Source: a virus. Taken from it: a stretch of 64,000 nucleotides of DNA. The stretch lies in the IMG/VR virus record IMGVR_UViG_3300044646_001937, positions 1 to 64,000 of that record; one strand, written 5' to 3'. Below are positions 1-64,000 of this stretch, in pieces. Numbering within the stretch: position 1 is the stretch's first letter; every line of letters begins with the position of its first letter. The notes below the pieces were generated by a model. The model was not told where the DNA came from and ran no database searches. It saw only the letters and a list, made by a program, of their open reading frames with translations. A program made the position numbers and the translations under genes.

Positions 1-675
1 GTTCCTGAGCTATGGCCGTTCTGTGAAGACAAGAAAAAGATCAGTATCAAAGATCTGGATCTGTCTAACCAGTGTGGAAGTATTGAGGGAATATTGCTGG
101 GCGACATCCATATCCGCAGAGAGATGCGCTACTTTGACAATACCTGCAATAAGGAGTTGTTTGTAGGCTATTGCGGTAGCCTTGGTGTCACAGCAGCCAA
201 CGAGACCTCCAAGCCTGGTTTGTACTATTATGATGGACAAAAGCTTTCTACTGTAGAGTACACCCTACCCAGGAAGTACATAACCCTTGAGATTCACGAC
301 CATGTGGCTCCTGAGAGCGACTACCTGGTGGAGCTAAAGAAGAAATATGAGGTGTACAAGCAAGAAACTAAACGCCCTGTATTTCTGGTAAAGATATACA
401 AAGGCTCAGAAGTAGGCAATAACCTGAATTTCCTATATGATATTGGCTATGTACGCATGACCAAGGTTAAAGAGGATAAAGAAGGTAATGAAGAGATGGT
501 CAATATCAGGTCAGAGCTTAAGACTATGGATAGGATTGAGGCTGTACTAAAGCAGATGACATCCTCATTGGAAAACGCTGATCTTGTGTTTGATCTTGCT
601 AGTAAGCTTCTGACAGAAGCAGATCCTAAGATGGTATTAGATAACTATAAAGCAACAATCTATGGAACCGTATAA
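1..675 (+). CDS. SbcD/Mre11-like (T4 gp47-like) nuclease, C-terminal part
   Basis: The frame is open from base 1 with no stop, so the gene begins upstream of the window; only about 224 C-terminal residues are visible. The segment GDIHIRREMRYF followed by GYCGSLG resembles the last metal-binding motif (GHxH) and the PGS-type turn of Mre11/SbcD phosphoesterases, followed by the usual variable cap region. Known family members pair with an SbcC/gp46 ATPase to resect DNA ends; such an ATPase is encoded at 8668. The assignment rests on a partial motif plus that partner gene, so it is probable rather than certain. The stop overlaps the next start. Confidence 0.62.
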   Translation, partial: VPELWPFCEDKKKISIKDLDLSNQCGSIEGILLGDIHIRREMRYFDNTCNKELFVGYCGSLGVTAANETSKPGLYYYDGQKLSTVEYTLPRKYITLEIHDHVAPESDYLVELKKKYEVYKQETKRPVFLVKIYKGSEVGNNLNFLYDIGYVRMTKVKEDKEGNEEMVNIRSELKTMDRIEAVLKQMTSSLENADLVFDLASKLLTEADPKMVLDNYKATIYGTV

Positions 676-769
676 TCTTGCATCCTTAAACAAGCTACCG
701 ACGCCACTGGTACTAACAATAGTAATATTTGCCCTAGTGGCTTTTGCGATTCACTATAACGTAGACTAG
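662..769 (+). CDS. 35-aa single-pass membrane protein
   Basis: A short frame starting ATGGAACCG inside the end of the nuclease gene and ending one nucleotide before the next ATG. It encodes 35 residues with a hydrophobic stretch (about residues 13-30, LVLTIVIFALVAFA) and a short polar tail, so it looks like a tiny inner-membrane protein. The tight 14-nt overlap upstream and stop-T-ATG junction downstream support translation. No function is recognised. Confidence 0.5.
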   Translation: MEPYNLASLNKLPTPLVLTIVIFALVAFAIHYNVD

Positions 770-770
770 T

Positions 771-956
771 ATGACCTACATATTAAACATATACATAAAA
801 GACAAGCGTACGAAAAGCGGTAGAAGGATAGTCGGCTCATACGAGTATGACAGGAAAGACTTGGAAAGTATGCTTCGAGAAGTAAAAGCACTGTACCCCA
901 CCTACAAAGAAGATGACGGATACACATTTGAAATAGTAGAACCAGATGAAAATTGA
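771..956 (+). CDS. Small hypothetical protein, 61 aa
   Basis: Compact charged protein rich in Lys, Arg, Tyr and Asp, with alternating hydrophobic residues at the N-terminus that suggest a beta strand then a helix. It starts 1 nt after the previous stop and overlaps the next gene by 11 nt, as expected in an early operon. Not recognised. Confidence 0.65.
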   Translation: MTYILNIYIKDKRTKSGRRIVGSYEYDRKDLESMLREVKALYPTYKEDDGYTFEIVEPDEN

Positions 957-1545
957 TTTTATCCAATTACTAGAGAAAAACCACCGAGAAGCTATCAAGT
1001 CTATTAAACGCATGATTGACGTTGATGCTCAAGAATTTCCTAGTTACAAAGCATCGGCAGCACTATGCAGGTTTATTTATGATAGTGAAGATAGGTATCT
1101 ACTAATCCAAAAAGCTGAAAAGTTTACTTATTTTTACGAAAATGCACACGACTTTGAAATTCTGTGCAACAATATATATCACTCATTGACTGACGATGGA
1201 GATATTGCATTTGTGCAGGTAAACAACCACTACCCAGTCATCGTGTTTCAATCTCGATGGGAGATTAAGATTGATGATTTCGTATCAAAAAGTGAAAATG
1301 CATTATATGAAAGATTAAATGCATTTAAAAAAGAAAAAGGAATGCTTCCTCTTCACGAGAATAAGATGGTGATTTTCAATAATGCTTATGATTATATCGA
1401 AGCAGTTAAAAAATACCGTATAGACTCAGAAATTCAGAGCAACAGATTTGAAGAATGGAAAAGGTTGAAATTGAGATTAGCGGACAGACCACAAGCTAAT
1501 CTAGATGAAGTTGACTTCGCAACACCACATTTAAAAGAAGAATGA
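946..1545 (+). CDS. Hypothetical protein, 199 aa
   Basis: Soluble, acidic, alpha-helical looking protein. No transmembrane segment or catalytic motif is visible. Its start (ATGAAAATTGAT) lies within the preceding gene and its stop overlaps the next start by 4 nt (ATGA), so the three genes are translationally linked. Codon use is noticeably more A/T-rich than in the replication genes. Not recognised. Confidence 0.75.
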   Translation: MKIDFIQLLEKNHREAIKSIKRMIDVDAQEFPSYKASAALCRFIYDSEDRYLLIQKAEKFTYFYENAHDFEILCNNIYHSLTDDGDIAFVQVNNHYPVIVFQSRWEIKIDDFVSKSENALYERLNAFKKEKGMLPLHENKMVIFNNAYDYIEAVKKYRIDSEIQSNRFEEWKRLKLRLADRPQANLDEVDFATPHLKEE

Positions 1546-1823
1546 AAATCGATAAATCTATATTAAAAAGCATCTATCCAAATCATGGCAGACTATCAGT
1601 TAAACTAATTGAAAACCTAGGTATTGAAATTTTATCCTTCAATGAGTATCGCATCACCAACGCTGATGCTTTTATCAAAAACTTTTGGAGTAAACTTAGT
1701 GAAGAGCAAAAAGTCAGTTTGTTTTTGACTCAGCTGGTCGAATATGACGAGAGCATCGATGAACTTAAGAACAGCTTAAGAACAATAGAAGACAGATTAG
1801 ATAATCTAAAAATTACGTATTAA
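1542..1823 (+). CDS. Hypothetical protein, 93 aa
   Basis: Begins MKIDKS, the same opening tripeptide as the preceding protein (MKID). The C-terminal third (from about residue 66) has a heptad-like pattern of Leu/Ile and charged residues, suggesting a short coiled coil. ATGA overlap upstream and stop-T-ATG downstream. Not recognised. Confidence 0.7.
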   Translation: MKIDKSILKSIYPNHGRLSVKLIENLGIEILSFNEYRITNADAFIKNFWSKLSEEQKVSLFLTQLVEYDESIDELKNSLRTIEDRLDNLKITY

Positions 1824-1824
1824 T

Positions 1825-1971
1825 ATGGACAACACACACGTCAACATTCGCATCAAATACTGGCATTTTAAATGGGAGAAGGGAAAGTACTACCCAACTA
1901 TTAGCTACAACAGTTATCATAGAAAAAATAAAACTCCTTTCTTTGAAGTGTATAACTTTTTTTGGGCTTAG
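1825..1971 (+). CDS. Small aromatic-rich hypothetical protein, 48 aa
   Basis: A 48-codon frame starting 1 nt after the previous stop and ending in FFWA-stop. It is unusually rich in Tyr, Trp and Phe with basic residues, with no clear transmembrane helix. The junction context (TAA-T-ATG) is the one used by many genes in this window, which is the main support. Not recognised. Confidence 0.5.
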   Translation: MDNTHVNIRIKYWHFKWEKGKYYPTISYNSYHRKNKTPFFEVYNFFWA

Positions 1972-1991
1972 TCAGTTTAATGAAGATTAAT

Positions 1992-2225
1992 ATGAATTAC
2001 AAATTTGAATCAAAAAGAGACCAGGTGTACTTTACAAACTACACATCTCTGAAAAAAGCTATAGAGGATGCAGCAGGTGACGGAGATAGGCTGATTGCAG
2101 ACTATGAGGGGTTACTGGATATACTGGCCAGGAACGAGATCATGTTGAACCCTCAGTATACTGGGAAAAGAGGCGAAATAGATACAGCAGATATCTATCT
2201 ACGGCACCTAGAAAAAATAAATTAG
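1992..2225 (+). CDS. Hypothetical protein, 77 aa
   Basis: Start chosen at the ATG in the TAATATG context (MNYKFESK); an in-frame ATG at 1980 would add MKIN and is a possible alternative. Charged, soluble, helical looking. Ends with a TAG-T-ATG junction to the next gene. Not recognised. Confidence 0.62.
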   Translation: MNYKFESKRDQVYFTNYTSLKKAIEDAAGDGDRLIADYEGLLDILARNEIMLNPQYTGKRGEIDTADIYLRHLEKIN

Positions 2226-2226
2226 T

Positions 2227-2445
2227 ATGAATACACCTACACTAGAAGAGAAGGTAGCTCAATATGAGCAGTTTCTGCACAACATCAATATGCTGACAAT
2301 TTCTGGAAACGGTTCCGGTATTCGAACATTATTGAATAATGCAGATAGTTGGAGTTATGCTCATCGTGTTGGTAACGGTGAGCTTACTGAAGAACAACAA
2401 CAAGAAATTATTAATCGTAACTTTTGGAACCTGAATAACTTATGA
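2227..2445 (+). CDS. Hypothetical protein, 72 aa
   Basis: Small soluble protein, Asn- and Glu-rich, with a Gly-Asn-Gly-Ser-Gly turn in the middle. Its stop overlaps the next start (ATGATGA). Not recognised. Confidence 0.65.
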   Translation: MNTPTLEEKVAQYEQFLHNINMLTISGNGSGIRTLLNNADSWSYAHRVGNGELTEEQQQEIINRNFWNLNNL

Positions 2446-2780
2446 TGAACGAAGACGAACTGGAATTTTTAAGACTCATTAAAGAACGAGACTCAGCTCA
2501 GAGTGAAGTGAAGCGGTTAAAAGCAAGAATAGAGATACAAGAAGGCATTTCAAGGGATCTGCTCACGCAACGCGGAGAATTGCTAACTGAGTTGAATGTA
2601 TTGAAGGATCATATTCCTGACGTCACGAAAATGATCAAACCAGAACCATCTAGACTAGAGATTGCAGCCATGTTTAAAGCGGCATGGTTCGCAAACTCAG
2701 ACTATAATTCCTCAGATGCTTGCGATGACGGCTGGTGGATCGAACAGGCAGATAAACTCATAGAAGCAAATAAAAAATAA
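2442..2780 (+). CDS. Coiled-coil hypothetical protein, 112 aa
   Basis: Residues 5-58 are a run of charged residues with Leu/Ile at heptad spacing (predicted coiled coil), followed by a small domain with the sequence DDGWWIEQADKLI near the C-terminus. Such short coiled-coil plus W-rich tails are common in phage early proteins of unknown role. Two tandem ATGs (2442 and 2445) are possible starts. Confidence 0.7.
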   Translation: MMNEDELEFLRLIKERDSAQSEVKRLKARIEIQEGISRDLLTQRGELLTELNVLKDHIPDVTKMIKPEPSRLEIAAMFKAAWFANSDYNSSDACDDGWWIEQADKLIEANKK

Positions 2781-2781
2781 T

Positions 2782-2982
2782 ATGGGGCACTCAAACTACA
2801 AACTATCAGACGAACAAAAGAAACAATTGAATATGATTGCTGAATCGATGATTCATGTAATTGAATCTAAGCTGAGTGATGATGTCGGCGGAATTCTAGA
2901 TCCTTATAATGGCCGTAAAGCAGACCTCAATAAACTTACTGCTATGATATGGTATATTGGAGATCAAATAGCTTCTTATTAA
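2782..2982 (+). CDS. Hypothetical protein, 66 aa
   Basis: Small soluble protein, helix-turn-helix like distribution of hydrophobics but no clear DNA-binding motif. It is joined at both ends by TAA-T-ATG junctions. Not recognised. Confidence 0.65.
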   Translation: MGHSNYKLSDEQKKQLNMIAESMIHVIESKLSDDVGGILDPYNGRKADLNKLTAMIWYIGDQIASY

Positions 2983-2983
2983 T

Positions 2984-3268
2984 ATGGAGCGTAATCTTAT
3001 GAGTGAACTAAAAGTTGAGGTTTTATCTGAAAAGAGAAACATAACCATGGGCGAGTTGGTCAAAGACTATGCTGCCATCATCGACAAGCAGCGAGAAGAT
3101 ATTAAGAATTGGGAAAAGTGCGCAGAAGCTCTAGTGGATTATGCTCATGAGTTTGTGCATCAATTATCCTTATGGGGCAAAGGATACGATAGAAATGATA
3201 GGCAGATCAAGCACGCAGAAGATGCTATTGAAGAATACCTGAAACTTAAAAATAAAAACACACAGTAA
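2984..3268 (+). CDS. Hypothetical protein, 94 aa
   Basis: Mostly helical, with EKRNITMGELVKDYAAIIDKQ in its first half and a Lys-rich C-terminus. The start is the ATG in TAATATG (2984); a second in-frame ATG lies at residue 6. No membrane segment. Not recognised. Confidence 0.65.
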   Translation: MERNLMSELKVEVLSEKRNITMGELVKDYAAIIDKQREDIKNWEKCAEALVDYAHEFVHQLSLWGKGYDRNDRQIKHAEDAIEEYLKLKNKNTQ

Positions 3269-3270
3269 TT

Positions 3271-3477
3271 ATGCCTAATACAACAGTAAAAGACTTCGTA
3301 AATCAAATTGAAAGCCTCCTAAGTAATATTCTAGAAGCACACGACTATGCTATAGAGAAAATGCAGGATGAATTAGATGAAAAGACAGACCTGCTAGAGA
3401 AAATGCAGGAAGAGCTAGATCAAAAGACAGACCTACTAGATAAGTATGTCTCTGAAAACGAGAATGACGATGTATGA
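3271..3477 (+). CDS. Coiled-coil protein with an internal duplicated segment, 68 aa
   Basis: Contains two near-identical copies of the pattern EKMQDELDEKTDLL (about residues 29-42 and 43-56), so a short coiled-coil segment has been duplicated in tandem at both protein and DNA level. Expected to oligomerise. The stop overlaps the next start by 4 nt. Function not recognised. Confidence 0.68.
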   Translation: MPNTTVKDFVNQIESLLSNILEAHDYAIEKMQDELDEKTDLLEKMQEELDQKTDLLDKYVSENENDDV

Positions 3478-4085
3478 AAACACCAATACCTGAACCTGGA
3501 AGTAAAGTAAGGTTTAAGAGTGTAGACCTCTTTTGGTATGTGGAAGCTAGCAAAGCAGCCGGTAAGCTGTTGAAGCCTGGCGAGGAATATACCGTAGCCT
3601 ATACAAACACTAATTCTAGTTGGACCGCAGTAGTTTTAAAAGAATTTCCAGCACATAAGTTTTGCTTAAGCTGGTTTGAAATACCCGAGACCATGGAAAA
3701 AAACGATAAATTCAAAGTAAAAGTCATTAGAGAGCAAGTTATCAAGAATCAGGCGGCTAGCGACAAATTATATAATGAACTCGCAGAGAGCCTAGGCGTA
3801 GACGAAGATGATCAGGAAGCACACGACTATCTTCATGATGCTATATTTAACAGCAGCAATGAAGAAGACTTCAACTATGCTATCAACTGGTTTGACATTA
3901 AGATCAAAGAAGCCAGGCAGCGTAAATTAGAAAAACAATTGAAAGAAAGCTCTCTGAGAATTCAACAAGCACTGTCACACATCAATAAGCCATACTCCAG
4001 ACTGGAAATACTTGATATGTGGCTTTCTGGTAATTTTAATGCAGAGCTGTTACTGCACCACACACTCTTAGAACTAGCGAAATAG
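3474..4085 (+). CDS. Hypothetical protein, 203 aa
   Basis: N-terminal ~70 residues look like a small beta domain (VRFKSVDLFWYVEASKAAGK, EEYTVAYTNTN) and the rest is helical and highly charged. No catalytic motif is visible. Overlaps its upstream coiled-coil neighbour by 4 nt. Not recognised. Confidence 0.75.
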   Translation: MKTPIPEPGSKVRFKSVDLFWYVEASKAAGKLLKPGEEYTVAYTNTNSSWTAVVLKEFPAHKFCLSWFEIPETMEKNDKFKVKVIREQVIKNQAASDKLYNELAESLGVDEDDQEAHDYLHDAIFNSSNEEDFNYAINWFDIKIKEARQRKLEKQLKESSLRIQQALSHINKPYSRLEILDMWLSGNFNAELLLHHTLLELAK

Positions 4086-4086
4086 T

Positions 4087-4296
4087 ATGCCTCACAAGAT
4101 AGCCTATAAGTACTACTCTTATGAGTGTGGAGATGGTTGTTGCGTTGAGAATGGCTATGATTGGTACGTAGACGGAGAATTTATTCTTCGTTCTACATGC
4201 GAAGATAGCGGCTGGATGGCAGTAATACGGAAATTGGGTATTGACGCAAAGCTGGTAGGATTAGATGAAAACGATGAAGAAATCTGGGAATTATGA
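4087..4296 (+). CDS. Small Cys-rich hypothetical protein, 69 aa
   Basis: Carries the cluster CGDGCC near residue 15 and an acidic C-terminus; the two Cys clusters could bind a metal but a classical CxxC pair is not present. TAG-T-ATG junction upstream and an ATGA overlap downstream. Not recognised. Confidence 0.65.
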   Translation: MPHKIAYKYYSYECGDGCCVENGYDWYVDGEFILRSTCEDSGWMAVIRKLGIDAKLVGLDENDEEIWEL

Positions 4297-4487
4297 GTGA
4301 CATTAACTGGAGAGACATTACAGAGGACGAAAGCTTGTTTGACGAGCAAAACAAAGACCGAGAGATACTGATAGAGACTGCAGACAATCACAGTATGCAT
4401 TTTAGCAAAGCTCAATATGTTCAAAACTATCCATACATGGATCGAAGCATTCAACAGCCTGTAGCTCGATACGCTTTTATTGATTAA
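4293..4487 (+). CDS. Hypothetical protein, 64 aa
   Basis: Short acidic protein with no obvious motif. ATGA overlap upstream, TAA-T-ATG junction downstream, which is the main evidence that it is translated. Not recognised. Confidence 0.6.
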   Translation: MSDINWRDITEDESLFDEQNKDREILIETADNHSMHFSKAQYVQNYPYMDRSIQQPVARYAFID

Positions 4488-4488
4488 T

Positions 4489-5082
4489 ATGATCAAAGAG
4501 AACTCAGTAAAGGTTAGGTACGAACACAGGCTCACAGAAGATTTTAATACTCTCAAAGAGGGTATAACTCTTCACTGTCTAGAAAATAGTGATGAAATAC
4601 CGCACTATTCAGCTTGGAATGGAATTGAGTTTATTACTATTCCTCGAGATAAGATTAGAGTGTATCAAGTAACAACCAAACACATAGTAGAAGAAACACC
4701 TGTAGATATTAGTATGGAAACACATTTTGACGCATACATGAAGTTCCCGGCAACCTCAGAATATGATCTGGGTACGTTTGATCGGTTACGTAAATTGCTT
4801 GGATCAGTAGAAGCAATTGAATGCAGCTTTGGAATTGAGTTTTCTTGTGGAGATGGAAAATACATGTCACTTCTGGATACAGAAGAAGAAGTAGAAAAGT
4901 ATGACGGAAAAGTTTGTTTACTCACCCCTCCTCGCTTACATACCATCAAGATGTCTATGCTGCCAGAGCAAATGAAAGCTGACAAAGATCACCGTTTCAC
5001 CATCAAATACAAACCCAAAACAGAAGAGCAAATCTTCTATATTAACGGCAAAGAACGAAATAGATTGAGTATTAGAAAATAA
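4489..5082 (+). CDS. Hypothetical protein, 197 aa
   Basis: Start taken at the TAATATG context. Alternating hydrophobic/polar segments suggest a mixed alpha-beta soluble protein; CSFGIEFSCGDG in the middle and a basic C-terminus are the only marked features. Not recognised. Confidence 0.72.
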   Translation: MIKENSVKVRYEHRLTEDFNTLKEGITLHCLENSDEIPHYSAWNGIEFITIPRDKIRVYQVTTKHIVEETPVDISMETHFDAYMKFPATSEYDLGTFDRLRKLLGSVEAIECSFGIEFSCGDGKYMSLLDTEEEVEKYDGKVCLLTPPRLHTIKMSMLPEQMKADKDHRFTIKYKPKTEEQIFYINGKERNRLSIRK

Positions 5083-5088
5083 AATATT

Positions 5089-5664
5089 ATGACATACGAA
5101 GACCTAGCAAAAAAATATCCGTTATTGTTTGAAAACTCCCAAGATTCAAATTCACCATTTGCTCACTTTGGGTTTGAGTGCAATGACGGCTGGTACGACA
5201 TCATTGACGGTTTGTGTGAATCTCTGTATAGAAACTACAGAATCACAAATCAAAGACTAGACTATGTAGAGTCAATTCTGAAGGATCTGGATAGATACAT
5301 TCAGTACAGAAAAGATCTCACAAAAGAGCAGGCGCTTCAAAATCTTGAAAAAGAAAAAAGCGAGCTGTTAGTTGAGCTGGAAGAAGCTAAACGAGGCGTA
5401 CCTATAGTCTCACAGATCAAAGAAAAATTCGGTACTCTAAGATTCTATGTAGATTTTAGAGAAGGCGTTTCAGCCTGCAGCACAAGCAGAGTATATGCTC
5501 TTGTAGATTTTGCAGAGCACATGACCGAGCTGACCTGCGAACAGTGCGGAAACAAAGGAGAAACATACGAAATGGGCTGGCATAAAACACTATGCCCAAT
5601 ACATGCAATGGACAAGTACGGAGTAGAAAAAGTAGCAGAATATCACAAAGCAAAAAACGAATAA
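5089..5664 (+). CDS. Zinc-ribbon protein of a widespread phage family, 191 aa
   Basis: Central coiled-coil segment (about residues 60-105) followed by VSQIKEKFGTLRFYV and a C-terminal zinc-binding pattern CEQCG...GWHKTLCPIH (about residues 152-176). This arrangement, a conserved KFGTLRFY block before a Cys4/His ribbon, is one I associate with phage hypothetical proteins of unknown role. Probably a small metal-stabilised protein that binds nucleic acid or protein; function unproven. Confidence 0.75.
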   Translation: MTYEDLAKKYPLLFENSQDSNSPFAHFGFECNDGWYDIIDGLCESLYRNYRITNQRLDYVESILKDLDRYIQYRKDLTKEQALQNLEKEKSELLVELEEAKRGVPIVSQIKEKFGTLRFYVDFREGVSACSTSRVYALVDFAEHMTELTCEQCGNKGETYEMGWHKTLCPIHAMDKYGVEKVAEYHKAKNE

Positions 5665-5669
5665 CTATT

Positions 5670-6026
5670 ATGAAATACTACATCAGAAAAACAGAATCAG
5701 CCAGGGTCGCATACGCAAACAAGCCAATTGAGTTAGACCCTGAAGAGTTCAAGAATCTAGAAAACAACCCTTACACAGGAAGCGAGCCTCACGAGTTCCT
5801 AGAGTATATTTACAGCCTTCGCTGGGATGTAGAGGCAGGGGATTTGCCAGAAGACCTGGAATTTGAGACACAGCAAAAGCTTGAAGAGCTATTTCAAGGC
5901 GAAATGAAAGAGATCTACAACTCTGCGTCAGATGTAGATGAGAGCTTCCTAGAACTAGGTGAGCCTGACGAGAAGTACAGAAAGACCGGAGGGTTTGACG
6001 TTCACGTTCGCACTGAGAAAAACTAA
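5670..6026 (+). CDS. Acidic hypothetical protein, 118 aa
   Basis: Strongly acidic (many Glu/Asp). ATG taken 6 nt after the previous stop. Such acidic early phage proteins are sometimes DNA mimics, but no motif proves that here. Followed by a TAA-T-ATG junction. Confidence 0.7.
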   Translation: MKYYIRKTESARVAYANKPIELDPEEFKNLENNPYTGSEPHEFLEYIYSLRWDVEAGDLPEDLEFETQQKLEELFQGEMKEIYNSASDVDESFLELGEPDEKYRKTGGFDVHVRTEKN

Positions 6027-6027
6027 T

Positions 6028-6237
6028 ATGGTATCCACAGGCTTTCCAGGAGACAGTGATCCTAGAGATGAAGAACAAGATCCAGAGCTTTGCGAATTTT
6101 GCGATGAGTCTATGGAGTGGGAAGATGATGCAGAGTATGATCCTGATTTAGGTAGAGTAGTACGCTCAGGTGGAAGTTTTTGCTGCACAAACAAAAACTG
6201 CGCAGGCAAGCTAGAAGCAGAAGAAGATGAAGAATGA
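6028..6237 (+). CDS. Acidic zinc-ribbon protein, 69 aa
   Basis: CEFCDESMEW (residues 22-31) and CCTNKNCAGK near residue 52-61 give a likely Cys4 zinc ribbon in a very acidic 69-residue protein. ATG in TAATATG context; overlaps the next gene by 4 nt. Function unknown. Confidence 0.68.
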   Translation: MVSTGFPGDSDPRDEEQDPELCEFCDESMEWEDDAEYDPDLGRVVRSGGSFCCTNKNCAGKLEAEEDEE

Positions 6238-6476
6238 TTACGTATAGATGGAATCATAATCACCCACCCAAAGAGCCATCTAACTTTGAAGTTTTTAACG
6301 ATGGAAAATTAGTCCATTCGGGGACGTTCAGTGAAGGGATGTCTCTGGCGGCTGATTTGCAGACGAATAATTTAAAAGAGCGTATGGCTAGAGCTTTAGA
6401 AATAATTGATGAGCGTGTAGCCTGCGCGGACACAAGAAACAAATTAAAAGGACTATTATATGCCGATACTAGGTAA
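6234..6476 (+). CDS. Hypothetical protein, 80 aa
   Basis: N-terminal half has an aromatic, beta-like pattern (YRWNHNHPPKEPSNFEVF), C-terminal half is a charged helix. Overlaps the downstream gene by 17 nt. Not recognised. Confidence 0.62.
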   Translation: MITYRWNHNHPPKEPSNFEVFNDGKLVHSGTFSEGMSLAADLQTNNLKERMARALEIIDERVACADTRNKLKGLLYADTR

Positions 6477-6651
6477 AGACGGGGTACTACCAGAAATGGA
6501 GTTCAAGTGTAACGACTGTGGAGACATTGTGAAGGGTGATGATATTATAAATGGTGAGTATTTATATATTATTTATCGAGATAGAGAAAACCCTGAAAAA
6601 TCACTCTGGCGCTGCGAATGCTGCCAGGACGACCAAGACGATAGAGACTAA
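6460..6651 (+). CDS. Zinc-ribbon protein, 63 aa
   Basis: Two CxxC knuckles, CNDCGD (residues 17-22) and CECCQD near residue 53, separated by about 30 residues, make a classical zinc ribbon. It is one of three zinc-ribbon proteins in this early cluster. Function unknown. Confidence 0.68.
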   Translation: MPILGKDGVLPEMEFKCNDCGDIVKGDDIINGEYLYIIYRDRENPEKSLWRCECCQDDQDDRD

Positions 6652-6655
6652 AATT

Positions 6656-6841
6656 ATGCTGTGCGACGAAATTGAAAATAAACTTAGAGATCAGTTAAAA
6701 GTTATAAAAGTGTGGGCTACTCATTTGATAGAGAATAGCCGTCCAACTGAAACCCCTGCAGGAGAGTCTAGCTACTATTGTGCTAAGGCTTTTCTCACAG
6801 AAGAATTAAAAAAAATCGTAACAGAAGAAACACACAAATAA
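6656..6841 (+). CDS. Hypothetical protein, 61 aa
   Basis: Helical, charged. ATG at 6656 follows the previous stop by 4 nt; an upstream frame extension would overlap the zinc-ribbon gene and is unlikely. TAA-T-ATG downstream. Not recognised. Confidence 0.58.
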   Translation: MLCDEIENKLRDQLKVIKVWATHLIENSRPTETPAGESSYYCAKAFLTEELKKIVTEETHK

Positions 6842-6842
6842 T

Positions 6843-7043
6843 ATGTGCAGTCTAACTGAAGAGCAGATGGCCGCAATCACCTGTGCATTCCTGGACCTAA
6901 GAGGAGCATATCAAGCATATGAGACCATGGATCCTGGTTCGCACGACTGGAAATCACACAAGCAAACTATTGTAGACCTTGTAGCGTCTTTTGATTTTCT
7001 TGCGTCGGCTGTGGCTACTACATTTGTATCTGGAGATGATTAA
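6843..7043 (+). CDS. Hypothetical protein, 66 aa
   Basis: Small helical protein with a mildly hydrophobic C-terminus (FDFLASAVATTFV). Overlaps the UV endonuclease start by 8 nt, so the two are probably co-translated. Not recognised. Confidence 0.62.
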   Translation: MCSLTEEQMAAITCAFLDLRGAYQAYETMDPGSHDWKSHKQTIVDLVASFDFLASAVATTFVSGDD

Positions 7044-7926
7044 AAAAGGCGTTTGCTGTATTGTACTGGCTCTTGAGCCTTTAAAGTTTAGAACTATCAC
7101 ATACAAAAGCTTCAGCTCCCTACCCAGGGAGCTGGGGCTGGCTAAGCTCGGGGAGATCATCGAGCATAACATGGATGTGACAGCTGCAGCTATAGCATAC
7201 TGTGGCGAGCACAATCTAAACTACAGAATAAGTTCTAGCCTGTTTCCCCTTATCACATATGATAAGGCGGAGGTAAAGATGAGAGACTTGCCTAACTTTT
7301 TCCAGATATTGGCAAAAGTACAGAACATCAAACATACTAGAGAGAAGTATCCTGACACAAGGCTCAGTATACATCCTGATCAGTTCAATGTTCTAGCCAG
7401 CGAAAATCAAGATGCTGTAACCAGAACAATCAGAGAACTGGATTTCTATTCAGACTTCATGAACGATATTGGCTGTTATGATATCATTATGAATCCTATC
7501 AACATTCATATGAATGCTAATGGAGACTGGGATAAGATTGCAGACAAGTTTGTAGAAAACTATTCTAGATTAAAACTGCATACCAGAATGCGTCTTGTGT
7601 TGGAGAACGACGACAAGGCTTCAGGCTGGAGTGTTAAAAAACTAGATCAGTATATGAAGCCTAGAGGAGGTTTTCCTATCACCTTCGACTATCTTCACCA
7701 TAAGTGCCACCCTGATGGTCTGACAGAAGAAGAGGCATTCAATATTGCCTACGAATCATGGGGACCAATAATTAGGCCATTGTTTCACTATAGTGAATCA
7801 GCTCCAGATCAAAACAACCCTCGTAAACACGCAGACTATGCTACAAGGTTGCCAGATACGTATGGTAAGTCTATAGACCTAGACTTCGAGTTTAAGCTGA
7901 AAGAAAAGTCATTTGAGAATCTATGA
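7036..7926 (+). CDS. uvsE: UV damage endonuclease (UvdE/UvsE family)
   Basis: TIM-barrel endonuclease of the UVDE family, which nicks DNA 5' of UV photoproducts and starts an alternative excision repair route. Family signatures are in order: an N-terminal region with ISSSLFPL, SIHPDQFNVL at about residues 113-122, NIHMNANGD, LVLENDDKAS at about residues 189-198, TFDYLHHKCH and HYSESA near the C-terminus. These hold the metal-binding His, Glu and Asp residues. Length (296 aa) is typical. Start taken at the ATG overlapping the preceding gene. The phage also encodes a HhH-GPD glycosylase-like protein and a RuvC-like resolvase, so base-damage repair is well represented. Confidence 0.9.
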   Translation: MIKKGVCCIVLALEPLKFRTITYKSFSSLPRELGLAKLGEIIEHNMDVTAAAIAYCGEHNLNYRISSSLFPLITYDKAEVKMRDLPNFFQILAKVQNIKHTREKYPDTRLSIHPDQFNVLASENQDAVTRTIRELDFYSDFMNDIGCYDIIMNPINIHMNANGDWDKIADKFVENYSRLKLHTRMRLVLENDDKASGWSVKKLDQYMKPRGGFPITFDYLHHKCHPDGLTEEEAFNIAYESWGPIIRPLFHYSESAPDQNNPRKHADYATRLPDTYGKSIDLDFEFKLKEKSFENL

Positions 7927-8105
7927 AAATATCAGAACTAATTGAAGAGTTAGAAGTTCTTAAAGTTGAACATGGAGACCTTATTGTAATTGCAGTAGAT
8001 GAAGAAGGCAAATACGAAATCGGTAATACTCATGTAAGTGATTATGAGGTATACAACGGTAAAGGAGCATACGATACGCAACTAGCCATAAGACTTTGTC
8101 CATAA
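7923..8105 (+). CDS. Small hypothetical protein, 60 aa
   Basis: Begins MKISELIEELEVLKVEHGDLIVIAVDEEG, a layout (short helix, then GDLxV strand) that I recognise from many phage and bacterial small proteins of unknown function. ATGA overlap with the UV endonuclease gene. Confidence 0.7.
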   Translation: MKISELIEELEVLKVEHGDLIVIAVDEEGKYEIGNTHVSDYEVYNGKGAYDTQLAIRLCP

Positions 8106-8116
8106 AGTTTATTAAT

Positions 8117-8431
8117 ATGAAAATACTAAATACAGAAGAACAGTATAAGCCTAGAACAGATTTTGCCGCTATGGCAACATACGATATAGCTCTAGGTGAG
8201 CGAGTATTGACTAAGCTAGAGCTATTCTCAAAAGAGAAAAACATTCAACTAGACAAAGAAGAGTGTAAAGCCTTACTAGAAGCTCTAAACGGTGAAGGTT
8301 GGCTGATACGTAAATACCTAAACCGAGAGGAATATCAACCGTACAGCCTGATGTCAGGGTCGCTAGATGGCAGCTCGTCCGAATGTGAGTTGTCTGTATT
8401 CGATAGCGACGCAATAGCAGAAATAAAATAA
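8117..8431 (+). CDS. Hypothetical protein, 104 aa
   Basis: Soluble, mixed helix and loop, Ser- and Glu-rich. ATG in the TAATATG context 11 nt after the previous stop. No motif recognised. Confidence 0.68.
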   Translation: MKILNTEEQYKPRTDFAAMATYDIALGERVLTKLELFSKEKNIQLDKEECKALLEALNGEGWLIRKYLNREEYQPYSLMSGSLDGSSSECELSVFDSDAIAEIK

Positions 8432-8435
8432 AACT

Positions 8436-8666
8436 ATGAAACTATACAGACTAGAAGTAAGTGCGACAGTGCTAGTATTAGCCAACTCTGCGGCAGATGC
8501 AGAGAAGCAGGCAATCAGTGGAGTATCAGATAAGAATGTAAACGCGCATGCATATGCGTATGAGATTAAAGCGTTAGAGGACTTGCCATACAACATGGAC
8601 AGATATTCTACACCGTTAAACTCAGACAAGACGGTAAAGGATATATTGCAGCTAGCCATGAAGTAA
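8436..8666 (+). CDS. Hypothetical protein, 76 aa
   Basis: The start KLYRLEVSATVLVLANSAADAEKQA looks like a beta-alpha unit (strand, then helix); possibly a ferredoxin-like small fold. Joined by TAA-T-ATG to the gp46-like gene. Not recognised. Confidence 0.65.
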   Translation: MKLYRLEVSATVLVLANSAADAEKQAISGVSDKNVNAHAYAYEIKALEDLPYNMDRYSTPLNSDKTVKDILQLAMK

Positions 8667-8667
8667 T

Positions 8668-10725
8668 ATGGAACTTAAAAAACTAATACTTAAAAACTTC
8701 AGGAGTCACAAAAACCTGACTCTTGATTTTAATTCTGGAGTAACCGGCATCGTTGGCGGTAATGGTACAGGCAAGTCGAGTATCGTCGAAGCCATAATCT
8801 TTCTCCTCACGGGGGAGGGTTATGGTAAGACTAAGGCTGATATGCTTACTGTGGGTGAAGTAAGCGGTCATGTGATTGGTCATATGCTCATTGACGGCAA
8901 GGAGGCCATCCTAGAGCGGCACACAGACACAGCAAAGGTAAACCTTAAATACGATGACAAGGTCTACAAGAAAAGCAGCGAGGTAAATGAGCTTTGGGAT
9001 AAGCTATTCCAGATCGACAAGCATCTGGTACAGAACGTGATTGTTTCTAACCAGGGAGAGATAGCCTTACTGTTCAACGGAGACAACAGCACCAAAGAGA
9101 AGCTCTTTCAGAAGATCTTCATGGTACCCAACACTACCAAGCTCAGGGACACAGTCTGGAATGGATATATCAAGACTGCTCCGCCAGAGTATCCAATAAA
9201 GAACATTGATGAGCTCAAAAACGATCAGCAGCTCCTAGAGCAGATTATTCTGATGACATCAGAGCAGCTGGCTACGCTAGATGCTCCCAAGCTGCAGATT
9301 GATTACAACAGGCTTACCTCTCGTAAGACTGAACTAGAGAAAGTTATTAGTGACGAGCGGGTATCGTCAGGGCTTAGCGACAAGCTTAACAGTCTTCTAG
9401 GCGAGCTAGCAGATATCTCTAGCAATGTAGTCCGAATAGAGAATAACCTGAGCAAAATCGACTATGACGAAATAATAGGAGCTATTGCTGAGATGGATGC
9501 AGTAGAGCGCCAGGTAGCTCAAAAGACCAGACTTAGCGCAGAATTGGCGCAACTTAAGCAGCCTGCAGGTAATACCTCAAAAGACGAGCTTGATAGGTTA
9601 TCCGCAGATATTGCTCAGCAGGAAGGTAAGCTTAAGGAGAAAAGAGAGACACTCAGAGGATTAAATGATAAGCTGAAATCTTACGAGCAAAAGGGTCTGT
9701 CTTCTGAGACTACCACATGCCCTACGTGCGGTTCAGAGCTAAAGGATACTGCTCAGATTATAGCACACATCCAGGCAGAGGTTGATATAGTTATTTTTGA
9801 GGGAATTAAACTCAAAGATAAACTAACAGCACTACAGAAGGATAAAGAAATTAAGCAAGAGGAGTACAAGCTGGTCGAAGAGTATCAAAAGGCTAAAGAT
9901 ACTCTTAATCTTAAGCTAGATGCTATCGGCGAGCTTAATTATAATCCAGAAGATCATGGGCTATACAAAACACTAGCAGAGAAGTACAAAAACGATAAGA
10001 GTACAGTTTCTGCGCTAAAGATAACAGAGAGTCAAAAACTACAGGATGTTAACAGCGTAAGGTTGGCTATTGCTGCTCAGCGTGTATATGATGGAGCACA
10101 CCCTGGAGGGGCAGAGGCTGAGTTGAGAGAAGTTGACACAAACCTAGTGGGTATATCCGTAGGTATACAGTCCGCCAAACAGCTTGAAATAGAATTGGCT
10201 GTAAAGACACAAGAGCTTAAATCTCGCCTAGAAGATATCAGGGAAAACCAGGAGTATATTGAAAAGAATAAAAAGCGCTCAGAGTATACAAGTACCTTGG
10301 ACGCTATTTATGACATTTTCCATCCTTCCAAGTTTCCAAGAGCCTTGATTCAAACCTATAGCTCTACTGTAACGGAGTATATGAACGAGGTTCTGGCTTC
10401 ATTTGATTTTCCATACACAGCCAAAGTAAATGAGACGTTTGGAATAGATATATTCAATGAAGCAGGTTTACAACTGCCTGCCGTATCAGGCGGTCAGCAG
10501 GTAATGGTCGGCTTTAGCTTACGTCTAGCCCTGCATAACATGTTTGTAGGAGCCTTTCCGTTCATGATTGTGGACGAGGGCAGCTATGGACTGAATGCAG
10601 AAAATAGTAAAAAGTACTTCGAGATTATTCGAAGCCTGAACAAAACAAGCAAGTTCAAGCAGGTGATAGTCATCGACCATCATCCTGAATTGAGTGATTA
10701 CGTGGATAATACTATTAACTTATGA
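8668..10725 (+). CDS. SbcC/Rad50-like ATPase (T4 gp46-like)
   Basis: SMC-type ATPase that acts with an Mre11/SbcD-like nuclease in DNA end resection and recombination-dependent replication. Walker A GGNGTGKSS is at about residues 31-39; two long coiled-coil arms flank a zinc hook CPTCGSEL near residue 351; the ABC signature VSGGQQVMVGF lies near residue 608 and Walker B FMIVDEGSYGL near residue 632. The 685-residue length fits phage gp46 proteins. Its probable nuclease partner ends at base 675, separated from it by a block of small genes, so the usual gp47-gp46 neighbourhood has been split. Confidence 0.93.
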   Translation: MELKKLILKNFRSHKNLTLDFNSGVTGIVGGNGTGKSSIVEAIIFLLTGEGYGKTKADMLTVGEVSGHVIGHMLIDGKEAILERHTDTAKVNLKYDDKVYKKSSEVNELWDKLFQIDKHLVQNVIVSNQGEIALLFNGDNSTKEKLFQKIFMVPNTTKLRDTVWNGYIKTAPPEYPIKNIDELKNDQQLLEQIILMTSEQLATLDAPKLQIDYNRLTSRKTELEKVISDERVSSGLSDKLNSLLGELADISSNVVRIENNLSKIDYDEIIGAIAEMDAVERQVAQKTRLSAELAQLKQPAGNTSKDELDRLSADIAQQEGKLKEKRETLRGLNDKLKSYEQKGLSSETTTCPTCGSELKDTAQIIAHIQAEVDIVIFEGIKLKDKLTALQKDKEIKQEEYKLVEEYQKAKDTLNLKLDAIGELNYNPEDHGLYKTLAEKYKNDKSTVSALKITESQKLQDVNSVRLAIAAQRVYDGAHPGGAEAELREVDTNLVGISVGIQSAKQLEIELAVKTQELKSRLEDIRENQEYIEKNKKRSEYTSTLDAIYDIFHPSKFPRALIQTYSSTVTEYMNEVLASFDFPYTAKVNETFGIDIFNEAGLQLPAVSGGQQVMVGFSLRLALHNMFVGAFPFMIVDEGSYGLNAENSKKYFEIIRSLNKTSKFKQVIVIDHHPELSDYVDNTINL

Positions 10726-10820
10726 GCACAAGAACACAAACAAGAACAAGAAGCATTACCAGAGGTAACGTAACGATCCGTAAAACAGTAACAGTCAGTA
10801 GAACAGTAAAGCGTAAATAA
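10722..10820 (+). CDS. Tiny basic protein, 32 aa
   Basis: Starts inside the stop of the gp46-like gene (TTATGA) and ends on the first base of the next start. The 32 residues are almost only Thr, Arg, Lys, Ser, Val and Ile, with net charge about +10, so it would bind nucleic acid or be disordered. Supported by exact overlaps on both sides; otherwise uncharacterised. Confidence 0.45.
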   Translation: MSTRTQTRTRSITRGNVTIRKTVTVSRTVKRK

Positions 10821-11041
10821 TGAGTGATACTAAGCGACCATGGACTATCACCATGGATAAGACCAGAATGACTACCCCACCACCATTAGGTCCTGGGTTT
10901 TCTATAGATGAAGCAGAGAAGGCAGACTCTATGAGTATAACTTTCTCTGCTTTTAACGACCCTGGCGATGATTACAGCATCTTTAACCTATATACTAAAG
11001 ATGGTGAGTTGGTAGCGTCTAAAAAAATTAACGGATATTGA
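10820..11041 (+). CDS. Hypothetical protein, 73 aa
   Basis: Small protein with a Pro-rich segment (TTPPPLGPGF) followed by beta-like sequence ending TKDGELVASKK. Overlaps both neighbours by a base or two. Not recognised. Confidence 0.62.
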   Translation: MSDTKRPWTITMDKTRMTTPPPLGPGFSIDEAEKADSMSITFSAFNDPGDDYSIFNLYTKDGELVASKKINGY

Positions 11042-11271
11042 TGATGGATAATAACGACAATAAAAATCACTTCCTATTGCCTGCTTTGATATCTGCAGCA
11101 GCCATATACTTTGGACTGCGTAAGAAAACTGAAAAGCTCGGTAACATCACAAAATCTGCTGTGTCTATGGCTATAGACGATCAGTTGAAGCGGATTGATA
11201 AAACCCAGCAAAAACCAGCAACTAAACTCTTGCTACCATACAAAAGTAGAGGTAGACGTAGACGTAAATGA
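11041..11271 (+). CDS. Membrane-anchored basic protein, 76 aa
   Basis: A hydrophobic stretch (about residues 11-24, FLLPALISAAAIYFGL) is followed by a Lys-rich region and a strongly basic end (SRGRRRRK). This suggests a membrane anchor with a cytoplasmic nucleic-acid-binding tail. Two adjacent ATGs are possible starts. Sits immediately before the helicase gene with a 4-nt overlap. Confidence 0.62.
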   Translation: MMDNNDNKNHFLLPALISAAAIYFGLRKKTEKLGNITKSAVSMAIDDQLKRIDKTQQKPATKLLLPYKSRGRRRRK

Positions 11272-12725
11272 AAATCAAGATCGTCAGATTTGATGGTGGG
11301 TTAAAGGTAAACCCGTGTCCTGTATACGTATCCAAATTTCTAAGATACCACCACAGGGAGATGAGAAGCATACAATACAAACGAGATTATGTGTTTGTAG
11401 AAAAGTTGCTCTATGCCACAGATCAGGACGGCTCTGTTTATACGCTACCAGGTTTTTATCATAGCCTGGTAGCGTTGATACAGAAGAATATGGATGTTGT
11501 TGAGTCGGAAGATCTCAGAACACCAATGCCTGAACCTGACTGGAATGCTATCAAGAAGATAAAGCTGCGAGACTACCAGGTTGAGCCTGCTCTTGATATG
11601 GTGTTTAAGGGTATGCAGGATAGCGGAGTAGTTAATGCTGCTGGAGGTTTTGGCAAGACACACATTCAGGCTATTACATACGCAGCCTGGAACAATCTGA
11701 ATACCATACTGGCTATTCCGCTAAAGCAGGTAGTTCTACAGACTCACAAGAAGTTTCAGGAATTCTTCCCTGACAAGCACATTGGACTAGTAGGTGATGG
11801 TACGCATGATATCAGCAATGATATCACAATCACCACCTTCAGGTCTCTGCCTAGCTGCGCTCTAGAGAAATGCGAGCTACTGCTAGTGGATGAGATGCAG
11901 TCTGCTGGGCAGGAAACATTCCAAAACGCCCTGAAGCTGATGAAGCCTCGGAGGCTGTTTGGCTATTCTGCAACTACCGAGGGCATATTCAACAACACAG
12001 ATAAGTTGCTGAAAGGTTTATTTGGAGAAGACCTGATATACTTTCCGTACGAGGATGCAGAAGATGCTGGTGCTGTTGTTCCTGGTATGGTGTACATGCT
12101 CAAGCTTCCTGACAGCCTAATCATTGATAACTACAACAATTTTGACGCCAAGCTCAAGCATGGTATCAAGAAGTGTGATAAGCGCAATGAGCTGATAGGT
12201 AGGGCATGCTCTCTAATTCCAGATGAATGGCAGACAATTGTGTTCATTGACCATGTTAAAGATCATTTGATTCCTATGTATAAATATATGCCTAAGGAGA
12301 CAAAGTATCTACACAGAGAGTCTAGCAAGAAGAATGTAGGAGCATTTGCGCTTACAGCAAAGCAGCAGAACAAGACAATCGAAGAGTTTAGTAACAACGA
12401 ATTCAAAATACTCATCGCTAGCGATGCGTTTAGGGCAGGTGTAGACATCCCCAATTGTAGAGTAGTTGTACAGGCAAGCGGAGGCAGCAGCAAGGTTGAA
12501 GTACTTCAGGAAGCATACAGGGGAAGCCGCATATTAACACCAGAACAGCGTGAAAAATTTGGCTTGTCAGAAAAAACGCATTTTGTGCTTGTAGATTTCA
12601 TGGATAACCATGATCCTACATTAGAGGGGATGGCAAAGAAGAGGATGAAGTACTATCAAGAGCAAGGCTGGACAATTAAAGTAGTTGATCGCCCTGAAGA
12701 CATTGACTGGTATAAACACAAGTAA
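11268..12725 (+). CDS. UvsW-like superfamily 2 helicase
   Basis: DNA helicase of the UvsW/RecG-like SF2 type, expected to remodel forks and branched recombination intermediates. The N-terminal ~95 residues are a family-specific domain; then the Q-like LRDYQVEPALDM, motif I AAGGFGKTH (about residue 125-133), motif II LLVDEMQ (residue ~208), motif III FGYSATTEG, and a C-terminal helicase domain with VFIDHVKDH, ASDAFRAGVDIPN and motif VI-like QEAYRGSRIL. Note DEMQ rather than DEAD/DEAH and GFGKT in place of GxGKT, both tolerated in this group. It lies between recombination and replication genes. Confidence 0.85.
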   Translation: MKIKIVRFDGGLKVNPCPVYVSKFLRYHHREMRSIQYKRDYVFVEKLLYATDQDGSVYTLPGFYHSLVALIQKNMDVVESEDLRTPMPEPDWNAIKKIKLRDYQVEPALDMVFKGMQDSGVVNAAGGFGKTHIQAITYAAWNNLNTILAIPLKQVVLQTHKKFQEFFPDKHIGLVGDGTHDISNDITITTFRSLPSCALEKCELLLVDEMQSAGQETFQNALKLMKPRRLFGYSATTEGIFNNTDKLLKGLFGEDLIYFPYEDAEDAGAVVPGMVYMLKLPDSLIIDNYNNFDAKLKHGIKKCDKRNELIGRACSLIPDEWQTIVFIDHVKDHLIPMYKYMPKETKYLHRESSKKNVGAFALTAKQQNKTIEEFSNNEFKILIASDAFRAGVDIPNCRVVVQASGGSSKVEVLQEAYRGSRILTPEQREKFGLSEKTHFVLVDFMDNHDPTLEGMAKKRMKYYQEQGWTIKVVDRPEDIDWYKHK

Positions 12726-12726
12726 C

Positions 12727-12996
12727 ATGACTTACAAAGAAAAAGATAGTTTGCAGCGCGAGAAAGATATAGCTCGTGTAGAGCATACGCTGAGTGTCCT
12801 GAAAGATTATTGGCTAGAAAGACCATATCTAAGATTAGGTCAGCTAGTTTCAAATGCTTTCTATGTGCTGCCTGAGTATACTAATCCTGAACTTGATGTA
12901 GCAGACATATTCTATATACCCGACAATAGGCTTTTAGAAGGTTTGTCAAAATTAACAGAAAGCGAACGTGAATCAAAGAGTAAAGGAACTGCTTAA
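12727..12996 (+). CDS. Hypothetical protein, 89 aa
   Basis: Soluble charged protein. Start is the first ATG after the helicase stop. It overlaps the primase start by 29 nt. Its position between helicase and primase suggests a replication accessory role, but the sequence shows no motif that proves it. Confidence 0.6.
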   Translation: MTYKEKDSLQREKDIARVEHTLSVLKDYWLERPYLRLGQLVSNAFYVLPEYTNPELDVADIFYIPDNRLLEGLSKLTESERESKSKGTA

Positions 12997-13897
12997 GCTA
13001 AAGTTTGGGAAGGTTAAAAGCGTGTCGGGAGGAGGCTACAGGATCTCCTGCCCGACATGCGACCCGAAGCATAGTAAGAAGATGAAGCGGTACATTAGCC
13101 CTGAATGGTCTACTAGTAACTGCTTTATATGTAATGAGAGAATACCTATTGCTGAGCTGCTTGGTGAAAATGTGGTGCTTGAGCGAAATATTGAAACCGA
13201 AGAAGAGGAAGAAAATAAGTATGCCAAGCTACTACCATATACGAATGCTCTAAAGTTGTCTGAGCTCACAGACAGAAATCATCCGGCTATACAGTTCATG
13301 CTCAAAGACCACCTGAGTAATTTTGAATACTATGACAGCCTGGGCATCAGATACATCCCCTCAGACGGAGGCATTAACATAGGTTTTGATAATAGTAATT
13401 TCGTAGTCAACACTAGCGAGGCGCTATTCTTTCCTGTGTTTGCAAAAGATAATACGTTTGCAGGATGGCAGCTGAGGTTTATGCCAGGCACATGGAATGG
13501 AGACAGGTTTCAGTTCATGCGCTATATGCACCTTTTCAACAAGGGTAAACATCTATTCAACTATGCGCTTGCAAAAAGGTACGAGAGTGTTGTTGTGGTA
13601 GAGGGTGTAAAGAAAGCCCTAAAACTGGCAAATGCTGTTGCTACCCTGGGTAAAGGTATATCTGACGCTCAAAAGCAACTCATCCAAGAATGGAAGTATA
13701 TCACTATTATTCTTGATGGTGAGGATAAGACTCAAGAGCTGGCTAACGAGATTAAAGATGAGTTTATTCGAAATGGTAGAAAATGCGTAAACATAGATTT
13801 GCGCCCATACGGATACGACTCACCAGATGAGACACCCTCCGAAGTGCTGCAGGCAATAATACAGACAGAGTATGCAAAACAATATACAAGAAATTGA
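12968..13897 (+). CDS. DnaG-type primase with zinc finger and TOPRIM domain
   Basis: Synthesises RNA primers. GTG start inside the preceding gene. A zinc finger of the CHC2/primase kind is at residues 22-56 (CPTC...CFIC, with His in between), followed by a linker and a TOPRIM-type core: VVVVEGVKKALKLANAVATLGKG (Glu of motif EG at about residue 212) and ITIILDGEDKTQ with the DxD-like acidic pair at about residue 248. At 309 residues it is shorter than DnaG and lacks the C-terminal helicase-binding domain, as in many phage primases. It is followed by an unknown gene and then the DnaB-type helicase. Confidence 0.85.
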   Translation: MNQRVKELLKLKFGKVKSVSGGGYRISCPTCDPKHSKKMKRYISPEWSTSNCFICNERIPIAELLGENVVLERNIETEEEEENKYAKLLPYTNALKLSELTDRNHPAIQFMLKDHLSNFEYYDSLGIRYIPSDGGINIGFDNSNFVVNTSEALFFPVFAKDNTFAGWQLRFMPGTWNGDRFQFMRYMHLFNKGKHLFNYALAKRYESVVVVEGVKKALKLANAVATLGKGISDAQKQLIQEWKYITIILDGEDKTQELANEIKDEFIRNGRKCVNIDLRPYGYDSPDETPSEVLQAIIQTEYAKQYTRN

Positions 13898-14447
13898 TAG
13901 GCAGGTAAGAGAAGATATTTTGTTTTATTTTGAGGAAAAGAAAAGATTAACAAACAAACACTACAGATATGTAGCATCTAGTAAGTATGATATGTACCTA
14001 GATGAGGCTGCTCTACTGTGCGCTCAGACAAACCAGCATCCAGCCACATATGTTCATCTACTGTACGACAGAATGGGTGGAAAGAAAGAGTTCTTCAGCC
14101 CAGAGCACCTTAGAGGGAAGCAGGTTAAATTCTTTTTCGAGGAGATTTTAGATCCTGAGAAAAACACCTCCTACGAAATAGAGATAACCAATAATAACCT
14201 AGAGTATAGTAAGATATGGGTACAACAGCATGATCTGGCTATGTGCTATATCAAACATGGTGAACCTGTAGAATCTGTGCTGCTCGACTCTAGCATCAAG
14301 TTTTTTGCCTGGTTTAGAATTTTGGCTACCCCTGACAGATGTCCCTCGATAATTGAAAAGTACAAGAAGATAGCTAAGAAAGAAATGACCCCAGGGTTGC
14401 TCAAGTTTATTCAAAGCGAAAACCTAGACGGAGATAGACTATTATGA
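13872..14447 (+). CDS. Hypothetical protein between primase and helicase, 191 aa
   Basis: Mostly helical, soluble; contains many aromatic residues and a Lys-rich C-terminal third. It overlaps the primase by 26 nt and the helicase by 4 nt, so it is produced with them. Position suggests a helicase loader or primase-helicase adaptor, which is inference only; no AAA+ or DnaC motif is present. Confidence 0.75.
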   Translation: MQNNIQEIDRQVREDILFYFEEKKRLTNKHYRYVASSKYDMYLDEAALLCAQTNQHPATYVHLLYDRMGGKKEFFSPEHLRGKQVKFFFEEILDPEKNTSYEIEITNNNLEYSKIWVQQHDLAMCYIKHGEPVESVLLDSSIKFFAWFRILATPDRCPSIIEKYKKIAKKEMTPGLLKFIQSENLDGDRLL

Positions 14448-15859
14448 ATGACATATACAACGACTCGGACTATCTGGAACTAACTATAAAATGTTTGTTC
14501 AGAGACAGAACTGTATTGCAGAAAGCTGTAGAGCTGCATGCAAAGCCAGAGGACTTTGGCACTATCAACATATACAATGCATTTGTAGACGCTGCGCTGG
14601 ATATTGCTGTAGCGCCTATCAGTGCTCAGCTGTGTTTGGTTAAGATCAAGAGCTTGATGAAAAAGTATAATATCCTTGAGGCAGACATGAATACTGTACT
14701 GACCTTCTGGGAGTTTATATATGATGATAAACCTGTAGATAGTGCTTATGTGGCAAAGAACATGGCGGACTTCATCAAGTTTAGAAGGTACCAGCTACTC
14801 AGGGCAGATAAGATTAATTCTCCAGAGCAGCTAATCAGCGAGGCCAACAAACTGGTGTCCGACATTACATTGAAGAATAGTGTTGGCGGAGTAAGAGCTC
14901 TAGATCCTTTTGAAAACCTTATATTAGTAGAGCACAAGGAAAGTTTAATGACAGGGTTTCCAGCTATAGATGCTGTGGCCAGAGGATTAAACTATCAAGA
15001 GTTTGGTCTGATACTAGGACATAGCGGTTCTGGTAAAACTGCAATGGCTGTGTACTCTGCTATCCAGAACGCCAAAGCACGCAGGAAGGTGCTCTATCTG
15101 TCTCTTGAGGAGCCTGCGGAGAACATATGCTGCCGAGTATATAGCAACATATTTAGAATACCATATACTGACCTACATAAAGGCTCAGTGCTTCTGCAAG
15201 CAGACCTAAGGCAAGCCTTCCAGGGCATGTGTGAGAGAGACAAGGTGGCACTAAAAAATCTAAAGATTCATGACATGCGGGATGTGACCCCGCTGACATG
15301 CGACTATATCAAAAACTATCTAGATAAACTATATGAGGATACTGGATATCATCCTGATATAGTATACATTGATCAGCTAGACTATCTCACAACATCTGAT
15401 AAATACGATGCTGAATGGCAGAAATATGGCAAGGTGTCCTTTGAGGTAGACGATTTGTCAAATCATCTGATTGGCGGGCACCATATGTTCAGCATATGGC
15501 TATTGCATCAGGCTACTGGCAAGATGACCAAGAGATTTAGCAATGCAGAGATTTCAGGCTATAAGGGTGTTATAAAACCTACAGACATGGCTTTGGCTAT
15601 AGGGAGAGACTCTTCTCAGGATCAGACTGTAAGCATTTTCTCTCTAAAGTCTCGACATGCTAAAAACTTCCAGTTTGACTATCTGGCTGAGCTGGAGTTT
15701 ATGAACTTTGAACAGCTTGATAGGGCTGCTCAGGATAGGGCAGAAGAAGAGAAAAAAGACAAGAAACCTAAAATGACTGCAGGCAACTTCGACAACATAC
15801 CTAGAAGAACTGCAAACCTATTACCTGCTGCAGGTACAGGGTTCAATAGCGGCAAATAA
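14444..15859 (+). CDS. Replicative DNA helicase (DnaB/gp41 type)
   Basis: RecA-fold hexameric helicase that unwinds the fork. An N-terminal helical domain (residues 1-150) resembles the DnaB N-domain. Walker A is GHSGSGKTA (about residues 190-198), Walker B VYIDQLDYL (about residue 306-314), plus SLEEPAENIC and a LLHQATGKM sensor-like segment. C-terminal ~60 residues are Lys/Glu-rich and probably flexible. 471 residues is normal for phage DnaB proteins. Confidence 0.88.
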   Translation: MNDIYNDSDYLELTIKCLFRDRTVLQKAVELHAKPEDFGTINIYNAFVDAALDIAVAPISAQLCLVKIKSLMKKYNILEADMNTVLTFWEFIYDDKPVDSAYVAKNMADFIKFRRYQLLRADKINSPEQLISEANKLVSDITLKNSVGGVRALDPFENLILVEHKESLMTGFPAIDAVARGLNYQEFGLILGHSGSGKTAMAVYSAIQNAKARRKVLYLSLEEPAENICCRVYSNIFRIPYTDLHKGSVLLQADLRQAFQGMCERDKVALKNLKIHDMRDVTPLTCDYIKNYLDKLYEDTGYHPDIVYIDQLDYLTTSDKYDAEWQKYGKVSFEVDDLSNHLIGGHHMFSIWLLHQATGKMTKRFSNAEISGYKGVIKPTDMALAIGRDSSQDQTVSIFSLKSRHAKNFQFDYLAELEFMNFEQLDRAAQDRAEEEKKDKKPKMTAGNFDNIPRRTANLLPAAGTGFNSGK

Positions 15860-15860
15860 T

Positions 15861-18554
15861 ATGGATTCAAAAGTAGAAGTAAAATCTGGAAAAGTAGAGA
15901 ACAGTACAGTTGAGCTGCTGATTGTCTTTTCACATCCCACAAAAGACGACCTGGAAGCAAAGGTCTTCGGAGAAAAGGGCTATGCTGCCGAAGAGGTAAA
16001 GCGAGCATTAGAGAATGCAGATATCTCTATAGACCGTGTATGCTTCACAGCCATGGTCAAGCATGGTATAGGAAGCAAGGGCAAGCCTACAGCTGAGGAC
16101 ATTGAGAAATGGAGTGAAAGCCTGGACAAAGAGATAGCAGAGCTAAAGCCTAAATTGATCATGCCCTTGGGTGCTGAGGTGTTTAAGCGTATCATGCGCT
16201 CAAATATCAAGATGGGCGATTATCTTGGCGAAGTAATTGAGAACGATTATGGTAAGATCCTAGCCAATTATGCACCAGGCATGATTGTTGTGATGGATCC
16301 TACAAAGCGTCCAGAGTTTAAAGAAACATTCTTGCTAGCCAAAAGGGTTCTAGACGATGATCTGAACTATGAGCAGTTCAAATATATCGTCATAGATGAT
16401 CCTCAGGATAATATCAACATCCTGAATAGATATGTAAAAGAAGGTAAATTCTTTATAGGCTATGACGCAGAATGGTTTGGCGAGAAGTTCACAGATGACG
16501 AGGTCATGTATGAGTTTCAATACTGTTGCGAAAAAGATATAGCGATCGTATTGAATATCAGTAAAGACGGAGTCACTGAGAATAGAGAGCTGCTAGACAC
16601 GATGAAAATCATGCTAGAGCATCCTGAAGCGAAAAGGCTTGGCTGGAATATCAGGGCTGACGATCTGCGGCTAAGACACCGTGGGTTTAACATTCCTGAC
16701 GAGACGATAGCCTTTGACGGCATGAAGGCTGTGGCTTTCTTTGACTCTAGGTTGAGTAAAGGGCTTGAGACAGGTATCAAGAAATTTACAAACTACGAAC
16801 CATACTATACTGCGCTAAACAGGAAGCTAAAAGAGCATAAGCTGGCAAAAGGAGAGCTTGCGAAATTAAAATTTCTAGAGCCTGACGTATACCACAATTA
16901 TTGTGCTGGTGACGCCGTAAGCCATCGTGAGGCATGCCTGCAGATGATGCAGCTTTTCCCTGAAAAGCTTAAATCTGTATACTACGACATATATCTACCA
17001 CTTACCAACTACTTCACAGATATGGAGCTTGTTGGCATACCTGTAGACAAGGATGTGCTGGATGATCTCACAGGCAAGTACTATAGCAAATACGATGAAA
17101 TCAAGAATGAGCTAGTTACTTTCTTGAAAGAGCGCTATGGTATGGAAGACTTCAATCCTAACTCTGCCCCACAGAAAAAACAATTATTGTTTGAAATACT
17201 GAAAGTACAGCCAGCCTACTATACTAAATCTGGCAAAAGCCCTAAGTCCAAGGCTTGGTATGACAATCAAAAGCCTCAGACACAGAAGATGTATGAGCCT
17301 AGTACAAACGGCAAAAGCTTATCCACTATCAAGTTTCAGCTTGAAGAGCTTATGGAAAAGCACCCAGACAAGCAAGGGTTGCTAGATGTACACAAGGCGA
17401 TTACGCTACTTCTCAATGTTTCTAGGGTAGGAGTATTTGCTACAAAGTTTCTTTCAAAGAAAGGTATAGCCGTAGACGATGATTCAGACACAGAAGAAGA
17501 CTCTGAAGAGCCTTTGAAGCAAAGCTATTGGGCTGCTATCTGTAATGATGGTAGAGTTCATGCACGCTTCTTTGAATGCTTGAAAAACTTCAGAGCTAGC
17601 AGCAGTCCTAACGTACAAAATCCTGCATCAAAGGTTTTGGCATATATCCCAGACATCTTTGTGCCTGGATATAGTAAGATGGATAAAGAAGAGCAGAAGA
17701 AGAGGGATCACCTGCTTCCTAGCAACATCAGGAATATATTCTATTCTGGTGATCCTGACTACTATTGGGTAGAGCTTGACGTTGCTGGGGCTGACTTGGC
17801 CATCATGGCCTTTCTATCCAGAGACGAAGACTTTATCCATGACATCAGGGCTGGAAACTTCCATCAGACCAAGATGAGAGAATACTTCAACGATCATACA
17901 CTGACCAAGAAAGATGTGAGTAAGTATGTGATCGCTAAAAGTATCACTTTCCGTGTGTCCTATACGGCAGGGCTTAAGTTTGCAGCACTACCTATTCAGG
18001 CAGATATCTATGCTGAGAATGGTTTGCATGTAGGGCTAGGTACTCTTGAGTATGCTCTGGAAACCTGGGAGAGATACGCCAGATATATGGCATATCGAAA
18101 GAGGTGTACAGATGAGGTTGAAAACCATCAGAGAATTACTAATGCTAGAGGATTAGTGCTAAGATACGAAGATACAGATAACTTCGGAATCATGGCAGGC
18201 TGGATGAATGAGAGTCTAGCGTTTCCTGTAGCTAGTGAGCTTGCATGGTTTATGTGGGAGTGTTCTGTAAACCTGAAGAACATGCTCAAGAAGACAGGAG
18301 ACTGGATGAAGTACGTATATCCTGTAAATACTGTACATGATGCAGGCTACTGGCTGGTACATAAAGACCTATTAAAAGATAACTATATTCAAGAGATGCT
18401 GAAGTACGTGTTCTGTCACCATACCAAGCTAGCCACAGGCGATAACGTAGGCTGCGAACTGGCGGTTATGGACAGATGGAAAGGTAAAGAGAAAATATTT
18501 GAAAAAGAAACTGCGTGGAACTTTGAAAAGAATACATGGGAATGGAAACAGTAG
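15861..18554 (+). CDS. Family A DNA polymerase with N-terminal UDG-like and 3'-5' exonuclease domains
   Basis: Replicative polymerase of 897 residues. Residues ~10-165 resemble the uracil-DNA glycosylase superfamily (LKPKLIMPLGAEVFKRI aligns with the family 4 core), but the catalytic GEAPG and HPS motifs look replaced. Residues ~190-360 are a DEDD exonuclease: GYDAEWFG, GWNIRADDLRL, NYCAGDAVSHREA. The polymerase part has motif A ELDVAGADLAIMAFLS (D near 637), motif B YVIAKSITFRVSYTAG and motif C TVHDAG. Motif A lacks the usual SQIELR and motif B ends YTAG rather than YG, so it is a divergent branch. UDG-like domains on phage family A polymerases are known, for example in SPO1. Confidence 0.9.
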   Translation: MDSKVEVKSGKVENSTVELLIVFSHPTKDDLEAKVFGEKGYAAEEVKRALENADISIDRVCFTAMVKHGIGSKGKPTAEDIEKWSESLDKEIAELKPKLIMPLGAEVFKRIMRSNIKMGDYLGEVIENDYGKILANYAPGMIVVMDPTKRPEFKETFLLAKRVLDDDLNYEQFKYIVIDDPQDNINILNRYVKEGKFFIGYDAEWFGEKFTDDEVMYEFQYCCEKDIAIVLNISKDGVTENRELLDTMKIMLEHPEAKRLGWNIRADDLRLRHRGFNIPDETIAFDGMKAVAFFDSRLSKGLETGIKKFTNYEPYYTALNRKLKEHKLAKGELAKLKFLEPDVYHNYCAGDAVSHREACLQMMQLFPEKLKSVYYDIYLPLTNYFTDMELVGIPVDKDVLDDLTGKYYSKYDEIKNELVTFLKERYGMEDFNPNSAPQKKQLLFEILKVQPAYYTKSGKSPKSKAWYDNQKPQTQKMYEPSTNGKSLSTIKFQLEELMEKHPDKQGLLDVHKAITLLLNVSRVGVFATKFLSKKGIAVDDDSDTEEDSEEPLKQSYWAAICNDGRVHARFFECLKNFRASSSPNVQNPASKVLAYIPDIFVPGYSKMDKEEQKKRDHLLPSNIRNIFYSGDPDYYWVELDVAGADLAIMAFLSRDEDFIHDIRAGNFHQTKMREYFNDHTLTKKDVSKYVIAKSITFRVSYTAGLKFAALPIQADIYAENGLHVGLGTLEYALETWERYARYMAYRKRCTDEVENHQRITNARGLVLRYEDTDNFGIMAGWMNESLAFPVASELAWFMWECSVNLKNMLKKTGDWMKYVYPVNTVHDAGYWLVHKDLLKDNYIQEMLKYVFCHHTKLATGDNVGCELAVMDRWKGKEKIFEKETAWNFEKNTWEWKQ

Positions 18555-19279
18555 AATACAAACGCTTCAAGCTAACCAACAACAGTAAGGTTAGATTCAA
18601 AGGTATGCATTTGAATACCTTCAGCCTCAGGCAGGGTAGTCCTAAAAATGGCGGCACCTGTCCTGGCTGCACTCCTGGAGAAGAGGGGTGTGAGGATACA
18701 TGCTATGATAAAAAACTTAGACGCATATACAAAGCCTATGCTAGTGTAGAGGACTATAATACAGAACTACTGGCCGGGCTGTCTGAAGACGATATATTTG
18801 CGGTAATAGATAACTCTGTAACCTTCTGGCGGATGACATCCAACGATGAGCATCTGTACTTTAGGTTGCATACAGGAGGAGATTTCTATAGCGTTGACTA
18901 TGCAAAAGCATGGCGCAGAGTTATAGAGAAACACAAGAGTGTTAACTTCTGGACCTATACCAGGTCGCTGTTTGCGGTTCCGATCTTGCACAAATTAAAA
19001 AATTTGACATTGTATTTGAGCTGCGATCCTGTAAATAAAGATAAGGTACTTAAGGTATACAGTCAGTACTCAGGAACACCAAACATTGCTCTAGCATGGA
19101 TGGGCAACACCATACCTGTGGATTTCCCTTCTGATAGGAAGCATCTGGTGTGTCCTGAGGTGACAGGCAAACTAGCTAATAGTAAAACGCAAGGGGCATG
19201 CTCCAGATGCAGAGCATGTGTAGATAGACCATTAAGAGATGGAAACATACGTCACGTACAGTTTCCGATACACAAATAA
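18536..19279 (+). CDS. GP88-family phage protein
   Basis: 247 residues with Cys clusters CPGCTPGEEGCEDTCY near the N-terminus, LHTGGDFYSVDYAKAW in the middle and CSRCRACVDRP at the end. This combination (Cys-rich start, R-x-H-x-GGDFxS block, Cys-rich end) matches the GP88 family of phage proteins of unknown function; the cysteines may bind a metal or iron-sulfur cluster. The start overlaps the polymerase end by 19 nt; ATG at 18536 or 18542. Confidence 0.72.
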   Translation: MGMETVEYKRFKLTNNSKVRFKGMHLNTFSLRQGSPKNGGTCPGCTPGEEGCEDTCYDKKLRRIYKAYASVEDYNTELLAGLSEDDIFAVIDNSVTFWRMTSNDEHLYFRLHTGGDFYSVDYAKAWRRVIEKHKSVNFWTYTRSLFAVPILHKLKNLTLYLSCDPVNKDKVLKVYSQYSGTPNIALAWMGNTIPVDFPSDRKHLVCPEVTGKLANSKTQGACSRCRACVDRPLRDGNIRHVQFPIHK

Positions 19280-19283
19280 ATCT

Positions 19284-20048
19284 ATGATTATACTCAAAAC
19301 ACCAACAAAAAATAACGACAAAATCATTACAGACTATAGTGAAGAACTGTTTAAGGGAGTTCCTGTAAAATCAGTAAAAATTAACAATAAGAAGTATATC
19401 GTAATTAAAGAACTTGAAGATCACTATGGAAAAGGCTTCAGCAGGGTCCTAAAGGGTAAGACTACAATCAGAAAAATTAGATTTGGCTCTAGTACTCAAT
19501 CAAGACGGATTGTAAACATCTCAGATCTGAGAGGTATTTTCTCAAAGATCGTATTTGTACAGCCGGTCAAAAGGAAGCAGGAGCCTGTGAGGCAGCAAAA
19601 GATTGAGCAGCCCATTCCAGTGGAGGTCCAAAAAGCCGTCGTAGTTAAGACGGAGTCCTCCCAGCTGGGGCTGTTTGACGCCCCACAACCAGAACAGCGC
19701 TTAAGTGTAATTGATCGTTTTACTCAAGTGAGCCAGATGCGTAAAGATATATCCCGAGTATGCTTTGATATGGCCAGAGACGCTATCGACGCAAACGGAC
19801 AGCAAAAAAGTTCCTCGTATAATAAACTCAAAGAAAATTATCGCGCGAAAGCGTACAGCCACATTTTTTCAGAGTTCCGCAAAATCCTAGACGCTAAGCT
19901 GGTGTCTCAGGGTAAATCGCTTGAATCTGAAGGACTACAAAGGCAGAAAAATTATCTTGATATACTTGATGAGAAGGGTTACCTTGACGTATTCCACAGC
20001 TTCGTAATGAGCAATTATTCTAAAAATTACTCTAAACAGCTTCACTAG
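19284..20048 (+). CDS. Hypothetical protein sharing a domain with the 20098 gene, 254 aa
   Basis: Residues ~20-90 (KKYIVIKELEDHYGKGFSRVL, then IRFGSSTQSRRIVNISDLRG) match, position by position, the block KAYFVSDLVNAYGRGFVDRL ... RRIVCAASLKG in the 103-aa protein encoded just downstream. The rest has a Pro/Gln-rich linker and a helical C-terminal domain of about 110 residues. Basic, so nucleic acid binding is plausible. Function unknown. Confidence 0.7.
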   Translation: MIILKTPTKNNDKIITDYSEELFKGVPVKSVKINNKKYIVIKELEDHYGKGFSRVLKGKTTIRKIRFGSSTQSRRIVNISDLRGIFSKIVFVQPVKRKQEPVRQQKIEQPIPVEVQKAVVVKTESSQLGLFDAPQPEQRLSVIDRFTQVSQMRKDISRVCFDMARDAIDANGQQKSSSYNKLKENYRAKAYSHIFSEFRKILDAKLVSQGKSLESEGLQRQKNYLDILDEKGYLDVFHSFVMSNYSKNYSKQLH

Positions 20049-20097
20049 CTTTAGTTAATTTCCCCCATAGATAGTAAACAACAAACAGTAAAACAAA

Positions 20098-20409
20098 ATG
20101 AAAAGCAATAAATGCAGCAAAACCACAAAGTGCAACTCCAGCAAAGCTAAGGCTTGCACAAAAACCACATGCAACAAGACGAACCCATCAGTGTTTGTAG
20201 ATAAACTTACTGTTGGCGATGTTCGCTGGATCAAGGTCGCAAGCAAGAAAGCCTACTTCGTATCGGACCTTGTCAATGCATATGGTCGTGGCTTTGTAGA
20301 TCGCCTGCCAAAAGCCCCAGCAAAGATGCGGATTAAGCACAATAATAACAGCCAGCAGCGCAGGATTGTCTGTGCCGCTTCTCTCAAAGGTCTCCTTAAG
20401 CTTAAGTAA
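20098..20409 (+). CDS. Small basic Cys/Lys-rich protein with a duplicated phage domain, 103 aa
   Basis: The first ~30 residues are a Lys-, Thr- and Cys-rich tail (five Cys); residues ~40-100 form a compact domain, RWIKVASKKAYFVSDL then GRGFVDRLPK and QQRRIVCAASLKGLL, also present in the 19284 protein. Its own spaced leader contains CCCCC and an A/CAA-rich stretch, suggesting separate, strong expression. Possibly a DNA-binding or regulatory protein; not recognised. Confidence 0.65.
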   Translation: MKSNKCSKTTKCNSSKAKACTKTTCNKTNPSVFVDKLTVGDVRWIKVASKKAYFVSDLVNAYGRGFVDRLPKAPAKMRIKHNNNSQQRRIVCAASLKGLLKLK

Positions 20410-20415
20410 ACTGTA

Positions 20416-20436
20416 GTTTGTTCCCCCCAGAACAAA
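20416..20436 (+). promoter_or_regulatory. Leader hairpin before the GG-ending protein gene
   Basis: Perfect 7-bp stem TTTGTTC / GAACAAA with a CCCCCCA loop just after the 20098 gene, followed by a CAA-rich unstructured stretch and the ATG at 20474. No T-run follows, so it is not an obvious terminator. It may be an RNA stability or translation element. Confidence 0.35.
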
Positions 20437-20473
20437 TTCGCAACAACAACAAAATCCTAATAAACTAACTAAT

Positions 20474-20794
20474 ATGAACAACGAAATCACAGCAACTGCA
20501 GCAGCATCCAACAACAGCATCTACCCAGCAGAATGGTTGACTAAAAAGTACACTATCCAAATCGCAGATAACACAGGCCACACCACAGTGGATAACCTGC
20601 TTGTAGAAGAAGCCGTTGAGCAGATTGTAAAGAATGCTGAGAGTAATGCTCGTTGGGTCTTTATCAATGGCGCAAAGTTTGAGTTTGATAACGGTGGCTA
20701 TCGTACACAAGAAAATCTTGAAAAGCTAAAAAACCGACTGGAAGAGCAGCTTGACCCAGTTGTGCTGCTCACAGGCATTCTCGTGGGTGGCTAA
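20474..20794 (+). CDS. Candidate ubiquitin-like protein with C-terminal Gly-Gly, 106 aa
   Basis: Ends ...VVLLTGILVGG-stop, a free diglycine tail. The pattern of predicted strands and helices, KKYTIQIAD and HTTVDN strands (26-41), a helix VEEAVEQIVKNAES (44-57), RWVFINGAKFEF (60-71), a second helix (79-94) and PVVLL (95-99), is compatible with a beta-grasp fold. The first ~18 residues are Ala/Asn/Thr-rich and likely flexible. A JAMM peptidase and an E1/ThiF-like enzyme lie 2.2-2.6 kb downstream, the partners expected for a conjugated ubiquitin-like protein. The fold assignment is inference; a plain unknown protein is the alternative. A strong terminator follows, and the leader is CAA-rich. Confidence 0.6.
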   Translation: MNNEITATAAASNNSIYPAEWLTKKYTIQIADNTGHTTVDNLLVEEAVEQIVKNAESNARWVFINGAKFEFDNGGYRTQENLEKLKNRLEEQLDPVVLLTGILVGG

Positions 20795-20820
20795 TCTTGC
20801 GCGTTAGTTAAGTTAATAAA

Positions 20821-20855
20821 CCCCCTGGTGAGCAATCATCAGGGGGTTTCTTTTT
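20821..20855 (+). terminator. Rho-independent terminator
   Basis: Stem CCCCCTGGTGA / TCATCAGGGGG (one mismatch-tolerant pair) with a GCAA loop, followed by TTTCTTTTT. It ends the 19-20 kb unit and isolates the GG-ending protein from the next gene. Confidence 0.85.
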
Positions 20856-20893
20856 ACCCTTCGGGGGAGACCTACCATTAAACAAAATAAATT

Positions 20894-22996
20894 ATGGACC
20901 TACCTTATAAATCTTTTTTAAAAATAGCAAAACAAGTACAAATATTAAGCAAGCACGTCAATACGATGGATGTGAGTATTGATAAATCTACTGAATATGT
21001 AAATAATCAATACGTACCTACAGTAAAAGTAGCGTACACAAGCCTACACTTCGATACTGTGGCAGACATGCATGCCTACTCCAAGTATCTGTCTATACCT
21101 ACAAATAAGCTTAAAATAGGCGAAGACATCAGATATCAAGATCTTCAAGCAAACATAGCTCAACGTGGAGGCTGGGACAGTACTCACGTTATGCAATTTC
21201 TAAGACAGGATAGCTCTAAGGGTGAGCCTTCCGTAAAGCTTATCCCTGAAGAAACTGGATACGCCTTTCGCCCTAATATAATCAAGCTACCCCCTATTGA
21301 GTATACAGAAGGAGACTATACATACAGAATTCTTACAAACCAGAGCGGTAAAAACTATAGTGCGCGTATCCGAATTATAGCTAGAAACGACGAACCTATT
21401 TACGACTACCTGGATAAAGGATTTTTCGTAATGACCGTTACCGAAAAATCTGACGAACTATCTAAACCTGCTTTTGTTGTGTCAGATAGCTATGATGTAA
21501 ATACTGCACATATTTTTATGATGTGTAAGCTGCAGCACAACCTAATCAGCATGCTGAAGGATGAGTGCTTTGTGAGTAAGTATGATGCAGAAATGACTAA
21601 GCTCAAAATGCTCAGAAAGCTGACCCCTGAGGCTAAAGCATTATACTTGAAGCACTCGAAGGCGATTGACGAAGATTATCGTAAGAATACTACGCTGGTA
21701 GTAGTTGGGAAATTGCTTAGCGGCGAAATTGAAAAAACTACTATTAGAGAAGTAGAGTTTTCAGCTACAACAGCAAAGTATGAGAATACCGAAATTGAAG
21801 CTGAGGATCTCATGACTGTACTATCAAGAGACCTTGATTTTAATAGCGAGTTTGACATCTATGCTGTGGCTCAACTCTATGCCAATTATGCTGAAAAGTG
21901 CCTGGACGCTAAAAGCTGGAGTTATACAGAAATCCAGGACATTAATGCTGGTGCAAATGAACTCAAAAAGAAGAGTTTGCCTACGTTTAAAATCAACGGA
22001 ATCAGTATATCTGCGGCAGTTTCTTATACAGGACAAAGGTACTTAAACGACATCAGAATTAATCAGGACGAGGTGGCGAAGGCCATATACCGCGCTTCCT
22101 GCTATAGGTCATCTGAAGACTATAATCTGTTCCTAAAAAGTATCAGTCGCATGAGTATCAAGAGACATGATATTATTGCAAATGGCCTGCAGGTAAAGAT
22201 TCATGCAGGTATGAGTGCAGATGAATACAGGGAAGCAAAACCTGGAGTAAATGCTCCTGCTCTTAAGTTTGTAATTGATACGCAAGATAAACGTATCAAG
22301 CTGTACATTGATGAAAATCGACAGGTACCTGTGGATATCAGCGGTCTGATCAAAAAGGTGCAGACGATCAACACAAAAACAAACAATAGATCGTTTTACG
22401 ATAGGTCAGAAAACGCATACAATTATATCAACAGAGATCATGTCTGGGCAGCTACAGAGCTTACAAGAGCCCTGATTGAGTTCACTACGTTCCCTGTAAA
22501 GTTTAAGAATCTAGAGGACGGTACAGAGGTTAAAAAAGATGTGGTCATGATTTCTAAAGAAGATGTGACCAAGCTGTTAAAAGTAGTTGAAGAGCAGAGC
22601 AAGGACAAGATTGAAAGATCCAAGCAGTTCTTGAGTACTGCCGTAAATCTCACAGGAGCAGAAGAAATCGAGTTCTTGGGAGAGAGGGCGTATAGGATCA
22701 AGGGTAATCTTAGAGAGTACGCTGTGGTAATTAAGACCGCTAAGGTTTACGATTACGAGACAAAACAATACCGCTGCATTGTCAACGACAGGCACTACAA
22801 GGGTGCAGGTTATGACGACGTGGCCAGCAGGCTGCTAGCCCTCAAGAATGACTCTGTAATGCAAGATCAGATAGGTACACTACGAGGGCAGGCTCAACCA
22901 GGAGCTGAGAACGCTCACAATGATTACAGACCTGAGCGAGATATCCAGCAGGATGTAATCAACCCGATAATAGAAAAAGCATTCGAAAAAGTATAA
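20894..22996 (+). CDS. Large protein of unknown function, 700 aa
   Basis: Not recognised. A long soluble protein with no transmembrane segment, Walker motif or obvious catalytic triad. Its stop is separated by only 2 nt from the JAMM peptidase gene and it directly follows the terminator of the GG-ending protein, so it heads the JAMM-E1-ssDNA-binding-UvsX transcription unit. It may be the substrate, scaffold or effector of the putative conjugation system, or an unrelated replication protein. Composition is Lys/Glu/Tyr-rich; the C-terminal ~50 residues are Gln/Asp-rich and probably disordered. Confidence 0.78.
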   Translation: MDLPYKSFLKIAKQVQILSKHVNTMDVSIDKSTEYVNNQYVPTVKVAYTSLHFDTVADMHAYSKYLSIPTNKLKIGEDIRYQDLQANIAQRGGWDSTHVMQFLRQDSSKGEPSVKLIPEETGYAFRPNIIKLPPIEYTEGDYTYRILTNQSGKNYSARIRIIARNDEPIYDYLDKGFFVMTVTEKSDELSKPAFVVSDSYDVNTAHIFMMCKLQHNLISMLKDECFVSKYDAEMTKLKMLRKLTPEAKALYLKHSKAIDEDYRKNTTLVVVGKLLSGEIEKTTIREVEFSATTAKYENTEIEAEDLMTVLSRDLDFNSEFDIYAVAQLYANYAEKCLDAKSWSYTEIQDINAGANELKKKSLPTFKINGISISAAVSYTGQRYLNDIRINQDEVAKAIYRASCYRSSEDYNLFLKSISRMSIKRHDIIANGLQVKIHAGMSADEYREAKPGVNAPALKFVIDTQDKRIKLYIDENRQVPVDISGLIKKVQTINTKTNNRSFYDRSENAYNYINRDHVWAATELTRALIEFTTFPVKFKNLEDGTEVKKDVVMISKEDVTKLLKVVEEQSKDKIERSKQFLSTAVNLTGAEEIEFLGERAYRIKGNLREYAVVIKTAKVYDYETKQYRCIVNDRHYKGAGYDDVASRLLALKNDSVMQDQIGTLRGQAQPGAENAHNDYRPERDIQQDVINPIIEKAFEKV

Positions 22997-22998
22997 TT

Positions 22999-23433
22999 AT
23001 GTACATATTTAGATACGGAATAGAATCGTTCATGAAGGCTATGCTTAAAGCCTCCGAAGAGTGCCAAAACACTAGAGAGGAAGAGGGCGGCATAATCATG
23101 GAGAAAGACGGAGTCTATGAATTTGTGAGGGTTAAAAACCATTATGAAGGCACAGACAGAGCTGGAGGACTATATGAGACAGATCAGGATGAGTTTTCGC
23201 AACTCGTTTTCTCTAGGGTATGTAAGGCATGGAAGATGCATGCTAGCTTTCATACTCACCCTACGTTTAGCCCTACTCCCAGCAGTCTAGATCTTGAGAA
23301 ATTGTTTCAAGGATTCAGATACAACGTAATATATTCAGCAAGTCATAGAACGTTCTCATATTCTCAATGGATTGAGGATGATTCTTGCGTTACCTACCTA
23401 CCAATTAAAACAATACAAAAACTTGTTAAATAA
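22999..23433 (+). CDS. JAMM (JAB/MPN) metallopeptidase
   Basis: 144 residues carrying the complete JAMM zinc signature: Glu in REEEGG (about residues 27-29), then H85-T-H87, seven residues, S95 and D98 (SFHTHPTFSPTPSSLD). Proteins with this signature remove ubiquitin-like tags or cut peptides next to them. In phage tails a JAB domain can be fused to a lysozyme-like module, but here it stands alone beside an E1-like gene, which fits a de-conjugation or processing role. The 700-aa gene ends 2 nt upstream. Confidence 0.88.
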   Translation: MYIFRYGIESFMKAMLKASEECQNTREEEGGIIMEKDGVYEFVRVKNHYEGTDRAGGLYETDQDEFSQLVFSRVCKAWKMHASFHTHPTFSPTPSSLDLEKLFQGFRYNVIYSASHRTFSYSQWIEDDSCVTYLPIKTIQKLVK

Positions 23434-23434
23434 C

Positions 23435-24031
23435 ATGAAACTAGAAAAAATTGCTATTGCCGGGGCTGGTGGAATTGGTTCCAACCTACTCAGCATACTG
23501 TTCGACTATGGTTATAACCGTAAACAGTTTAGCTACATGGATGTCGAGGTAGACATCTATGACGACGATACGGTAGACATCAAAAACCTGCTTCATCAAA
23601 ATTTTAAAATTGATGATATAGGCAAACACAAGGTAAAGGTGCTGGAGGAAAAGTATATTGCTATGGGGCTCACTCGCAGGATGACCGAAGAGGACTTCGG
23701 TAAATATGATGTAGTCTTCAGTTGTGTGGATAGTATGCCCTTCAGGAAAAGCCTGTACGAGTATGGCTGGAAAGTTGGACAGGATAGACTGTTCTGGATT
23801 GACGGCAGGTGTACCAGCAGGCAAGGTGCCTTGTTCACATCAGACATGCTTAGACCTGCACTAGAGCAAAACATCAACGACTCGCAAGAAGAAGGCGGCT
23901 GCCTATTAACTTACGAGAAAGAACAAAACATCAGTCATACACTGCCTACTGTTGTGGCAGCAATGATGGTGCAGGCGTTCCTGAACAAGTTGCGTGGACA
24001 GGTAACTCCAAAGATGGTGTTTATGATCTGA
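23435..24031 (+). CDS. E1/ThiF-like adenylyltransferase
   Basis: Activates the C-terminus of a ubiquitin-like or sulfur-carrier protein by adenylation. GAGGIGSN is at residues 10-17, the acidic YDDDTVDIKNLLHQNF block (41-57) matches the D...NLxRQ motif, GKHKV is at 63-67, and VVFSCVDSMPFRK (93-105) is the D-x-R segment. Cys156 in EEGGCLLTYE is a candidate catalytic cysteine. At 198 residues it is a minimal version with no E2 or rhodanese domain. Start ATG is 1 nt after the JAMM gene stop. Substrate is unproven; the GG-ending 106-aa protein is the obvious candidate. Confidence 0.85.
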   Translation: MKLEKIAIAGAGGIGSNLLSILFDYGYNRKQFSYMDVEVDIYDDDTVDIKNLLHQNFKIDDIGKHKVKVLEEKYIAMGLTRRMTEEDFGKYDVVFSCVDSMPFRKSLYEYGWKVGQDRLFWIDGRCTSRQGALFTSDMLRPALEQNINDSQEEGGCLLTYEKEQNISHTLPTVVAAMMVQAFLNKLRGQVTPKMVFMI

Positions 24032-24032
24032 T

Positions 24033-24335
24033 ATGTCTTGCTTCAAAAAAACACGGCAAGCATTAAAGAAAGAAGAGCAAACGCAACAGCAAATAGCTGA
24101 GAAATACCTGCATGGCGTGCTTGACAAGATATGTAAAGCAACAGACATTCAGCTCAGCGAATGGGAAATTAACCAAGAGTTGCTAAAAGCAATTCTTGCT
24201 AATCCAAAGATAAAAAACAAAGATACGCTCGCCATCTGTGCGCAGTACGATTTAGGATACAAATTAATACACAGGTTAAATATCAGAACAGCTCCAAAAT
24301 ACAAGTGGTTCACATCAATTAAACAACTAATCTAA
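24033..24335 (+). CDS. Hypothetical protein, 100 aa
   Basis: Helical, with KKEEQTQQQIAEKYL and a hydrophobic C-terminal region; no E2-like Cys or HPN motif. TGA-T-ATG junction with the E1-like gene suggests it is part of the same functional unit, perhaps an adaptor. Not recognised. Confidence 0.65.
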   Translation: MSCFKKTRQALKKEEQTQQQIAEKYLHGVLDKICKATDIQLSEWEINQELLKAILANPKIKNKDTLAICAQYDLGYKLIHRLNIRTAPKYKWFTSIKQLI

Positions 24336-24350
24336 AACTAATATAATCAT

Positions 24351-25376
24351 ATGGCTATTATTCGCCCATCTATCAAATTCGAAGGCTCAGAACTAAACCT
24401 AACCGCATCATCCACTCCGTATATTAAAGAAGGTGTCCGTAAGGCGGTATTCAACAAATCCACAAACCAAGAGGGTGCATATCTGTACTTCTTACCAGGT
24501 TACGCGGCTGACGCTTCTGGTAATGGTGTGTGGTACAAGAGGATTAGTGTGCGTACAGACTTTGGTATTAACTTCAAAGAGAGATACTATATTCCCAACA
24601 GAGCTGAGGACCCTGCAGAGTACTTTGCGTTCAACTTCAGGACCTTGTACCCTAATGAGGCAAAGGTTACAGAGCAGGAAGTCAATGGCAAGAAGTTCAA
24701 GAAATATCCAAACTATGGCCGTGTAACTGACCGCGTTTTATACAATGTGGCATTTGCGCAAAACCTTCAAGCTGGAGCACATGTGTTGGACTTGCCGTTG
24801 CGCAATGGTGCAGACATCCTAATGAACTGGCTGGAGGGCAAGGACATGCATGGCAATTCCCGCAATCCTGTCAATGATCCAGACTGCTGCGTTCCTGTGT
24901 TTGTAAAGCTGAAGGAGAACAGTGCTAATCCATGGATGGTTCAGGTTGAAAATAATTCTCCTGTAAGACTGCCTGAGCAGTTGGCAGACAGCGATTATTT
25001 GTATAACCTTGACGATGTGCTGGTACAAAGATCGAAAGAAGAAATCATTGCAAAGCTGCGTGAAATGTATAGTTCTGATGTGTTCGAAGATTGTATGAAC
25101 GGCTACCCTGGCTTTGGTGGTAAGAAATCTAGCGCGCAATCGCAACAATTTCAACCACCTGCAACTAGACCAGAGCCTAAAGCTGCACCAGTTGCTACAG
25201 TACCAGTACTAGATATTCCCAAAGCTGCCATAGATATTCCTAAAGCTTCAATCACAGCGCCGGTGGCAGCTATTAATCCGCCACCATCAATCGACATGTC
25301 AGCACTACCTCAGAACCCTATGAGCGCAGGAAAGCTAAGCAGAGAAGAAGCTCTTAGGTTTATTAATCAGCAGTAA
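24351..25376 (+). CDS. Probable single-stranded DNA-binding protein (gp32-like)
   Basis: 341 residues, directly upstream of UvsX, where T4-type phages keep gp32-like functions. The core shows beta-rich OB-like sequence (GAYLYFLPGYAAD, RISVRTDFGINF, RYYIPNRAEDP, CVPVFVKLKENSANPW). The C-terminus is a long Pro/Ala/Ile-rich linker ending KLSREEALRFINQQ, like the tails that SSBs use to bind partners. I see no zinc-binding CxxC, which gp32 has, so the assignment is moderate. Confidence 0.62.
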   Translation: MAIIRPSIKFEGSELNLTASSTPYIKEGVRKAVFNKSTNQEGAYLYFLPGYAADASGNGVWYKRISVRTDFGINFKERYYIPNRAEDPAEYFAFNFRTLYPNEAKVTEQEVNGKKFKKYPNYGRVTDRVLYNVAFAQNLQAGAHVLDLPLRNGADILMNWLEGKDMHGNSRNPVNDPDCCVPVFVKLKENSANPWMVQVENNSPVRLPEQLADSDYLYNLDDVLVQRSKEEIIAKLREMYSSDVFEDCMNGYPGFGGKKSSAQSQQFQPPATRPEPKAAPVATVPVLDIPKAAIDIPKASITAPVAAINPPPSIDMSALPQNPMSAGKLSREEALRFINQQ

Positions 25377-25381
25377 TAATT

Positions 25382-26593
25382 ATGGATTTTGACGCATATT
25401 TAAACTCAATCAAAAAGGGATTCGGTAAAACGTTCAAGGCTGAAGCAGTTAACCTGGATCTAAACACTGTAGATAAAGAATTGCCTCCTACTGGGATTGT
25501 TCTAGACAATCCCCTATTGGAGTATGCATTCGACCGTAGGTTTATGGCCTACGGTCGGTGCTATTTGCTGTACGGCAAGAAGGGTTGTGCTAAAACATCT
25601 CTATTGTTTGATCTAGCAAAAACATTCCAGAAAGCTGGAGGCAAGATGTTCTGGATAGAGACTGAGAATGCTCCTGACTTCAGGTACATGGAGCTTCAGG
25701 GAGTTGATCCTTCCGGAGTCATTTATCATAACCCTAAATCGCTAGAGGAAGCACTAACCCTGTGCAAAATCACTATCGAAAACTATGCGAAGTACAGTGA
25801 TGGTAAGACACCCATCATGGTTGCTCTGGATAGTATTGCTGGTGCAAGCACAGATTACGAGCGAGACCAGGATGTGATCGGACAAACCAAGGTGGGCGAG
25901 CATGCAAAGCTCATGAGCGCCTTCTACAGAAACATTATTCCATACCTAGAGTGTGAGAATATGGTTTTTGTAGCTACCAATCAGTTAAAAGAACAAATTG
26001 GTGGGATGACAGGGTTTGGTACAGAAAAGCCTGAGGCGTTGATTGGCGGCGAAGCTCAGCGCTTTAACTCTACATACCAATTCAAGGTTGCCAGGATTAA
26101 AGACATCCTTCAAGAGGACCATATGGGGGTTAAGCGTAAGGCTGGGTCCACCCATACACTGACGGTTAAGCGAAACAAGCTTGGTCGTGAGGGTAACAGT
26201 CAGAAGATTGAGATCGACCTGTATATCAAGGGCGGGGCTGATTACTACTCACCGCTGGTTAGAAGATTAGGGGACGAGTACTCGTCTCTCATTCAAAAGT
26301 CAGGTGGCTGGTACACATGGAAAACTTCAGATGTGCCGTTTATCCTGAATGTGGAGGGTAAGGAGGCTAAAGCAGACATCGACACTAAAAAGAACTTCAG
26401 AGAACAGGAGCTGGGTTATCTGATAGCTAATAGTAGTGTCGCTAAAGAGATAATTCGTGAGGCTTTCACTATCCCAGATATGCCAACTAGAGAAACAGAA
26501 GAAGAGATCGCGAAGAGTAATAAGTCTAAACGTAAGCGCACTTCAGAGTTAGAAAGTGCGCCTCTTGTAGCCGATGACGCATCATATGACTAA
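25382..26593 (+). CDS. uvsX: UvsX/RecA-like recombinase
   Basis: RecA-superfamily strand-exchange protein. Walker A YGKKGCAKTS (residues ~62-71), Walker B MVALDSIAGAS (residues ~142-152) and FVATNQLKEQIGG (~198-210) lie in the order expected; the last matches the DNA-binding L-loop neighbourhood of RecA/UvsX. Gly-rich Walker A has Cys-Ala in place of the usual Ser/Thr-Gly. 403 residues matches phage UvsX. C-terminus is Lys/Ser-rich. It lies next to the putative ssDNA-binding protein and a RuvC-like resolvase. Confidence 0.9.
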   Translation: MDFDAYLNSIKKGFGKTFKAEAVNLDLNTVDKELPPTGIVLDNPLLEYAFDRRFMAYGRCYLLYGKKGCAKTSLLFDLAKTFQKAGGKMFWIETENAPDFRYMELQGVDPSGVIYHNPKSLEEALTLCKITIENYAKYSDGKTPIMVALDSIAGASTDYERDQDVIGQTKVGEHAKLMSAFYRNIIPYLECENMVFVATNQLKEQIGGMTGFGTEKPEALIGGEAQRFNSTYQFKVARIKDILQEDHMGVKRKAGSTHTLTVKRNKLGREGNSQKIEIDLYIKGGADYYSPLVRRLGDEYSSLIQKSGGWYTWKTSDVPFILNVEGKEAKADIDTKKNFREQELGYLIANSSVAKEIIREAFTIPDMPTRETEEEIAKSNKSKRKRTSELESAPLVADDASYD

Positions 26594-26595
26594 TA

Positions 26596-26784
26596 ATGAG
26601 TAACGAGTACCTGCAAAAGCTAAAAGAAGTTGAGAAGCTGATAGCTAAGATGGATTTGCCATTGTATCGTAAAACTGTAAAGCACAACGATGATGCTAGG
26701 TGGCTTAAAAACAATCTATCAGTCAGAAATAGCCAGCATAAAAACTACCTTAAGGTTATAGAGATACTCGATACAATAATCTAG
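26596..26784 (+). CDS. Small basic hypothetical protein, 62 aa
   Basis: Starts 2 nt after UvsX. Lys/Asn-rich, helical, perhaps a UvsY-like accessory by position, but too short (62 aa) and with no motif to support that. A terminator follows at once. Confidence 0.55.
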   Translation: MSNEYLQKLKEVEKLIAKMDLPLYRKTVKHNDDARWLKNNLSVRNSQHKNYLKVIEILDTII

Positions 26785-26790
26785 AACCCT

Positions 26791-26826
26791 ACCTGCCATG
26801 AGTCCAATCCTCTCGGCAGGTTTTTT
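26791..26826 (+). terminator. Rho-independent terminator, abutting the next start
   Basis: Stem ACCTGCC / GGCAGGT with an inner GAG/CTC pairing, then TTTTTT. The following ATG begins 4 nt after the T-run, so the next gene needs either read-through or its own start signals inside the terminator. Confidence 0.85.
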
Positions 26827-26829
26827 ATT

Positions 26830-27351
26830 ATGAACATCTATATAGGTTTCGATAACGGTGTAACTAATAATGGTATAGGCGTAATCACTGATAATAGTGA
26901 AGCAAGCCTGTACCCATTACCTACAAAGCGAGAATTGAGCTATACCAAAGAGGCAAAGCATATCACCAGGATAGACTTTGATGCCTTGTGCGAGATATTT
27001 GAAAAGCTGCGAGCTAAATACTTGGGGGATAACTTTATCGTAGGGCTTGAGAGACCTATGGTAAACAGCACCAGGTTTAATGCGTCTCTGTCAGCTGTCA
27101 GGGCGCTAGAAGCCACGCTGATAGCCGTAGAGCAGCATTCGCTAAGATATGAGTATATTGATAGTAAAGAGTGGCAGAAAGAACTGCTGCCCAAAAATAT
27201 CAAAGGAAGCGACGAGCTGAAGAATGCCAGCCTTGATGTGGGTAAAAGGATGTTCCCAAATCTGGCTATTAAAAAAGACGCTGATGGCCTGCTTATAGCA
27301 GAGTATCTTCGAAGGAAATACAATCCTAGAGTAAAGGCCAAGAAACGATGA
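26830..27351 (+). CDS. RuvC-like Holliday junction resolvase
   Basis: 173 residues of the RuvC/RNase H-like fold. Acidic catalytic residues appear in order: D8 of YIGFDNGVTNNG, E73 of VGLERPMVNSTRF, and the C-terminal pair in KKDADGLLIAEYLRR. Acts on branched recombination or packaging intermediates. No membrane or zinc features. Overlaps the glycosylase-like gene by 4 nt. Confidence 0.82.
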   Translation: MNIYIGFDNGVTNNGIGVITDNSEASLYPLPTKRELSYTKEAKHITRIDFDALCEIFEKLRAKYLGDNFIVGLERPMVNSTRFNASLSAVRALEATLIAVEQHSLRYEYIDSKEWQKELLPKNIKGSDELKNASLDVGKRMFPNLAIKKDADGLLIAEYLRRKYNPRVKAKKR

Positions 27352-28124
27352 GTGTGTATGCTGATGCAGTACAGTTAAACTTCATTACAGGGTACGATAA
27401 GGAGAGCACAGAGAACACAGAAAACTTTGAGTTCTGGGATAGTGGTTATAATCTGGTCAATAGAAAGAAAACCAGATTGCCCATATACAAAAACGCAGAA
27501 GCGTTCTTTAACGCACTAGACAGTGCAGAGATTAGCAGATACAAAAACTACTGGGAAAGCATTACTCCTAGAAACGATAGTGATAGATTTAGACGATGGT
27601 TGTTTGCATTCATGAGTGTACACACATCATGGAAATCTAACTTAAACGGCTACCAGGCTGTCAAAGACTGGTGGACATGGCTTAATCAGAGTGAACACCT
27701 ACTAGCAAAGATTAGCGACAGTAGGGTAGGTATGCAGAACAACAGGCTGAAATATCTAACAGAGTTCAGCTATAAATTCTGGGCTAACCCATCAGACTAT
27801 AAGAAAGATAAAACTGAATCCTGGACAGGCTTCAGGGATAGACTAAAAGATAGTATTCTAGGTCTAGGTGCAGCCAAGACAAGTTTTGCTATTGAGATGT
27901 GCTATCCTAACATAGCGGAAGTCACATGCTTCGATACACACATGTTTCAGGTTTATGGGCTAGATCAGACTAAAGATGCTAGACATTATCATAATATAGA
28001 ACAGCATTGGATAGATATGTGCAAAATGTGGAATGTCCCACCGTATATTGCACGATGCATATTTTGGGATAAAAAACAAGGTCACCAGGACAGTAGGTAC
28101 TGGAGCCACATCTTAGAAAAATAA
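27348..28124 (+). CDS. HhH-GPD DNA glycosylase-like protein
   Basis: 258 residues. The segment SILGLGAAKTSFAIEM followed about 14 residues later by CFDTHMFQVYG matches the helix-hairpin-helix (GxGxKT) and catalytic Asp (VDTHVxR) of the HhH-GPD family, which excise damaged bases. The preceding Lys is not visible at the expected place, and there is no Fe-S Cys cluster, so it may be a monofunctional glycosylase or an inactive relative. Located between a RuvC-like nuclease and small basic genes. Confidence 0.6.
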   Translation: MSVYADAVQLNFITGYDKESTENTENFEFWDSGYNLVNRKKTRLPIYKNAEAFFNALDSAEISRYKNYWESITPRNDSDRFRRWLFAFMSVHTSWKSNLNGYQAVKDWWTWLNQSEHLLAKISDSRVGMQNNRLKYLTEFSYKFWANPSDYKKDKTESWTGFRDRLKDSILGLGAAKTSFAIEMCYPNIAEVTCFDTHMFQVYGLDQTKDARHYHNIEQHWIDMCKMWNVPPYIARCIFWDKKQGHQDSRYWSHILEK

Positions 28125-28128
28125 CAAT

Positions 28129-28434
28129 ATGACAAAGCAAATCAAAACAACCAGCATCCTAAACAAAAAAAACTATGAACTCCTTATTGACACCTTGAAT
28201 AAGATGGTGAATAACGGCTTGGTAGAAATCTTCAGTGTAGATGGAGAGACAAGATATAAGTTGACTAGCAGAAAAGCTCCCCGCTCGAACAATGGTGATG
28301 CTGCCAGGAAAGCGTGGGTCACAAGACGCAGGATGGCTGCAGAATTAAAACAAAAACGAGTAAACGCAGCTAAAAAAGCAGTTGAAACAAGACGCAGAAA
28401 TATGGCTTTACAAAAGAACGCTGTTTCGCGATAA
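28129..28434 (+). CDS. Very basic small protein, possible DNA-binding, 101 aa
   Basis: An N-terminal ~50 residues look like a small helical winged-helix type domain, followed by a Lys/Arg-rich tail with the internally repeated pattern ARKAWVTRRRMAA ... AKKAVETRRRNMA. Such tails bind nucleic acid. Not recognised. Confidence 0.65.
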   Translation: MTKQIKTTSILNKKNYELLIDTLNKMVNNGLVEIFSVDGETRYKLTSRKAPRSNNGDAARKAWVTRRRMAAELKQKRVNAAKKAVETRRRNMALQKNAVSR

Positions 28435-28441
28435 TTTAAAA

Positions 28442-28705
28442 ATGCCTGATGACTCATACGAAAGCTGGAACGAAGATGCTGAAGATGAAAGTGATATGCA
28501 TCAAAATCCTGAAAGACAGCAGCACATAGAGATTCAAAAGCTATTCTCTGAAATGGAGAAAAAAGCTAAAAAATCAATGCGCTACTTAGAGCTAGAAGGA
28601 TTTGTCGAAAAAACAGATACTCCTGGCGTTTATAAATATACGCCAGAAGGGTTGTTTCTAGCACAACAACAGTATAAAAAGATGCAAGACGATGGGTTGA
28701 TTTAG
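28442..28705 (+). CDS. Hypothetical protein, 87 aa
   Basis: Acidic N-terminus, then a helical segment ELEGFVEKTDTPGVYKYTPEG that looks like a winged-helix wing (GxYxxTPEG). This and the preceding protein may be two small DNA-binding proteins made together. Start ATG 7 nt after the previous stop. Confidence 0.65.
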   Translation: MPDDSYESWNEDAEDESDMHQNPERQQHIEIQKLFSEMEKKAKKSMRYLELEGFVEKTDTPGVYKYTPEGLFLAQQQYKKMQDDGLI

Positions 28706-28955
28706 GCAAAAGATTTCTCAACAACCACAAACCCACTGGTATTAGGCGCGGTGCATCAGATGGAAAGTAATCACCTGTAAGTCCTGTTGAGAGCGTGACA
28801 CATGCGTAACATGCGGCGACGGCTGCAGAAACTGTGTGACAGCCTGAGAGAAGGCAATTGCGACACATGCCACTCTGAAAAATTCGGAGTGTTTGGTCCG
28901 GGAATACTCGGACGACTAAGTTGTGTGACACTGGGAGAGACTAGATAATTTTAAT
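28706..28955 (+). other. Non-coding spacer before the tRNA cluster with several hairpins
   Basis: About 250 bases without a convincing gene. It contains hairpins such as ACTCTGAA-AAA-TTCGGAGT (28871-28890 region) and GTCCG...CGGAC, and a block TGACACTGGGAGAGACTAGA that recurs at 29285. A 48-codon frame from 28802 crosses these hairpins and is probably fortuitous. This may be a structured leader or the relic of degraded tRNAs. Confidence 0.5.
28925..28945 (+). repeat. Spacer repeat, copy 1
   Basis: GTGACACTGGGAGAGACTAG recurs almost exactly at 29283 (GCGACACTGGGAGAGACTAG); both copies lie 10-25 nt before a tRNA, so the repeat may be a processing or recombination signal in the cluster. Confidence 0.6.
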
Positions 28956-29029
28956 CGCGGGATAGTGAAGTGGTAAAATAGGAGTCTCATAAGCTCCAGT
29001 CCCAGGTTCGATTCCTGGTCCCGCAACCA
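28956..29029 (+). tRNA. tRNA-Met(CAU), initiator-like
   Basis: Acceptor CGCGGGA pairs with TCCCGCA but the first pair is C1:A72, the mismatch typical of bacterial initiator tRNA. Anticodon loop CTCATAA, T-arm CCAGG-TTCGATT-CCTGG and encoded CCA are present. The anticodon stem lacks the three consecutive G:C pairs of initiators and the D-arm is poorly paired, so it may be a degenerating or unusual initiator tRNA. Confidence 0.78.
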
Positions 29030-29033
29030 ATTT

Positions 29034-29118
29034 GGGTAGTTCGCATAGCGGCTATTGCAGGAGACTGTAAATCTCCCCTCTTCGGAGACCGATGGTTCGA
29101 GTCCATCACTGCCCACCA
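29034..29118 (+). tRNA. tRNA-Tyr(GUA)
   Basis: Acceptor GGGTAGT/ACTGCCC, anticodon loop CTGTAAA, long variable arm (CTCTTCGGAG) and encoded CCA. A normal type II tyrosine tRNA. Confidence 0.92.
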
Positions 29119-29119
29119 A

Positions 29120-29194
29120 GCCAGCATAGCTCAGTGGTAGAGCATTGGTTTTGTAAACCAACGGTCGTCGGTTCAATCCCGACTGCTGGCTCCA
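29120..29194 (+). tRNA. tRNA-Thr(UGU)
   Basis: Acceptor GCCAGCA/TGCTGGC, anticodon loop TTTGTAA, standard D and T arms, encoded CCA. It begins one base after the preceding tRNA, so the two are made from one precursor. Confidence 0.92.
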
Positions 29195-29308
29195 TGTTTT
29201 CTCCTCCAATTGGAGAGCGACACCTGCTGGTGGCTCAGTGCCGCCAAGCCCTGATTGGGTCCATCCCTGTTTGGGAAGTGGTGCGACACTGGGAGAGACT
29301 AGACATAT
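29195..29308 (+). other. Inter-tRNA spacer with hairpins and repeat copy 2
   Basis: 114 bases containing CTCCTCCAATTGGAGAG and the second copy of the block GACACTGGGAGAGACTAG (29285-29302). No coding frame with supporting context and no tRNA found. Perhaps a processing or structured RNA element. Confidence 0.45.
29283..29303 (+). repeat. Spacer repeat, copy 2
   Basis: Near-identical to the block at 28925, differing at one base within 20 (GCGACAC versus GTGACAC). Confidence 0.6.
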
Positions 29309-29383
29309 TCCTAGATAGCTCAATGGTAGAGCATTCGGCTGTTAACCGAACGGTTCCTGGTTCGAGTCCAGGTCTAGGAGCCA
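29309..29383 (+). tRNA. tRNA-Asn(GUU)
   Basis: Acceptor TCCTAGA/TCTAGGA, anticodon loop CTGTTAA, T-arm CCTGG-TTCGAGT-CCAGG, encoded CCA. Complete cloverleaf. Confidence 0.92.
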
Positions 29384-29392
29384 TTCTATATT

Positions 29393-29644
29393 ATGATCAA
29401 TTGGATAGTAACTTTCTTATCGTTGTTTGTAACAGATATACTGTACACCTATTATCTAAAGGCAGTACAGAAAGATGAGGCGTTTAAAGCTAGCCTATGG
29501 ATAACAGTTATTTTTATTGTATCCTGTGTGGCTGTGATACATTATACAACAGACCGTACATTGATGATACCTGCTGCACTAGGAGCTTTTTCTGGTACGT
29601 ATGTAGGTATAAAATACAAAAAAAATGACACCAACGATAGGTAA
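29393..29644 (+). CDS. Small multi-pass membrane protein, 83 aa
   Basis: Three hydrophobic helices (about residues 3-22, 32-50, 56-72) and a Lys/Asn-rich cytoplasmic tail (KKNDTNDR). The gene starts 9 nt after the tRNA-Asn. Inner-membrane protein, function unknown. Confidence 0.7.
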   Translation: MINWIVTFLSLFVTDILYTYYLKAVQKDEAFKASLWITVIFIVSCVAVIHYTTDRTLMIPAALGAFSGTYVGIKYKKNDTNDR

Positions 29645-29843
29645 ATATTACTATATAAACTACCAAGATCACATTGAGCCGGAAGGTTCTTACTTTGGTA
29701 TAGCCAAATGCGTAGATAAATATGAGCGCAATGATAAGGGTGAAAACCTGGAAGCTCCTATGTATGAGTTTGAGCACCCGCTGAAAGATAAAATGGTAAG
29801 GCAGCTATATTTGGCGCAAGAAGTAATCATGGAGGCAAAATGA
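29625..29843 (+). CDS. Hypothetical protein, 72 aa
   Basis: Small beta-like protein (GKYYYINYQDH, SYFGIAKCVDKYE). Overlaps both neighbours. Phage proteins of this kind with K-Y-Y and Y-x-F strands are often SH3-like, but that is only a guess. Confidence 0.62.
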   Translation: MTPTIGKYYYINYQDHIEPEGSYFGIAKCVDKYERNDKGENLEAPMYEFEHPLKDKMVRQLYLAQEVIMEAK

Positions 29844-30142
29844 AAAAAAGACGTAAAAAAGAAGATTGGGAAATTATTGAAACGCGAGGGTCTGTAATAC
29901 TTAAATACAATGAACCCGATTATAGAGTGTTTGACGTTTATTGTGAGCTTGGTAAGTTTAGAGTGATGGACTATGGATATGAACCCTTAGACCGAGAAAT
30001 ATTCTGGCTGCCTGACATAACACAAGTCAGGAGCAATACGGAAGAATATGAGACGGCAGTAATATTGGTAAATGGGTATATTAAAATTATCCACGATAAG
30101 CTGCCTAGCAAAGAAAAGAAAAAATGGCCGCTAGTAGAATAA
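29840..30142 (+). CDS. Hypothetical protein, 100 aa
   Basis: Lys-rich N-terminus then alternating strands (VILKYNEPDYRVFDVYCEL). Its ATG lies 8 nt after GGAGG, one of few SD-like contexts in the window, although that sequence is inside the preceding gene. Not recognised. Confidence 0.65.
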   Translation: MKKRRKKEDWEIIETRGSVILKYNEPDYRVFDVYCELGKFRVMDYGYEPLDREIFWLPDITQVRSNTEEYETAVILVNGYIKIIHDKLPSKEKKKWPLVE

Positions 30143-30145
30143 ATT

Positions 30146-30199
30146 ATGTTACTAATCTTAGTACTAGGAATCGCAGTAGTATTAACCTTTAAAAAATAA
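30146..30199 (+). CDS. Possible 17-aa membrane micropeptide
   Basis: ATG, 15 hydrophobic-rich codons and two Lys (MLLILVLGIAVVLTFKK). Its position in the gap between two tightly packed genes and its typical single-helix sequence make it plausible, but it is too short to be sure. Confidence 0.3.
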   Translation: MLLILVLGIAVVLTFKK

Positions 30200-30203
30200 C
30201 CAC

Positions 30204-30401
30204 ATGAAAATAAATAAAAACGTAGACATCAAAGTAACTCCAGCATGGTGCGCAGCAATTGCTTTTGCCGCATACCCTGTGTTGCTTTTCTTACTGGCCA
30301 TGACCTGTTCTTCGGCAATATTGATGCTTTTATTGCTGTGGCCAATTCCGCCAGTGGTAGCCTACCATATTATCAAAGAGATGAAAAATGAGGCTCAATG
30401 A
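30204..30401 (+). CDS. Small two-helix membrane protein, 65 aa
   Basis: Two hydrophobic segments (about residues 13-30 and 35-52, the second LLLWPIPPVVAYHI) and a short charged tail. Overlaps the kinase gene by 4 nt. Function unknown. Confidence 0.65.
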   Translation: MKINKNVDIKVTPAWCAAIAFAAYPVLLFLLAMTCSSAILMLLLLWPIPPVVAYHIIKEMKNEAQ

Positions 30402-30904
30402 AAGATTTAATGCATATAGGTTTAATTGGGTTAGCTGGAAGCGGTAAAGATACTGCTGCCAGTATTTTGTGCGCTAACCTAAACTATAAAATAGCAAGTT
30501 TCGCAACAGAGCTTAAAAGAACATGTCTGTTCCTTGGCTGGGATGGAGAGAAAGACGCCAGAGGTAGAAAGCTCTTGCAGGACGTAGGTATGGCCTTTAG
30601 AGAGTATTCTGAAGATATATGGGTAGAACTTACGTGCAATAAGCTACTTCCAAATGTTCCTCATGTATTCAGTGACGTAAGGTTCATTAATGAAGCCGAA
30701 TATATTAAAAATAAGCTAAACGGTATTTTAATTCGAATTATACGAAACGATCTTATGCTTACTGAGACGCACGAGCACATAAGTGAATCAGGGCAAGCAG
30801 AAATACCTGTGGACTATGTGATACTGAATGATGGCTCTATAGACGAGCTACAGCAAAAGATATTGCAGATAGTTGAAGAAGAAATATACAAAAGAAAGCT
30901 GTAG
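30398..30904 (+). CDS. Deoxynucleoside monophosphate kinase (T4 gp1-like)
   Basis: 168 residues; P-loop GLAGSGKDTAA at about residues 10-20, an LKRTCLFLGWDGEKD segment and DARGRKLLQDVG typical of phage dNMP kinases, then a C-terminal helix. Phosphorylates dNMPs, often including modified ones, for dNTP supply. No other nucleotide metabolism gene lies nearby. Confidence 0.8.
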   Translation: MKDLMHIGLIGLAGSGKDTAASILCANLNYKIASFATELKRTCLFLGWDGEKDARGRKLLQDVGMAFREYSEDIWVELTCNKLLPNVPHVFSDVRFINEAEYIKNKLNGILIRIIRNDLMLTETHEHISESGQAEIPVDYVILNDGSIDELQQKILQIVEEEIYKRKL

Positions 30905-30912
30905 CGTTGGTA

Positions 30913-31017
30913 ATGAGGCTCGTATGGTTGGGGATTTACTTGACACTGTCGATGTCATTGTTTCTAATCATACGAGCCTTCATATTTAAATTATGCCTGC
31001 CACATATCAAAATATAA
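30913..31017 (+). other. Nested inverted repeat overlapping a possible 34-codon membrane frame
   Basis: Arms GGCTCGTATG (30917-30926) and CATACGAGCC (30969-30978) enclose an inner hairpin TGACA-CTGTCGA-TGTCA. The same bases encode a hydrophobic 34-residue frame from ATG 30913 (RLVWLGIYLTLSMSLFLIIRAF). The structure has no T-run. It is either a regulatory RNA or attenuator before the 30993 gene, or a microprotein, or both. Confidence 0.4.
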
Positions 31018-31409
31018 TAATCACAGAAGAAATCCTAAACAACGAACCCAACTCATTCTTTGTTTATGGAGATAACGCCCAGCGTAAAGGACTTGGAGGA
31101 GCAGCCAAACTGCGCAATCATCCAAGAGCTATAGGTTTTATAACCAAAAAGGAGCCTACCAATAACCAGGGGGCATGCTTTACTCCAGAAGAGTACGCTA
31201 AACCTTTTTTCGATCAGCTAGACCAACTGTCAGCTCATATTAAAAACAGCCCTAATAGTAAGTTCTATGTATCAAAATTAGGATCTGGGCTGGCTAACAG
31301 GTACTGGATATGGGAGAGAGTTATAAGCCATAACCTACAAGACGAATTAGGAGGCTATGACAATGTTGTTTTCTGCTGGGATCAAGATGATGAAAATTTT
31401 AACAAATAA
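30993..31409 (+). CDS. Conserved phage protein, FVYGDNxxxxGxGGAA family
   Basis: 138 residues with FFVYGDNAQRKGLGGAAKLRN and PRAIGFITKKEP, a block I have seen in phage hypothetical proteins now filed as a domain of unknown function (I believe DUF7831-like). The Gly-rich loop suggests nucleotide or ADP-ribose binding, but the macro-domain motif is not clear. Start ATG at 30993 follows the inverted repeat. Confidence 0.72.
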   Translation: MPATYQNIIITEEILNNEPNSFFVYGDNAQRKGLGGAAKLRNHPRAIGFITKKEPTNNQGACFTPEEYAKPFFDQLDQLSAHIKNSPNSKFYVSKLGSGLANRYWIWERVISHNLQDELGGYDNVVFCWDQDDENFNK

Positions 31410-31415
31410 CACTAT

Positions 31416-32435
31416 ATGGAAAAATACGCCGTAGTAGCAAAAATACTAGAGTTAACTCCTATTGAGGGGGCAGATCGGATTGAAACTGCAACAGTACTCG
31501 GTTGGCATGTTGTGACCCAAAAACATCTGTACAGCGTGGGAGACCTTGCTGTGATGGTGTTTCCTGATACACTGGTGCCTAAAAAATTCCTGGATGGAGC
31601 CTACCAGGGAGATGAGAAGATACGTTTAAAAACTGTAAAGCTGAAAGGACAATATAGTGCAGGGCTACTTTTACCTATGAGTATTGTAGGTAATAGCTTT
31701 AAAGAGGGAGATGAAGTTAGTGAGCTTCTTGGTATTGAAAAATGGGTAGCACCAGCTTCAGCGTCAATTGGTGGAGATATTGCAGGTAATTTTCCAACTG
31801 CGATAGTTCCAAAGACCGACGAGTTTAATGCTAGATCAGAACCAAATGCGTTAAATGAAGCACGCATGTCTTATTTTAATGACTCAGATTTTGTAGCGAC
31901 ACTGAAATGTGACGGCAGTAGCGGTACGTTTATTGCAAATAATGGAGAGTTTCGAGTTTGCTCTAGGAATTTGGAGTTAAAAGAAACAGAAGGTAATGCA
32001 TTCTGGCAGGTAGCTAGAAAATATAATATACACGAAAAGCTATTGAAATTTGGAGATAACATTGCCCTACAGGGTGAAGTCTGTGGTCCTGGCATCCAAG
32101 GCAACCCAATGAAACTTACAGAGCTGACTTTCTTCGCTTTCTTAATGAAAGATGTTAAATATAACAGATGGTTTACCTGGGACTCACTAAAAGAATTTTG
32201 TAAAGATTACCAAATTCCTCATGTTGAAGAATTGGCTAGGTTTAAATTTACAGAAACGTACCCTACCATGGACGATTTGCAGGAAATTGCCAATAAAGCT
32301 AGATACGACCACGGTCGCACTAATGCTGAGGGAATAGTTGTCAGACCTGTGTGGCCAATAAGATCTTTGATTTTACAGAAACCTTGGTGGAGTTTGAAAG
32401 TGATGAACCAGCCTTATGATATGAAGAAAGGTTAG
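31416..32435 (+). CDS. RNA ligase (DRB0094/Rnl5-like family)
   Basis: 339 residues. An N-terminal OB-like domain of about 95 residues (IEGADRIETATVLGWHVV) precedes the nucleotidyltransferase core: motif I ATLKCDGSSGTF with the adenylated Lys near residue 163, an ALQGEVCGPGIQGN block, and EGIVVRP (motif IV) near the C-terminus, followed by the WWSLKVMN motif V-like Lys. Seals nicked or broken RNA. A polynucleotide kinase-phosphatase at 36985 supplies the end repair needed for it. Confidence 0.83.
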   Translation: MEKYAVVAKILELTPIEGADRIETATVLGWHVVTQKHLYSVGDLAVMVFPDTLVPKKFLDGAYQGDEKIRLKTVKLKGQYSAGLLLPMSIVGNSFKEGDEVSELLGIEKWVAPASASIGGDIAGNFPTAIVPKTDEFNARSEPNALNEARMSYFNDSDFVATLKCDGSSGTFIANNGEFRVCSRNLELKETEGNAFWQVARKYNIHEKLLKFGDNIALQGEVCGPGIQGNPMKLTELTFFAFLMKDVKYNRWFTWDSLKEFCKDYQIPHVEELARFKFTETYPTMDDLQEIANKARYDHGRTNAEGIVVRPVWPIRSLILQKPWWSLKVMNQPYDMKKG

Positions 32436-32436
32436 T

Positions 32437-32661
32437 ATGATTCTGAAGCTTATTAAACACACAAGTAATCCTAACAACGAAGATCATATATATCTTGCCT
32501 CAGATAAGATATATATTATGGAAGAGATATATACCGTAGACAAAAAGACTGAAACATTTAAATTTTCCCATACTGCAATTGATATAGGCTTTGATGAGTA
32601 TGTGGTTAAAGTTAGGAATCCTGCGGAAGAGATATGCAAAATGATAAAGGGCAAAAAATGA
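32437..32661 (+). CDS. Hypothetical protein, 74 aa
   Basis: Beta-like sequence with Ile/Tyr-rich strands and a Lys-rich end. TAG-T-ATG junction with the RNA ligase. It resembles the next small protein in size and composition only. Not recognised. Confidence 0.6.
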   Translation: MILKLIKHTSNPNNEDHIYLASDKIYIMEEIYTVDKKTETFKFSHTAIDIGFDEYVVKVRNPAEEICKMIKGKK

Positions 32662-32831
32662 TACAAGTTACAAAAGACCTTTGGGTAAACATAGCAAACG
32701 TCATATGGGTACAAGACGTATATGACGCAAATCAAAATTACAGGTACACAAAAATTGTAACAATCGGCGGAGAGCTTATTGTTACAGAAAAACGTGCCGA
32801 AGAAATTAGCAGCATCTTAAAACTAGACTAA
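32658..32831 (+). CDS. Hypothetical protein, 57 aa
   Basis: Four short strand-like stretches (LWVNIANVIWVQDVYD, YTKIVTIGGELIVTE). The pattern resembles a small SH3-like or LysM-size domain. ATGATAC start overlaps the previous stop. Not recognised. Confidence 0.6.
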   Translation: MIQVTKDLWVNIANVIWVQDVYDANQNYRYTKIVTIGGELIVTEKRAEEISSILKLD

Positions 32832-32832
32832 T

Positions 32833-33039
32833 ATGACTATCACAAGAACATCTGTATTTACTGGAAAAGTTCACAGCATTGACTTGACTGTTACGGAAGA
32901 GCAGATGCTCGCCTATTACCAGGGCGCACTTCTTCAAAACGCTTTTCCAAACTTGTCACCGGAAGAAAGAGAGTTTATTAAAAGCGGAGTAACTGCTTCT
33001 GAATGGGATGACATTTTTGGTGCAGAAGCAGAAGAATAG
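32833..33039 (+). CDS. Hypothetical protein, 68 aa
   Basis: Short soluble protein containing FSGKVHSIDL-like strand then ERxFIKSGVTASEWDDIF, a helix often seen in phage early proteins. TAA-T-ATG start. A terminator follows. Not recognised. Confidence 0.62.
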   Translation: MTITRTSVFTGKVHSIDLTVTEEQMLAYYQGALLQNAFPNLSPEEREFIKSGVTASEWDDIFGAEAEE

Positions 33040-33060
33040 TATAACTGACAACAATTAACC

Positions 33061-33092
33061 GCCCAGCACTCTAACAGGTGCTGGGTTTTTTT
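33061..33092 (+). terminator. Rho-independent terminator overlapping the next start
   Basis: Stem CCCAGCAC / GTGCTGGG with a TCTAACAG loop followed by seven T. The ATG of the next gene begins at the last T (33093). Such terminator-ATG fusions occur also at 26830. Confidence 0.85.
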
Positions 33093-33632
33093 ATGCACTA
33101 TTTTTGGAGTGGAAATAAAACAGCAGCAGTTTGGTTTAGAAATAAGCGCAAACCTCCAGAGCAAAACCACAAACTGATAGCAGATTGCTACCACCCAACA
33201 GCTATTGTATTTGGTTCTAGCTTGTGTAGGGAAATGTTTAATGCAGATGTGCCGACAGTAAATAAGTTCGCAATACTTAGACTAGTGAGATTGGATGGAG
33301 GATATAGCGCCTCTGGAAGTATATTTGTGAATGACAGCCTGACAATGAGTAAAATAGAGCGCTATGACTATGTTGAGCGTAGAGAAATTGAAGGGCAAGG
33401 TATCTATAGAATTGCAGATGTTAGCTTCCATACATTGCCCTGCACATATGAAGTAAAGCTGCTAGGAAACTCTGAGTTTTCTAGACTAGCTAAAAATAAA
33501 GAAATGTTTCAGTCAATGAGGTCAAATCTGGATAGAGCTACATTAAACATATATATAGAGCTGATGATGGATTTGCCTAACATAGCTGAAGAGCTTTTCC
33601 ATGTAATACCGGAGGTTAAAAGAAAAAAATGA
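33093..33632 (+). CDS. Hypothetical protein, 179 aa
   Basis: Start taken at the ATG directly after the terminator T-run. Mixed alpha-beta soluble protein; AIVFGSSLCREMF and IERYDYVERREIEGQG are the most distinctive blocks. No recognised domain. Confidence 0.7.
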   Translation: MHYFWSGNKTAAVWFRNKRKPPEQNHKLIADCYHPTAIVFGSSLCREMFNADVPTVNKFAILRLVRLDGGYSASGSIFVNDSLTMSKIERYDYVERREIEGQGIYRIADVSFHTLPCTYEVKLLGNSEFSRLAKNKEMFQSMRSNLDRATLNIYIELMMDLPNIAEELFHVIPEVKRKK

Positions 33633-34213
33633 CCGAAGAATATTTTAACAAAGTTTATCAAGAAACTAAAACTTATATGCTAAATATGATTTTAAAGTTT
33701 AATGTTAATTGGCAAACAGCAGAAGACATTTTACAAAAGGTATATTTTAAATTTTTTGAAAAAGGTGAAGATGACTGGAAGATGGGGCAATGTGTAAATT
33801 GGTTAAAAATTACAACCAAAACCACAACTATACATTATTTAACCTATATAAACGCAAACAAACGCGCTGTGTCGTTTTATTCTCCAGTCGAGGAATGCGT
33901 TTATTCGCGTCAGAAAGAATCAATTTTTCAGATAAATCCAATATTAAAAGCTATGGATTTAAACGCATTAAGCGGTTATGAGAAAATAGTTGAAGATGAA
34001 AAAAACAATATATGCTCTGACACAATCCAAAAACTAATTGCAGCTTTACCTAAAAAACAAAAACAGGCAATGGAGCTGGTTTATATTGAAGGCTACAGAG
34101 TAAAAGATGCTGCGTTCATTATGAAAAGTAATACAAGCTGTCTAGGATATCTCTTAAACCAAGCAAGAAATAAAATTAAAGAAAAACTCAAATATGTTCA
34201 AAATCTACTTTAA
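33629..34213 (+). CDS. Small phage sigma-70-family factor (ECF-like)
   Basis: 194 residues. The N-terminal region has a sigma2-like block, AEDILQKVYFKFFEKGED, and CVNWLKITTKTTTIHYLTYINANKR; the C-terminal 70 residues have a sigma4-like helix-turn-helix (IQKLIAALPKKQKQAMELVY then GYRVKDAAFIMKSNTS). A phage-encoded sigma like this probably redirects host RNA polymerase to late genes; the shared promoter GGTATARTATATTGA is a candidate target. AT-rich codons set it apart from neighbours. Overlaps the previous gene by 4 nt and the next by 20 nt. Confidence 0.75.
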   Translation: MTEEYFNKVYQETKTYMLNMILKFNVNWQTAEDILQKVYFKFFEKGEDDWKMGQCVNWLKITTKTTTIHYLTYINANKRAVSFYSPVEECVYSRQKESIFQINPILKAMDLNALSGYEKIVEDEKNNICSDTIQKLIAALPKKQKQAMELVYIEGYRVKDAAFIMKSNTSCLGYLLNQARNKIKEKLKYVQNLL

Positions 34214-34646
34214 AAATAAGGGATGTACCAGGAAGCTAAGCATAACTAACAGGCTTAACTGCGAACCGCATGAGCTTACTCCTGAGTTTTGGAGTGCTCA
34301 AGAAGAACAGCTGGTGTGCTTCATAGATCCCATACATGAGGATAAAAAGTATTGGAAAGCAAACATGCAGATAATAGATTCCAAAAAAATAAACTACCAA
34401 ACCTACACTCTTTCCAATGGGCAGAGAATGGTTTCAGGCTACTGGAGCCCTGTGGCATATCTTGAGTTAGATAAATATAAAGCCCTTTTTACAGAAAGGG
34501 TAGGTGTTGCTCTGCACGATGTTAGAAATAGCCCTGCCGCTCATGAAGCATGGGAGCATTTGTGTGCTATTCCACATATATTTAGGGCAGCAGTAGATGA
34601 ATTCCACGAATGGTTTCCAAACACAAACAACGTAAACAAGCAATGA
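34194..34646 (+). CDS. Hypothetical protein, 150 aa
   Basis: Starts within the sigma factor gene end. Contains EEQLVCFIDPIHEDKKYWKAN and a helical C-terminus. No motif recognised. Overlaps its neighbours. Confidence 0.7.
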   Translation: MFKIYFKNKGCTRKLSITNRLNCEPHELTPEFWSAQEEQLVCFIDPIHEDKKYWKANMQIIDSKKINYQTYTLSNGQRMVSGYWSPVAYLELDKYKALFTERVGVALHDVRNSPAAHEAWEHLCAIPHIFRAAVDEFHEWFPNTNNVNKQ

Positions 34647-34858
34647 ATCAATTACAAGTAGGAGTAAGTATGAGTGTGGAAGAAGCCACAGAATATCTTG
34701 AATCTGTTGGCGAATGGCATACTATCCGTAACGTACCCAGAGATGCGATGATCAAATGGGCCGAATATCTTAAAAAACATGAAATATCTAGTAATTCCGG
34801 ACGTACACCAAAAATTGGACAAAGTAAGAAGAATAGTAGAGAACAACAAGTTCGATAA
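34643..34858 (+). CDS. Hypothetical protein, 71 aa
   Basis: Small helical protein (VEEATEYLESVGEWHTIRNV). Overlaps the following phosphoesterase gene by 80 nt in another frame, which is long for this genome; the last 25 residues (Ser/Lys/Gln-rich) may be non-functional. Not recognised. Confidence 0.5.
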   Translation: MNQLQVGVSMSVEEATEYLESVGEWHTIRNVPRDAMIKWAEYLKKHEISSNSGRTPKIGQSKKNSREQQVR

Positions 34859-35609
34859 ACTGATCTCTCTAGGAGACTGGTTTGACAACTTTCATGATTC
34901 TCCTGAAGACAGTATGCGTACAGCCATGTATATTTTGGATCTGTATGGAGAGCTAGGAGACAATTTTATATGGCTTATGGGTAACCATGATGTTCCATAT
35001 CTGTTTCCTGAGACATACGATAGACTTCAATGCAGCGGAAATACCTTCGATAAATTAATAATTATCCAAGAGGTGTTCAAAGATAAGCTGCAACGGGCTA
35101 GATTGATGTTGGCCTACAGAATTAAATACGCTAAAAAGAAAGATATTATCCTTTCGCATGCAGGAGTGAGTAGATATCACTTTGCCAAACATTCTGGCAA
35201 TATTTCTTCTAAACGTGTTTTAGACCTGTGTCATGAAGCAATGGGAATCCTATTCCGTATGGAAGAAGACCCTATGGTTGAGGGGTACCTACCCATCCTT
35301 AAGGCAGGTAGAGCCAGGAGAGGAGATATGCCTGTAGGAGGTATAACCTGGCAGGACTGGAACCTTGAGTTTCGACCTCACCCGCAGATAAGTCAGATTG
35401 TAGGACATACTCCTACACATAATCCTCAAATCATGGACGGTAACGGCTCAGCCGTAGCCCCTGATAAAGGCACTCTAGAAACAGGCCTAGAGTATCATCT
35501 AGCTCCAGGAGTAAGCTATAACTTCAATATAGACACGCATCTAAATCATTATATGATCATAGAGAACGGAAAAATAACAATACATAGAAATTATGACACC
35601 ATCAATTAA
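34779..35609 (+). CDS. Calcineurin-like metallophosphoesterase (PPP type)
   Basis: 276 residues with the metallophosphatase motifs in order: IPDVHQKLD (D-x-H), SLGDWFDN (GDxxD-like), LMGNHD (GNHD), a SHAG segment LSHAGVSR, and VGHTPTH (GHTxxH). This arrangement is typical of protein serine/threonine phosphatases and of phage phosphatases such as lambda PP. Target is unknown; dephosphorylation of host proteins or of nucleic acid ends is possible. The Rnl and Pnk genes on either side may make RNA repair relevant. Confidence 0.85.
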   Translation: MKYLVIPDVHQKLDKVRRIVENNKFDKLISLGDWFDNFHDSPEDSMRTAMYILDLYGELGDNFIWLMGNHDVPYLFPETYDRLQCSGNTFDKLIIIQEVFKDKLQRARLMLAYRIKYAKKKDIILSHAGVSRYHFAKHSGNISSKRVLDLCHEAMGILFRMEEDPMVEGYLPILKAGRARRGDMPVGGITWQDWNLEFRPHPQISQIVGHTPTHNPQIMDGNGSAVAPDKGTLETGLEYHLAPGVSYNFNIDTHLNHYMIIENGKITIHRNYDTIN

Positions 35610-35856
35610 GAAAAAAGAGACAATATCAACTAAAAGACAATCTGCGTTGCTTGCCTGGAAAAACATGCTAGGAGGGGAAACTCTTGATGATCTTGTGCCT
35701 CACTGGCTCACAACATTGTGGGCTTTATTGTGGCATTTGATTGCTGGCTATCTACTTCATAAGGGCTGGAATAATGTGGTAGTGGCGCTACTGCCTGATC
35801 TACCTACATTAAGCCTGTTTGAAACAACAATACTCTGGGTTTGCTTATACTATTAA
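35593..35856 (+). CDS. Membrane protein, 87 aa
   Basis: N-terminal ~40 residues are charged, followed by two hydrophobic segments (LTTLWALLWHLIAGYLL and a C-terminal FETTILWVCLYY). Overlaps the phosphoesterase end by 17 nt. Unknown. Confidence 0.58.
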   Translation: MTPSIKKKETISTKRQSALLAWKNMLGGETLDDLVPHWLTTLWALLWHLIAGYLLHKGWNNVVVALLPDLPTLSLFETTILWVCLYY

Positions 35857-35857
35857 A

Positions 35858-36988
35858 ATGAATCAACTAACTACGCTGTACAAACTTACTTCAACGGGGG
35901 CTACACAAGAATGGACCATTTTCTCTGAAGGTGGCTCATTCTGGACTGTAAGCGGTCAAACTGACGGTAAGAAAGTTACTAGCGCAAAAACAAGCTGTGC
36001 TGGTAAAAACGTAGGCAGAAAGAATGCCACAACACCTAATGAGCAAGCATTGAGGGAGGCACAAGCTAGATGGCAAAAGAAAAAAGACGAAGGTTATGTA
36101 GAGAACATCAACGATATTGATGTAGTCGATGACAGGGTAGATCCTATGCTTGCCAAAAATTATGAAGACTATCGTACAGAGATAGAGTTCCCTGTGTACT
36201 CTCAACCTAAGCTTGACGGCTTGCGTTGTATCGTTACAAGGCAGGGAGCGTTCAGTCGCAAATGGAAGCCATTTACAACGCTTCAACATATCAGAGACGC
36301 GTTACAACCTATCTTTGATAAGTATCCAATGGTACAGGCGTTTGACGGTGAGATGTACTCACATGAGCTAAAAGATAACTTTGAGGAGATTGTGAGTATA
36401 GTCAAGCAACCTAAAGCTACAGCTGAAGACATTGAGAAGTGTAAGCAAATGGTGCAGTATCATATCTATGACTATGTGCCATCTAACGATCTTGCTGATC
36501 TCATATTTAAAACGAGAGATCTTGATCTAAGTGTGATGATCCCTAAAGACAGCGAATATCTGAAGCTAGTCAAAACCAAAATGATTTGGAATAGGGAAGA
36601 GCTAAATGAAGAATATCAATGGTATATGGTTGACGGATACGAAGGCCAGATGATCAGAGCAGATGCTCCATACCAGCAGAAGAGAACAAAGTATCTGCTA
36701 AAGCGCAAAGACTTTGTGGATGAGGAGTTCTTGATTGTTGGCTATAAAGAGGGTAAAGGTAATAGAGAAGGCTGTATTACTCTTAGATTGTCTACCAAAG
36801 ATGGTAAAGAATTTGACTCTGTTCCTGTAGGTGGAGTTGAATACCTTCAGCATCTGTGGGAAAAGCGCATACTACTTCCAGGGTTGTACGCTACTGTGAA
36901 GTATCAAAATCTCAGTACTGATGGAATACCGAGGTTCAACAATACCATCAAATTCAGAAACGCAATTGGAGAAGACGTAGTAATATGA
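35858..36988 (+). CDS. ATP-dependent DNA ligase
   Basis: 376 residues. Start taken at the ATG 1 nt after the membrane gene stop. An N-terminal ~90-residue WGR-like region (LYKLTSTGATQEWTIF) precedes the ligase core: motif I SQPKLDGLRC (Lys near residue 118), motif III-like VQAFDGEMYSHEL, motif IV DGYEGQMIR, motif V RTKYLLKRKDF, then a small OB domain ending YQNLSTDGIPRF. Seals nicked duplex DNA with ATP. Size is normal for phage ligases. Confidence 0.9.
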   Translation: MNQLTTLYKLTSTGATQEWTIFSEGGSFWTVSGQTDGKKVTSAKTSCAGKNVGRKNATTPNEQALREAQARWQKKKDEGYVENINDIDVVDDRVDPMLAKNYEDYRTEIEFPVYSQPKLDGLRCIVTRQGAFSRKWKPFTTLQHIRDALQPIFDKYPMVQAFDGEMYSHELKDNFEEIVSIVKQPKATAEDIEKCKQMVQYHIYDYVPSNDLADLIFKTRDLDLSVMIPKDSEYLKLVKTKMIWNREELNEEYQWYMVDGYEGQMIRADAPYQQKRTKYLLKRKDFVDEEFLIVGYKEGKGNREGCITLRLSTKDGKEFDSVPVGGVEYLQHLWEKRILLPGLYATVKYQNLSTDGIPRFNNTIKFRNAIGEDVVI

Positions 36989-37845
36989 GTAAAATTATTG
37001 TATTAAGAGGATTGCCAGCCTCAGGTAAAAGCACATGGGCCAAGGATTACATTAGCAGGAACCCTAAAACCGCTAGGGTAAACAAAGATGATTTGCGTGC
37101 GATGCTCCACAATAGTCAATGGAGTAAAGAAAATGAAGAGTTGGTGCTAGATATTCGCAACAGTATTATTATCTCGGCGCTTAATCATGATTATGATGTT
37201 ATCGTCGATGATACTAACTTTGCTGCAAAGCACGTAACTACGATCCAAGAAATTGCAGACGATTGGGCTGCAGACTTTGAAGTGAAAGACTTCGACGTTC
37301 CTCTAGATGTATGTCTTGAGAGGAACAGAAAGCGTGATAGTAGTGTACCAGATAAAGTTATTATTGATATGCACGAAAAGTACGTACTACCAAAGAAAGA
37401 AAAGGTGGTACAGACTACAGGTAAAACAAAATGCATAGTCGTAGATTTGGATGGTACTCTGGCTATATATGACAGAGACCCGTTTGCTATTGAAAAATGT
37501 GGATCGGATAAACCTAATCTTCCTGTACTTAATGCTATAAAAGCACTAAGTCAATTTGGCTATAGGTTGATTTTCCTCACAGGAAGAGAAGATGACTTCA
37601 GACCACAAACAGATAGGTGGCTCAAAGAAGTCTGCAACGTTGATGTGTTTGCTCCAGGGTATACGCTATATATGCGACCTACTGGCGATAACAGGAAAGA
37701 CAGCTTGGTTAAAGAAGAAATTCTCAGAAATGAGATTCTTCCTAACTACTATGTTGAGTTTGCTCTAGATGATAGGCAACAAGTGGTAAACCATCTCAGA
37801 GAGATGGGGCTTACCGTATTTCAAGTAGCTTCAGGAAATTACTAA
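36985..37845 (+). CDS. pseT: Polynucleotide 5'-kinase / 3'-phosphatase (T4 Pnkp-like)
   Basis: 286 residues. N-terminal kinase: P-loop VLRGLPASGKSTWAKD (residues 5-20), NKDDLRAML and a DDTNFAAKH block as in T4 Pnkp. C-terminal HAD phosphatase: CIVVDLDGTLAIYDRDPF (residues ~150-167) with the two Asp of the DxDGT motif, TGREDDF and a final DD block ALDDRQQV. Repairs broken ends, so with the RNA ligase it would heal tRNA cut by host defence nucleases. Overlaps the ligase gene by 4 nt. Confidence 0.92.
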   Translation: MSKIIVLRGLPASGKSTWAKDYISRNPKTARVNKDDLRAMLHNSQWSKENEELVLDIRNSIIISALNHDYDVIVDDTNFAAKHVTTIQEIADDWAADFEVKDFDVPLDVCLERNRKRDSSVPDKVIIDMHEKYVLPKKEKVVQTTGKTKCIVVDLDGTLAIYDRDPFAIEKCGSDKPNLPVLNAIKALSQFGYRLIFLTGREDDFRPQTDRWLKEVCNVDVFAPGYTLYMRPTGDNRKDSLVKEEILRNEILPNYYVEFALDDRQQVVNHLREMGLTVFQVASGNY

Positions 37846-37846
37846 T

Positions 37847-38443
37847 ATGGGAATGTTCGACACAATATTAATTCATAAAAGTATAATTTTACCTCTTTTA
37901 GAAGGAGAGGAATTGTTAAAAGAAAAATGGCGCACAGACACAGAAGATTGTTTTCATTTTCAGACTAAAGATCTGGAAAACTTTATGTGGTTATACAAGG
38001 TGGGGGAGGACCACAAAGTATGGCGGGAGGTACATGAATACGTTGAAGACCCAGAGTGCAAATTTGGTATGCGTCATGAAAGGCGACCTGATGAGCGCTG
38101 CGAAAAGCTAAATGCTTACATCAATTTCTATGACATGGTTCGCCATATTGGTGAAGATGAAGTATGGATTGAATTTGAAGGGCATATATTGAATGGTCAG
38201 CTAGCCGAAGTTTCTTTAGTAAAATTAGAGAAAACAAACATGGCTCATAAAGAAGCCGAAATGCAAAAGCAGCAGTTACGTTGGGACAAGATTAGAAACA
38301 CATATAGCTGGAAAACATTCTCAGCCATACGAGATGTTGAGTGGAAGTTGCGTAGGCTATTTAGACCTGTGTTTAATAAATACGAAAACTTTCTAAATAA
38401 ATTAAGAAAAGACGCAGAAAACCAATACCCATCCGAAGAATGA
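37847..38443 (+). CDS. MGMFDT-type phage protein, 198 aa
   Basis: Starts MGMFDTILIHKS, an N-terminus I associate with widespread phage proteins of unknown function. The C-terminal 80 residues are helical and Lys/Arg-rich. TAA-T-ATG start. Function not known. Confidence 0.7.
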   Translation: MGMFDTILIHKSIILPLLEGEELLKEKWRTDTEDCFHFQTKDLENFMWLYKVGEDHKVWREVHEYVEDPECKFGMRHERRPDERCEKLNAYINFYDMVRHIGEDEVWIEFEGHILNGQLAEVSLVKLEKTNMAHKEAEMQKQQLRWDKIRNTYSWKTFSAIRDVEWKLRRLFRPVFNKYENFLNKLRKDAENQYPSEE

Positions 38444-38874
38444 CACTAGTACAAGTAAGAGTCTGTGAAGCATTGGCGAAGCACTATCGAGTTAAAAAGC
38501 AGATAGTGTCGGATAATGTAAAGGCGTATTTGAAAGATCTTGGTGAAGAGCATCCGGTAATACATGTCACCGTATCAGATAATCGTTTAAGGATAGGTAC
38601 AAGCAAAGATACACTTGCGCTAGGGAAGATGTTTTTCTACAAACTGTTCGTCAAGACAGATCTGTATGCAAGCGCTATTACACTGTTTGAAAACGAAGAT
38701 GTTGAATGCGTGGCGTTTTATTCTGGAGGAGCATTGATGGTTATCTCCGAAGATTCACAATATAACGGGGAAGGTGGTATATTGATAAGGGATCCAGCTA
38801 GAACATTAGGTTATGTTATAGAGCCAATGGCTCATTACTTGAAAAGAACAAGTCCAATATATTTTGAAGAATAA
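38440..38874 (+). CDS. Hypothetical protein, 144 aa
   Basis: Soluble; a sequence such as VAFYSGGALMVISEDSQYNG suggests a beta-rich small fold. Overlaps the preceding gene by 4 nt; the next transcription unit starts just after it. Not recognised. Confidence 0.7.
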   Translation: MTLVQVRVCEALAKHYRVKKQIVSDNVKAYLKDLGEEHPVIHVTVSDNRLRIGTSKDTLALGKMFFYKLFVKTDLYASAITLFENEDVECVAFYSGGALMVISEDSQYNGEGGILIRDPARTLGYVIEPMAHYLKRTSPIYFEE

Positions 38875-38875
38875 T

Positions 38876-38891
38876 TGGTATAATATATTGA
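38876..38891 (+). promoter_or_regulatory. Predicted promoter, GGTATAATATATTGA type
   Basis: TGGTATAATATATTGA is repeated with one base change at 48649, 51106 and 53392, always just upstream of a gene or tRNA cluster. Downstream bases 38892-38935 form an imperfect stem (GTGA...TCAC, AAAAGA...TCTTTT), like the 5' stems after the other copies. Confidence 0.72.
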
Positions 38892-38954
38892 GTGATTTAA
38901 GTAGCTAAAAGAGCAGATGCTTCTTTTCTTAGTCACATTTAAAAGTACATACAC

Positions 38955-39662
38955 ATGACACAAGAACAGGATAACATGCTAGTTTACGACAACATCATTA
39001 CGCAGGTAGAAAAGCCTGCAAACGATGTTAATATAGTTCCGTTACTTGAGGCCATTGAGAACAGCCTCAAGGCTAAGGATGATCCCAGGATTTTCCAAAG
39101 CCGGCTAAAAAAACGCCCGGCAGCGGGCACCTACTACCGAGACGGTGGTAGGCTAGTGGCTAGTGCGGACGATCTGCTGGAAGTGTTGAGTCACACGCCG
39201 CAGGTAGAGGAAGAGACAGGGTACTGCGGCCCCGACCATGAGAAAGTTGCAGTGTACAGAGTTGCGCTGCCGTCAGGAGGCGATGGTGACCTTTGGTACA
39301 ACCGGGTGCCTTACGTAAAGGCAGTGCACATTCCTTACGAGTACTTCTGGGCTCGTAAGGAACATACAGGACCAGCAGTGGAGGTGCTGGCTAGGGTAAA
39401 CAAAGATGACGTAAACCTGCAATTGATATGCAGGGCCTTGTACCCTGTGTATAGCGATAGGTCACTATTTAACATTATCTCTAAGGAGACGATGATTAAT
39501 GAGTACCACCACATCACAATTAAGTTGGACAGGGCCACTCGTAAATTCCACTCCTGGTTCCCAGGTGTGGACAAGCATCGACAGCCCTGCCAGACACTGG
39601 AAAACCAGTATGTTCTACTGGGACCGGACCTGGAGACTCACCTCAAGCAAAAAGGCAAATGA
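38955..39662 (+). CDS. Hypothetical protein, 235 aa
   Basis: Soluble, with a higher G+C content than its neighbours (GGCGATGGTGACC-type codons). Blocks include TETGYCGPDHEKVAVYRV and GDGDLWYNRVPYVKAVHIPYEYFWARK. No domain recognised. Promoter and 5' stem lie directly upstream. Confidence 0.7.
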   Translation: MTQEQDNMLVYDNIITQVEKPANDVNIVPLLEAIENSLKAKDDPRIFQSRLKKRPAAGTYYRDGGRLVASADDLLEVLSHTPQVEEETGYCGPDHEKVAVYRVALPSGGDGDLWYNRVPYVKAVHIPYEYFWARKEHTGPAVEVLARVNKDDVNLQLICRALYPVYSDRSLFNIISKETMINEYHHITIKLDRATRKFHSWFPGVDKHRQPCQTLENQYVLLGPDLETHLKQKGK

Positions 39663-39970
39663 TCATAATGACCTTCTGCTTCGCAGTCGCCGGAATAGTG
39701 ACTGCGGTGATTCAGAATAGTCTGTTAAGCAGTGTGTATGCGCTGCTGTCTAGTGGGGTATTCCTGATTGCATTCATGGGCGGAATAATCAAAAGAGTTA
39801 GCTCTGAGATTGATCCTAGGGACGAGCGCATTGATGCGCTTGAGAGGCAGATTGACATACTCAAAGGTATGTTGATCGACAGTGAGAAAGAAAAAATGCA
39901 ACATGGAACGTCATCAGCCTCCCCAAAGGAAAAGGGCATTGGATTACCTGTCAACTTGGGGAAACGATAA
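39659..39970 (+). CDS. Membrane-anchored coiled-coil protein, 103 aa
   Basis: Two hydrophobic helices (about residues 4-25 and 30-44), then a coiled coil (RDERIDALERQIDILKGMLIDSEKEKMQ) and a Lys/Ser-rich tail. It resembles small phage membrane accessory proteins; no holin or spanin motif. ATG at 39659 or 39668. Confidence 0.65.
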   Translation: MIIMTFCFAVAGIVTAVIQNSLLSSVYALLSSGVFLIAFMGGIIKRVSSEIDPRDERIDALERQIDILKGMLIDSEKEKMQHGTSSASPKEKGIGLPVNLGKR

Positions 39971-40379
39971 CGTAGTCAAATCAACATTGGTTGCTGCCGC
40001 TGTGAATAGATTAGTCACAGAGGTAGCAACCAATATAGATCACTATAGAGATTTTTGTAGCTTCAACTTTGCTAGTGTTGAGAATACAAGCACAAAGCAA
40101 ACAACACTATGTTTCAGTAGTGTGCCTCCTGCAGAAAAAGCTAGAATAACCAGGCTGTACAACAGCTTTAAAGGTTGTTCAGATCTTGAGATCTACAGAA
40201 GGCTAGGGTTGAAACCTACAAGTACTTCATCAAGTACACCGATTGAAGCTAAATGGACTTATCTATATTATAAGAAATATGGGTGGAACTACAGCTCTCT
40301 AAATCACGTCTCAGATAGTGAGATATTGAACTATATGCTGTCTCCAGAAGAGCTAGAAGAATTCTGTGGAATGGCATAG
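39903..40379 (+). CDS. Hypothetical protein, 158 aa
   Basis: N-terminal basic segment (MERHQPPQRKRALDYL), rest helical with LTRLYNSFKGCSDLEIYRR-type sequence. Overlaps the preceding gene by 68 nt. Not recognised. Confidence 0.65.
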   Translation: MERHQPPQRKRALDYLSTWGNDNVVKSTLVAAAVNRLVTEVATNIDHYRDFCSFNFASVENTSTKQTTLCFSSVPPAEKARITRLYNSFKGCSDLEIYRRLGLKPTSTSSSTPIEAKWTYLYYKKYGWNYSSLNHVSDSEILNYMLSPEELEEFCGMA

Positions 40380-40384
40380 GAAAG

Positions 40385-40418
40385 AAGGAAAGACCCTAGC
40401 CGGTTTTTCCTTTTTTTT
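40385..40418 (+). terminator. Rho-independent terminator
   Basis: Stem AAGGAAAGACC / GGTTTTTCCTT (one G:T pair) with a CTAGCC loop, then eight T, then AGCTATCAGA. The same T-run plus AGCTATCAGA sequence follows the 54011 terminator. Confidence 0.82.
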
Positions 40419-40433
40419 AGCTATCAGAGGTAG

Positions 40434-40439
40434 TATAAT
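40434..40439 (+). promoter_or_regulatory. TATAAT -10 box with leaderless start
   Basis: TATAAT lies 6 nt before the ATG at 40446, so transcription would begin at or within a base or two of the ATG. One of four such cases. Confidence 0.55.
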
Positions 40440-40445
40440 TAAACT

Positions 40446-40733
40446 ATGCAAGAAGAAGAAAATTCCAACGGATTCGTAATACCTAGAACGTTTTTGGTTC
40501 AACTCGGCGAATATACCAGAGGATATATGCTTCTGGTATGTAATGAAAAGGGCGAGCTATATGCTCACGAGTCTTATGATAACCCAGTTATAAAGCTAGG
40601 ATTAATTAATTTTGGAGAAATGCACATCAATGCAGCTCTAAAACATATGCATAACGTAGCCCTCAAAGAAGAGGAAAGACTTGAGGAGAATGGTGGCGAA
40701 TTAGATGATTTTGACTCAGATTCTGAGCTCTAG
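40446..40733 (+). CDS. Hypothetical protein, 95 aa
   Basis: Acidic protein with strand-like GYMLLVCNEKGELYAHE in the first half and an Asp/Glu-rich end. A TATAAT box 6 nt upstream of the ATG suggests a leaderless mRNA. Converges with the minus-strand endolysin gene, overlapping it by 4 nt. Not recognised. Confidence 0.68.
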   Translation: MQEEENSNGFVIPRTFLVQLGEYTRGYMLLVCNEKGELYAHESYDNPVIKLGLINFGEMHINAALKHMHNVALKEEERLEENGGELDDFDSDSEL

Positions 40734-41335
40734 GTCTTAAGCACCAAGGCAGCCTCTCTGTCTCTGCGTCCTACAAGTCCACTTGTTTTATCCCACAACC
40801 TTTTCATGCTCTTGAACTGAGCTGACATCTTATCATAATCTTTTGATGAGGCTATAATATTTCTAAGCTCAAGCATTTCTGTTCTAGAGGAGCCTTTAAA
40901 AGATGTTCCACGATTAAACACCAAAGAAACAATCGCTGCCTGAGCATTTTCATGTAATTCCGTCACTCCAGGAAAAGCCCTTTCTGTCAGCTTGGTGAAC
41001 TTGGGTAATATAAATTCCTTAAATGTTTGAATAGCTTCCTCCCAAGTAAATTTAATACCCTTGAGTTTAACAGTATAGTCTTTAGCACTGATACCTTTTA
41101 AACCTCTGCCTCCACGAATCAGAGATAGTTCTGCACTATCTGTCAGTGGCTTGAAGATTTTATCTACCTCTTCTTCAGTATAATAGCCAATATCAATACC
41201 CACCATGGCTGTTGGACCAGAGTATCCTCCTGGCCAGGTAAAAGTGCTCTTATATACCTTTTCATAATAGTCTTTCCCACCTGTTTCCTCACCAACAATA
41301 AACTCAATACCTTTGTCATTTAGTTTCATCTTCAA
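40730..41335 (-). CDS. Endolysin, lysozyme-like
   Basis: 201 residues. Contains IEFIVGEETGGKDYYEK at the N-terminus (Glu15/16 candidate catalytic residue), STFTWPGGYSGPTAMVGIDIGY with the Thr/Asp that often complete the lysozyme triad, NAQAAIVSLVFNRGTSFKGSSRTEM and SGLVGRRDREAALVL at the end. This layout matches phage lysozymes of the pesticin/T4 type superfamily that cut peptidoglycan. It overlaps the membrane protein upstream. No signal peptide, so a holin is needed for export. Confidence 0.75.
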   Translation of the reverse strand: MKMKLNDKGIEFIVGEETGGKDYYEKVYKSTFTWPGGYSGPTAMVGIDIGYYTEEEVDKIFKPLTDSAELSLIRGGRGLKGISAKDYTVKLKGIKFTWEEAIQTFKEFILPKFTKLTERAFPGVTELHENAQAAIVSLVFNRGTSFKGSSRTEMLELRNIIASSKDYDKMSAQFKSMKRLWDKTSGLVGRRDREAALVLKT

Positions 41336-41756
41336 TCTCCAGTGTATAGTCGCCTTCTTTTTCGTTTGTGATCTTTCGCTCAGTAATATCTACAACCTCA
41401 ACCTTGGCCTCTAGAGAGGCATTGCTGGTGCTGTTATACTTAACGTCCACAATAGCCTGCCCACCTAAGTACACAGCCATAATAGCGGCAAAAACCTCTA
41501 CGGTCTTTGTGAATATAGTGGGATACACAGCTAGCAGTGCAGGATCATGATCTAAAAGAAATAGTAAGCCTATACTGGAAATATAGAATACACCTAGAAT
41601 AACGAATCCAGAAAAAGCTGCAAAGAACTTTTTACTAGTTAAATGATTGGTGTTAGCAATCTCGGGATTCTTTTCAGGACAAACTCCTGGAGGTGTAACA
41701 CCATTTTGCAGAAATGCTGCAGCGTTTTTAGCTATATTGAGTACTGATTTAAGCAT
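41316..41756 (-). CDS. Two-helix membrane protein, holin candidate, 146 aa
   Basis: Start chosen at MLKSVLNIAK, in the TAATATG context of this genome; a longer frame starts upstream. Two strong hydrophobic helices (about residues 51-68 and 85-103) separated by a short loop, then a charged Lys/Glu-rich C-terminal tail. The order lipoprotein, coiled-coil membrane protein, this protein, endolysin on the minus strand fits a lysis cassette, making it a holin candidate. Confidence 0.6.
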   Translation of the reverse strand: MLKSVLNIAKNAAAFLQNGVTPPGVCPEKNPEIANTNHLTSKKFFAAFSGFVILGVFYISSIGLLFLLDHDPALLAVYPTIFTKTVEVFAAIMAVYLGGQAIVDVKYNSTSNASLEAKVEVVDITERKITNEKEGDYTLEIEDETK

Positions 41757-41757
41757 A

Positions 41758-42261
41758 TTAAAAATAGAATTTAATGAACATATATCCGGCAGCAAAAGCT
41801 CCAAATGGTCCAAGCAGGTGCATGACTGGACTCCATGGACCTGTAAAAGCTAAAACCGAGGTTATTGAAGACCCGAATTTGATATATAGTAAAGCTAGAA
41901 AGGCTCCTGCAAGATAGCCCATGATTGCTTTAATTTTGGCATATCTGTCAGCTGTCTTCTGATGAGCCACTTTTTCATTAACAACACGCTGTTCTGCACT
42001 AGACAATAAGCTTCGTATCTCTGTATTTTCTTCGTATATATGAATTTTTTCTGTCTGCTGATTTAATGCCCAATCTTCAAGATCTTTAAAAGACTGCTCT
42101 ATAGCCTGCTTGTCTTTACGTAACTGAATAATTCTTGAGCTAGCCTGTGTTAATTCTCCTCTCAGCTCTAGTAACTCACTAGTAATAGATACCTTTTCGG
42201 CTGCATGCGTACTGAAGGCCAGTATAAACAGAACTACGATTGTAAAATATCTTGTTTTCAT
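41758..42261 (-). CDS. Membrane coiled-coil protein of the lysis cassette, 167 aa
   Basis: N-terminal hydrophobic sequence (IVVLFILAFSTHAAE) that could be a signal peptide or anchor, a long coiled coil (residues ~25-110), then two C-terminal hydrophobic segments. Inner-membrane spanin subunits also begin with an anchor plus coiled coil, but lack C-terminal helices; so it may be an inner spanin variant or a holin regulator. Confidence 0.6.
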   Translation of the reverse strand: MKTRYFTIVVLFILAFSTHAAEKVSITSELLELRGELTQASSRIIQLRKDKQAIEQSFKDLEDWALNQQTEKIHIYEENTEIRSLLSSAEQRVVNEKVAHQKTADRYAKIKAIMGYLAGAFLALLYIKFGSSITSVLAFTGPWSPVMHLLGPFGAFAAGYMFIKFYF

Positions 42262-42461
42262 TATTTGCCTCCTAGTTCAAGGATAATTCTATCTATTCTG
42301 GATAAAGACTTGTTCACAACAGTGTCCAACTCGTCAATATTTTTACCCAATGACCCAGATGAGCCTTTAGGGGGAGTCTGTAAAGTGGGCGCGTTTCTAG
42401 GATGAGGAACGCTAGCGCACCCCACTAACAATAAAAACAATAATATATTTACCTTATCCAT
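42261..42461 (-). CDS. Small lipoprotein, outer-membrane spanin candidate
   Basis: 66 residues from the ATG at 42461. Signal sequence ending with a lipobox, LLLVGC (Cys at about residue 15), then a Pro/Ser/Gly-rich linker and a short helix (IDELDTVVNKSLSRIDRIILEL). This is the form of o-spanins such as Rz1. A 15-codon N-terminal extension of the frame exists but begins without a plausible signal. Outer-membrane lipoprotein implies a Gram-negative host. Confidence 0.68.
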   Translation of the reverse strand: MDKVNILLFLLLVGCASVPHPRNAPTLQTPPKGSSGSLGKNIDELDTVVNKSLSRIDRIILELGGK

Positions 42462-42504
42462 TCCCGTAAGGTAACATAAAACCTTCAAAATGTCCAGTGT
42501 ATAC

Positions 42505-42535
42505 AAAAAAGCCCGATCGGTAATGACCGGGCTTT
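42505..42535 (-). terminator. Terminator reading leftwards
   Basis: On the minus strand: stem AAGCCCG / CGGGCTT with GT/AC extension, then a run of T. It terminates the 42560-46053 structural unit before the spanin-lysis genes, which are nonetheless continuous in direction. Confidence 0.75.
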
Positions 42536-42559
42536 AGTGTTTTATATGTTAGAGATTAT

Positions 42560-43072
42560 CTATTTTGAAGATTTACTAAGCTCTTGCTGCTTATCTACAT
42601 AGCTTAAAACCTTATTCAAATCTTCCCTCAAGGCCTGCTGCTGCTGATGCTGCCCTGAAAAATACCAAATAGCTGTAGCAAACTGAAAAAACAAACCTAT
42701 AGCTGCTGTAGCAAAAAACTTTAAAACAAGGTTTTTCATTTCCATATAACTGTTGGCAGTCTCTTTTAAGAATCCGAACTCTTTAACAAGTACAGCCATC
42801 TGTTCTGATAGGTTTGCTATAGAACCCCTGAGACCATTTCTGCCATCTACCCCAACACTGATATGCATTGCGTCTCTAGCCATATCTCTTACAGAAGAAA
42901 TAGATGTTTCTAGCGCTTTAATGTTTTCGTTTACTGCTGTGTCTAACATTGTCAATCTTTGACGTATTGTATCCATTTCTGCATCTCTAAGTAGCTTCTG
43001 ATTTTGTAGCTGCATGATTGCTGTAACCGTATTAAAATCTTGGGAAATTGCTTCTTCGTGATAGTCGGACAT
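42560..43072 (-). CDS. XhlA-like coiled-coil membrane protein, 170 aa
   Basis: Residues 1-110 are a coiled coil (LKETANSYMEM etc.), then one hydrophobic helix (VLKFFATAAIGLFFQFATAIWYF) and a Gln/Asp tail. Hemolysin XhlA-type phage proteins have this order and lie in lysis cassettes with holin and endolysin. It begins just downstream (on the minus strand) of the 43107 gene. Confidence 0.62.
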   Translation of the reverse strand: MSDYHEEAISQDFNTVTAIMQLQNQKLLRDAEMDTIRQRLTMLDTAVNENIKALETSISSVRDMARDAMHISVGVDGRNGLRGSIANLSEQMAVLVKEFGFLKETANSYMEMKNLVLKFFATAAIGLFFQFATAIWYFSGQHQQQQALREDLNKVLSYVDKQQELSKSSK

Positions 43073-43106
43073 AAGGCATAGATGATTATATAAATTATAT
43101 CAAAAG

Positions 43107-43490
43107 CTAGGAATCGTGTCTTTTTATAATTTCAATTTTTTCCTCAGGATCTACCTGCTCTTCATTTGATATATAGTAGTTCATCTCTTTCTCATTATAT
43201 GTCTCTTTACTGTCTGGCTCGACCTCCATGTCTGCTTCAGCTTGTGCGGCATCCACATCTTTTCTTGCGCCTCTGAAAACAGATCTTACCGAATCATCGT
43301 ATACTTTATCTACAACCAACAGTTCACTAGTACCTACTTCACCCAGAAACAACCCTTGCTTGGGTTTAGTTAGAGAGTGCTCTACACAAGTCCAAAGATG
43401 TTGCGGAATTCCGAGCATTTCAAGTGCCTCTACGCGCTCTGCAGGTATCTTTTTTCCGCTTACTACGCATTTATATACCTTTTTAGCCAT
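43107..43490 (-). CDS. Hypothetical protein, 127 aa
   Basis: N-terminal VYKCVVSGKKIPAERVEAL has a short possible zinc-finger-like Cys pair (CVVSG ... WTCVEHS) and is followed by acidic residues. Directly adjoins the portal gene, overlapping it by 8 nt, so it may be a portal-associated protein. Not recognised. Confidence 0.68.
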   Translation of the reverse strand: MAKKVYKCVVSGKKIPAERVEALEMLGIPQHLWTCVEHSLTKPKQGLFLGEVGTSELLVVDKVYDDSVRSVFRGARKDVDAAQAEADMEVEPDSKETYNEKEMNYYISNEEQVDPEEKIEIIKRHDS

Positions 43491-45258
43491 TTTGCTGTGC
43501 TCCTTGTGCTGCTTGTTGTTTTGCCCCTTGCAGACCTTGTGATCTTGATTGAGAGCTCATCTGCTCTAGCTGTGCTTTCACCTGTGCATATAGATCTTGA
43601 TCTTGTCCCTTGATTTGCTGCAATTGTGCTCTTCGTTGAGCGCCGTCTAGGGGGAATAGCTGCTGAGCTATCTGCTGAGCTTGCTCTAGAGCATCCTGAG
43701 GTGTACCGCCACCCTGAGGCATACCACCTCCGCCCTGCTGACCGCCCTGTTGCTGTCCTTGTAGCATCTGCATGAGATTTTGGTTTGTGGCCTGCTCAAG
43801 CTCTTGCTTCTCTTTCTCTTCTTCCTGAATCTGCTGCGTAATCTTATCTTCTTCCATCTTCTTACGCACCTGATCTTCATAGTCAAAGTTGTATAGCTTG
43901 AGAAGCTCGCTTCTAGCAATAGCGTTAGCCGAAACCAGCTGACTGATAACAGATTTACGATCCATATCATCTGAGAACGTGATAGGAATCAATGTAATCT
44001 TGGCTTTTGGCAGCCCCATAATATTGCCCACCACCTCACCAATATGCTGAAGCAGGATATTATAGTTATTAGGCACAACACTCCATGCGTTTTCAAACAT
44101 GCGAAGCATAGGACCTGCCGCCTGCTGCTGAAATGTCATCTGAAACATCTCTACAGGCACATCAAGAGCATTCAATATAGAGTTTTTAGCGTTTTCCATC
44201 ATCTCAGCTGGAGCTAGCTTTGTACCTTCGCCTCCAAGCTGCTGATAGTTTAATGGAAATGGGAATTTATGATACGAACCAGGGTCTCTTCTGTGTTCCT
44301 CGATCATAGAGTCTACAGCACTGGTCCAAACAGCTCCGTTTTGGTTTAGCAATGGGTTAGCGGCTGGGTTATTAGCGTCTCCCATGGATATAACCCTAAA
44401 TGGAGCAATATCCTCAAAGCAGATTACTTCATTATAGCGCTTCAATGTTTGAAGCATGAAGAAATCTTCAAATATAAACATAGCAGGAGGTACAGCTTTG
44501 CCATCTGTTCTAATGGTGCTAGGCGTATCTAGCTTTAAATGCACAAAGTTCTTTGTGTTAAACGCCAGCATCGTCTTATTCTGTACACACTCAAATATTA
44601 CTTGAGGTGTTTTCTTGCTATAGAATTTATTATTTTTAGTAGTAATCTTTTTACCGTACTGTTGAGGGATGTCCCAGAAATACTCAGACTCTCCTGTAGT
44701 TTCTTCATGTCTGATCTTAATCTCTTTAGCAGGCCAATGAACTACATGTATCTTATCCGGGTCAGCAGCAGGTTTATCTACACACTCATGCTGTCCTTTA
44801 TAGCTACATTTAAGGCAAGTCATCACGTACTTGCTCTTGTTAAACTCATAATTATCCAGTTTATCAATATTAGATGCCTTCTTACACTGAGGGCATACCA
44901 GATATCTATAGAACCCTTGGTTTACAGTAACAAACTCGTTACCATAGGCCAAAAGATTCAACCCTGCCTTAGAGCATACCTGTTTCCATTTCAGTTTTTC
45001 CAAAATGTCAGTGTATGCCTTCTTAGCTTCTTCATCATCGCAATCTATAGACAGTGAGGTAATGAAGTAATTGGCAATACGGTTCAATGCTTGCTTGTAA
45101 AAACCGTTTCTAAAAAGGAAATGCTCAGCCCAAAGCAGCATGCCTTCAATATTCATCGGCAAATACTGCAAAGGAATATTATAGAATGGGTTGGAATATC
45201 TGTCTCTACCGTTATCTCCTATTTTAAAATAACTCTGCGGATCGTCTGGTGTAGTCAT
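43483..45258 (-). CDS. Portal protein with a zinc-ribbon insertion
   Basis: 591 residues. Portal-like features: LLWAEHFLFRNGFYKQALNRIANYF near the start, an NEVICFEDIAPFRVISMG wing region, LNALDVPVEMFQMTFQQQAAGPMLRM and a stem-like C-terminal coiled coil followed by a Gln/Gly-rich tail. Residues 122-151 carry CPQC ... CLKC, a Cys4 zinc-binding insert that is unusual for portals. The Gln/Gly-rich end (about 130 residues) is low complexity. Located with lysis genes on the minus strand. Confidence 0.8.
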   Translation of the reverse strand: MTTPDDPQSYFKIGDNGRDRYSNPFYNIPLQYLPMNIEGMLLWAEHFLFRNGFYKQALNRIANYFITSLSIDCDDEEAKKAYTDILEKLKWKQVCSKAGLNLLAYGNEFVTVNQGFYRYLVCPQCKKASNIDKLDNYEFNKSKYVMTCLKCSYKGQHECVDKPAADPDKIHVVHWPAKEIKIRHEETTGESEYFWDIPQQYGKKITTKNNKFYSKKTPQVIFECVQNKTMLAFNTKNFVHLKLDTPSTIRTDGKAVPPAMFIFEDFFMLQTLKRYNEVICFEDIAPFRVISMGDANNPAANPLLNQNGAVWTSAVDSMIEEHRRDPGSYHKFPFPLNYQQLGGEGTKLAPAEMMENAKNSILNALDVPVEMFQMTFQQQAAGPMLRMFENAWSVVPNNYNILLQHIGEVVGNIMGLPKAKITLIPITFSDDMDRKSVISQLVSANAIARSELLKLYNFDYEDQVRKKMEEDKITQQIQEEEKEKQELEQATNQNLMQMLQGQQQGGQQGGGGMPQGGGTPQDALEQAQQIAQQLFPLDGAQRRAQLQQIKGQDQDLYAQVKAQLEQMSSQSRSQGLQGAKQQAAQGAQQNG

Positions 45259-45431
45259 TAGTCTGTATCCTCTTCTTCAAATTCTGCTCTTTTAATTCTC
45301 TTGGGCTTTTTTAACTTTTTCTTGTGTGCTTCGTCGGCAACATAAAAGTCTTCTTCATCATACCATTCAGCTTTCTTTGTTTTATCAAAGTCGCTAAATG
45401 AATTATTTGATAGCATTCCGTTCTTTTCCAT
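45258..45431 (-). CDS. Small charged protein, 57 aa
   Basis: Starts ATG at 45431; its stop overlaps the portal start. 57 residues, Lys/Glu-rich with KKKLKKPKRIKRAEFEEE at the C-terminus. The tight overlap with the portal gene supports translation. Not recognised. Confidence 0.6.
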   Translation of the reverse strand: MEKNGMLSNNSFSDFDKTKKAEWYDEEDFYVADEAHKKKLKKPKRIKRAEFEEEDTD

Positions 45432-45435
45432 AGGG

Positions 45436-46053
45436 TTATTGTTCTGTATCGACAGGTATTTTAAATAGAATCATAAGCTTTTTAGATGAATCTGGCGAGT
45501 TAAAAGTAACCCCAGGGTAGTAGACTTCATAGGAGTCATGCTGCTCTTGTATGTGTAATACAAGAGTTTCTCCAGTCTTTGGCTCAAAAACAACAGCATC
45601 CTCGTCTGTGAAAACAAGAAGAAAAGCCTGCTCATGTTCTATCACATGCTCAACTTTTGCTTTAATCTTACCAAAAGAATTTTCAAATTGTACAGTAGTT
45701 AGCCTTTGGATTGGCGCTGCCTCTACCTCGGTAGTCTTAAGTTTATGTTCTGATTGATAGTCTACAGTACTATAGTCTATATAGGCCGAGCTGGCTGCCT
45801 TTTTATGCTTATAGCTCCGCTGCGCTTTTTTGCCAGGTCTTTTTTGTCCATCCATGGATATGGGTTTTCCTCCATTTCTAACCAAAGAACTTACGATATC
45901 TCTTTGCTGCGCGTCGACATCACTCTGCTTGCCATATATAACAGCACCATCAGGAATGATCTTGGCTCCTGTGGATGAATATACAGATTTAGTGCTGTCA
46001 CTGCTGCCGATTACCAAATCTCCTGTCCTGAACATACTTGCATCATTATTCAT
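45436..46053 (-). CDS. Hypothetical protein, 205 aa
   Basis: Soluble; N-terminal Ser/Gly-rich segment (SSDSTKSVYSSTGAK), then a Lys-rich stretch and a beta-like C-terminal half (AFLLVFTDEDAVVFEPKTGETLVLHI). Lies just before the portal in the minus-strand unit, so a structural or assembly role is likely. Not recognised. Confidence 0.7.
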   Translation of the reverse strand: MNNDASMFRTGDLVIGSSDSTKSVYSSTGAKIIPDGAVIYGKQSDVDAQQRDIVSSLVRNGGKPISMDGQKRPGKKAQRSYKHKKAASSAYIDYSTVDYQSEHKLKTTEVEAAPIQRLTTVQFENSFGKIKAKVEHVIEHEQAFLLVFTDEDAVVFEPKTGETLVLHIQEQHDSYEVYYPGVTFNSPDSSKKLMILFKIPVDTEQ

Positions 46054-46065
46054 AATAATTTTATT

Positions 46066-46080
46066 GATTTATACCGCTGC
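46066..46080 (-). promoter_or_regulatory. Predicted leftward promoter
   Basis: On the minus strand the sequence GGTATAAATCAATAAA lies 10-25 nt before the 46053 gene, matching the GGTATAAT -10 type seen on the plus strand. It would serve the minus-strand island. Confidence 0.5.
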
Positions 46081-46126
46081 TGAGCGTAATGTATTGTTTT
46101 AAAACTGCAAACAAAATATTAAGCAA

Positions 46127-46537
46127 ATGCCTAGAAGTATACAACTATACCGGAACAGTACAATCGGAATTCCAGGAATTTCATCATATAAATTGGTTGT
46201 AGAGGCTGCGAACGCTGAAAATATGCCAAGCAAAGTTTTTGTCAACCAACGAATTCATAACTTTGCAAAAGGTAGTTTTGAAGACACTTTTGCAGCCGTG
46301 TGCACTCCTACGCAACTTGAAGATCTTGCTGAAGACGCACCTGCTGAGGGTACATCTTTCTATAGGACAAACAAAATTGAACTAGTTATGCAAGTACCTG
46401 AAACAGTTGATACTGTGTTTGAATCTATACTGTTTGAAGTTAAAAAGTTGGTACAAGATCTAGACGCAATGGACAAGCTCAATGATGCTGCTGTATACAC
46501 TGTAACAACAGATGGTGTGACCGTAGGTACTATTTAA
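46127..46537 (+). CDS. Hypothetical protein, 136 aa
   Basis: Soluble, beta-rich (YKLVVEAANAEN, VFVNQRIHNFAKGSFEDTF, YTVTTDGVTVGTI), first plus-strand gene after the divergent region. Position next to structural genes suggests a virion protein. Not recognised. Confidence 0.68.
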   Translation: MPRSIQLYRNSTIGIPGISSYKLVVEAANAENMPSKVFVNQRIHNFAKGSFEDTFAAVCTPTQLEDLAEDAPAEGTSFYRTNKIELVMQVPETVDTVFESILFEVKKLVQDLDAMDKLNDAAVYTVTTDGVTVGTI

Positions 46538-46715
46538 ATTTACCGTTGACGATTTTTTAGGATACTGCATGATGTCATTACTAGAACTAAAGATTTGCGT
46601 ACAATTTTTAAAACAAGCCTAAATTGTACGCATGTTGTTCAAGTAATATAAGGCTGTAATTCAATAACTTACGAAAATTTCAACATAAAAAACTGAAGTT
46701 TCGCAAAAAATAAAA
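46538..46715 (+). other. 178-base intergenic region with a perfect inverted repeat
   Basis: Contains GCGTACAATTT (46597-46607) and AAATTGTACGC (46621-46631), an 11-bp perfect palindromic pair around a 13-nt loop. No T-run follows it. No gene was found. This may be an operator, a structured RNA or a recombination site. Confidence 0.55.
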
Positions 46716-48206
46716 ATGACTAAAGCAGAACTGTTAAAGCAATGCGCTAAACTGTTAAAACAAAAACAGGGAGTTGCATCATATTTAAAATCAAAAGGTT
46801 ATAGCGACAACGAGATCGTTGAAATTAGGGCTGAGTTAAGACAAAAGGCTAAACCAAAGACAGTTAAAGCATCTAAAGATGTAGAGCAATATGCAGAAGA
46901 TAGCAGTTGGAAAGGTAGCCTAAAGTTTACAGACAAGTACGTTTACAATAAAGAAGATGACAAGTACATCATCTATCTGAAGGCTGCTAACGGCAACATT
47001 GTACTTCCAGGGGATACTGTGAGGGGAATGGTTAAGAACTATTCAAACTGGATAGGTAAAGAGCACAGCATTAATGAACTTTGCCGTAACTATAAGATCC
47101 CTAGAAACTATTTTAATGAGCTAAAGGATGTGCTTGGAATGACTCATGATTCTGAGCCTGTCACTAAAGAAGAGCTTCTTGAGCGTGATGTAGATGAGAT
47201 TGCTGAAGATCTATTACAGCAGAAGAAGTTCCAGCTGCATCAAGAGTTTCAAAAGCGTAGCTGGGAGCAGACAGAAGAAGCTGCTGCCAAATGGTTCAAG
47301 ATGCAGGAAGGTGTGTATAATCCATTTACTAATTTCCTGAGTTCATGGACGCCTCCTAAGTATACCCCTATCAAGTATTCGGGACCAGTTAGGAAAGAAA
47401 GCAAGAAAGCCTTACTGGTAGGACTTAGTGACGTACATTTCGGCGCCAAGTCTAACGCTAAAGATTCCTACAGAAACAAGGGATATAGCACCGAAGAAGC
47501 GGTAGCTTGTCTTGATATTTACGCAGAGAACATTAGAACTATTGTAGAAGAGAGAAACTATACCTTCGATGAGTGTGTACTCACTTCACTAGGAGATATT
47601 CTGCATACTACAGGATCAGGATTCACAACAAAGGGTACAATGCTTGTGCATGACTGTGTGAAAGAAGAACAGTTTAACGCTGCGTTTGAAAGCATATCAA
47701 AGCTGATCATGAACCTATTGTCGTTGTTTCCTAAAGTTCATGTAAAGAGTGTTAAAGGAAACCACAATGACTTTGGAGACTATGTACTATTTAAAGCCCT
47801 GGAAGCTTATTTTAGAAGTGAGAAGAGAATTAGCTTTGATGTATTTCAAAGTGATCATGGACTATTTAAAGTAAACAAATGCCTGTTCATCATCTCTCAC
47901 GGCTATAGCGCCGAGTACAAAGGAAGAATTCCAACTCAGGGTAAAGCTAGAGAAAGTTATATTGCCAATCTGTTCTTGAGTAAGCCTGAAACACTATTAG
48001 ACATCAAACAGAAAGTATTGCTTACCGCTGATCAGCATCATCTTGAAATGCGCGAGTATGCAGAATTTGAGCATTATATGCTTTCTACAACAGTAAGAGG
48101 AGATAAACATAGTGAGGCTATGGGTCTCAATAATATCGCAAGACAATCTTGTTTTGTTATTGATAATCGTGGAATCAAAGAGATACTCTACTGTTATGGT
48201 GCTTAA
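46716..48206 (+). CDS. Metallophosphoesterase with an N-terminal DNA-binding-like region, 496 aa
   Basis: Residues 1-215 are helical and Lys/Glu-rich with a homing-endonuclease-like YxxNEL/CRNYKIPRNYF block (possible helix-turn-helix). Residues ~235-490 have calcineurin-like motifs: LVGLSDVHFGA, TSLGDILHTT, VKGNHNDFG, FIISHGYSAEY and LLTADQHHLE. This differs from the 34779 phosphatase, so the phage has two such enzymes. Nuclease or phosphatase role not decided. Confidence 0.78.
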   Translation: MTKAELLKQCAKLLKQKQGVASYLKSKGYSDNEIVEIRAELRQKAKPKTVKASKDVEQYAEDSSWKGSLKFTDKYVYNKEDDKYIIYLKAANGNIVLPGDTVRGMVKNYSNWIGKEHSINELCRNYKIPRNYFNELKDVLGMTHDSEPVTKEELLERDVDEIAEDLLQQKKFQLHQEFQKRSWEQTEEAAAKWFKMQEGVYNPFTNFLSSWTPPKYTPIKYSGPVRKESKKALLVGLSDVHFGAKSNAKDSYRNKGYSTEEAVACLDIYAENIRTIVEERNYTFDECVLTSLGDILHTTGSGFTTKGTMLVHDCVKEEQFNAAFESISKLIMNLLSLFPKVHVKSVKGNHNDFGDYVLFKALEAYFRSEKRISFDVFQSDHGLFKVNKCLFIISHGYSAEYKGRIPTQGKARESYIANLFLSKPETLLDIKQKVLLTADQHHLEMREYAEFEHYMLSTTVRGDKHSEAMGLNNIARQSCFVIDNRGIKEILYCYGA

Positions 48207-48624
48207 AAATCTTTTCTATGCGGGTGTACTAGCAACAAGCTATATTCTCGCTGCAGACAAACAAGGCGGCATAAAACTTCAAATTGATCAGGAGGGATGG
48301 CTTTCTAACAAATTTGGAGTGATGAGTGCAGCGCAAATAGCAAACACATACGCCGGCAAAAAGGTAAGTTTCTGTCGTCCTGACGGTTTCTGCTATCAAG
48401 GTAAAATTAACAGCGTTGAAGAAGATGATAACTCTTATAAGATATATGGAGATCTGTCTAATGTAGACGACGCTTACTTTGGGTTTGTGTTATCTAAGAG
48501 TGGTGTGTTTGTGGGTGCTGTAGTAGAGAAGAAAGATAATAAAACATATGTGCTTGAGTTTAGTTTTGAGCACAAAGGATTCGTTCTTTTAAGAACATTG
48601 AAGTACGATAAAGTAGAGATCTAG
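48196..48624 (+). CDS. Hypothetical protein with a possible N-terminal signal, 142 aa
   Basis: Start at the ATG overlapping the previous gene by 11 nt. N-terminal LFYAGVLATSYILAAD is hydrophobic, possibly a signal or anchor, then beta-like sequence (KVSFCRPDGFCYQGKINSVE). Not recognised. Confidence 0.65.
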   Translation: MVLKNLFYAGVLATSYILAADKQGGIKLQIDQEGWLSNKFGVMSAAQIANTYAGKKVSFCRPDGFCYQGKINSVEEDDNSYKIYGDLSNVDDAYFGFVLSKSGVFVGAVVEKKDNKTYVLEFSFEHKGFVLLRTLKYDKVEI

Positions 48625-48648
48625 CCTGTGTATTTTGAGCTATAATTT

Positions 48649-48664
48649 TGGTATAATATATTGA
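48649..48664 (+). promoter_or_regulatory. Predicted promoter, GGTATAATATATTGA type
   Basis: TGGTATAATATATTGA just before the tRNA cluster. The following bases TTGATAGACC and GGTATCAA (48661-48700) can pair, giving a 5' stem as in the other copies. Confidence 0.7.
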
Positions 48665-48701
48665 TAGACCTAAGGTTTGTTAAGCTGTCTGGTATCAATA
48701 T

Positions 48702-48774
48702 GGCCTTGTAGCTCAATGGTCAGAGCAGGCGACTCATAATCGCTTGGTTGGGGGTTCAAATCCCTCCAGGGCCA
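48702..48774 (+). tRNA. tRNA-Ile2(CAU) type
   Basis: Acceptor GGCCTTG/CAGGGCC, anticodon arm GGCGA-CTCATAA-TCGCT as in bacterial tRNA-Ile2, whose C34 is turned into lysidine to read AUA. So it is likely an isoleucine rather than a methionine tRNA. CCA is not encoded (ACA). Confidence 0.85.
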
Positions 48775-48810
48775 CATTGATACTAGTCTGTTTATAATTT
48801 TAGGTAAATC

Positions 48811-48898
48811 GCCGATGTGGCGAAATGGCAGACGCAACGGACTTAAAATCCGTTGAGGAGCAATCCTCGTGTGGGTTCAAGTCCCACCATCGGTACCA
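48811..48898 (+). tRNA. tRNA-Leu(UAA)
   Basis: Acceptor GCCGATG/CATCGGT, anticodon loop CTTAAAA, long variable arm (GAGGAGCAATCCTC), encoded CCA. Confidence 0.92.
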
Positions 48899-48908
48899 GC
48901 CTATTAAT

Positions 48909-48985
48909 GCACCAGTAGCTCAGCTGGATAGAGCAACGGATTTCTAATCCGTTGGTCGCAGGTTCAAGTCCTGCCTGGTGCACCA
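48909..48985 (+). tRNA. tRNA-Arg(UCU)
   Basis: Acceptor GCACCAG/CTGGTGC, anticodon loop TTTCTAA, encoded CCA. AGA/AGG codons, which it reads, are used often by this AT-rich genome. Confidence 0.92.
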
Positions 48986-48998
48986 CTCAGTTAAAAAC

Positions 48999-49184
48999 AT
49001 GCACATAATCCTTGCGATAGGGTTCGTGGTCCTTCTAGTCATAGGGATCATGAGCCCTTATTTAGTTATATGGCTAATCAATTCATTGTTCAACTGCCAC
49101 ACTCCCTATAATTTGGAAAGCTGGCTGGCAGTTGTAATAGGCACATTTCTCCTCTCACTAATAGTTGGAGGGGAAAGAAAGTAA
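48999..49184 (+). CDS. Small membrane protein, 61 aa
   Basis: Two hydrophobic helices (ILAIGFVVLLVIGIM and WLAVVIGTFLLSLIVGG). ATG 14 nt after the tRNA-Arg. The stop overlaps the next gene's ATG. Function unknown. Confidence 0.65.
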   Translation: MHIILAIGFVVLLVIGIMSPYLVIWLINSLFNCHTPYNLESWLAVVIGTFLLSLIVGGERK

Positions 49185-49861
49185 TGTACGAGGCAGTTTA
49201 TAGCGACAGTGTCGAAAAGATAGTGTCGCATGAGCTGATCAATGACTCTCTATTCAAATGGATAGAGTTTAACTTTAAGCAGACAACGAGAATAATCACG
49301 ATGCCTGCAAGAAGCGGAAAACAGGAGAACCAGATAATAGCATATATTCAAAATCTGGAAAATCGCCTGGGTCTGCAGAATAAAGTTCAACTCCTTACAT
49401 ACGACTGGGAGCTGTGGGCATTTCAAACAAATGTCAAAGATTGCGGTTTCTGGAAACACACCAGATGTTCTGATATCTTTGATTATGTTAATTTGTCCGC
49501 AATGAACGAAGGTCATACGGCTGCATGGTTTGACCTTTGCGGAGGGCTAACAGACAATACCCTCCATAATGTAGCAAGAGCCTTGGCTGTGTTTGCTCAT
49601 GGTAGCCTATTCTATATAACGCTACAGATACACGCAGTCAGGGGGCTAAAAGAAAAAGACATCGTTTCTTTCGGCTACAAAACATTCTCAAACACACCGG
49701 TAGCAAATTCGTTTGTTACTATAAGTGAATTGAAGAATGCTGCAGCAAAGGTTGGTAGATACCTACGACCAATCTTTGATCCATACATCTATAAACGAGG
49801 TAAAGCTCATTATGGAGTGTTTGGGTACATTGTAGGTAAACACAAAACAACACTAATATGA
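49184..49861 (+). CDS. Rossmann-like protein, possibly a methyltransferase relative, 225 aa
   Basis: Blocks LLTYDWELWAFQTNV, AAWFDLCGGLTDNTLHNVARALAVFAHG and LFYITLQIHAVRG follow a strand-helix order compatible with a Rossmann-type SAM-binding fold, with Gly-Gly in the place of the cofactor loop. The resemblance is weak and I do not name the family. Confidence 0.55.
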   Translation: MYEAVYSDSVEKIVSHELINDSLFKWIEFNFKQTTRIITMPARSGKQENQIIAYIQNLENRLGLQNKVQLLTYDWELWAFQTNVKDCGFWKHTRCSDIFDYVNLSAMNEGHTAAWFDLCGGLTDNTLHNVARALAVFAHGSLFYITLQIHAVRGLKEKDIVSFGYKTFSNTPVANSFVTISELKNAAAKVGRYLRPIFDPYIYKRGKAHYGVFGYIVGKHKTTLI

Positions 49862-50409
49862 TTACAACAACAACAGAAGCAGTAACAGTATCGGACACGT
49901 TTGATCTACTCAAAATCACCAAAGAGGAAAGAAGTATGGTTGATGAAAGTAGTAATCCTTACAAAGGATTGCTAGCTGAGGCAACCAGGGAGTATCAATA
50001 CACAAAATCAGTTCTAGATGAGCTGAGAAAGAAGATGACTGAGTTGAACGCTCAGTTAGACAAAAAGTACAGTGCAGTAAAGGCATTGGAGCTTCTAATC
50101 AGTCTCAGGGAGGACGATAAAAAAATAGAGCCTCCTCAAGAAAATGCCTGGGCTGCAAGCCCTCTACATGTGGGTGAGCGTCAATTTGAGTTTATCAAAA
50201 TAATTCAAAAGAAGGCGTTTGAGATGAACATCTCTCCTGCAGAGGCGCAAATCTCCTCGTCAGAATTAAGGGAGGTAGGGTTCAGAATTGATGGATTCTA
50301 TGCCAACAATGTTGGCAGCAAATTCATCAAGAGAGAAATTGGCTTAAGAGGAGAAAAGATGTACTCGCTAGGTGAGTATGGCTTAAAGTGCTATGGAGGT
50401 AGAAAATAA
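49858..50409 (+). CDS. Coiled-coil protein with a possible winged-helix domain, 183 aa
   Basis: A coiled coil at about residues 45-80 (TKSVLDELRKKMTELNAQLDKK), then a C-terminal ~75-residue region (FELIKIIQKKAFEMNISPAEAQISSSELREVGF) resembling a small helical domain. ATG overlaps the previous stop. Not recognised. Confidence 0.68.
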   Translation: MITTTTEAVTVSDTFDLLKITKEERSMVDESSNPYKGLLAEATREYQYTKSVLDELRKKMTELNAQLDKKYSAVKALELLISLREDDKKIEPPQENAWAASPLHVGERQFEFIKIIQKKAFEMNISPAEAQISSSELREVGFRIDGFYANNVGSKFIKREIGLRGEKMYSLGEYGLKCYGGRK

Positions 50410-50669
50410 TGAAAACTGTAGTAGCATACGCAGCATCGCTGGTAATCACACTAGCTGGTGTGACTTATTATAAGTCATCCAAAACTGAACAGGTAAAAGC
50501 TTCCGCGCAAACGGCAGCTGTAATATGTACCTACAAGTCCGATCTTGAGCCTGAAGTGCTTGAAGAAGGCGAACTTCCTCACTGCAAATGCGGTATAGGT
50601 AAGTTTGTAGAAAAGACTGACGGTAAGGTTGCCTGCAGCTATTGTGAGCAGCCTTACACAGGTAAATGA
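50409..50669 (+). CDS. Membrane-anchored zinc-ribbon protein, 86 aa
   Basis: One N-terminal hydrophobic helix (VVAYAASLVITLAGVTYY) and a C-terminal Cys4 motif, CKCGIGKF ... CSYCEQPY (about residues 60-80). A small protein of unknown role; ATAATG overlap with the previous stop. Confidence 0.62.
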   Translation: MKTVVAYAASLVITLAGVTYYKSSKTEQVKASAQTAAVICTYKSDLEPEVLEEGELPHCKCGIGKFVEKTDGKVACSYCEQPYTGK

Positions 50670-50679
50670 TCTACCCCAC

Positions 50680-50701
50680 CCCCCCTGTAAAAACAGGGGG
50701 G
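50680..50701 (+). other. Strong GC hairpin upstream of a small gene
   Basis: CCCCCCTGT / ACAGGGGGG with an AAAA loop, no T-run. A GATAAT -10 like box follows 9 nt later, so this hairpin may end the previous transcript or mark the next. Confidence 0.5.
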
Positions 50702-50720
50702 ACTGTGGGATAATACTTTG

Positions 50721-50885
50721 ATGAAAACATCAATATTGATCACAGCTACTATCATTGGTTGTTGTGATTGGATATTGTGGAAACACAGTATCCAGCCAAA
50801 CTCATATGTTTGGTTTTCTTTAATGCTTTGCTCGCTCAGTGTAGCAGCAATGGCATTGAAAGAGACTGGAGGTGACTCTTTGTGA
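50721..50885 (+). CDS. Small membrane protein, 54 aa
   Basis: Hydrophobic segments near both ends (ILITATIIGCCDWILW and WFSLMLCSLSVAAMAL), a two-helix protein. GATAAT lies 6 nt before the ATG (leaderless type). The stop overlaps the next GTG. Confidence 0.55.
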   Translation: MKTSILITATIIGCCDWILWKHSIQPNSYVWFSLMLCSLSVAAMALKETGGDSL

Positions 50886-50965
50886 GAATCATCTTCAGAC
50901 TAGTAACCTTCATCATATCTATGGTGATAGGGATATTTTTGGTTGACCGACTACAAGGTAAGTAG
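50882..50965 (+). CDS. Possible 27-aa membrane micropeptide
   Basis: GTG start overlapping the preceding stop (TTGTGA) with a hydrophobic core (FRLVTFIISMVIGIFLV) and a short charged tail. Lies over the hairpin ACCGACTAC-AAGGTAA-GTAGTCGGT, which is a perfect 9-bp stem. Real translation is not certain. Confidence 0.35.
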   Translation: MRIIFRLVTFIISMVIGIFLVDRLQGK

Positions 50966-50970
50966 TCGGT
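50946..50970 (+). other. Perfect 9-bp hairpin
   Basis: ACCGACTAC, AAGGTAA loop, GTAGTCGGT. No T-run; could be a terminator stem or RNA stability element at the end of the 50882 frame. Confidence 0.5.
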
Positions 50971-50985
50971 TCTGTGTGTGGGTTG

Positions 50986-51022
50986 CCACCAGGGGGTTCA
51001 AATCCCTCTGGTGGTTTTTTTT
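50986..51022 (+). terminator. T-loop-shaped terminator
   Basis: 11-bp stem CCACCAGGGGG / CCCTCTGGTGG (one G:T) capped by TTCAAAT, then eight T. The apical 17 nt, GGGGGTTCAAATCCCTC, are identical to the T-arm of the phage tRNA-Ile2 at 48702. Confidence 0.8.
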
Positions 51023-51030
51023 AGCGTATA

Positions 51031-51084
51031 GGGGGAGGGGAGGGGTATATAGGGCTTATTATATAGGCTACCCCCCCTCCCCCC
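51031..51084 (+). other. G-tract/C-tract element, possible quadruplex
   Basis: Four G runs within 24 nt (5, 4, 4 and 3 G, with loops of 1, 1 and 6 nt) followed by a C-run of C7-T-C6 at 51071-51084. They can pair as a long hairpin or fold as a G-quadruplex. In an AT-rich genome this is conspicuous and sits just upstream of a promoter. Confidence 0.6.
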
Positions 51085-51105
51085 ATGTATATTATAGGCT
51101 AGTGC

Positions 51106-51121
51106 TGGTATAGTATATTGA
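51106..51121 (+). promoter_or_regulatory. Predicted promoter, GGTATAGTATATTGA type
   Basis: Together with upstream bases GTATATTATAGGCTAGTGC it is repeated at 53370-53407 with few changes. Downstream AATGAGCTAATATTAGCTTATT forms a stem (palindromic AGCTAATATTAGCT). Confidence 0.72.
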
Positions 51122-51218
51122 ATGAGCTAATATTAGCTTATTTAGGTTAATACTCTTCCTATGATAAAAACAGAGTCCTCGGAATGCAGGCAGCAAACAA
51201 AAAACACACACACACAAG

Positions 51219-51587
51219 ATGGAAACCAACAACAACATCAACAACGAAATGAACAACGAAACATTCATTAACAAGGCAGGTAAAATTGCCTTCAATGCAG
51301 TTGACAAAGCCGCAGGGGCATCCTGCGGATTACTGTCAATTGTAGGCAGTCTTATAATGGGGGCGTTGAAGTCCGCAACCTATTTTGTGATAGGTGGCGC
51401 GCTGATCTTTGGATCAGTTATCGCACTTTCACCGAAACCAACCGCTCTCGAAAGGGAGCGGTTAGAAAATCTTATCGTTATAGACAAAAGGGAGGTGCAG
51501 AAAAAGGATGAAAGAATCAGTAAACTGGAAAACGAAGGTACAACAAGTAGGGTAATAAGGAAACTCCGGGGTAAACCTCTGGAGTAA
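51219..51587 (+). CDS. Membrane protein with coiled coil, 122 aa
   Basis: CAA-rich leader (ACACACACACACAAG then AACAACAACATCAACAACG within the coding start). Residues ~33-60 are hydrophobic (LLSIVGSLIMGALKSATYFVIGGALIF), followed by a coiled-coil Lys/Glu segment. Membrane protein of unknown function. ATG at 51219. Confidence 0.68.
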   Translation: METNNNINNEMNNETFINKAGKIAFNAVDKAAGASCGLLSIVGSLIMGALKSATYFVIGGALIFGSVIALSPKPTALERERLENLIVIDKREVQKKDERISKLENEGTTSRVIRKLRGKPLE

Positions 51588-51606
51588 CAACAACAACAAC
51601 CAAAAC

Positions 51607-51655
51607 GCCTGAGGGGTTCGATCCCCCTCAGGCTGGGGCTAGTAAATCTTTTTTT
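51607..51655 (+). terminator. T-loop-shaped terminator
   Basis: Stem GCCTGAGGGG / CCCCTCAGGC, perfect 10 bp, capped by TTCGATC (a canonical T-loop sequence), then, after a 15-nt spacer, seven T and AGCTA. Confidence 0.7.
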
Positions 51656-51681
51656 AGCTAGCAGCTACAGATAGGCTCACA

Positions 51682-51687
51682 TATAAT
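51682..51687 (+). promoter_or_regulatory. TATAAT -10 box
   Basis: CACATATAATATATAAAC 19 nt before the ATG of the next gene. Resembles GTTATAATATATAATTGG at 54072. Confidence 0.5.
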
Positions 51688-51706
51688 ATATAAACATCCT
51701 ACTATT

Positions 51707-53362
51707 ATGAATCAGAAAAAAGCAAATGCGACATTGTTCGAAGAGAAGATTATGAACCTTCTAGGTAAACAGCTCAAAGGGTTTTCTAGTGCAGGCAGAC
51801 ACACAGGAGCGCTTTTGGGTGCTGGAGGAGGAGCACTAGCTGGACTGGGTGGAACAGCGCTAGGACAGATTGGTTCTGGAGACAATGAGATGAACACTAG
51901 TGGAACAATGGACAAGTATCTCAAAAATGCTTTTAGAGGAGCTGCACTAGGAGCTGGTGCTGGCGGTCTAGCTGGCTCAAACATGGGAGCAAACAGGCTC
52001 AAGGATTTTGTGAGAAAAGGAATAGCTAGTGCAGCTCCAAAGCTAGAAGAAAAGATGCTTTCTAATCCTAGCGCACTAGAAGAGCTCAAATCGCACATCA
52101 TGAGTCAGCCTGGGATCTATCAAGCAGGAGAAGGAGCTGGAATGATAGAAAACATGTTCCATAAAAATCTTCAAGCAAACAGAAGCAAAGAAATGCTTAA
52201 TGAATTGAGAAGAGCAAAGGCACAAGCAGCCGCGCAACCTAAAAAGCCAGTAGTTGAAAACATGGAAAATATGGGTCAGCGAGGAAATATACCTAAAAAT
52301 ACGAAAAAACAAGCCCCTGAAGCTGAAGAGGTGTATCGTACATTTGAAAGTGACACAAAATTAGATAAAATCTTAAGAGCAACAGGCTATGCTGCTAGAA
52401 AAGCCAAAAATTTTGTAAAAAATGCGCCGGGTAGAGCTGCAGAAGCTACAAAAGAGTTCAGAAAAGGCTTTGGTCAGCAAAAAAACGTATCTTCGGAAGC
52501 TTCGATGAGAGGATCTAGCGTTTTTGACGAGCCTTCTTTCATGAAAAAAACAGCTCCAGAAGCAAAAGCAGCTCCAAAACCGAAAGTTCCGTCAAAATCT
52601 TTCGAAGAATTGGTGAAAGAGCGCCAAATTCCATCAATGGTCGACACTGCAGAAGCAAAAATGAAAGGATTTTCCTCAGGAACAGCAGCAACTGCAGCAA
52701 AAGAGACTGGAAAAACACCTGAAGATTTTAGAAAGTCGTTCAAGGGCAGTTTAAAACAAGAAAAAACTCCAGAACAAACGAAACAAGAGCAAAAAACTCA
52801 AGAAGCTGGTCAAAAAGCAGAGCAGAAAGCACAAGCAAGAGCTGAAAGACAGGATGCTGACGAGATTGGAAAGAATAAAGCAATAGATGATGAGAGAAAA
52901 ATCCTCATGATGGAGAAGGACAGGGCAGAACAAAGAGGTGATTCAGAAGGAATGCTAGCACGTGTGCGTCAATTGCAGAGAACATACCAGCCAGGGTATA
53001 AACCTCCTACAGGAGAAAAGAAATCAAAGCATAAAAATAAAGGCAACCAGGACAAAAGCTCAAAAAAAAACGAGATAAATAATCCTGTATTCAAGGAAGA
53101 TGACTCAAAGCTTAATGATCTGCTGGCTAGAATTGAAAAAGAGAAAGAAAGGCAGCAAGCATCAGCAGCAAAATTTGATCCCAAGAAAATAAGTATTCCT
53201 GCTAGTAAACCTGATCCAAAGGCTGTGGTTAGAGACGACGAGCTGGTATATAATAAAGAGCCTAATGATCTACAGAAACAGATCATGCGTGCTATGAGTA
53301 GTGAAAATAGACCTATTGAGGATTTTAGAAATCATCCTGATCTAGTGGACTTGTTCGACTAG
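51707..53362 (+). CDS. Low-complexity Gly-zipper membrane or virion protein, 551 aa
   Basis: Residues ~30-110 are rich in small residues with GxxxG-type spacing (GALLGAGGGALAGLGGTALG), so it may insert in membranes; the rest is Lys/Glu/Gln-rich and probably disordered with coiled-coil parts. Such proteins are frequent among phage injection or internal virion proteins. Preceded by a TATAAT box. Confidence 0.6.
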   Translation: MNQKKANATLFEEKIMNLLGKQLKGFSSAGRHTGALLGAGGGALAGLGGTALGQIGSGDNEMNTSGTMDKYLKNAFRGAALGAGAGGLAGSNMGANRLKDFVRKGIASAAPKLEEKMLSNPSALEELKSHIMSQPGIYQAGEGAGMIENMFHKNLQANRSKEMLNELRRAKAQAAAQPKKPVVENMENMGQRGNIPKNTKKQAPEAEEVYRTFESDTKLDKILRATGYAARKAKNFVKNAPGRAAEATKEFRKGFGQQKNVSSEASMRGSSVFDEPSFMKKTAPEAKAAPKPKVPSKSFEELVKERQIPSMVDTAEAKMKGFSSGTAATAAKETGKTPEDFRKSFKGSLKQEKTPEQTKQEQKTQEAGQKAEQKAQARAERQDADEIGKNKAIDDERKILMMEKDRAEQRGDSEGMLARVRQLQRTYQPGYKPPTGEKKSKHKNKGNQDKSSKKNEINNPVFKEDDSKLNDLLARIEKEKERQQASAAKFDPKKISIPASKPDPKAVVRDDELVYNKEPNDLQKQIMRAMSSENRPIEDFRNHPDLVDLFD

Positions 53363-53391
53363 TACCCCCACTGTATATTGTGAGCTAGTGC

Positions 53392-53407
53392 TGGTATAGT
53401 ATATTGA
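53392..53407 (+). promoter_or_regulatory. Predicted promoter, GGTATAGTATATTGA type
   Basis: Preceded by GTATATTGTGAGCTAGTGC, nearly as at 51087. The transcript would start TTGATCT...AAAAG and pair with CTTTTAGATCAA (53405-53432), forming a 5' stem. Confidence 0.72.
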
Positions 53408-53460
53408 TCTGAAAAGATTAACTTTTAGATCAAACAACAACCAACAAAGCTTAAAAAACT

Positions 53461-53988
53461 ATGCGAACATTCGAACAACTCAGCGCTGAAGAGCGTGAAG
53501 TGGTAAAAGAACTTGAGAATAAGTACCAACTGGGGGCCGTTGGCGCTAAAATCCTGCAAGCTTCCCCAAAAGGGAAACCTGTGGATGCAAGCGCGCTCCA
53601 TGCAGCTGCGGTAGCCTACCGCAATGAATGGGACAAAAACACTGCAGCGGTGACGTACAGAAACCTAACCGCTAAAACATATTTAGGGAATGCTTTCTCT
53701 CTAGGTATGATCGATTCTAACAGGCTGACAGGAATAAACATTCACGTTACGGAAGTGCTCCCCAAGCAGATTTCTAACGAGGCTGTGTCGGTGGTGGGGC
53801 ATGCTGACACAGCAGCCTTGTTCTCAGAACTTCTGGGAAGACAAATAGCATTTAACAGGGTTAGCGTGACCCTGTACAAAGGGGACACGTTGTACGTAGG
53901 CCAGTATTCTGGTCCACGCCTGCCAGAGGGTGCCACAACCCTCCCTGAGGGCGCCACAGTGAAGTGGCTGAAAGTTGTAATTGATTAA
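53461..53988 (+). CDS. AcrIII-1 / DUF1874-like protein, candidate ring nuclease
   Basis: 175 residues. The C-terminal ~100 residues match the DUF1874 (STIV B116/AcrIII-1) pattern: TYLGNAFSLGMI, then VSVVGHADTAALFSELLG (His114), IAFNRVSV, and GPRLPEGA (Arg153). In the known family the His acts in cleaving cyclic tetra-adenylate, the signal of type III CRISPR. The N-terminal ~70 residues form an extra helical region. There is a duplicated LPEGAT near the end. The activity is inferred from family; it might also be a structural relative. The unit has its own promoter and CAA-rich leader. Confidence 0.72.
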   Translation: MRTFEQLSAEEREVVKELENKYQLGAVGAKILQASPKGKPVDASALHAAAVAYRNEWDKNTAAVTYRNLTAKTYLGNAFSLGMIDSNRLTGINIHVTEVLPKQISNEAVSVVGHADTAALFSELLGRQIAFNRVSVTLYKGDTLYVGQYSGPRLPEGATTLPEGATVKWLKVVID

Positions 53989-54010
53989 CACACTCCCTGG
54001 ATATAGGGAG

Positions 54011-54052
54011 AATGCGCAAGATGGGCTCAATCCCCATTTTGCGCATTTTTTT
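54011..54052 (+). terminator. T-loop-like terminator
   Basis: A 14-bp stem ATGCGCAAGATGGG / CCCATTTTGCGCAT (one G:T) around the loop CTCAATC, then seven T and AGCTATCAGA. Preceded by a second small hairpin CTCCCT...AGGGAG (53993-54010). Confidence 0.75.
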
Positions 54053-54071
54053 AGCTATCAGACACTAGAGT

Positions 54072-54077
54072 TATAAT
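54072..54077 (+). promoter_or_regulatory. TATAAT -10 box
   Basis: GTTATAATATATAATTGG 28 nt before the ATG at 54105. Part of the terminator-promoter module that follows AGCTATCAGA. Confidence 0.5.
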
Positions 54078-54104
54078 ATATAATTGGTAAAACCCTAGCC
54101 AACT

Positions 54105-56696
54105 ATGTTCAATCTCGTACAATTTCTACAAAAAAGAGCAGCATCTTCAGGAATACAACCCCTAAAAGAAAAAATAGCTCCTCAAGAGATTAAAGGTATA
54201 GCTCCTGTCGAACAGCTTGGTAAGGTGCCAGAGATTAAGAAAATCGACGAACCAGTAGAGTCTCTCACATCGGCTATTACAGATAAACCTCTTAAGAAGA
54301 TAGCCTATGCTAGGAATACAGGGTTGGCTGATTGTGATGGTTTTCCCTATACTAACACTTACGATGTACTCTTATTAAATAAACTAGGCTACAGTATAGA
54401 TGAGAATAGTTATCTGTTTCTTCCTAGAGGACAAGAAAAAGAAGGTTTGTACTCGTATATAGAAAAGAATGCTGGTGTGCCCAAGATCGTTACTAGAGCT
54501 ATTGATGAAGGAAAAGCGTTCAGTAGTGAGTATCTCAAGAGCATGGATTATAATGTACCAAAGGGTTATGAGATCAAAGGTGATCTATGTTGTCCTGTTG
54601 AGAAGACTAGAAAAGAGGAAAAAGAGTCTCCTGAGAAGACTGCTGTGTTGGGTGCAAAAAATTCAATAAAGCTGATTCCTAAAAACGAAAGAACTTCGTT
54701 AATTCGCTCATACAGAAAACTGTTAGAAAAACAGGATCCAGCAAATAAAAAAGCAATTAGAGCGGCTATGGGGGCCTCGCAAAAGGGTTTAAAGCAGCCA
54801 AAAATAGTTAATATAAATGATAAGCCTCACATACTGCACTACAGAGGAGTCGCAGATAACAATATATCATTATTACAAAAAAACAAGAATTACCAAAAAA
54901 ATAAACCGCTTAAAGATATAGATTATGAGCAACACGTTGTAGATAGTCTATCAGATGGAAAAAATTTATTAATGAGTACCTCTACCGATCCTATGGTTGC
55001 AAAAGGATGGTCTACCCGGCACGGGCAGCGTCCTTCGGGTTATGTAGGTACATATGCTACACCTTTAGAAGACTTAGCTAGATTGCAAAAAACTAAACAA
55101 CAAGGCGCAATGGTTAATAAAACTCCTACAGAGCAAGAAATAACCATAGCCGATGGTGGCAACTTGTTAAAAGCTGCGCCTGTGATGACCGGGTTTACAC
55201 CTAGAAGAGGGCCTGGCTACAGATTAAGAAATACTGAAAAATCGATAGTTTATCCTAAAAAAATAGGGGTTAATTTTTTAGATAAATTAAAAAATGCGCT
55301 AGGGTTAGGTAAGACTGCTGCAGCCGACCCTAGCGCACTAGTGGTCTCAGGTATTCATGGAGACGAGCCTGCTGGAAACATGGCCGCAAAGAAACTAGAG
55401 GACCATGTGGATGTGGTATCTGAAATAAACCCCTCCAATAAACGCAGATTCAGGGGGAAAGACATCAACAGACACTTTGATAAACCTTCAGCAGGAAAGA
55501 AGCAAAAAAACCTATTAGATATTATAAAAGAAAAGAAACCTAGCAGGGTGATATCTCTCCACGAGGACAACGAGGCGGATAAGCCTTATGCGTACAGTTC
55601 AGAGTCTTTAAAAGAAGAAACTAAAGAAGCTTTAAAAGATAAAGATACTGCAGCTAGTGCGCATGGAGACGAGACAGACAATGGAGTAATATCCAAAGGC
55701 AAGAATCCTCCAGACGGTTCTCTAGAGAAAGCTTTAGACAACAGAGGCATAGACAGAGTTACAGTAGAAACTCCAAGTAAAAGCCAGGATATAGATCAGA
55801 GGGTAAAGACTCAACTAGATGTAGTAAAAGGTTTGTTAGATAAAACCAGCGCAGCCACTCACGAACTCAAGAGCTCTAACATCAAAGCTGTAGGATATAA
55901 CAAAGAGGACAAAAGCCTGGACGTAGCTTTCCATAGTGGCGGTAGCTATACCTACAAAGATGTACCCAAGAGTTTGTTTGATCGTATTAAACGGGTAAAG
56001 AGTCCAGGCAAATTCTTCCATAAACATATTAAAAGAGATAACTCTTATAAGTATGAAAAGATGGAAAAAGATTCAGAGTACAAATGGTATAAGAGTAAAG
56101 ATCTCAGTCAGCGTTTGGTAGCTGGCAGACCGTATCCATTTTCATACCTAACAGGAGAAGCTAAAGAACTGTTGGATGCTGTTAAAAATCGAGACTGGGA
56201 AAACTTTAAAGAAGAAGTGGGTGATACCAGCTTTGGAGCTCAAATGCTATTATCTCAAGCTACAGGATTAAATCACCCTGTGTACGCTGATTTGAGTAAA
56301 GCTTGGGCTAGAGAAAAAGTTTGGAAAGATATGTTTAAAGAGAAAGGTAAAGAATACCATCCAAATCATATGCAGGGAGGAAGTAATTACGCCAAGGCTA
56401 GCAAGATTATTAAAGCATTTGCTAGCGCCGGCATTAAAGTAGATCAGCGTGAAGCTGAGCGGTTGGCTAATAAATATACCGGAGGTAAGATGGAAAAGGA
56501 GGCAAGCAAGCAACCACTACTGCCAGGTATTAGGAAATGGATTAAAACCCAACCATTCAACCATGCTGAAGACGCTTATAAGCATGGAAGAATACCCAAG
56601 CACGTAAGAGATGATGTTGTTAGCGGTAGAGCTGCTGAGAAATATAGACCAAAATTTAAAGAAATGCTAGATAATATAAGAAATTCTGGAACATAA
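54105..56696 (+). CDS. Five-domain protein: N-terminal unknown, ART, M14-like, KTSC, MazG-like
   Basis: 863 residues. 60-165: unknown domain (LFLPRGQEKEGLY). ~190-350: ADP-ribosyltransferase R-S-E pattern, LHYRGV (R247), STSTDP (S291) and EQEI (E343, E345). ~410-570: succinylglutamate desuccinylase/M14-like metallohydrolase, GIHGDEPAGN (H418, E421), ISLHEDNE (H486) and VTVETP (E555). ~587-645: KTSC domain, AVGYNKEDKSLDVAF and GKFFHKHI. ~675-740: MazG-like, YLTGEAKEL and EEVGDTSF (EExxE and ExxD). Last ~70 residues: helical tail. Linkers contain KTA/KTSA (KTAVLGA, KTAAADP, KTSAATH). The combination of toxins and nucleotide-acting domains is unusual and could act on host components on injection. 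Confidence 0.82.
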   Translation: MFNLVQFLQKRAASSGIQPLKEKIAPQEIKGIAPVEQLGKVPEIKKIDEPVESLTSAITDKPLKKIAYARNTGLADCDGFPYTNTYDVLLLNKLGYSIDENSYLFLPRGQEKEGLYSYIEKNAGVPKIVTRAIDEGKAFSSEYLKSMDYNVPKGYEIKGDLCCPVEKTRKEEKESPEKTAVLGAKNSIKLIPKNERTSLIRSYRKLLEKQDPANKKAIRAAMGASQKGLKQPKIVNINDKPHILHYRGVADNNISLLQKNKNYQKNKPLKDIDYEQHVVDSLSDGKNLLMSTSTDPMVAKGWSTRHGQRPSGYVGTYATPLEDLARLQKTKQQGAMVNKTPTEQEITIADGGNLLKAAPVMTGFTPRRGPGYRLRNTEKSIVYPKKIGVNFLDKLKNALGLGKTAAADPSALVVSGIHGDEPAGNMAAKKLEDHVDVVSEINPSNKRRFRGKDINRHFDKPSAGKKQKNLLDIIKEKKPSRVISLHEDNEADKPYAYSSESLKEETKEALKDKDTAASAHGDETDNGVISKGKNPPDGSLEKALDNRGIDRVTVETPSKSQDIDQRVKTQLDVVKGLLDKTSAATHELKSSNIKAVGYNKEDKSLDVAFHSGGSYTYKDVPKSLFDRIKRVKSPGKFFHKHIKRDNSYKYEKMEKDSEYKWYKSKDLSQRLVAGRPYPFSYLTGEAKELLDAVKNRDWENFKEEVGDTSFGAQMLLSQATGLNHPVYADLSKAWAREKVWKDMFKEKGKEYHPNHMQGGSNYAKASKIIKAFASAGIKVDQREAERLANKYTGGKMEKEASKQPLLPGIRKWIKTQPFNHAEDAYKHGRIPKHVRDDVVSGRAAEKYRPKFKEMLDNIRNSGT
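56664..56689 (+). repeat. 26-bp repeat, copy 1
   Basis: ATGCTAGATAATATAAGAAA and the rest through TTCTGG recurs at 58564 with one change; here it encodes MLDNIRNSG at the end of the 863-aa protein. Confidence 0.7.
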
Positions 56697-56728
56697 ATCC
56701 CGGTAATAAATTATTTAAATATTTGTGG

Positions 56729-56734
56729 TATAAT
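56729..56734 (+). promoter_or_regulatory. TATAAT -10 box with leaderless start
   Basis: GGTATAATTATTTG with the ATG 8 nt after the box, so a transcript would begin at or one base from the ATG at 56743. Confidence 0.55.
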
Positions 56735-56742
56735 TATTTGTG

Positions 56743-57216
56743 ATGACTAACTTAACTAAAAAAGTGTACATCGAAACAGTGAAATACCTAAAAGACTTGG
56801 GCGTCAAAATACCTGAGCATGAAGTATTTTTTAAGGATAGTTACAGCTGTTCTTATGTAGAGAGGTCCTGGTACGAGATTAATCTGGTGCTGGGGAAATA
56901 TATAACCAACAGAACTGCTAGAAGATTTGTTATGCATGAACTGGTGCATGTAATAGCAGCCCAAAAAAGACTACCAGTCAAATACCGTAAACAGAAAAGT
57001 ATATCCGAGAAATTACCACTTCATTGGCTTTCAGGTCTTCCTGATATAATAAGGCCTTGTGGATATGCTTCTTGGTATGGTAAACTAAGCAATGGTGAAG
57101 AAGCGTTGGCAGAGCTTTTAGGCTGGGTTTATTCTAATGGAAACTTTGGAGAAACTCAGGTACCTGAAGATCTGGCTATCGACTATGAAAAAGCTTTTAA
57201 CTGGTTAAAAAAATAA
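56743..57216 (+). CDS. Zinc metalloprotease-like protein (HExxH)
   Basis: 157 residues. Contains FVMHELVHVIAAQ (HExxH, about residues 65-73) and, downstream, NGEEALAELLGW with a Glu that could be the third zinc ligand, as in gluzincins. ATG 8 nt after a TATAAT box. Possible roles are virion protein processing or host-cell digestion; not established. Confidence 0.72.
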   Translation: MTNLTKKVYIETVKYLKDLGVKIPEHEVFFKDSYSCSYVERSWYEINLVLGKYITNRTARRFVMHELVHVIAAQKRLPVKYRKQKSISEKLPLHWLSGLPDIIRPCGYASWYGKLSNGEEALAELLGWVYSNGNFGETQVPEDLAIDYEKAFNWLKK

Positions 57217-57290
57217 AAACTAAAAAGCTTTAGAGAAAAAAAGCTTTTAACTGGTTAAAAAAATAAAAACTAAAAAGCTTTAGAGAAATC
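57191..57290 (+). repeat. 50-bp tandem duplication over the gene end and terminator
   Basis: Bases 57191-57240 and 57241-57290 are the same apart from their last two to three bases. The unit covers the last codons and stop of the protease gene (NWLKK-stop) and the first half of the terminator hairpin. Confidence 0.85.
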
Positions 57291-57303
57291 TAGAGCTTTT
57301 TTT
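57268..57303 (+). terminator. Terminator
   Basis: AAAAAGCTTTAGA ... TCTAGAGCTTTTT with a GAAA loop and a T-run, at the end of the second copy of the 50-bp duplication. Confidence 0.7.
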
Positions 57304-57320
57304 TAGATATTAGACATTAT

Positions 57321-58574
57321 ATGAATCCAAAATTAAAACCAATATATAATAAGTTAAGAAAAATAATAAATCCTAATTTTGAGAATGGCGTTTTTGGTTC
57401 TGAATTTGCGGGTAAAGCTCGCGAAAAGGGGTTAAGGCTGGTGGAGAACATTATGAGCGATGCCAAGCCTGGGCAATATGTGCAATGGGCCGAACAATTG
57501 GTTAGTAGCAAAGATCCAATACGCCAAAGATTAGGGAAAGTAATGCAAAATATGTTTGCACAGGAAGGAGATCTTAAGACTCATTTTGGTAAAACTCCTA
57601 TTAACGTAAACCCAGTAGACAACAATCCGCATCACTTAAAAGATCTAGCTAAAGAAACTTTAACAAGTAAAAAAGTTAAAGATAACATTGGTGATTTTTC
57701 AGAAGATAAACTGCGTGAGTCTGAATTTTTTCCACATATAGGTCAAACAGAAAGTCTTTATCAATATCTAGATCCTACAAGCAAAAAAAAGCTTACTGCA
57801 ATTTTACAAGAAAAATTTCCTGACGGATATATTGTTAAAAAAAGAAATGCCTCTAACAGTATAGGCAGTCGGGGAAAAAAAGATGCTAAAATATTTTTTT
57901 CAGGAGATCAAAACATTTCTAGTCTAGATAAAATTAAACCCCATCAATTAGACGACTGGATAATTCAGCCAGATAAAAAATTAAAACAAGTAAACCCATT
58001 ATTGCGTAAAATAGATAAAAAGTTTTTTCCTGATAGAGGTACAGGAGCTGATGAATATCGCGTAACAGTTTTAAACGGTAAAGTTGTTCCTTACGCTACA
58101 AAACATAGAGGAAGCTACGCCACAAATATAGCTCAAAGCATATTACCTTTTAGAACACCTGAAATTAGAAAAGTTGAAAGATATGCCCAAGAAGCTTTGG
58201 ATGCTGCACAGCCAGATGCAAGAAAAGGCCATTATGCTTTTGATGTTGGTTTTAACGCAGCTAAAAAACCTACACTAGTAGAAACAAATCCAGGTTATGG
58301 ATCTGTTAACGGACTATATTTTTCAGATCCTACAATACCTGACGCTATAAGAGCTAACATTCAAGAAAAATTACCGTATCATGTGTTAGCCAGAAGAGCA
58401 TTATGGGGTACAGCTGCGCTTGGAGGAGTGGCTGCCGCTGGGGCCGGGGCCTATGGTGCTTCAAAATTGGCCATGTGCAGCGAAGACTACCAGGAGGGGT
58501 TTTTGAAAAGAGCTAGCGAATATGGGTTTGATCAAGAGCAAGCTGTATGGCTGATCAACAGATATGCTGGATAA
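57321..58574 (+). CDS. ATP-grasp-like protein with membrane helix and C-terminal KRA module
   Basis: 417 residues. The N-terminal ~150 residues are helical. About 170-335 resemble an ATP-grasp fold: GYIVKKRNASNSIGSRG, DDWIIQPDKK, DEYRVTVLNGKVVPYATK and HYAFDVGFNAAKKPTLVETNPGYGS, with the Asp and E-x-N metal ligands. A hydrophobic Gly/Ala segment (RALWGTAALGGVAAAGAGAYG) is at ~355-378. The last 29 residues, DYQEGFLKRASEYGFDQEQA onwards, are the same module found at the N-terminus of seven downstream proteins. Substrate unknown. Confidence 0.68.
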   Translation: MNPKLKPIYNKLRKIINPNFENGVFGSEFAGKAREKGLRLVENIMSDAKPGQYVQWAEQLVSSKDPIRQRLGKVMQNMFAQEGDLKTHFGKTPINVNPVDNNPHHLKDLAKETLTSKKVKDNIGDFSEDKLRESEFFPHIGQTESLYQYLDPTSKKKLTAILQEKFPDGYIVKKRNASNSIGSRGKKDAKIFFSGDQNISSLDKIKPHQLDDWIIQPDKKLKQVNPLLRKIDKKFFPDRGTGADEYRVTVLNGKVVPYATKHRGSYATNIAQSILPFRTPEIRKVERYAQEALDAAQPDARKGHYAFDVGFNAAKKPTLVETNPGYGSVNGLYFSDPTIPDAIRANIQEKLPYHVLARRALWGTAALGGVAAAGAGAYGASKLAMCSEDYQEGFLKRASEYGFDQEQAVWLINRYAG

Positions 58575-58589
58575 TATAAGAAATTCTGG
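58564..58589 (+). repeat. 26-bp repeat, copy 2
   Basis: Same as the copy at 56664 with one change, but here in another frame at the end of the 417-aa gene and after its stop, as if a copy of the preceding gene's tail remained here. Confidence 0.7.
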
Positions 58590-58609
58590 CCAAAACAAAT
58601 AAATTAAAA

Positions 58610-58615
58610 TATAAT
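58610..58615 (+). promoter_or_regulatory. TATAAT -10 box with leaderless start
   Basis: TATAATCTTCTGATG: the box is 6 nt before the ATG at 58622, so the start of the mRNA and of translation nearly coincide. Confidence 0.52.
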
Positions 58616-58621
58616 CTTCTG

Positions 58622-58990
58622 ATGGAGCCTCCCAAATCAATAGACTTAAAACAGTATGGTATCGACGTTGGTCTATTGATCAGTGGCTTGTTTGGGGCAA
58701 TACTTCTCACTAGTAAAGGCTCAGCCAACAACCTACCCAGAACCATAAGCAGTCTCGTAGGTGGCGCAGCAAGTGCTAACTATATTACGCCTATTGTAGT
58801 AACTGTGGCTAAGTTGGATGACAGCCACTATCATTATGGTATAGCTTTTCTTTTGGGGTTTTTGGGATTAAAGGGTATTGAGTATTTTAGTAAAAAGTTA
58901 ATTCCTGATCATAAAGAAGAGGAAGAGGTTAAGCCTATTAGAAAGCCAAGAGCTAGAAGAACAACTAAACCCAAAACTAAAACAATATGA
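58622..58990 (+). CDS. Holin-like or virion membrane protein, 122 aa
   Basis: Hydrophobic segments at about residues 15-31, 43-60 and 75-92 with a basic C-terminal tail (PRARRTTKPKTKTI). It shares this tail with the 59368 protein. Could be a holin or a small virion membrane protein. Leaderless-type promoter just upstream. Four-nt overlap with the following gene. Confidence 0.65.
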   Translation: MEPPKSIDLKQYGIDVGLLISGLFGAILLTSKGSANNLPRTISSLVGGAASANYITPIVVTVAKLDDSHYHYGIAFLLGFLGLKGIEYFSKKLIPDHKEEEEVKPIRKPRARRTTKPKTKTI

Positions 58991-59046
58991 ACACACAAGA
59001 ACAAGCGTACGTTGAAGGATTCGTAAAAAGAGCAATGGAATATGGC
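58957..59046 (+). repeat. 90-bp direct repeat, copy 1
   Basis: Covers the tail of the 58622 gene and the start of the 58987 gene. Only two mismatches to copy 2 at 59691. It spans a gene junction, so it reflects duplication of a two-gene unit. Confidence 0.88.
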
Positions 59047-59364
59047 TACAGTCAAGATGAGGCTGTAGAACTACTAAAAGAAGCAAATGCGTTGACTAGA
59101 GCTTTAGCTAGAGGTGCTGTAAAGCCTTCTACTGCAGCCAAAAGATTAAGTGAACTCTACGGGCACAGTAATGCTAATATTCAAAACGTAAGCGTACCCA
59201 CTATCGAACATATAATTAAACACAATACCCCAGGTCTTGGAGTGCACCCAGGAGTTTTACTAGGGCCAGGAGCAGCAGGGAAAAGATATAGAGATCAGCT
59301 TGGTGCTCAAGAAGATTTGCAGCACATTAGGCACTGGATAAAAAATCCAGAACAATTTAGATAA
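58987..59364 (+). CDS. KRA-module protein 1, 125 aa
   Basis: N-terminal 33 residues carry YVEGFVKRAMEYGYSQDEAV and the Leu/Lys continuation; the rest is a small unrecognised domain (KRLSELYGHSNANIQ). The module is discussed under findings as a possible virion-targeting tag. Overlaps the preceding gene by 4 nt. Confidence 0.72.
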   Translation: MNTQEQAYVEGFVKRAMEYGYSQDEAVELLKEANALTRALARGAVKPSTAAKRLSELYGHSNANIQNVSVPTIEHIIKHNTPGLGVHPGVLLGPGAAGKRYRDQLGAQEDLQHIRHWIKNPEQFR

Positions 59365-59367
59365 ACT

Positions 59368-59724
59368 ATGACCCACCTAACCCTAGTCAATGTAATAGCT
59401 AATAGCACCACTGCGTTTAGTGGGCTTGGCTTGTTAATTCATATATTTGGAGATCCTGATAACAGTATCTGGAATAACAGGATGAAAGCTGCTCTGGCTA
59501 AGCTAGGCTTAAGTATTACTACATGTGGTGCTGTAGCTAACTGTATTACACTATCAGCTCCTCCTCCAACCGAAGTTGTACTCAACGTAGGAATTGCTGT
59601 TACATTCTTTTGGCTAAACTGGTGGCAGTTTGAGATGTTTAAAGCTATGCAAAAATCTCACAATGAGTTAAAATCTAAAAAAACCACTAAAAGAACAACT
59701 AAACCCAAAACTAAAACAATATGA
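59368..59724 (+). CDS. Holin-like membrane protein, 118 aa
   Basis: Three hydrophobic segments (about residues 5-24, 42-62, 70-90) and the basic tail RTTKPKTKTI, matching the tail of the 58622 protein, though the rest differs. Presumably the product of an old duplication followed by divergence or replacement of the body. Confidence 0.65.
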   Translation: MTHLTLVNVIANSTTAFSGLGLLIHIFGDPDNSIWNNRMKAALAKLGLSITTCGAVANCITLSAPPPTEVVLNVGIAVTFFWLNWWQFEMFKAMQKSHNELKSKKTTKRTTKPKTKTI

Positions 59725-59780
59725 ACACACAAGAACAAGCATACGTTGAAGGATTCGTAAAAAGAGCCATGGAATATGGC
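59691..59780 (+). repeat. 90-bp direct repeat, copy 2
   Basis: Matches 58957-59046 at all but two positions and lies over the same kind of junction (membrane protein tail to KRA-module start). Confidence 0.88.
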
Positions 59781-60068
59781 TATTCAGAAGATGGGGCTGT
59801 GCAGTTAGCCAAAGAAGCAATGCGAGGCGCAGCTGCTGCTAAACTTGCGATTGGACTCAAAGACAAAGGGCTAGGTGAGTATGCGGTGCGCGCCGGGCGT
59901 GTAAATATCCCAGGCAGAGGGACGCCAGACACGCAGAGATTGGCTGAACTCTTACGTCAAATAAAAGCACATGAGAAAACCTTACCTACAGATTCATCCT
60001 TTTCTCTCGGCCGTGTAAATCTAAAACATCTTGATAACAAGAATGAAGCTTTACGTATGATGCTATAG
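59721..60068 (+). CDS. KRA-module protein 2, 115 aa
   Basis: Starts MNTQEQAYVEGFVKRAMEYG as protein 1; the remaining ~80 residues (LGEYAVRAGRVNIPGRG, TPDTQRLAELLRQIKAHEK) differ. Hence the N-terminal module is shared and the cargo domain is not. Function of the cargo domain unknown. Confidence 0.7.
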   Translation: MNTQEQAYVEGFVKRAMEYGYSEDGAVQLAKEAMRGAAAAKLAIGLKDKGLGEYAVRAGRVNIPGRGTPDTQRLAELLRQIKAHEKTLPTDSSFSLGRVNLKHLDNKNEALRMML

Positions 60069-60105
60069 TCTCATTTAATTTCCATGACCGACTAACCTAA
60101 TCAAT

Positions 60106-60432
60106 ATGACTACAGAACAAGCATACATTGAAGGATTCGTCAAAAGAGCAGCTGAGTACGGTTTTAATGACGAAGAGGCATTTGAAATTCTCAAAGAGGC
60201 TGCAAAAAAAGGTGCACCAAAAGCAGAGCCAGGTTTTAAAAATGACCTTAAAAGATGGGCGAACAATATTAAGGCTAACGCAGAAATTGCTGGCGCTCCC
60301 ACTGAAATCAAACTGAGAGAAGGTGCAAAAAAATTAAAAGAAAAGATGAGAGAAGGAGCAACATCTAGCAAAGATAAACTTAAAAATATCGCTTCAAAAG
60401 GTTTAAAAACAATAGGAAGATTTAAAAGGTAA
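60106..60432 (+). CDS. KRA-module protein 3, 108 aa
   Basis: YIEGFVKRAAEYGFNDEEAF at residues 6-25, followed by a Lys/Ala/Glu-rich basic region (GAKKLKEKMREGATSSKDKL). Likely disordered or DNA-binding; internal virion proteins often look like this. Confidence 0.68.
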   Translation: MTTEQAYIEGFVKRAAEYGFNDEEAFEILKEAAKKGAPKAEPGFKNDLKRWANNIKANAEIAGAPTEIKLREGAKKLKEKMREGATSSKDKLKNIASKGLKTIGRFKR

Positions 60433-60454
60433 TATTGCCCCATATCAAATAATC

Positions 60455-60652
60455 ATGAACACACAAGAACAAGCATACATCAATGGCTTTGTTAAAAGAG
60501 CTAGTGAATGTGGCTTTTCAAACGAAGAAGCTTTAGAGCTGTTGAAGACTAGCAGATGCTGGGAAGGCTATGAGCCTGTTCCTGGTAAAAAGCCATACTC
60601 TAACGACAGCTGCAGACCTAAGGGTAGTAAGCCTAAAGATAGCTCTAAATAA
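60455..60652 (+). CDS. KRA-module protein 4 with a CWxGY-type tail, 65 aa
   Basis: MNTQEQAYINGFVKRASECG start, then CWEGYEPVPGKKPYSNDSCR, a short Cys-containing motif also seen in phage proteins of unknown function. It may bind metal or be a disulfide-containing peptide. Very short. Confidence 0.68.
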   Translation: MNTQEQAYINGFVKRASECGFSNEEALELLKTSRCWEGYEPVPGKKPYSNDSCRPKGSKPKDSSK

Positions 60653-60656
60653 CTAG

Positions 60657-61106
60657 ATGCGGCTAGCTAGTGTTAGATGCGGTATATGCGATAAGGTATG
60701 GCGTGAGCCTTCTCAAAGAATGAGAGAAGGCAAGACCTGCAGTAAAACATGTAGCAGTATCAAAGGCTACCTGAGTGGGGATAGGAAAGAAACAGGTATC
60801 GAACTCAAGCTACAAAGCTTGCTTGTAGATATGCAGATTGAGTTTATTACGCAAAAACCAATCTTAGGTGTAACTATAGCCGATATATTCATCTATCCTA
60901 ATGTAGCTCTATTTGCTGATGGTAAGTATTGGCATCACAGTACTGAGAAGCAGGAGCACAAAGACAGGTCTATTACTCAAAAGCTAAAAAAAGGCGGGTA
61001 TATAGTTTTAAGGCTTGAAGAGGATGAAATAAATAAAGATATTGAAACTGTAAGAAAGAAAGTGACTCATGCATACAGTTGTCGTAAAATAGAAAAGAAA
61101 CTTTAA
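60657..61106 (+). CDS. Vsr-like (PD-(D/E)XK) endonuclease with zinc finger, 149 aa
   Basis: N-terminal RCGICDKVWREPSQRMREGKTCSKTC gives a Cys4 zinc finger. Residues ~55-130 (ELKLQSLLVDMQIEFITQ, then ADIFIYPNVALFADGKYWHH and GGYIVLRLEEDEI) match the Vsr/DUF559 nuclease fold, with the metal-binding Asp in VTIADIF. Free-standing versions in phages include homing endonucleases of the I-Bth0305I type. It interrupts a row of virion-type genes, so it may be mobile. No intron was seen. Confidence 0.72.
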   Translation: MRLASVRCGICDKVWREPSQRMREGKTCSKTCSSIKGYLSGDRKETGIELKLQSLLVDMQIEFITQKPILGVTIADIFIYPNVALFADGKYWHHSTEKQEHKDRSITQKLKKGGYIVLRLEEDEINKDIETVRKKVTHAYSCRKIEKKL

Positions 61107-61122
61107 ACAACCTACCAAACCT

Positions 61123-61395
61123 ATGGATATTCTAGACAAGTTGATAGCAAGCTCTAGCGATTTACATACTGTAGTTCCTCAAAACATTAACATATATTTC
61201 GATACTTTAAGAACTCCTGAAGAGAACGAGGAATATCAAAGACAGCTAGCAGAAGCTGCAAAAAAAGAATCAATGGAAGCTGCAAAGAAACATCTAGAAA
61301 AACTGATAGAGAATAACAAAATTGTCGATGAACAGACTAATGCTGTACTAAGCCCAGATTCAAAAGGAGTACCATTCGTAGATTTAATCTTCTAG
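61123..61395 (+). CDS. Hypothetical protein, 90 aa
   Basis: Helical with EKEENEEYQRQLAEAAKKESMEAAKKHLEKL-like alanine-rich coiled-coil (about residues 33-68, only described here). Not recognised. Confidence 0.58.
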   Translation: MDILDKLIASSSDLHTVVPQNINIYFDTLRTPEENEEYQRQLAEAAKKESMEAAKKHLEKLIENNKIVDEQTNAVLSPDSKGVPFVDLIF

Positions 61396-61397
61396 TC

Positions 61398-61754
61398 ATG
61401 CCATTCAAATCAAACGCTCAAAGAAGATGGATGTACGCTAACGAGCCAGAAATGGCTAAAAAATGGAGCGAGCATACACCCAAAGGAGCTAAACTTCCAG
61501 AACACGTAAAACATAAAAAAGCACATATGAACACACAAGAACAAGCATACATCAACGGATTCCTCAAAAGAGCTAGCGAATATGGTCTCTCTGAAGAGCA
61601 GGCAATTGCTATCTATAAACAAGCAATGGTAGAGCCTAGCTTGATGGGTAAGAAAGCTCCAATGAAGCCTACCACTCCTGCTAAACCAGTTCTTCCTAAG
61701 AAGCCAATGATCCCTAACGAGGCAGATCAAAACGACGTTGCAGGATATAGATAA
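61398..61754 (+). CDS. KRA-module protein 5, with an internal module, 118 aa
   Basis: Begins MPFKSNAQRRWMYANEPEMA, a start I recognise from small virion-associated phage proteins, and the KRA module (AYINGFLKRASEYGLSEEQA) appears at about residues 50-69, i.e. internal. The C-terminal part is Pro/Lys-rich. So two small tags are joined in one protein. Confidence 0.68.
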   Translation: MPFKSNAQRRWMYANEPEMAKKWSEHTPKGAKLPEHVKHKKAHMNTQEQAYINGFLKRASEYGLSEEQAIAIYKQAMVEPSLMGKKAPMKPTTPAKPVLPKKPMIPNEADQNDVAGYR

Positions 61755-61759
61755 CATAT

Positions 61760-62446
61760 ATGAACAAAGAAACCGCATACGCAAAAGGTTTCATTAAAAG
61801 AGCAGTCGAAAACGGCTACTCTGAAAATGAGGCTATTAATCTTTTAAAAGAGTCTGGCGTCATTAATGACATTGGATCAAGACTGGCTACTGGCGCAAAA
61901 GACTTTTTTCAAGAAAACATTAAAGACCCTGTTAGAGATGTTAGAGAAGGGTTAGCAAATGTTTTTGATCCTAATACTGATGCTGGTTTTACTGATGCTT
62001 GGGGCAACAGTGCTTTTCGAAGAGCTGACAACCTACAAAGCGATGCTTTTAATAAAGCTACTGAAGGATTAAAAAACACATTTAAGTTGCCTGAACATAT
62101 TGCCAGATATGGACAAAATAATCTAAAGCCTGAAGATACAATCAAAGCTGTGCAAGATACGTATCAGGGTAAATATGATACGGACGTATTCAATAGAGAG
62201 CATCCTACGCTTGCAGGTATAGGCAAATGGCTCACAGAGCATAACATTAATCCTCAGCATGCCGCTCTAGCTGCTGGTGGTGCAGGATTGTTAGCAGGTG
62301 GATATGGTTTGGCTAAATTGCTTGGTAACAATAAACCTAAAGAAGAAGAACAAGAACAAGAACCTATGGATCCTAGAATGTTTATGTCGCCGCCTCCCCC
62401 TCCACCGCAACCGCAAAGAGGACCATACAATATAGTATTTAATTAA
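61760..62446 (+). CDS. KRA-module protein 6 with C-terminal membrane helix, 228 aa
   Basis: AYAKGFIKRAVENGYSENEAINLLKE at the start, a helical body, a Gly/Ala hydrophobic segment (AALAAGGAGLLAGGYGLAKLL) at about residues 176-196 and a Pro-rich tail (EPMDPRMFMSPPPPPP). The hydrophobic segment resembles that of the ATP-grasp-like protein. Virion or membrane protein. Not recognised. Confidence 0.7.
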   Translation: MNKETAYAKGFIKRAVENGYSENEAINLLKESGVINDIGSRLATGAKDFFQENIKDPVRDVREGLANVFDPNTDAGFTDAWGNSAFRRADNLQSDAFNKATEGLKNTFKLPEHIARYGQNNLKPEDTIKAVQDTYQGKYDTDVFNREHPTLAGIGKWLTEHNINPQHAALAAGGAGLLAGGYGLAKLLGNNKPKEEEQEQEPMDPRMFMSPPPPPPQPQRGPYNIVFN

Positions 62447-62447
62447 T

Positions 62448-63308
62448 ATGAACACACAAGAACAAGCATATCTAAACGGGTTCATTAAAAAAGCTGCAAG
62501 CTATGGTGTAGACGCAGATACTGCGTTTGCTATACTAAAGATGGCTAATGATGGTCCTCAGCTAATAAGTGGAGGTGGGAGTCTTATAAATTCGTCAACC
62601 TCTAAACCAACGCCAGAACCAACAAGTTTAACTGGACTTAAAGGATCAGGTACAGGAATGATGGCTCCAGGAAACGGATTTGAAAGAGGGTTTAAAAACA
62701 TGATGGAAAGCTTTAGACCTGCACCTAAACCTATCAGTGGTGGAAGCTCTTTTGCGTCAGCGCCAGCTCAGCAATCTGCAGCCCCTGCAGGACCTTCCAG
62801 CAAACCAGGAACTGGCGGCCTGATAGATACGTCAGGAAAATTGACGCTTACACCTAATAGTCCAATCTCAACTACAACTCCGTTAATTCAAGGTGGCGCT
62901 AGTACGTTTGCAAGCAATCAAGGAACTCTTCCCCAAGCCTCTACACCTAAACCTAGTCAGTCTGCAGCAGGCATGAATGAGGGGTTGGCTTCACATATGC
63001 ATCTTAATGAGTTGCCAGCACAACCAGCAGCACCAGCTCAACAACCGCAGCAACCAGCAGCTCAACCTAGCGCTGGACCTAGTGACGCTTTCTTAAGAAA
63101 GATTATGGGAAGCTATGATCCTAACAGTAAAGTAGACAGAGCTCAAGCAGATAGGGTGAGACAGTTATATGCTCAAGGCAAAACAACTGCAAAGGATATC
63201 TACGGTTCTCCTGAGTATCAAATAAACAGAGAAGCTCTAGGAGCTAGAAAAGGAGCCAACAGATCTGCGTATAGCGGATTAAAGCCTGCTCCTGGCATTC
63301 CTAGATAA
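62448..63308 (+). CDS. KRA-module protein 7, Pro/Ser/Gln-rich, 286 aa
   Basis: AYLNGFIKKAASYGVDADTAFAIL at the N-terminus, followed by a low-complexity Pro/Ser/Ala/Gln region and a basic C-terminal part (RQLYAQGKTTAKDIYGSPEY). TAA-T-ATG start. Likely disordered virion-associated protein. Confidence 0.7.
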   Translation: MNTQEQAYLNGFIKKAASYGVDADTAFAILKMANDGPQLISGGGSLINSSTSKPTPEPTSLTGLKGSGTGMMAPGNGFERGFKNMMESFRPAPKPISGGSSFASAPAQQSAAPAGPSSKPGTGGLIDTSGKLTLTPNSPISTTTPLIQGGASTFASNQGTLPQASTPKPSQSAAGMNEGLASHMHLNELPAQPAAPAQQPQQPAAQPSAGPSDAFLRKIMGSYDPNSKVDRAQADRVRQLYAQGKTTAKDIYGSPEYQINREALGARKGANRSAYSGLKPAPGIPR

Positions 63309-63319
63309 TCTAATATGAT

Positions 63320-63356
63320 AAAAAGAAAAGACCTATCGAAAGGTAGGTCTTTTTTT
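63320..63356 (+). terminator. Terminator followed at once by a promoter
   Basis: AAAAGACCTA / TAGGTCTTTT hairpin around TCGAAAGG, with T-run. TATAAT comes next. Confidence 0.8.
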
Positions 63357-63357
63357 G

Positions 63358-63363
63358 TATAAT
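63358..63363 (+). promoter_or_regulatory. TATAAT -10 box with leaderless start
   Basis: TATAATAGTTTATG: only 5 nt separate the box from the ATG at 63369. Follows the terminator directly. Confidence 0.55.
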
Positions 63364-63368
63364 AGTTT

Positions 63369-64000
63369 ATGTTTAAAGAAGCAATAGATGTCAAAAATCT
63401 TCCAGCATATGAGATGTATTCTGACAGCTCATATCCTACGAAGACTATTGAAAATCCATATCTGAGAACATTAGCTCATGTTGCTTTTGGAAATAACATA
63501 GCACCATTTAGAAGAGATGGTGAAGACATGCGAGACGCTATGCTTAGAAGAGATAGAAGTATAGACCTTGCCAAATTGAAAGGTAAATCACTACTCACAA
63601 ACCCTATAGTAGAAGCTACCGGTATTAGCGAAAAGCTTTCACCTCTGACGGGAGGAAATATGAACAAAGCTATAAACAATTTGCATGAAAATTTAGCAGG
63701 TACTAACACTATGGGAGCATTTAAACAGCAATCAGCTAACGATGTAGAGGATACTATGGAAGCTTTAAAAAGTAATATATACAAAAAAGCTTTTCAGGTG
63801 ATAGAAGCTTCCACACCCACAGCTCATGGGTTTAAATTTCTGTCAGATACTATGGGAAGAGTAGGGGGGTTGCCGACTGCCTTGATGGTTGGGCAGGAAA
63901 AAACATTAGACATGCTGGGTAACCCAACTAGAAAAGATTTTAATAGTCAATTATCACACCTTCAAGCTGACCGAAGATTGAAAAACACTGTATTGAGATT
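63369..64000 (+). CDS. Virion-type hypothetical protein, partial at the window end
   Basis: Open frame of 210 codons from the ATG with no stop before base 64000. Soluble; blocks such as NPYLRTLAHVAFGNNIAPFRR and GDDMRDAMLRRDRS are helical. It follows the KRA-module row, so it is likely a structural or assembly gene. The rest lies outside the window. Confidence 0.62.
   Translation, partial: MFKEAIDVKNLPAYEMYSDSSYPTKTIENPYLRTLAHVAFGNNIAPFRRDGEDMRDAMLRRDRSIDLAKLKGKSLLTNPIVEATGISEKLSPLTGGNMNKAINNLHENLAGTNTMGAFKQQSANDVEDTMEALKSNIYKKAFQVIEASTPTAHGFKFLSDTMGRVGGLPTALMVGQEKTLDMLGNPTRKDFNSQLSHLQADRRLKNTVLR

Follow-up and report, generated by a model that had tools for sequence, protein, structure and literature searches.

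The product of the gene studied here is very probably a phage ring nuclease of the AcrIII-1 family that acts against CRISPR immunity, and it carries in addition an N-terminal domain for which no kin were found. It lies in the window (the whole stretch of 64,000 nucleotides that was analyzed), which belongs to a virus record of 204,454 bp (G000). Proteins of the AcrIII-1 family are already known from phages, and what is new is the extra domain: as far as our search reached, no accessory domain was known on a viral AcrIII-1 before. The sequence-only reading of this DNA had proposed an AcrIII-1-type ring nuclease with extra N-terminal helices, and that proposal is borne out by the profile matches, the alignments, the predicted fold, the catalytic residue and the conservation. 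The features of the locus are collected in Table 1.

Table 1 Features of the AcrIII-1 locus, in window positions.
Feature	Position	Strand	Evidence
Weak sigma-70-like promoter match, TTGTGA-16-TATATT	53378..53405	+	9/12 consensus positions; the phage has RNA polymerase subunits of its own
11-bp stem-loop, 5′ side of the leader	53404..53433	+	MFE -10.8 kcal/mol, z -4.7
CAA-rich, G-poor leader without Shine-Dalgarno	53431..53460	+	(AAC)n-AAAGC kept in the relative (L002)
ORF	53461-53988	+	175 aa; motifs quoted by the sequence-only reading present in the translation
Four-helix N-terminal extension, aa 1-71	53461..53673	+	60% identity in L002; dN/dS about 0.16; AlphaFold helices
DUF1874 / AcrIII-1 ring-nuclease domain, aa 72-175	53674..53985	+	PF08960 34.2 bits; 6scf fold match E 6e-8; invariant residues
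Codon of catalytic His114 (= SIRV1 gp29 H47)	53800..53802	+	Alignment to 2x4i (His) and 6scf (Ala there)
Strong intrinsic terminator: two stem-loops, then a U tract	53993..54047	+	MFE -33.6 kcal/mol, z -6.9

The protein contains a conserved ring-nuclease domain

The hmmscan match to PF08960 (STIV_B116-like, DUF1874) spans aa 74-158 of the ORF, and its score (34.2 bits) is to be read against a curated Pfam cut-off of 26 bits. The protein also matched phrog_5063 (E 3e-14), and a phmmer search of the PDB retrieved SIRV1 gp29 (2x4i, E 3.4e-7, and 6scf, E 1.5e-6) as well as AFV3-109 and STIV B116. When a profile built from 25 relatives was used, 2x4i was matched at E 3e-19. The relation of this protein to DUF1874 is not a matter of chance.

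In the profile alignment, H114 stands with the GH of 2x4i and with the GA of 6scf, and this His, which aligns with H47 of SIRV1 gp29 and had already been named as the catalytic residue, is invariant in 25 family members. Across an alignment of eight members that takes in SIRV1, STIV2 and THSA-485A, the residues N77, G113, H114, N132, R133, D142, R153, L154 and G157 are invariant. The presumed cA4-binding residues are all present, as R153, E156, N77 and R133 stand opposite Arg85, Glu88, Asn8 and Arg66 of SIRV1 gp29, which we take to be its ligand-site residues. Asn13 of SIRV1 gp29 is replaced by Gly here (G82), and most phage relatives have Gly or Gln at this position.

Structure prediction is in line with the proposed likeness to the SIRV1 gp29 AcrIII-1. 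The full-length AlphaFold model (a single chain from alignment A4, mean pLDDT 86) matched 6scf_F (E 5.7e-8, prob 1.00) and 2x4i_C (TMt 0.79) in Foldseek, and it matched the THSA-485A protein I3VYU1 with a TMt of 0.87. In the BFVD, small uncharacterised proteins of the Erwinia jumbo phages vB_EamM_Kwan and phiEaH2 matched the same model fold (9-12% identity, E 4e-4 to 1.4e-2); they are possible remote ring-nuclease-fold proteins.

As in SIRV1 gp29 (2x4i, 6scf), the protein has the DUF1874 fold, a catalytic His and the motifs NAFS, NR and RL-x-EG. However, SIRV1 gp29 is only about 34% identical, is 114 aa long without an N-terminal domain, and goes on differently after RLEEG, where the window protein has ATTLPEGA. 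The closest annotated phage protein is the DUF1874 protein Tsac_2833 of Thermoanaerobacterium phage THSA-485A (43% identity over aa 74-174), which has the same RLPEG-x-TTLP ending but is 102 aa long, lacks the extension and comes from a phage genome of about 42-kb. Marinitoga Csx1-Crn2 (PMC7293037; 8y6z, 8y7f, 8y7g) likewise joins an N-terminal part to a DUF1874 ring nuclease, but there the fused part is a CARF-HEPN ribonuclease and the gene sits in a CRISPR locus, whereas the window phage has a 71-aa helical domain.

The N-terminal extension is structured and under constraint

The helical extension of ~70 aa described by the sequence-only reading proved to be coding and constrained (Table 1). 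AlphaFold placed its helices at residues 9-22, 27-33, 43-56 and 59-70, ahead of the DUF1874 fold, with a pLDDT of about 71-84 in the full model, and the same helices were obtained when the extension was modelled alone (pLDDT 79). Between the window phage and its one near relative, residues 1-71 are 60% identical and the DUF1874 domain 87%. Nei-Gojobori estimates of dN/dS for this pair were 0.067/0.442 for the domain and 0.282/1.715 for the extension, whose dS is almost saturated; both parts are under purifying selection. The unequal dS of extension and domain could mean that the domain has been swapped between phages.

The extension found nothing in 50,697 phage records (tblastn, E up to 10), and a search of IMG/VR and GTDB contigs with the extension only returned the contig of the relative again. 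It matched no Pfam family, including those of helix-turn-helix (HTH) proteins, and, taken alone, no PDB fold (best E 3.9), which gives no support to an HTH or other known fold. None of the other ORFs of the phage carries a second copy, which excludes a phage-wide tag, and a frame artefact was discarded on the basis of the dN/dS and of the start and frame, both kept in the relative. The extension is a real, structured domain without found kin.

The ORF has no internal ATG before M83, and codon 64 is GTG; an internal start there might conceivably yield a protein of standard length. In the relative, an ATG shortly precedes the DUF1874 domain of the orthologue, and a second, short form could start from it.

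Relatives and distribution

The only near relative found is encoded on a 16.8-kb IMG/VR contig (IMGVR_UViG_3300044632_001371, G001; locus L002), which is syntenic with window 46-62 kb. Its protein is 76% identical over the full length and shows the whole architecture, extension included, in 176 aa. The block from leader to terminator is homologous (window 53424-54087, 80% DNA identity), with the CAA leader and the double-stem terminator in common, and the synteny takes in an exonuclease, a KTSC protein and a holin-like ORF. In contrast, the 5′ stem was not seen in the relative, and the 551-aa gene upstream in the window is absent from it.

A search with the domain only gave 45 viral loci (one of them, L012, being the G001 orthologue again) and 13 DUF1874 loci in genomes of Saccharibacteria, Bacillota, Bacteroidota, Verrucomicrobiota and Aquificota. 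The extension is missing from all of the other loci sampled (44/44 viral and 13/13 cellular). In most of these the protein starts only a few residues from YLGNAFS; where a longer in-frame stretch precedes the motif, as in a few loci, it bears no similarity to the extension. In the domain tree, the phage pair grouped with L015 (301-kb contig), L016, L068, L070 and L073 (Chitinophagales) with a support of 97/93, several branches of this group being long.

AcrIII-1 genes were also found in viral contigs of 146, 185, 238 and 301 kb. Two loci, L017 (185-kb contig) and L014 (48-kb contig), combine an AcrIII-1 without the extension and an RNA polymerase of the lineage of this phage (31-36% identity), which in one of the contigs (G006, G004) lies a few kb from the AcrIII-1 gene. 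The presence of this RNA polymerase in both means that AcrIII-1 recurs in the group, without a shared neighbourhood.

The phage genome and its likely host

A gene survey of the record, in which 204,000 of the 204,454 bases were read in pieces, identified an SbcC-like nuclease subunit, DNA helicases, a DnaB-type helicase, a DNA polymerase, a UvsX-like recombinase, tail fibres, a ribonucleotide reductase, RNA polymerase beta-related subunits and a head maturation protease. No match to Cas10 was found in the phage genome, while the positive controls matched. No integrase was matched in the genome either, and a prophage reading was rejected on this ground.

One RNA polymerase subunit is ~30% identical to those of Salmonella phage Arash and some Vibrio phages. 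An SD-like motif precedes 12.6% of 198 called genes, compared to 62% in a 50-kb stretch of Arash. Upstream positions of the phage genes are A-rich (A at -3 in 48%, at -6 in 46%), and T stands at -1 in 61% of the called starts of the whole record. Since A-rich, SD-less starts of this kind have been described for Bacteroidetes (PMC6847099), the starts point to a likely SD-poor host, such as a member of Bacteroidota or of another SD-poor lineage. The G+C content of the AcrIII-1 gene (50%, compared to 40.6% for the genome) is among the highest of 197 genes, which suggests that the gene was acquired from elsewhere.

Proposed function and alternative readings

Because the catalytic residue and the fold are conserved, the protein most likely degrades cyclic tetra-adenylate (cA4) as AcrIII-1 does. 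The protein would dimerise via its DUF1874 domain (the model being that of a single chain), the dimer would enclose the cA4 made by the host Cas10, and the ring would be cleaved using His114 during infection. The effectors activated by cA4 (Csx1/Csm6, Can-type nucleases and others) would then stay or switch off, and type III immunity would be inhibited. The rate of cA4 degradation by AcrIII-1 is about 60 times that of Crn1, and the H47A variant still binds cA4 but no longer cleaves it (PMC7213978). The Crn2 domain of Csx1-Crn2 acts alike, with H495 as the catalytic residue (PMC7293037). No ring nuclease is commoner in phages than AcrIII-1 (PMC12409355). In some large phages the DNA is protected against CRISPR nucleases, yet RNA-guided type III immunity can still act on them (review PMC13282480). 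That a 204-kb phage encodes a ring nuclease is consistent with type III being a pressure to which phages of this sort must respond.

As the phage genome has no Cas10 match, the role of the protein is most likely anti-CRISPR. It is scarcely credible that it acts as a Crn2-like regulator of a type III system instead: the two belong to the same family, cellular Crn2 is present in a few CRISPR loci (PMC12409355) and PADLOC calls the domain Csx16-like, but PADLOC found no other convincing defence protein in the tested neighbours, and a virus record with phage genes and neither a Cas10 nor an integrase match suits an anti-CRISPR better than a Crn2 of a CRISPR locus. The DUF1874 fold might also serve as a sponge that binds a cyclic nucleotide without cleavage, or act on another signal, for example a CBASS messenger. 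Cyclic-nucleotide sponge proteins are known in phages (PMC11722364); however, this protein keeps its catalytic His as well as the other invariant residues, and those members of the family that have been assayed in published work cleave cA4 (PMC7293037, PMC7213978), which makes a sponge or an enzyme for another signal highly improbable.

Within the anti-CRISPR reading, the extension could alter site access or dimerisation, since the known AcrIII-1 enzymes are without such a domain. We tentatively favor an accessory module that stabilizes the dimer or docks to a phage or host partner. That this module gives the enzyme a new property is rather doubtful; such a property could be regulation of its activity, entry into the virion with later injection, or attachment to a type III effector or to a phage replication structure. 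A module for targeting or packaging, by which the enzyme would be injected with the virion or tethered to a phage structure and would clear cA4 from the first minutes of infection, is unlikely. In its favor, the extension is conserved, structured and confined to this phage pair, late-type genes with a holin among them follow downstream of the gene, and phiKZ offers a published precedent by injecting the signal-sequestering Tad1 (review PMC13282480). Against it, no other ORF of the phage has the extension, a different N-terminal tag is common to many neighbouring ORFs, and leader and terminator are the gene's own. AcrIIA1-type proteins repress their own promoter, and a fusion of this kind, with the N-terminal helices as a DNA-binding HTH, would agree with a small helical domain and with an inverted repeat (53404-53433) adjoining the promoter-like site. 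That fusion is nonetheless very unlikely, given that no HTH family or fold was matched, that the residue make-up is near neutral and that the inverted repeat was not seen in the relative.

Leader, terminator and neighbouring genes

The flanking signals named by the sequence-only reading fared unequally. The CAA-rich leader was confirmed and is kept in the relative, and the 5′ stem is real in the window but finds little support as a part of the system, no equivalent being seen in L002 (z = -0.3). The promoter match is weak evidence for a promoter belonging to this gene, the phage having its own RNA polymerase. Both stems of the terminator also occur in the relative. The terminator region after the AcrIII-1 gene of the relative is 86% identical over 43 bp to another site of the G000 genome, as in a reused terminator element; the two matching stretches are L058:13353-13395 and L064:8397-8439.

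The downstream neighbour (54105-56696, 863 aa) had been read as an ART/M14/MazG protein, and its only strong domain is KTSC (65 bits). The MazG match is marginal (22.5 against a cut-off of 22), the M14/AstE-like stretch is below the cut-off, and the ART fold is a hint (TreX, E 0.14). Compared with L002:5737-8022, only aa 61-182 and the KTSC region of this protein are kept (76-90%), so the rest is swapped, the middle and C-terminal parts (M14/AstE-like, MazG-like and possible ART) being replaced in the relative, as in a protein of modular build.

The upstream 551-aa ORF had no family match in the Pfam and PHROG profiles and no counterpart in G001. Further downstream, the ORF at 58622 is holin-like and that at 60657 HNH-like. 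When seven ORFs were submitted to PADLOC, the DUF1874 protein itself matched Csx16, and no convincing defence protein emerged among the neighbours. With Pfam scans of the neighbours giving nothing convincing either, and a holin and an HNH endonuclease nearby, the suggestion of a counter-defence region or island was set aside as weakly supported.

A different N-terminal module of ~33 aa, with the consensus-like sequence MNTQEQAYIEGFxKRAxEYGxSxxEAxxLLKxA, heads at least eight otherwise unlike small ORFs of this phage and four in the related phage. The sites comprise window 58987-63308, G000 around 137327 (L060:13327-13746) and L064 (11591-14809). Several copies are about 80-95% identical in DNA, so that the module resembles a modular tag that was duplicated and may serve in targeting or packaging.

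Follow-up and report, generated by a model that had tools for sequence, protein, structure and literature searches.

The window analysed here is a stretch of 64 kb from a phage genome of 204,454 bp. It encodes a portal-like protein (43483..45258, minus strand) that matches the portal of Salmonella phage Arash (E 1e-39) and phrog_64 (E 0.0036), and the phage was therefore placed near Arash and Vibrio phage D69. Downstream, between 57321 and 63308, proteins encoded by eight ORFs carry a homologous module, a unit of about 30 residues with the consensus Y-x-x-G-F-x-K-R-A-x-E-Y-G-x-S-x-x-E-A-x-x-L-L-K-x-A. Regular-expression and HMM searches of the window returned exactly these eight ORFs and no copy in the replication part (1-40 kb). 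The original prediction had counted eight such proteins, with six N-terminal modules, one internal (61398) and one C-terminal (57321), and both the number and the placement were reproduced.

The C-terminal copy belongs to an R2K-like ATP-grasp protein of 417 aa (57321..58574, plus strand), whose match to the Pfam family PF18299 R2K_2 (E 1.3e-5) lies just below the cut-off. In this protein a Gly/Ala-rich hydrophobic helix is followed by K-L-A and then by the module (DYQEGFLKRASEYGFDQEQAVWLINRYAG; 58482..58571, plus strand), so that the K-x-A (SKLA) is located on the N-terminal, that is the cargo, side. The six N-terminal copies, all on the plus strand, open proteins of 125 aa (58987..59364; module 58987-59085, ending in LLKEA), 115 aa (59721..60068; module 59721-59819, LAKEA), 108 aa, basic (60106..60432; module 60106-60201, ILKEA), 65 aa, with a C...C tail (60455..60652; module 60455-60553, LLKTS), 228 aa, with a Gly/Ala-rich helix (61760..62446; module 61760-61855, LLKES) and 286 aa, rich in Pro and Ser (62448..63308; module 62448-62546, ILKMA). 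The internal copy (61527-61625) lies within a protein of 118 aa (61398..61754, plus strand), with K-K-A before it and Y-K-Q-A after it. The region given in the original prediction starts at 58957, 30 bp before the first ORF with an N-terminal module (58987).

Outside the module these proteins differ from one another, as had been proposed, but some of the traits listed for them are those of module-free ORFs interspersed among them, namely the membrane-like 58622 and 59368 and the Cys-containing, nuclease-like 60657. The only recognisable remainder among the tagged proteins of the window is the R2K-like ATP-grasp. Once its module is removed, the 60455 protein clusters with tagged proteins of four relatives, and the N-terminal stretch of the 61398 protein resembles DUF3008 proteins of relatives. 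Pfam and PHROG scans of the tagged proteins of the window yielded no family for the module itself.

Copies outside the window and the scaffold-position protein

Related phages and other loci of the genome were searched as the original prediction had suggested, and the same genome was found to hold four further copies, which proved to be the informative ones. Across the phage records as a whole, 63 accessory proteins are tagged. Two of the four copies are units of an acidic protein of 376 aa (134687-135817) encoded between the head-maturation protease (133187; phrog_18299, E 2.4e-9), whose gene it directly follows, and the major capsid protein (MCP; 138426), which shares 28% identity over 97% with the Arash MCP and matches phrog_2522 (E 0.0015). 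A PDB sequence search with the MCP and with the protease gave no match. The third copy is in an ORF of 139 aa just upstream of the MCP (137327). The fourth, a divergent one, is in a late ORF of 79 aa (144776), which represents a conserved ORF of about 80 aa adjoining the presumed tail sheath, and the module may thus not be confined to the head. The idea that the window holds the cargo set is accordingly right in part only, given that tagged genes also occur near the MCP.

A protein with 2-3 units was present between protease and MCP in all 14 loci examined, this phage included. It has an acidic start followed by unit 1, which is preceded by K-S/T-A; unit 2 is usually preceded by E-K-T-A, an EF-hand-like loop is often found between the units, and a Gly/Ala-rich C-terminal helix is often present. 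Considering its position, acidity, repeats and synteny, the 376-aa protein is presumed to be the scaffold. Within the clade, homology between the accessory tags and the units of the scaffold was shown by hhalign (99.0%, E 9.6e-18). The AlphaFold model of one scaffold-position protein (L068; 13 sequences) has a mean pLDDT of 58, in which unit 1 forms a helix-turn-helix with helices at 168-180 and 185-212 (pLDDT about 90), K166-S167 of the KSA being at a helix break, and unit 2 adopts a similar fold (pLDDT 70-80). The helix pair that had been anticipated for the module is thus in agreement with the models of the scaffold units. The model of the protease (pLDDT 44) was not used.

In the more distant relatives Arash and D69, both of them isolated phages, the protein at the matching gene position (gp223 in Arash) ends in three tandem units, which are about one helix turn shorter than the module of the clade. 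When clade scaffold units were aligned with the Arash/D69 units, hhalign gave a probability of 91.9% and a score of 27.7; none of 100 column shuffles scored above 12.4, and windows taken from the protease alignment did not exceed 18.8. With the D69 protein as query, a scan gave no match, and a search for Arash-type units as tags on other Arash proteins found none beyond gp223 and gp225. In published mass spectrometry of the Arash virion, Gp222 (the homologue of the protease), Gp223 (the protein with the units) and Gp226 (the MCP) were detected (PMC10585845 Table 2), with the reservation by its authors that some of the detected proteins may be carry-over (PMC10585845). Direct virion evidence hence concerns the scaffold-position protein, through its Arash counterpart, and not the cargo: units in Arash and D69 occur only in the scaffold-position and neighbouring proteins, and no N-terminal cargo tags were found there.

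Among the 63 tagged accessory proteins, a few of which probably belong to the conserved family of late ORFs of about 80 aa and are not cargo, 57 carry the tag near the N-terminus. When the tag was masked they fell into 43 families, including 33 singletons; most relatives come from one clade (MCPs 82-97% identical), so that neither these families nor the loci can be counted as independent events. Recognisable remainders in the tagged proteins of relatives are DUF6321 and DUF3008 (PF11450, matched by proteins of two relatives). The G000 clade alone showed diverse cargo with the tag, which neither Arash nor D69 did. The original prediction would have failed if the module were a helical domain common among unrelated bacterial proteins, but no relative was found when the species genomes of 84,980 bacteria and archaea were scanned.

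Enrichment and placement of K-x-A

The motif [hydrophobic]-x-K-x-A is 5-6 fold more frequent than expected in the head proteins of three lineages. Counts of [ILVMFY].K.A were 42 in this phage (9.0 expected), 38 in Arash (6.0 expected) and 35 in D69 (5.6 expected), the residue that follows being enriched in Ser/Ala in Arash and D69. The non-virion proteins of Arash contained 14 against 15.1 expected. With modules masked, the head and tail region still had 55 occurrences of [ILVMFY]-x-K-x-A for 24.5 expected, and the reversed motif A-x-K was not enriched. Over the 46-64 kb part of the window, plain K-x-A occurred as often as expected (43 observed, 43.2 expected), and only the [ILVFM].K.A form was enriched, modules contributing to it. 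In the same part, K-T-A or K-T-S precedes two domains of an 863-aa KTSC/MazG protein encoded at 54105, in a region where K-x-A is not in excess.

Relative to the module, the motif follows a placement rule. A K-x-A was found within residues 24-42 in 50 of the 57 N-terminally tagged proteins, for a shuffle expectation of 14 and a maximum of 23 in 1000 shuffles; it is located before the module in the C-terminal copy, on both sides of most internal copies, and before 30 of 35 scaffold units. These shuffles preserve composition only. The cargo-side end of the module is K-x-A or K-x-S, and not a Glu site. Beyond the tag, cargo bodies contained 7 sites where 12.8 were expected. K-x-A also occurs near the N-terminus of the protease and, at a conserved place kept down to 28% identity, in the N-terminal arm of the MCP; x-K is preceded by an acidic or polar residue, and not by a hydrophobic one, in the MCP of this clade and at some sites of the scaffold.

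Taken as a sequence pattern, K-x-A is a candidate site of the maturation protease, and it could alternatively be a helix-capping or binding feature. K-R-A is also found inside the module. Unit 1 of the scaffold ends without a Lys (YDQAL in place of LLKQA), which indicates that the hairpin itself needs no C-terminal K.

Proposed function and alternative explanations

We consider that the module is probably a portable capsid-loading tag derived from the scaffold and clipped off by the maturation protease. In the proposed mechanism, tagged proteins would be made late, and their tags would co-assemble with the scaffold through the contact used by scaffold units, whether this joins them to one another or to a shared partner (the shell, for instance), thereby trapping the tagged proteins in the prohead. 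The maturation protease would then cleave C-terminally to the [hydrophobic]-x-K-x-A on the edge of the tag that faces the cargo, thus downstream of a tag at the N-terminus, upstream of one at the C-terminus and on both sides of an internal one, while scaffold and propeptides would be cut up at the same motif. Cargo released in the head would finally be ejected with the DNA. The original prediction had proposed a tag similar to that of T4, guiding diverse cargo to the virion; comparative data now support it, indirectly, from several directions, namely the scaffold units at 14 of 14 loci, the Arash counterpart in the virion and the likely protease site at the tag edge. Extended to the whole lineage, the scheme would combine an interchangeable hairpin tag of scaffold origin, placed at either end or inside, with a protease of new specificity ([hydrophobic]-x-K-x-A) that removes it, a generalization toward which we lean only slightly.

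It is unlikely that the module is instead a docking handle by which substrates are brought to the maturation protease, with packaging being secondary. Such a role would account for the presumed cleavage motif flanking the modules and for the scaffold-position gene lying directly after that of the protease, but the MCP and other K-x-A-rich head proteins are devoid of the module, which the protease would therefore not require, and the presence of 2-3 units in the scaffold-position protein better matches an assembly contact.

The module could also be a general interaction domain that assembles tagged late proteins in a complex outside the virion, such as one at the membrane, as the Gly/Ala-rich or hydrophobic helices of some tagged proteins and the divergent copy beside tail genes might suggest; its homology to the units of the scaffold-position protein, the detection of the Arash counterpart in the virion (PMC10585845) and the K-x-A placement rule make this quite improbable.

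At the DNA level, the ORFs 58987 and 59721 are nearly identical over the module and 30 bp upstream, which could be expected if the shared stretch were a tract of recombination or gene conversion by which accessory ORFs are shuffled, with little function as protein. The remaining copies nevertheless differ from each other at many synonymous positions, pointing to conservation at the protein level, beyond DNA alone, and the protein sequence persists among diverged phages, in the scaffold and in copies located internally or at the C-terminus; we therefore hold this explanation to be very improbable.

A chance resemblance, or an amphipathic helical pattern common to unrelated proteins, has a negligible probability even for a unit that is short and helical, since HMM E-values of 1e-14 to 1e-23 in per-genome searches exclude chance as its origin, all copies are in late or accessory regions and no bacterial relatives were found. 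A common bacterial helical domain was likewise rejected, on the scan of species genomes and the lack of a Pfam or PHROG match.

If the module is a scaffold-derived loading tag, the set of proteins that these phages package and inject could be read from the sequence alone, through a loading signal linked to the scaffold protein. This would single out about 60 proteins, most of them without known function, as candidates for injection, and would provide a candidate protease motif that can be checked in the existing Arash mass-spectrometry data.

Comparison with known systems

To our knowledge, how large phages choose the proteins packaged in their heads is poorly understood outside T4, and in giant phages we know of no targeting signal for most head-packaged proteins. 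Among the known systems closest to the present one, Arash gp223 and the matching D69 protein share the gene position, the tandem units and the K-x-A flanks, gp223 being found in the virion (PMC10585845); they differ by their shorter units and in that no N-terminal cargo tags were found.

In SPN3US and phiKZ, the prohead protease (gp245) cuts propeptides of head and ejection proteins, often with several copies of its motif, and these propeptides may act in the manner of a capsid-targeting sequence (CTS) (PMC5694885, PMC10052503). Head proteins carrying propeptides with a repeated prohead-protease motif would be common to both systems, but most propeptides of these giant phages exceed 100 residues and do not consist of one shared module, their motif is A-x-E or S-x-E, and they have no confirmed counterpart of the T4 scaffold. 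Polyvalent proteins (Iyer et al. 2017) are multidomain effectors thought to be packaged and injected (PMC5512222). The 863-aa KTSC/MazG protein and the ATP-grasp protein of the window resemble this class (PMC5512222), which is defined by effector domains, whereas small separate proteins with a common loading tag are found here.

The CTS of the T4 internal proteins IPI-III and Alt is an element of 10-19 residues cut after Glu by the protease gp21 (PMC9026906, PMC5694885); it loads cargo into the prohead and is then removed by the protease (PMC9026906). As in T4, a short element is common to otherwise unrelated and fast-changing proteins, with predicted loading into the prohead core and a putative removal at a maturation-protease motif. 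The module differs in being a predicted helical hairpin of about 30 residues that has homologues in the repeats of the scaffold-position protein. It can be N-terminal, internal or C-terminal, and its predicted cleavage site is [hydrophobic]-x-K-x-A, whereas the CTS is cut after Glu. Because length, origin, placement and predicted site all differ from the published descriptions of the CTS, the module was filed as a CTS-like variant, which would work like the T4 CTS by analogy and not as a homologous member.

Further genes of the window

The 863-aa multidomain protein (window 54105-56696), with AstE/AspA-like (weak), KTSC and MazG domain matches, looks like a polyvalent packaged protein. K-T-A or K-T-S directly precedes its AstE-like and KTSC stretches. 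Among the genes tagged with the ~30-residue helical module lies an untagged 149-aa ORF (60657-61106) that shows paired Cys residues and a pattern resembling that of a nuclease. The start of the ORF at 63369-63998 resembles the N-terminus of a 1203-aa, tape-measure-like protein encoded at position 149155 of the whole phage genome (G000), and this ORF possibly represents a duplicate of that protein's gene.

Loop and divergent module in this phage and its relatives

The acidic scaffold-position protein, encoded between the maturation protease and MCP genes, and several tagged proteins have an EF-hand/dockerin-like loop (LDVDKDGKIEASDL) after the module (phage record stretches L025:12687-13817, L058:10001-10384, L061:9992-10516 and L062:3653-4780). 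A conserved acidic ORF of ~80 aa (G000:144776-145015, i.e. L026:2776-3015), also present in relatives, adjoins the presumed tail sheath and is possibly a small core protein. The module that it contains is divergent and has K-R-A or K-Q-A at its end.

Maturation protease genes and Arash virion proteins

The maturation protease gene of IMGVR_UViG_3300027777_000023 (L071:3802-6360) contains, after MAAKVAYDK, a long insertion that begins CFVAGTLVETTDG and looks like an intein. When protease windows were compared with the tandem units of the distant relatives Arash (Salmonella phage) and D69 (Vibrio phage), the top score (18.8) was obtained for the C-terminal region of the G000 protease (133187-134629; residues ~440-480, ISKEAA...YKLAALRY...NKLDEDT), which may be a degenerate unit. 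In Arash, two virion proteins encoded outside the head cluster, gp242 (174466-175335) and gp97 (55924-57243), contain 8 and 5 [hydrophobic]-x-K-x-A motifs, respectively, and are considered as candidate head-packaged, processed proteins.
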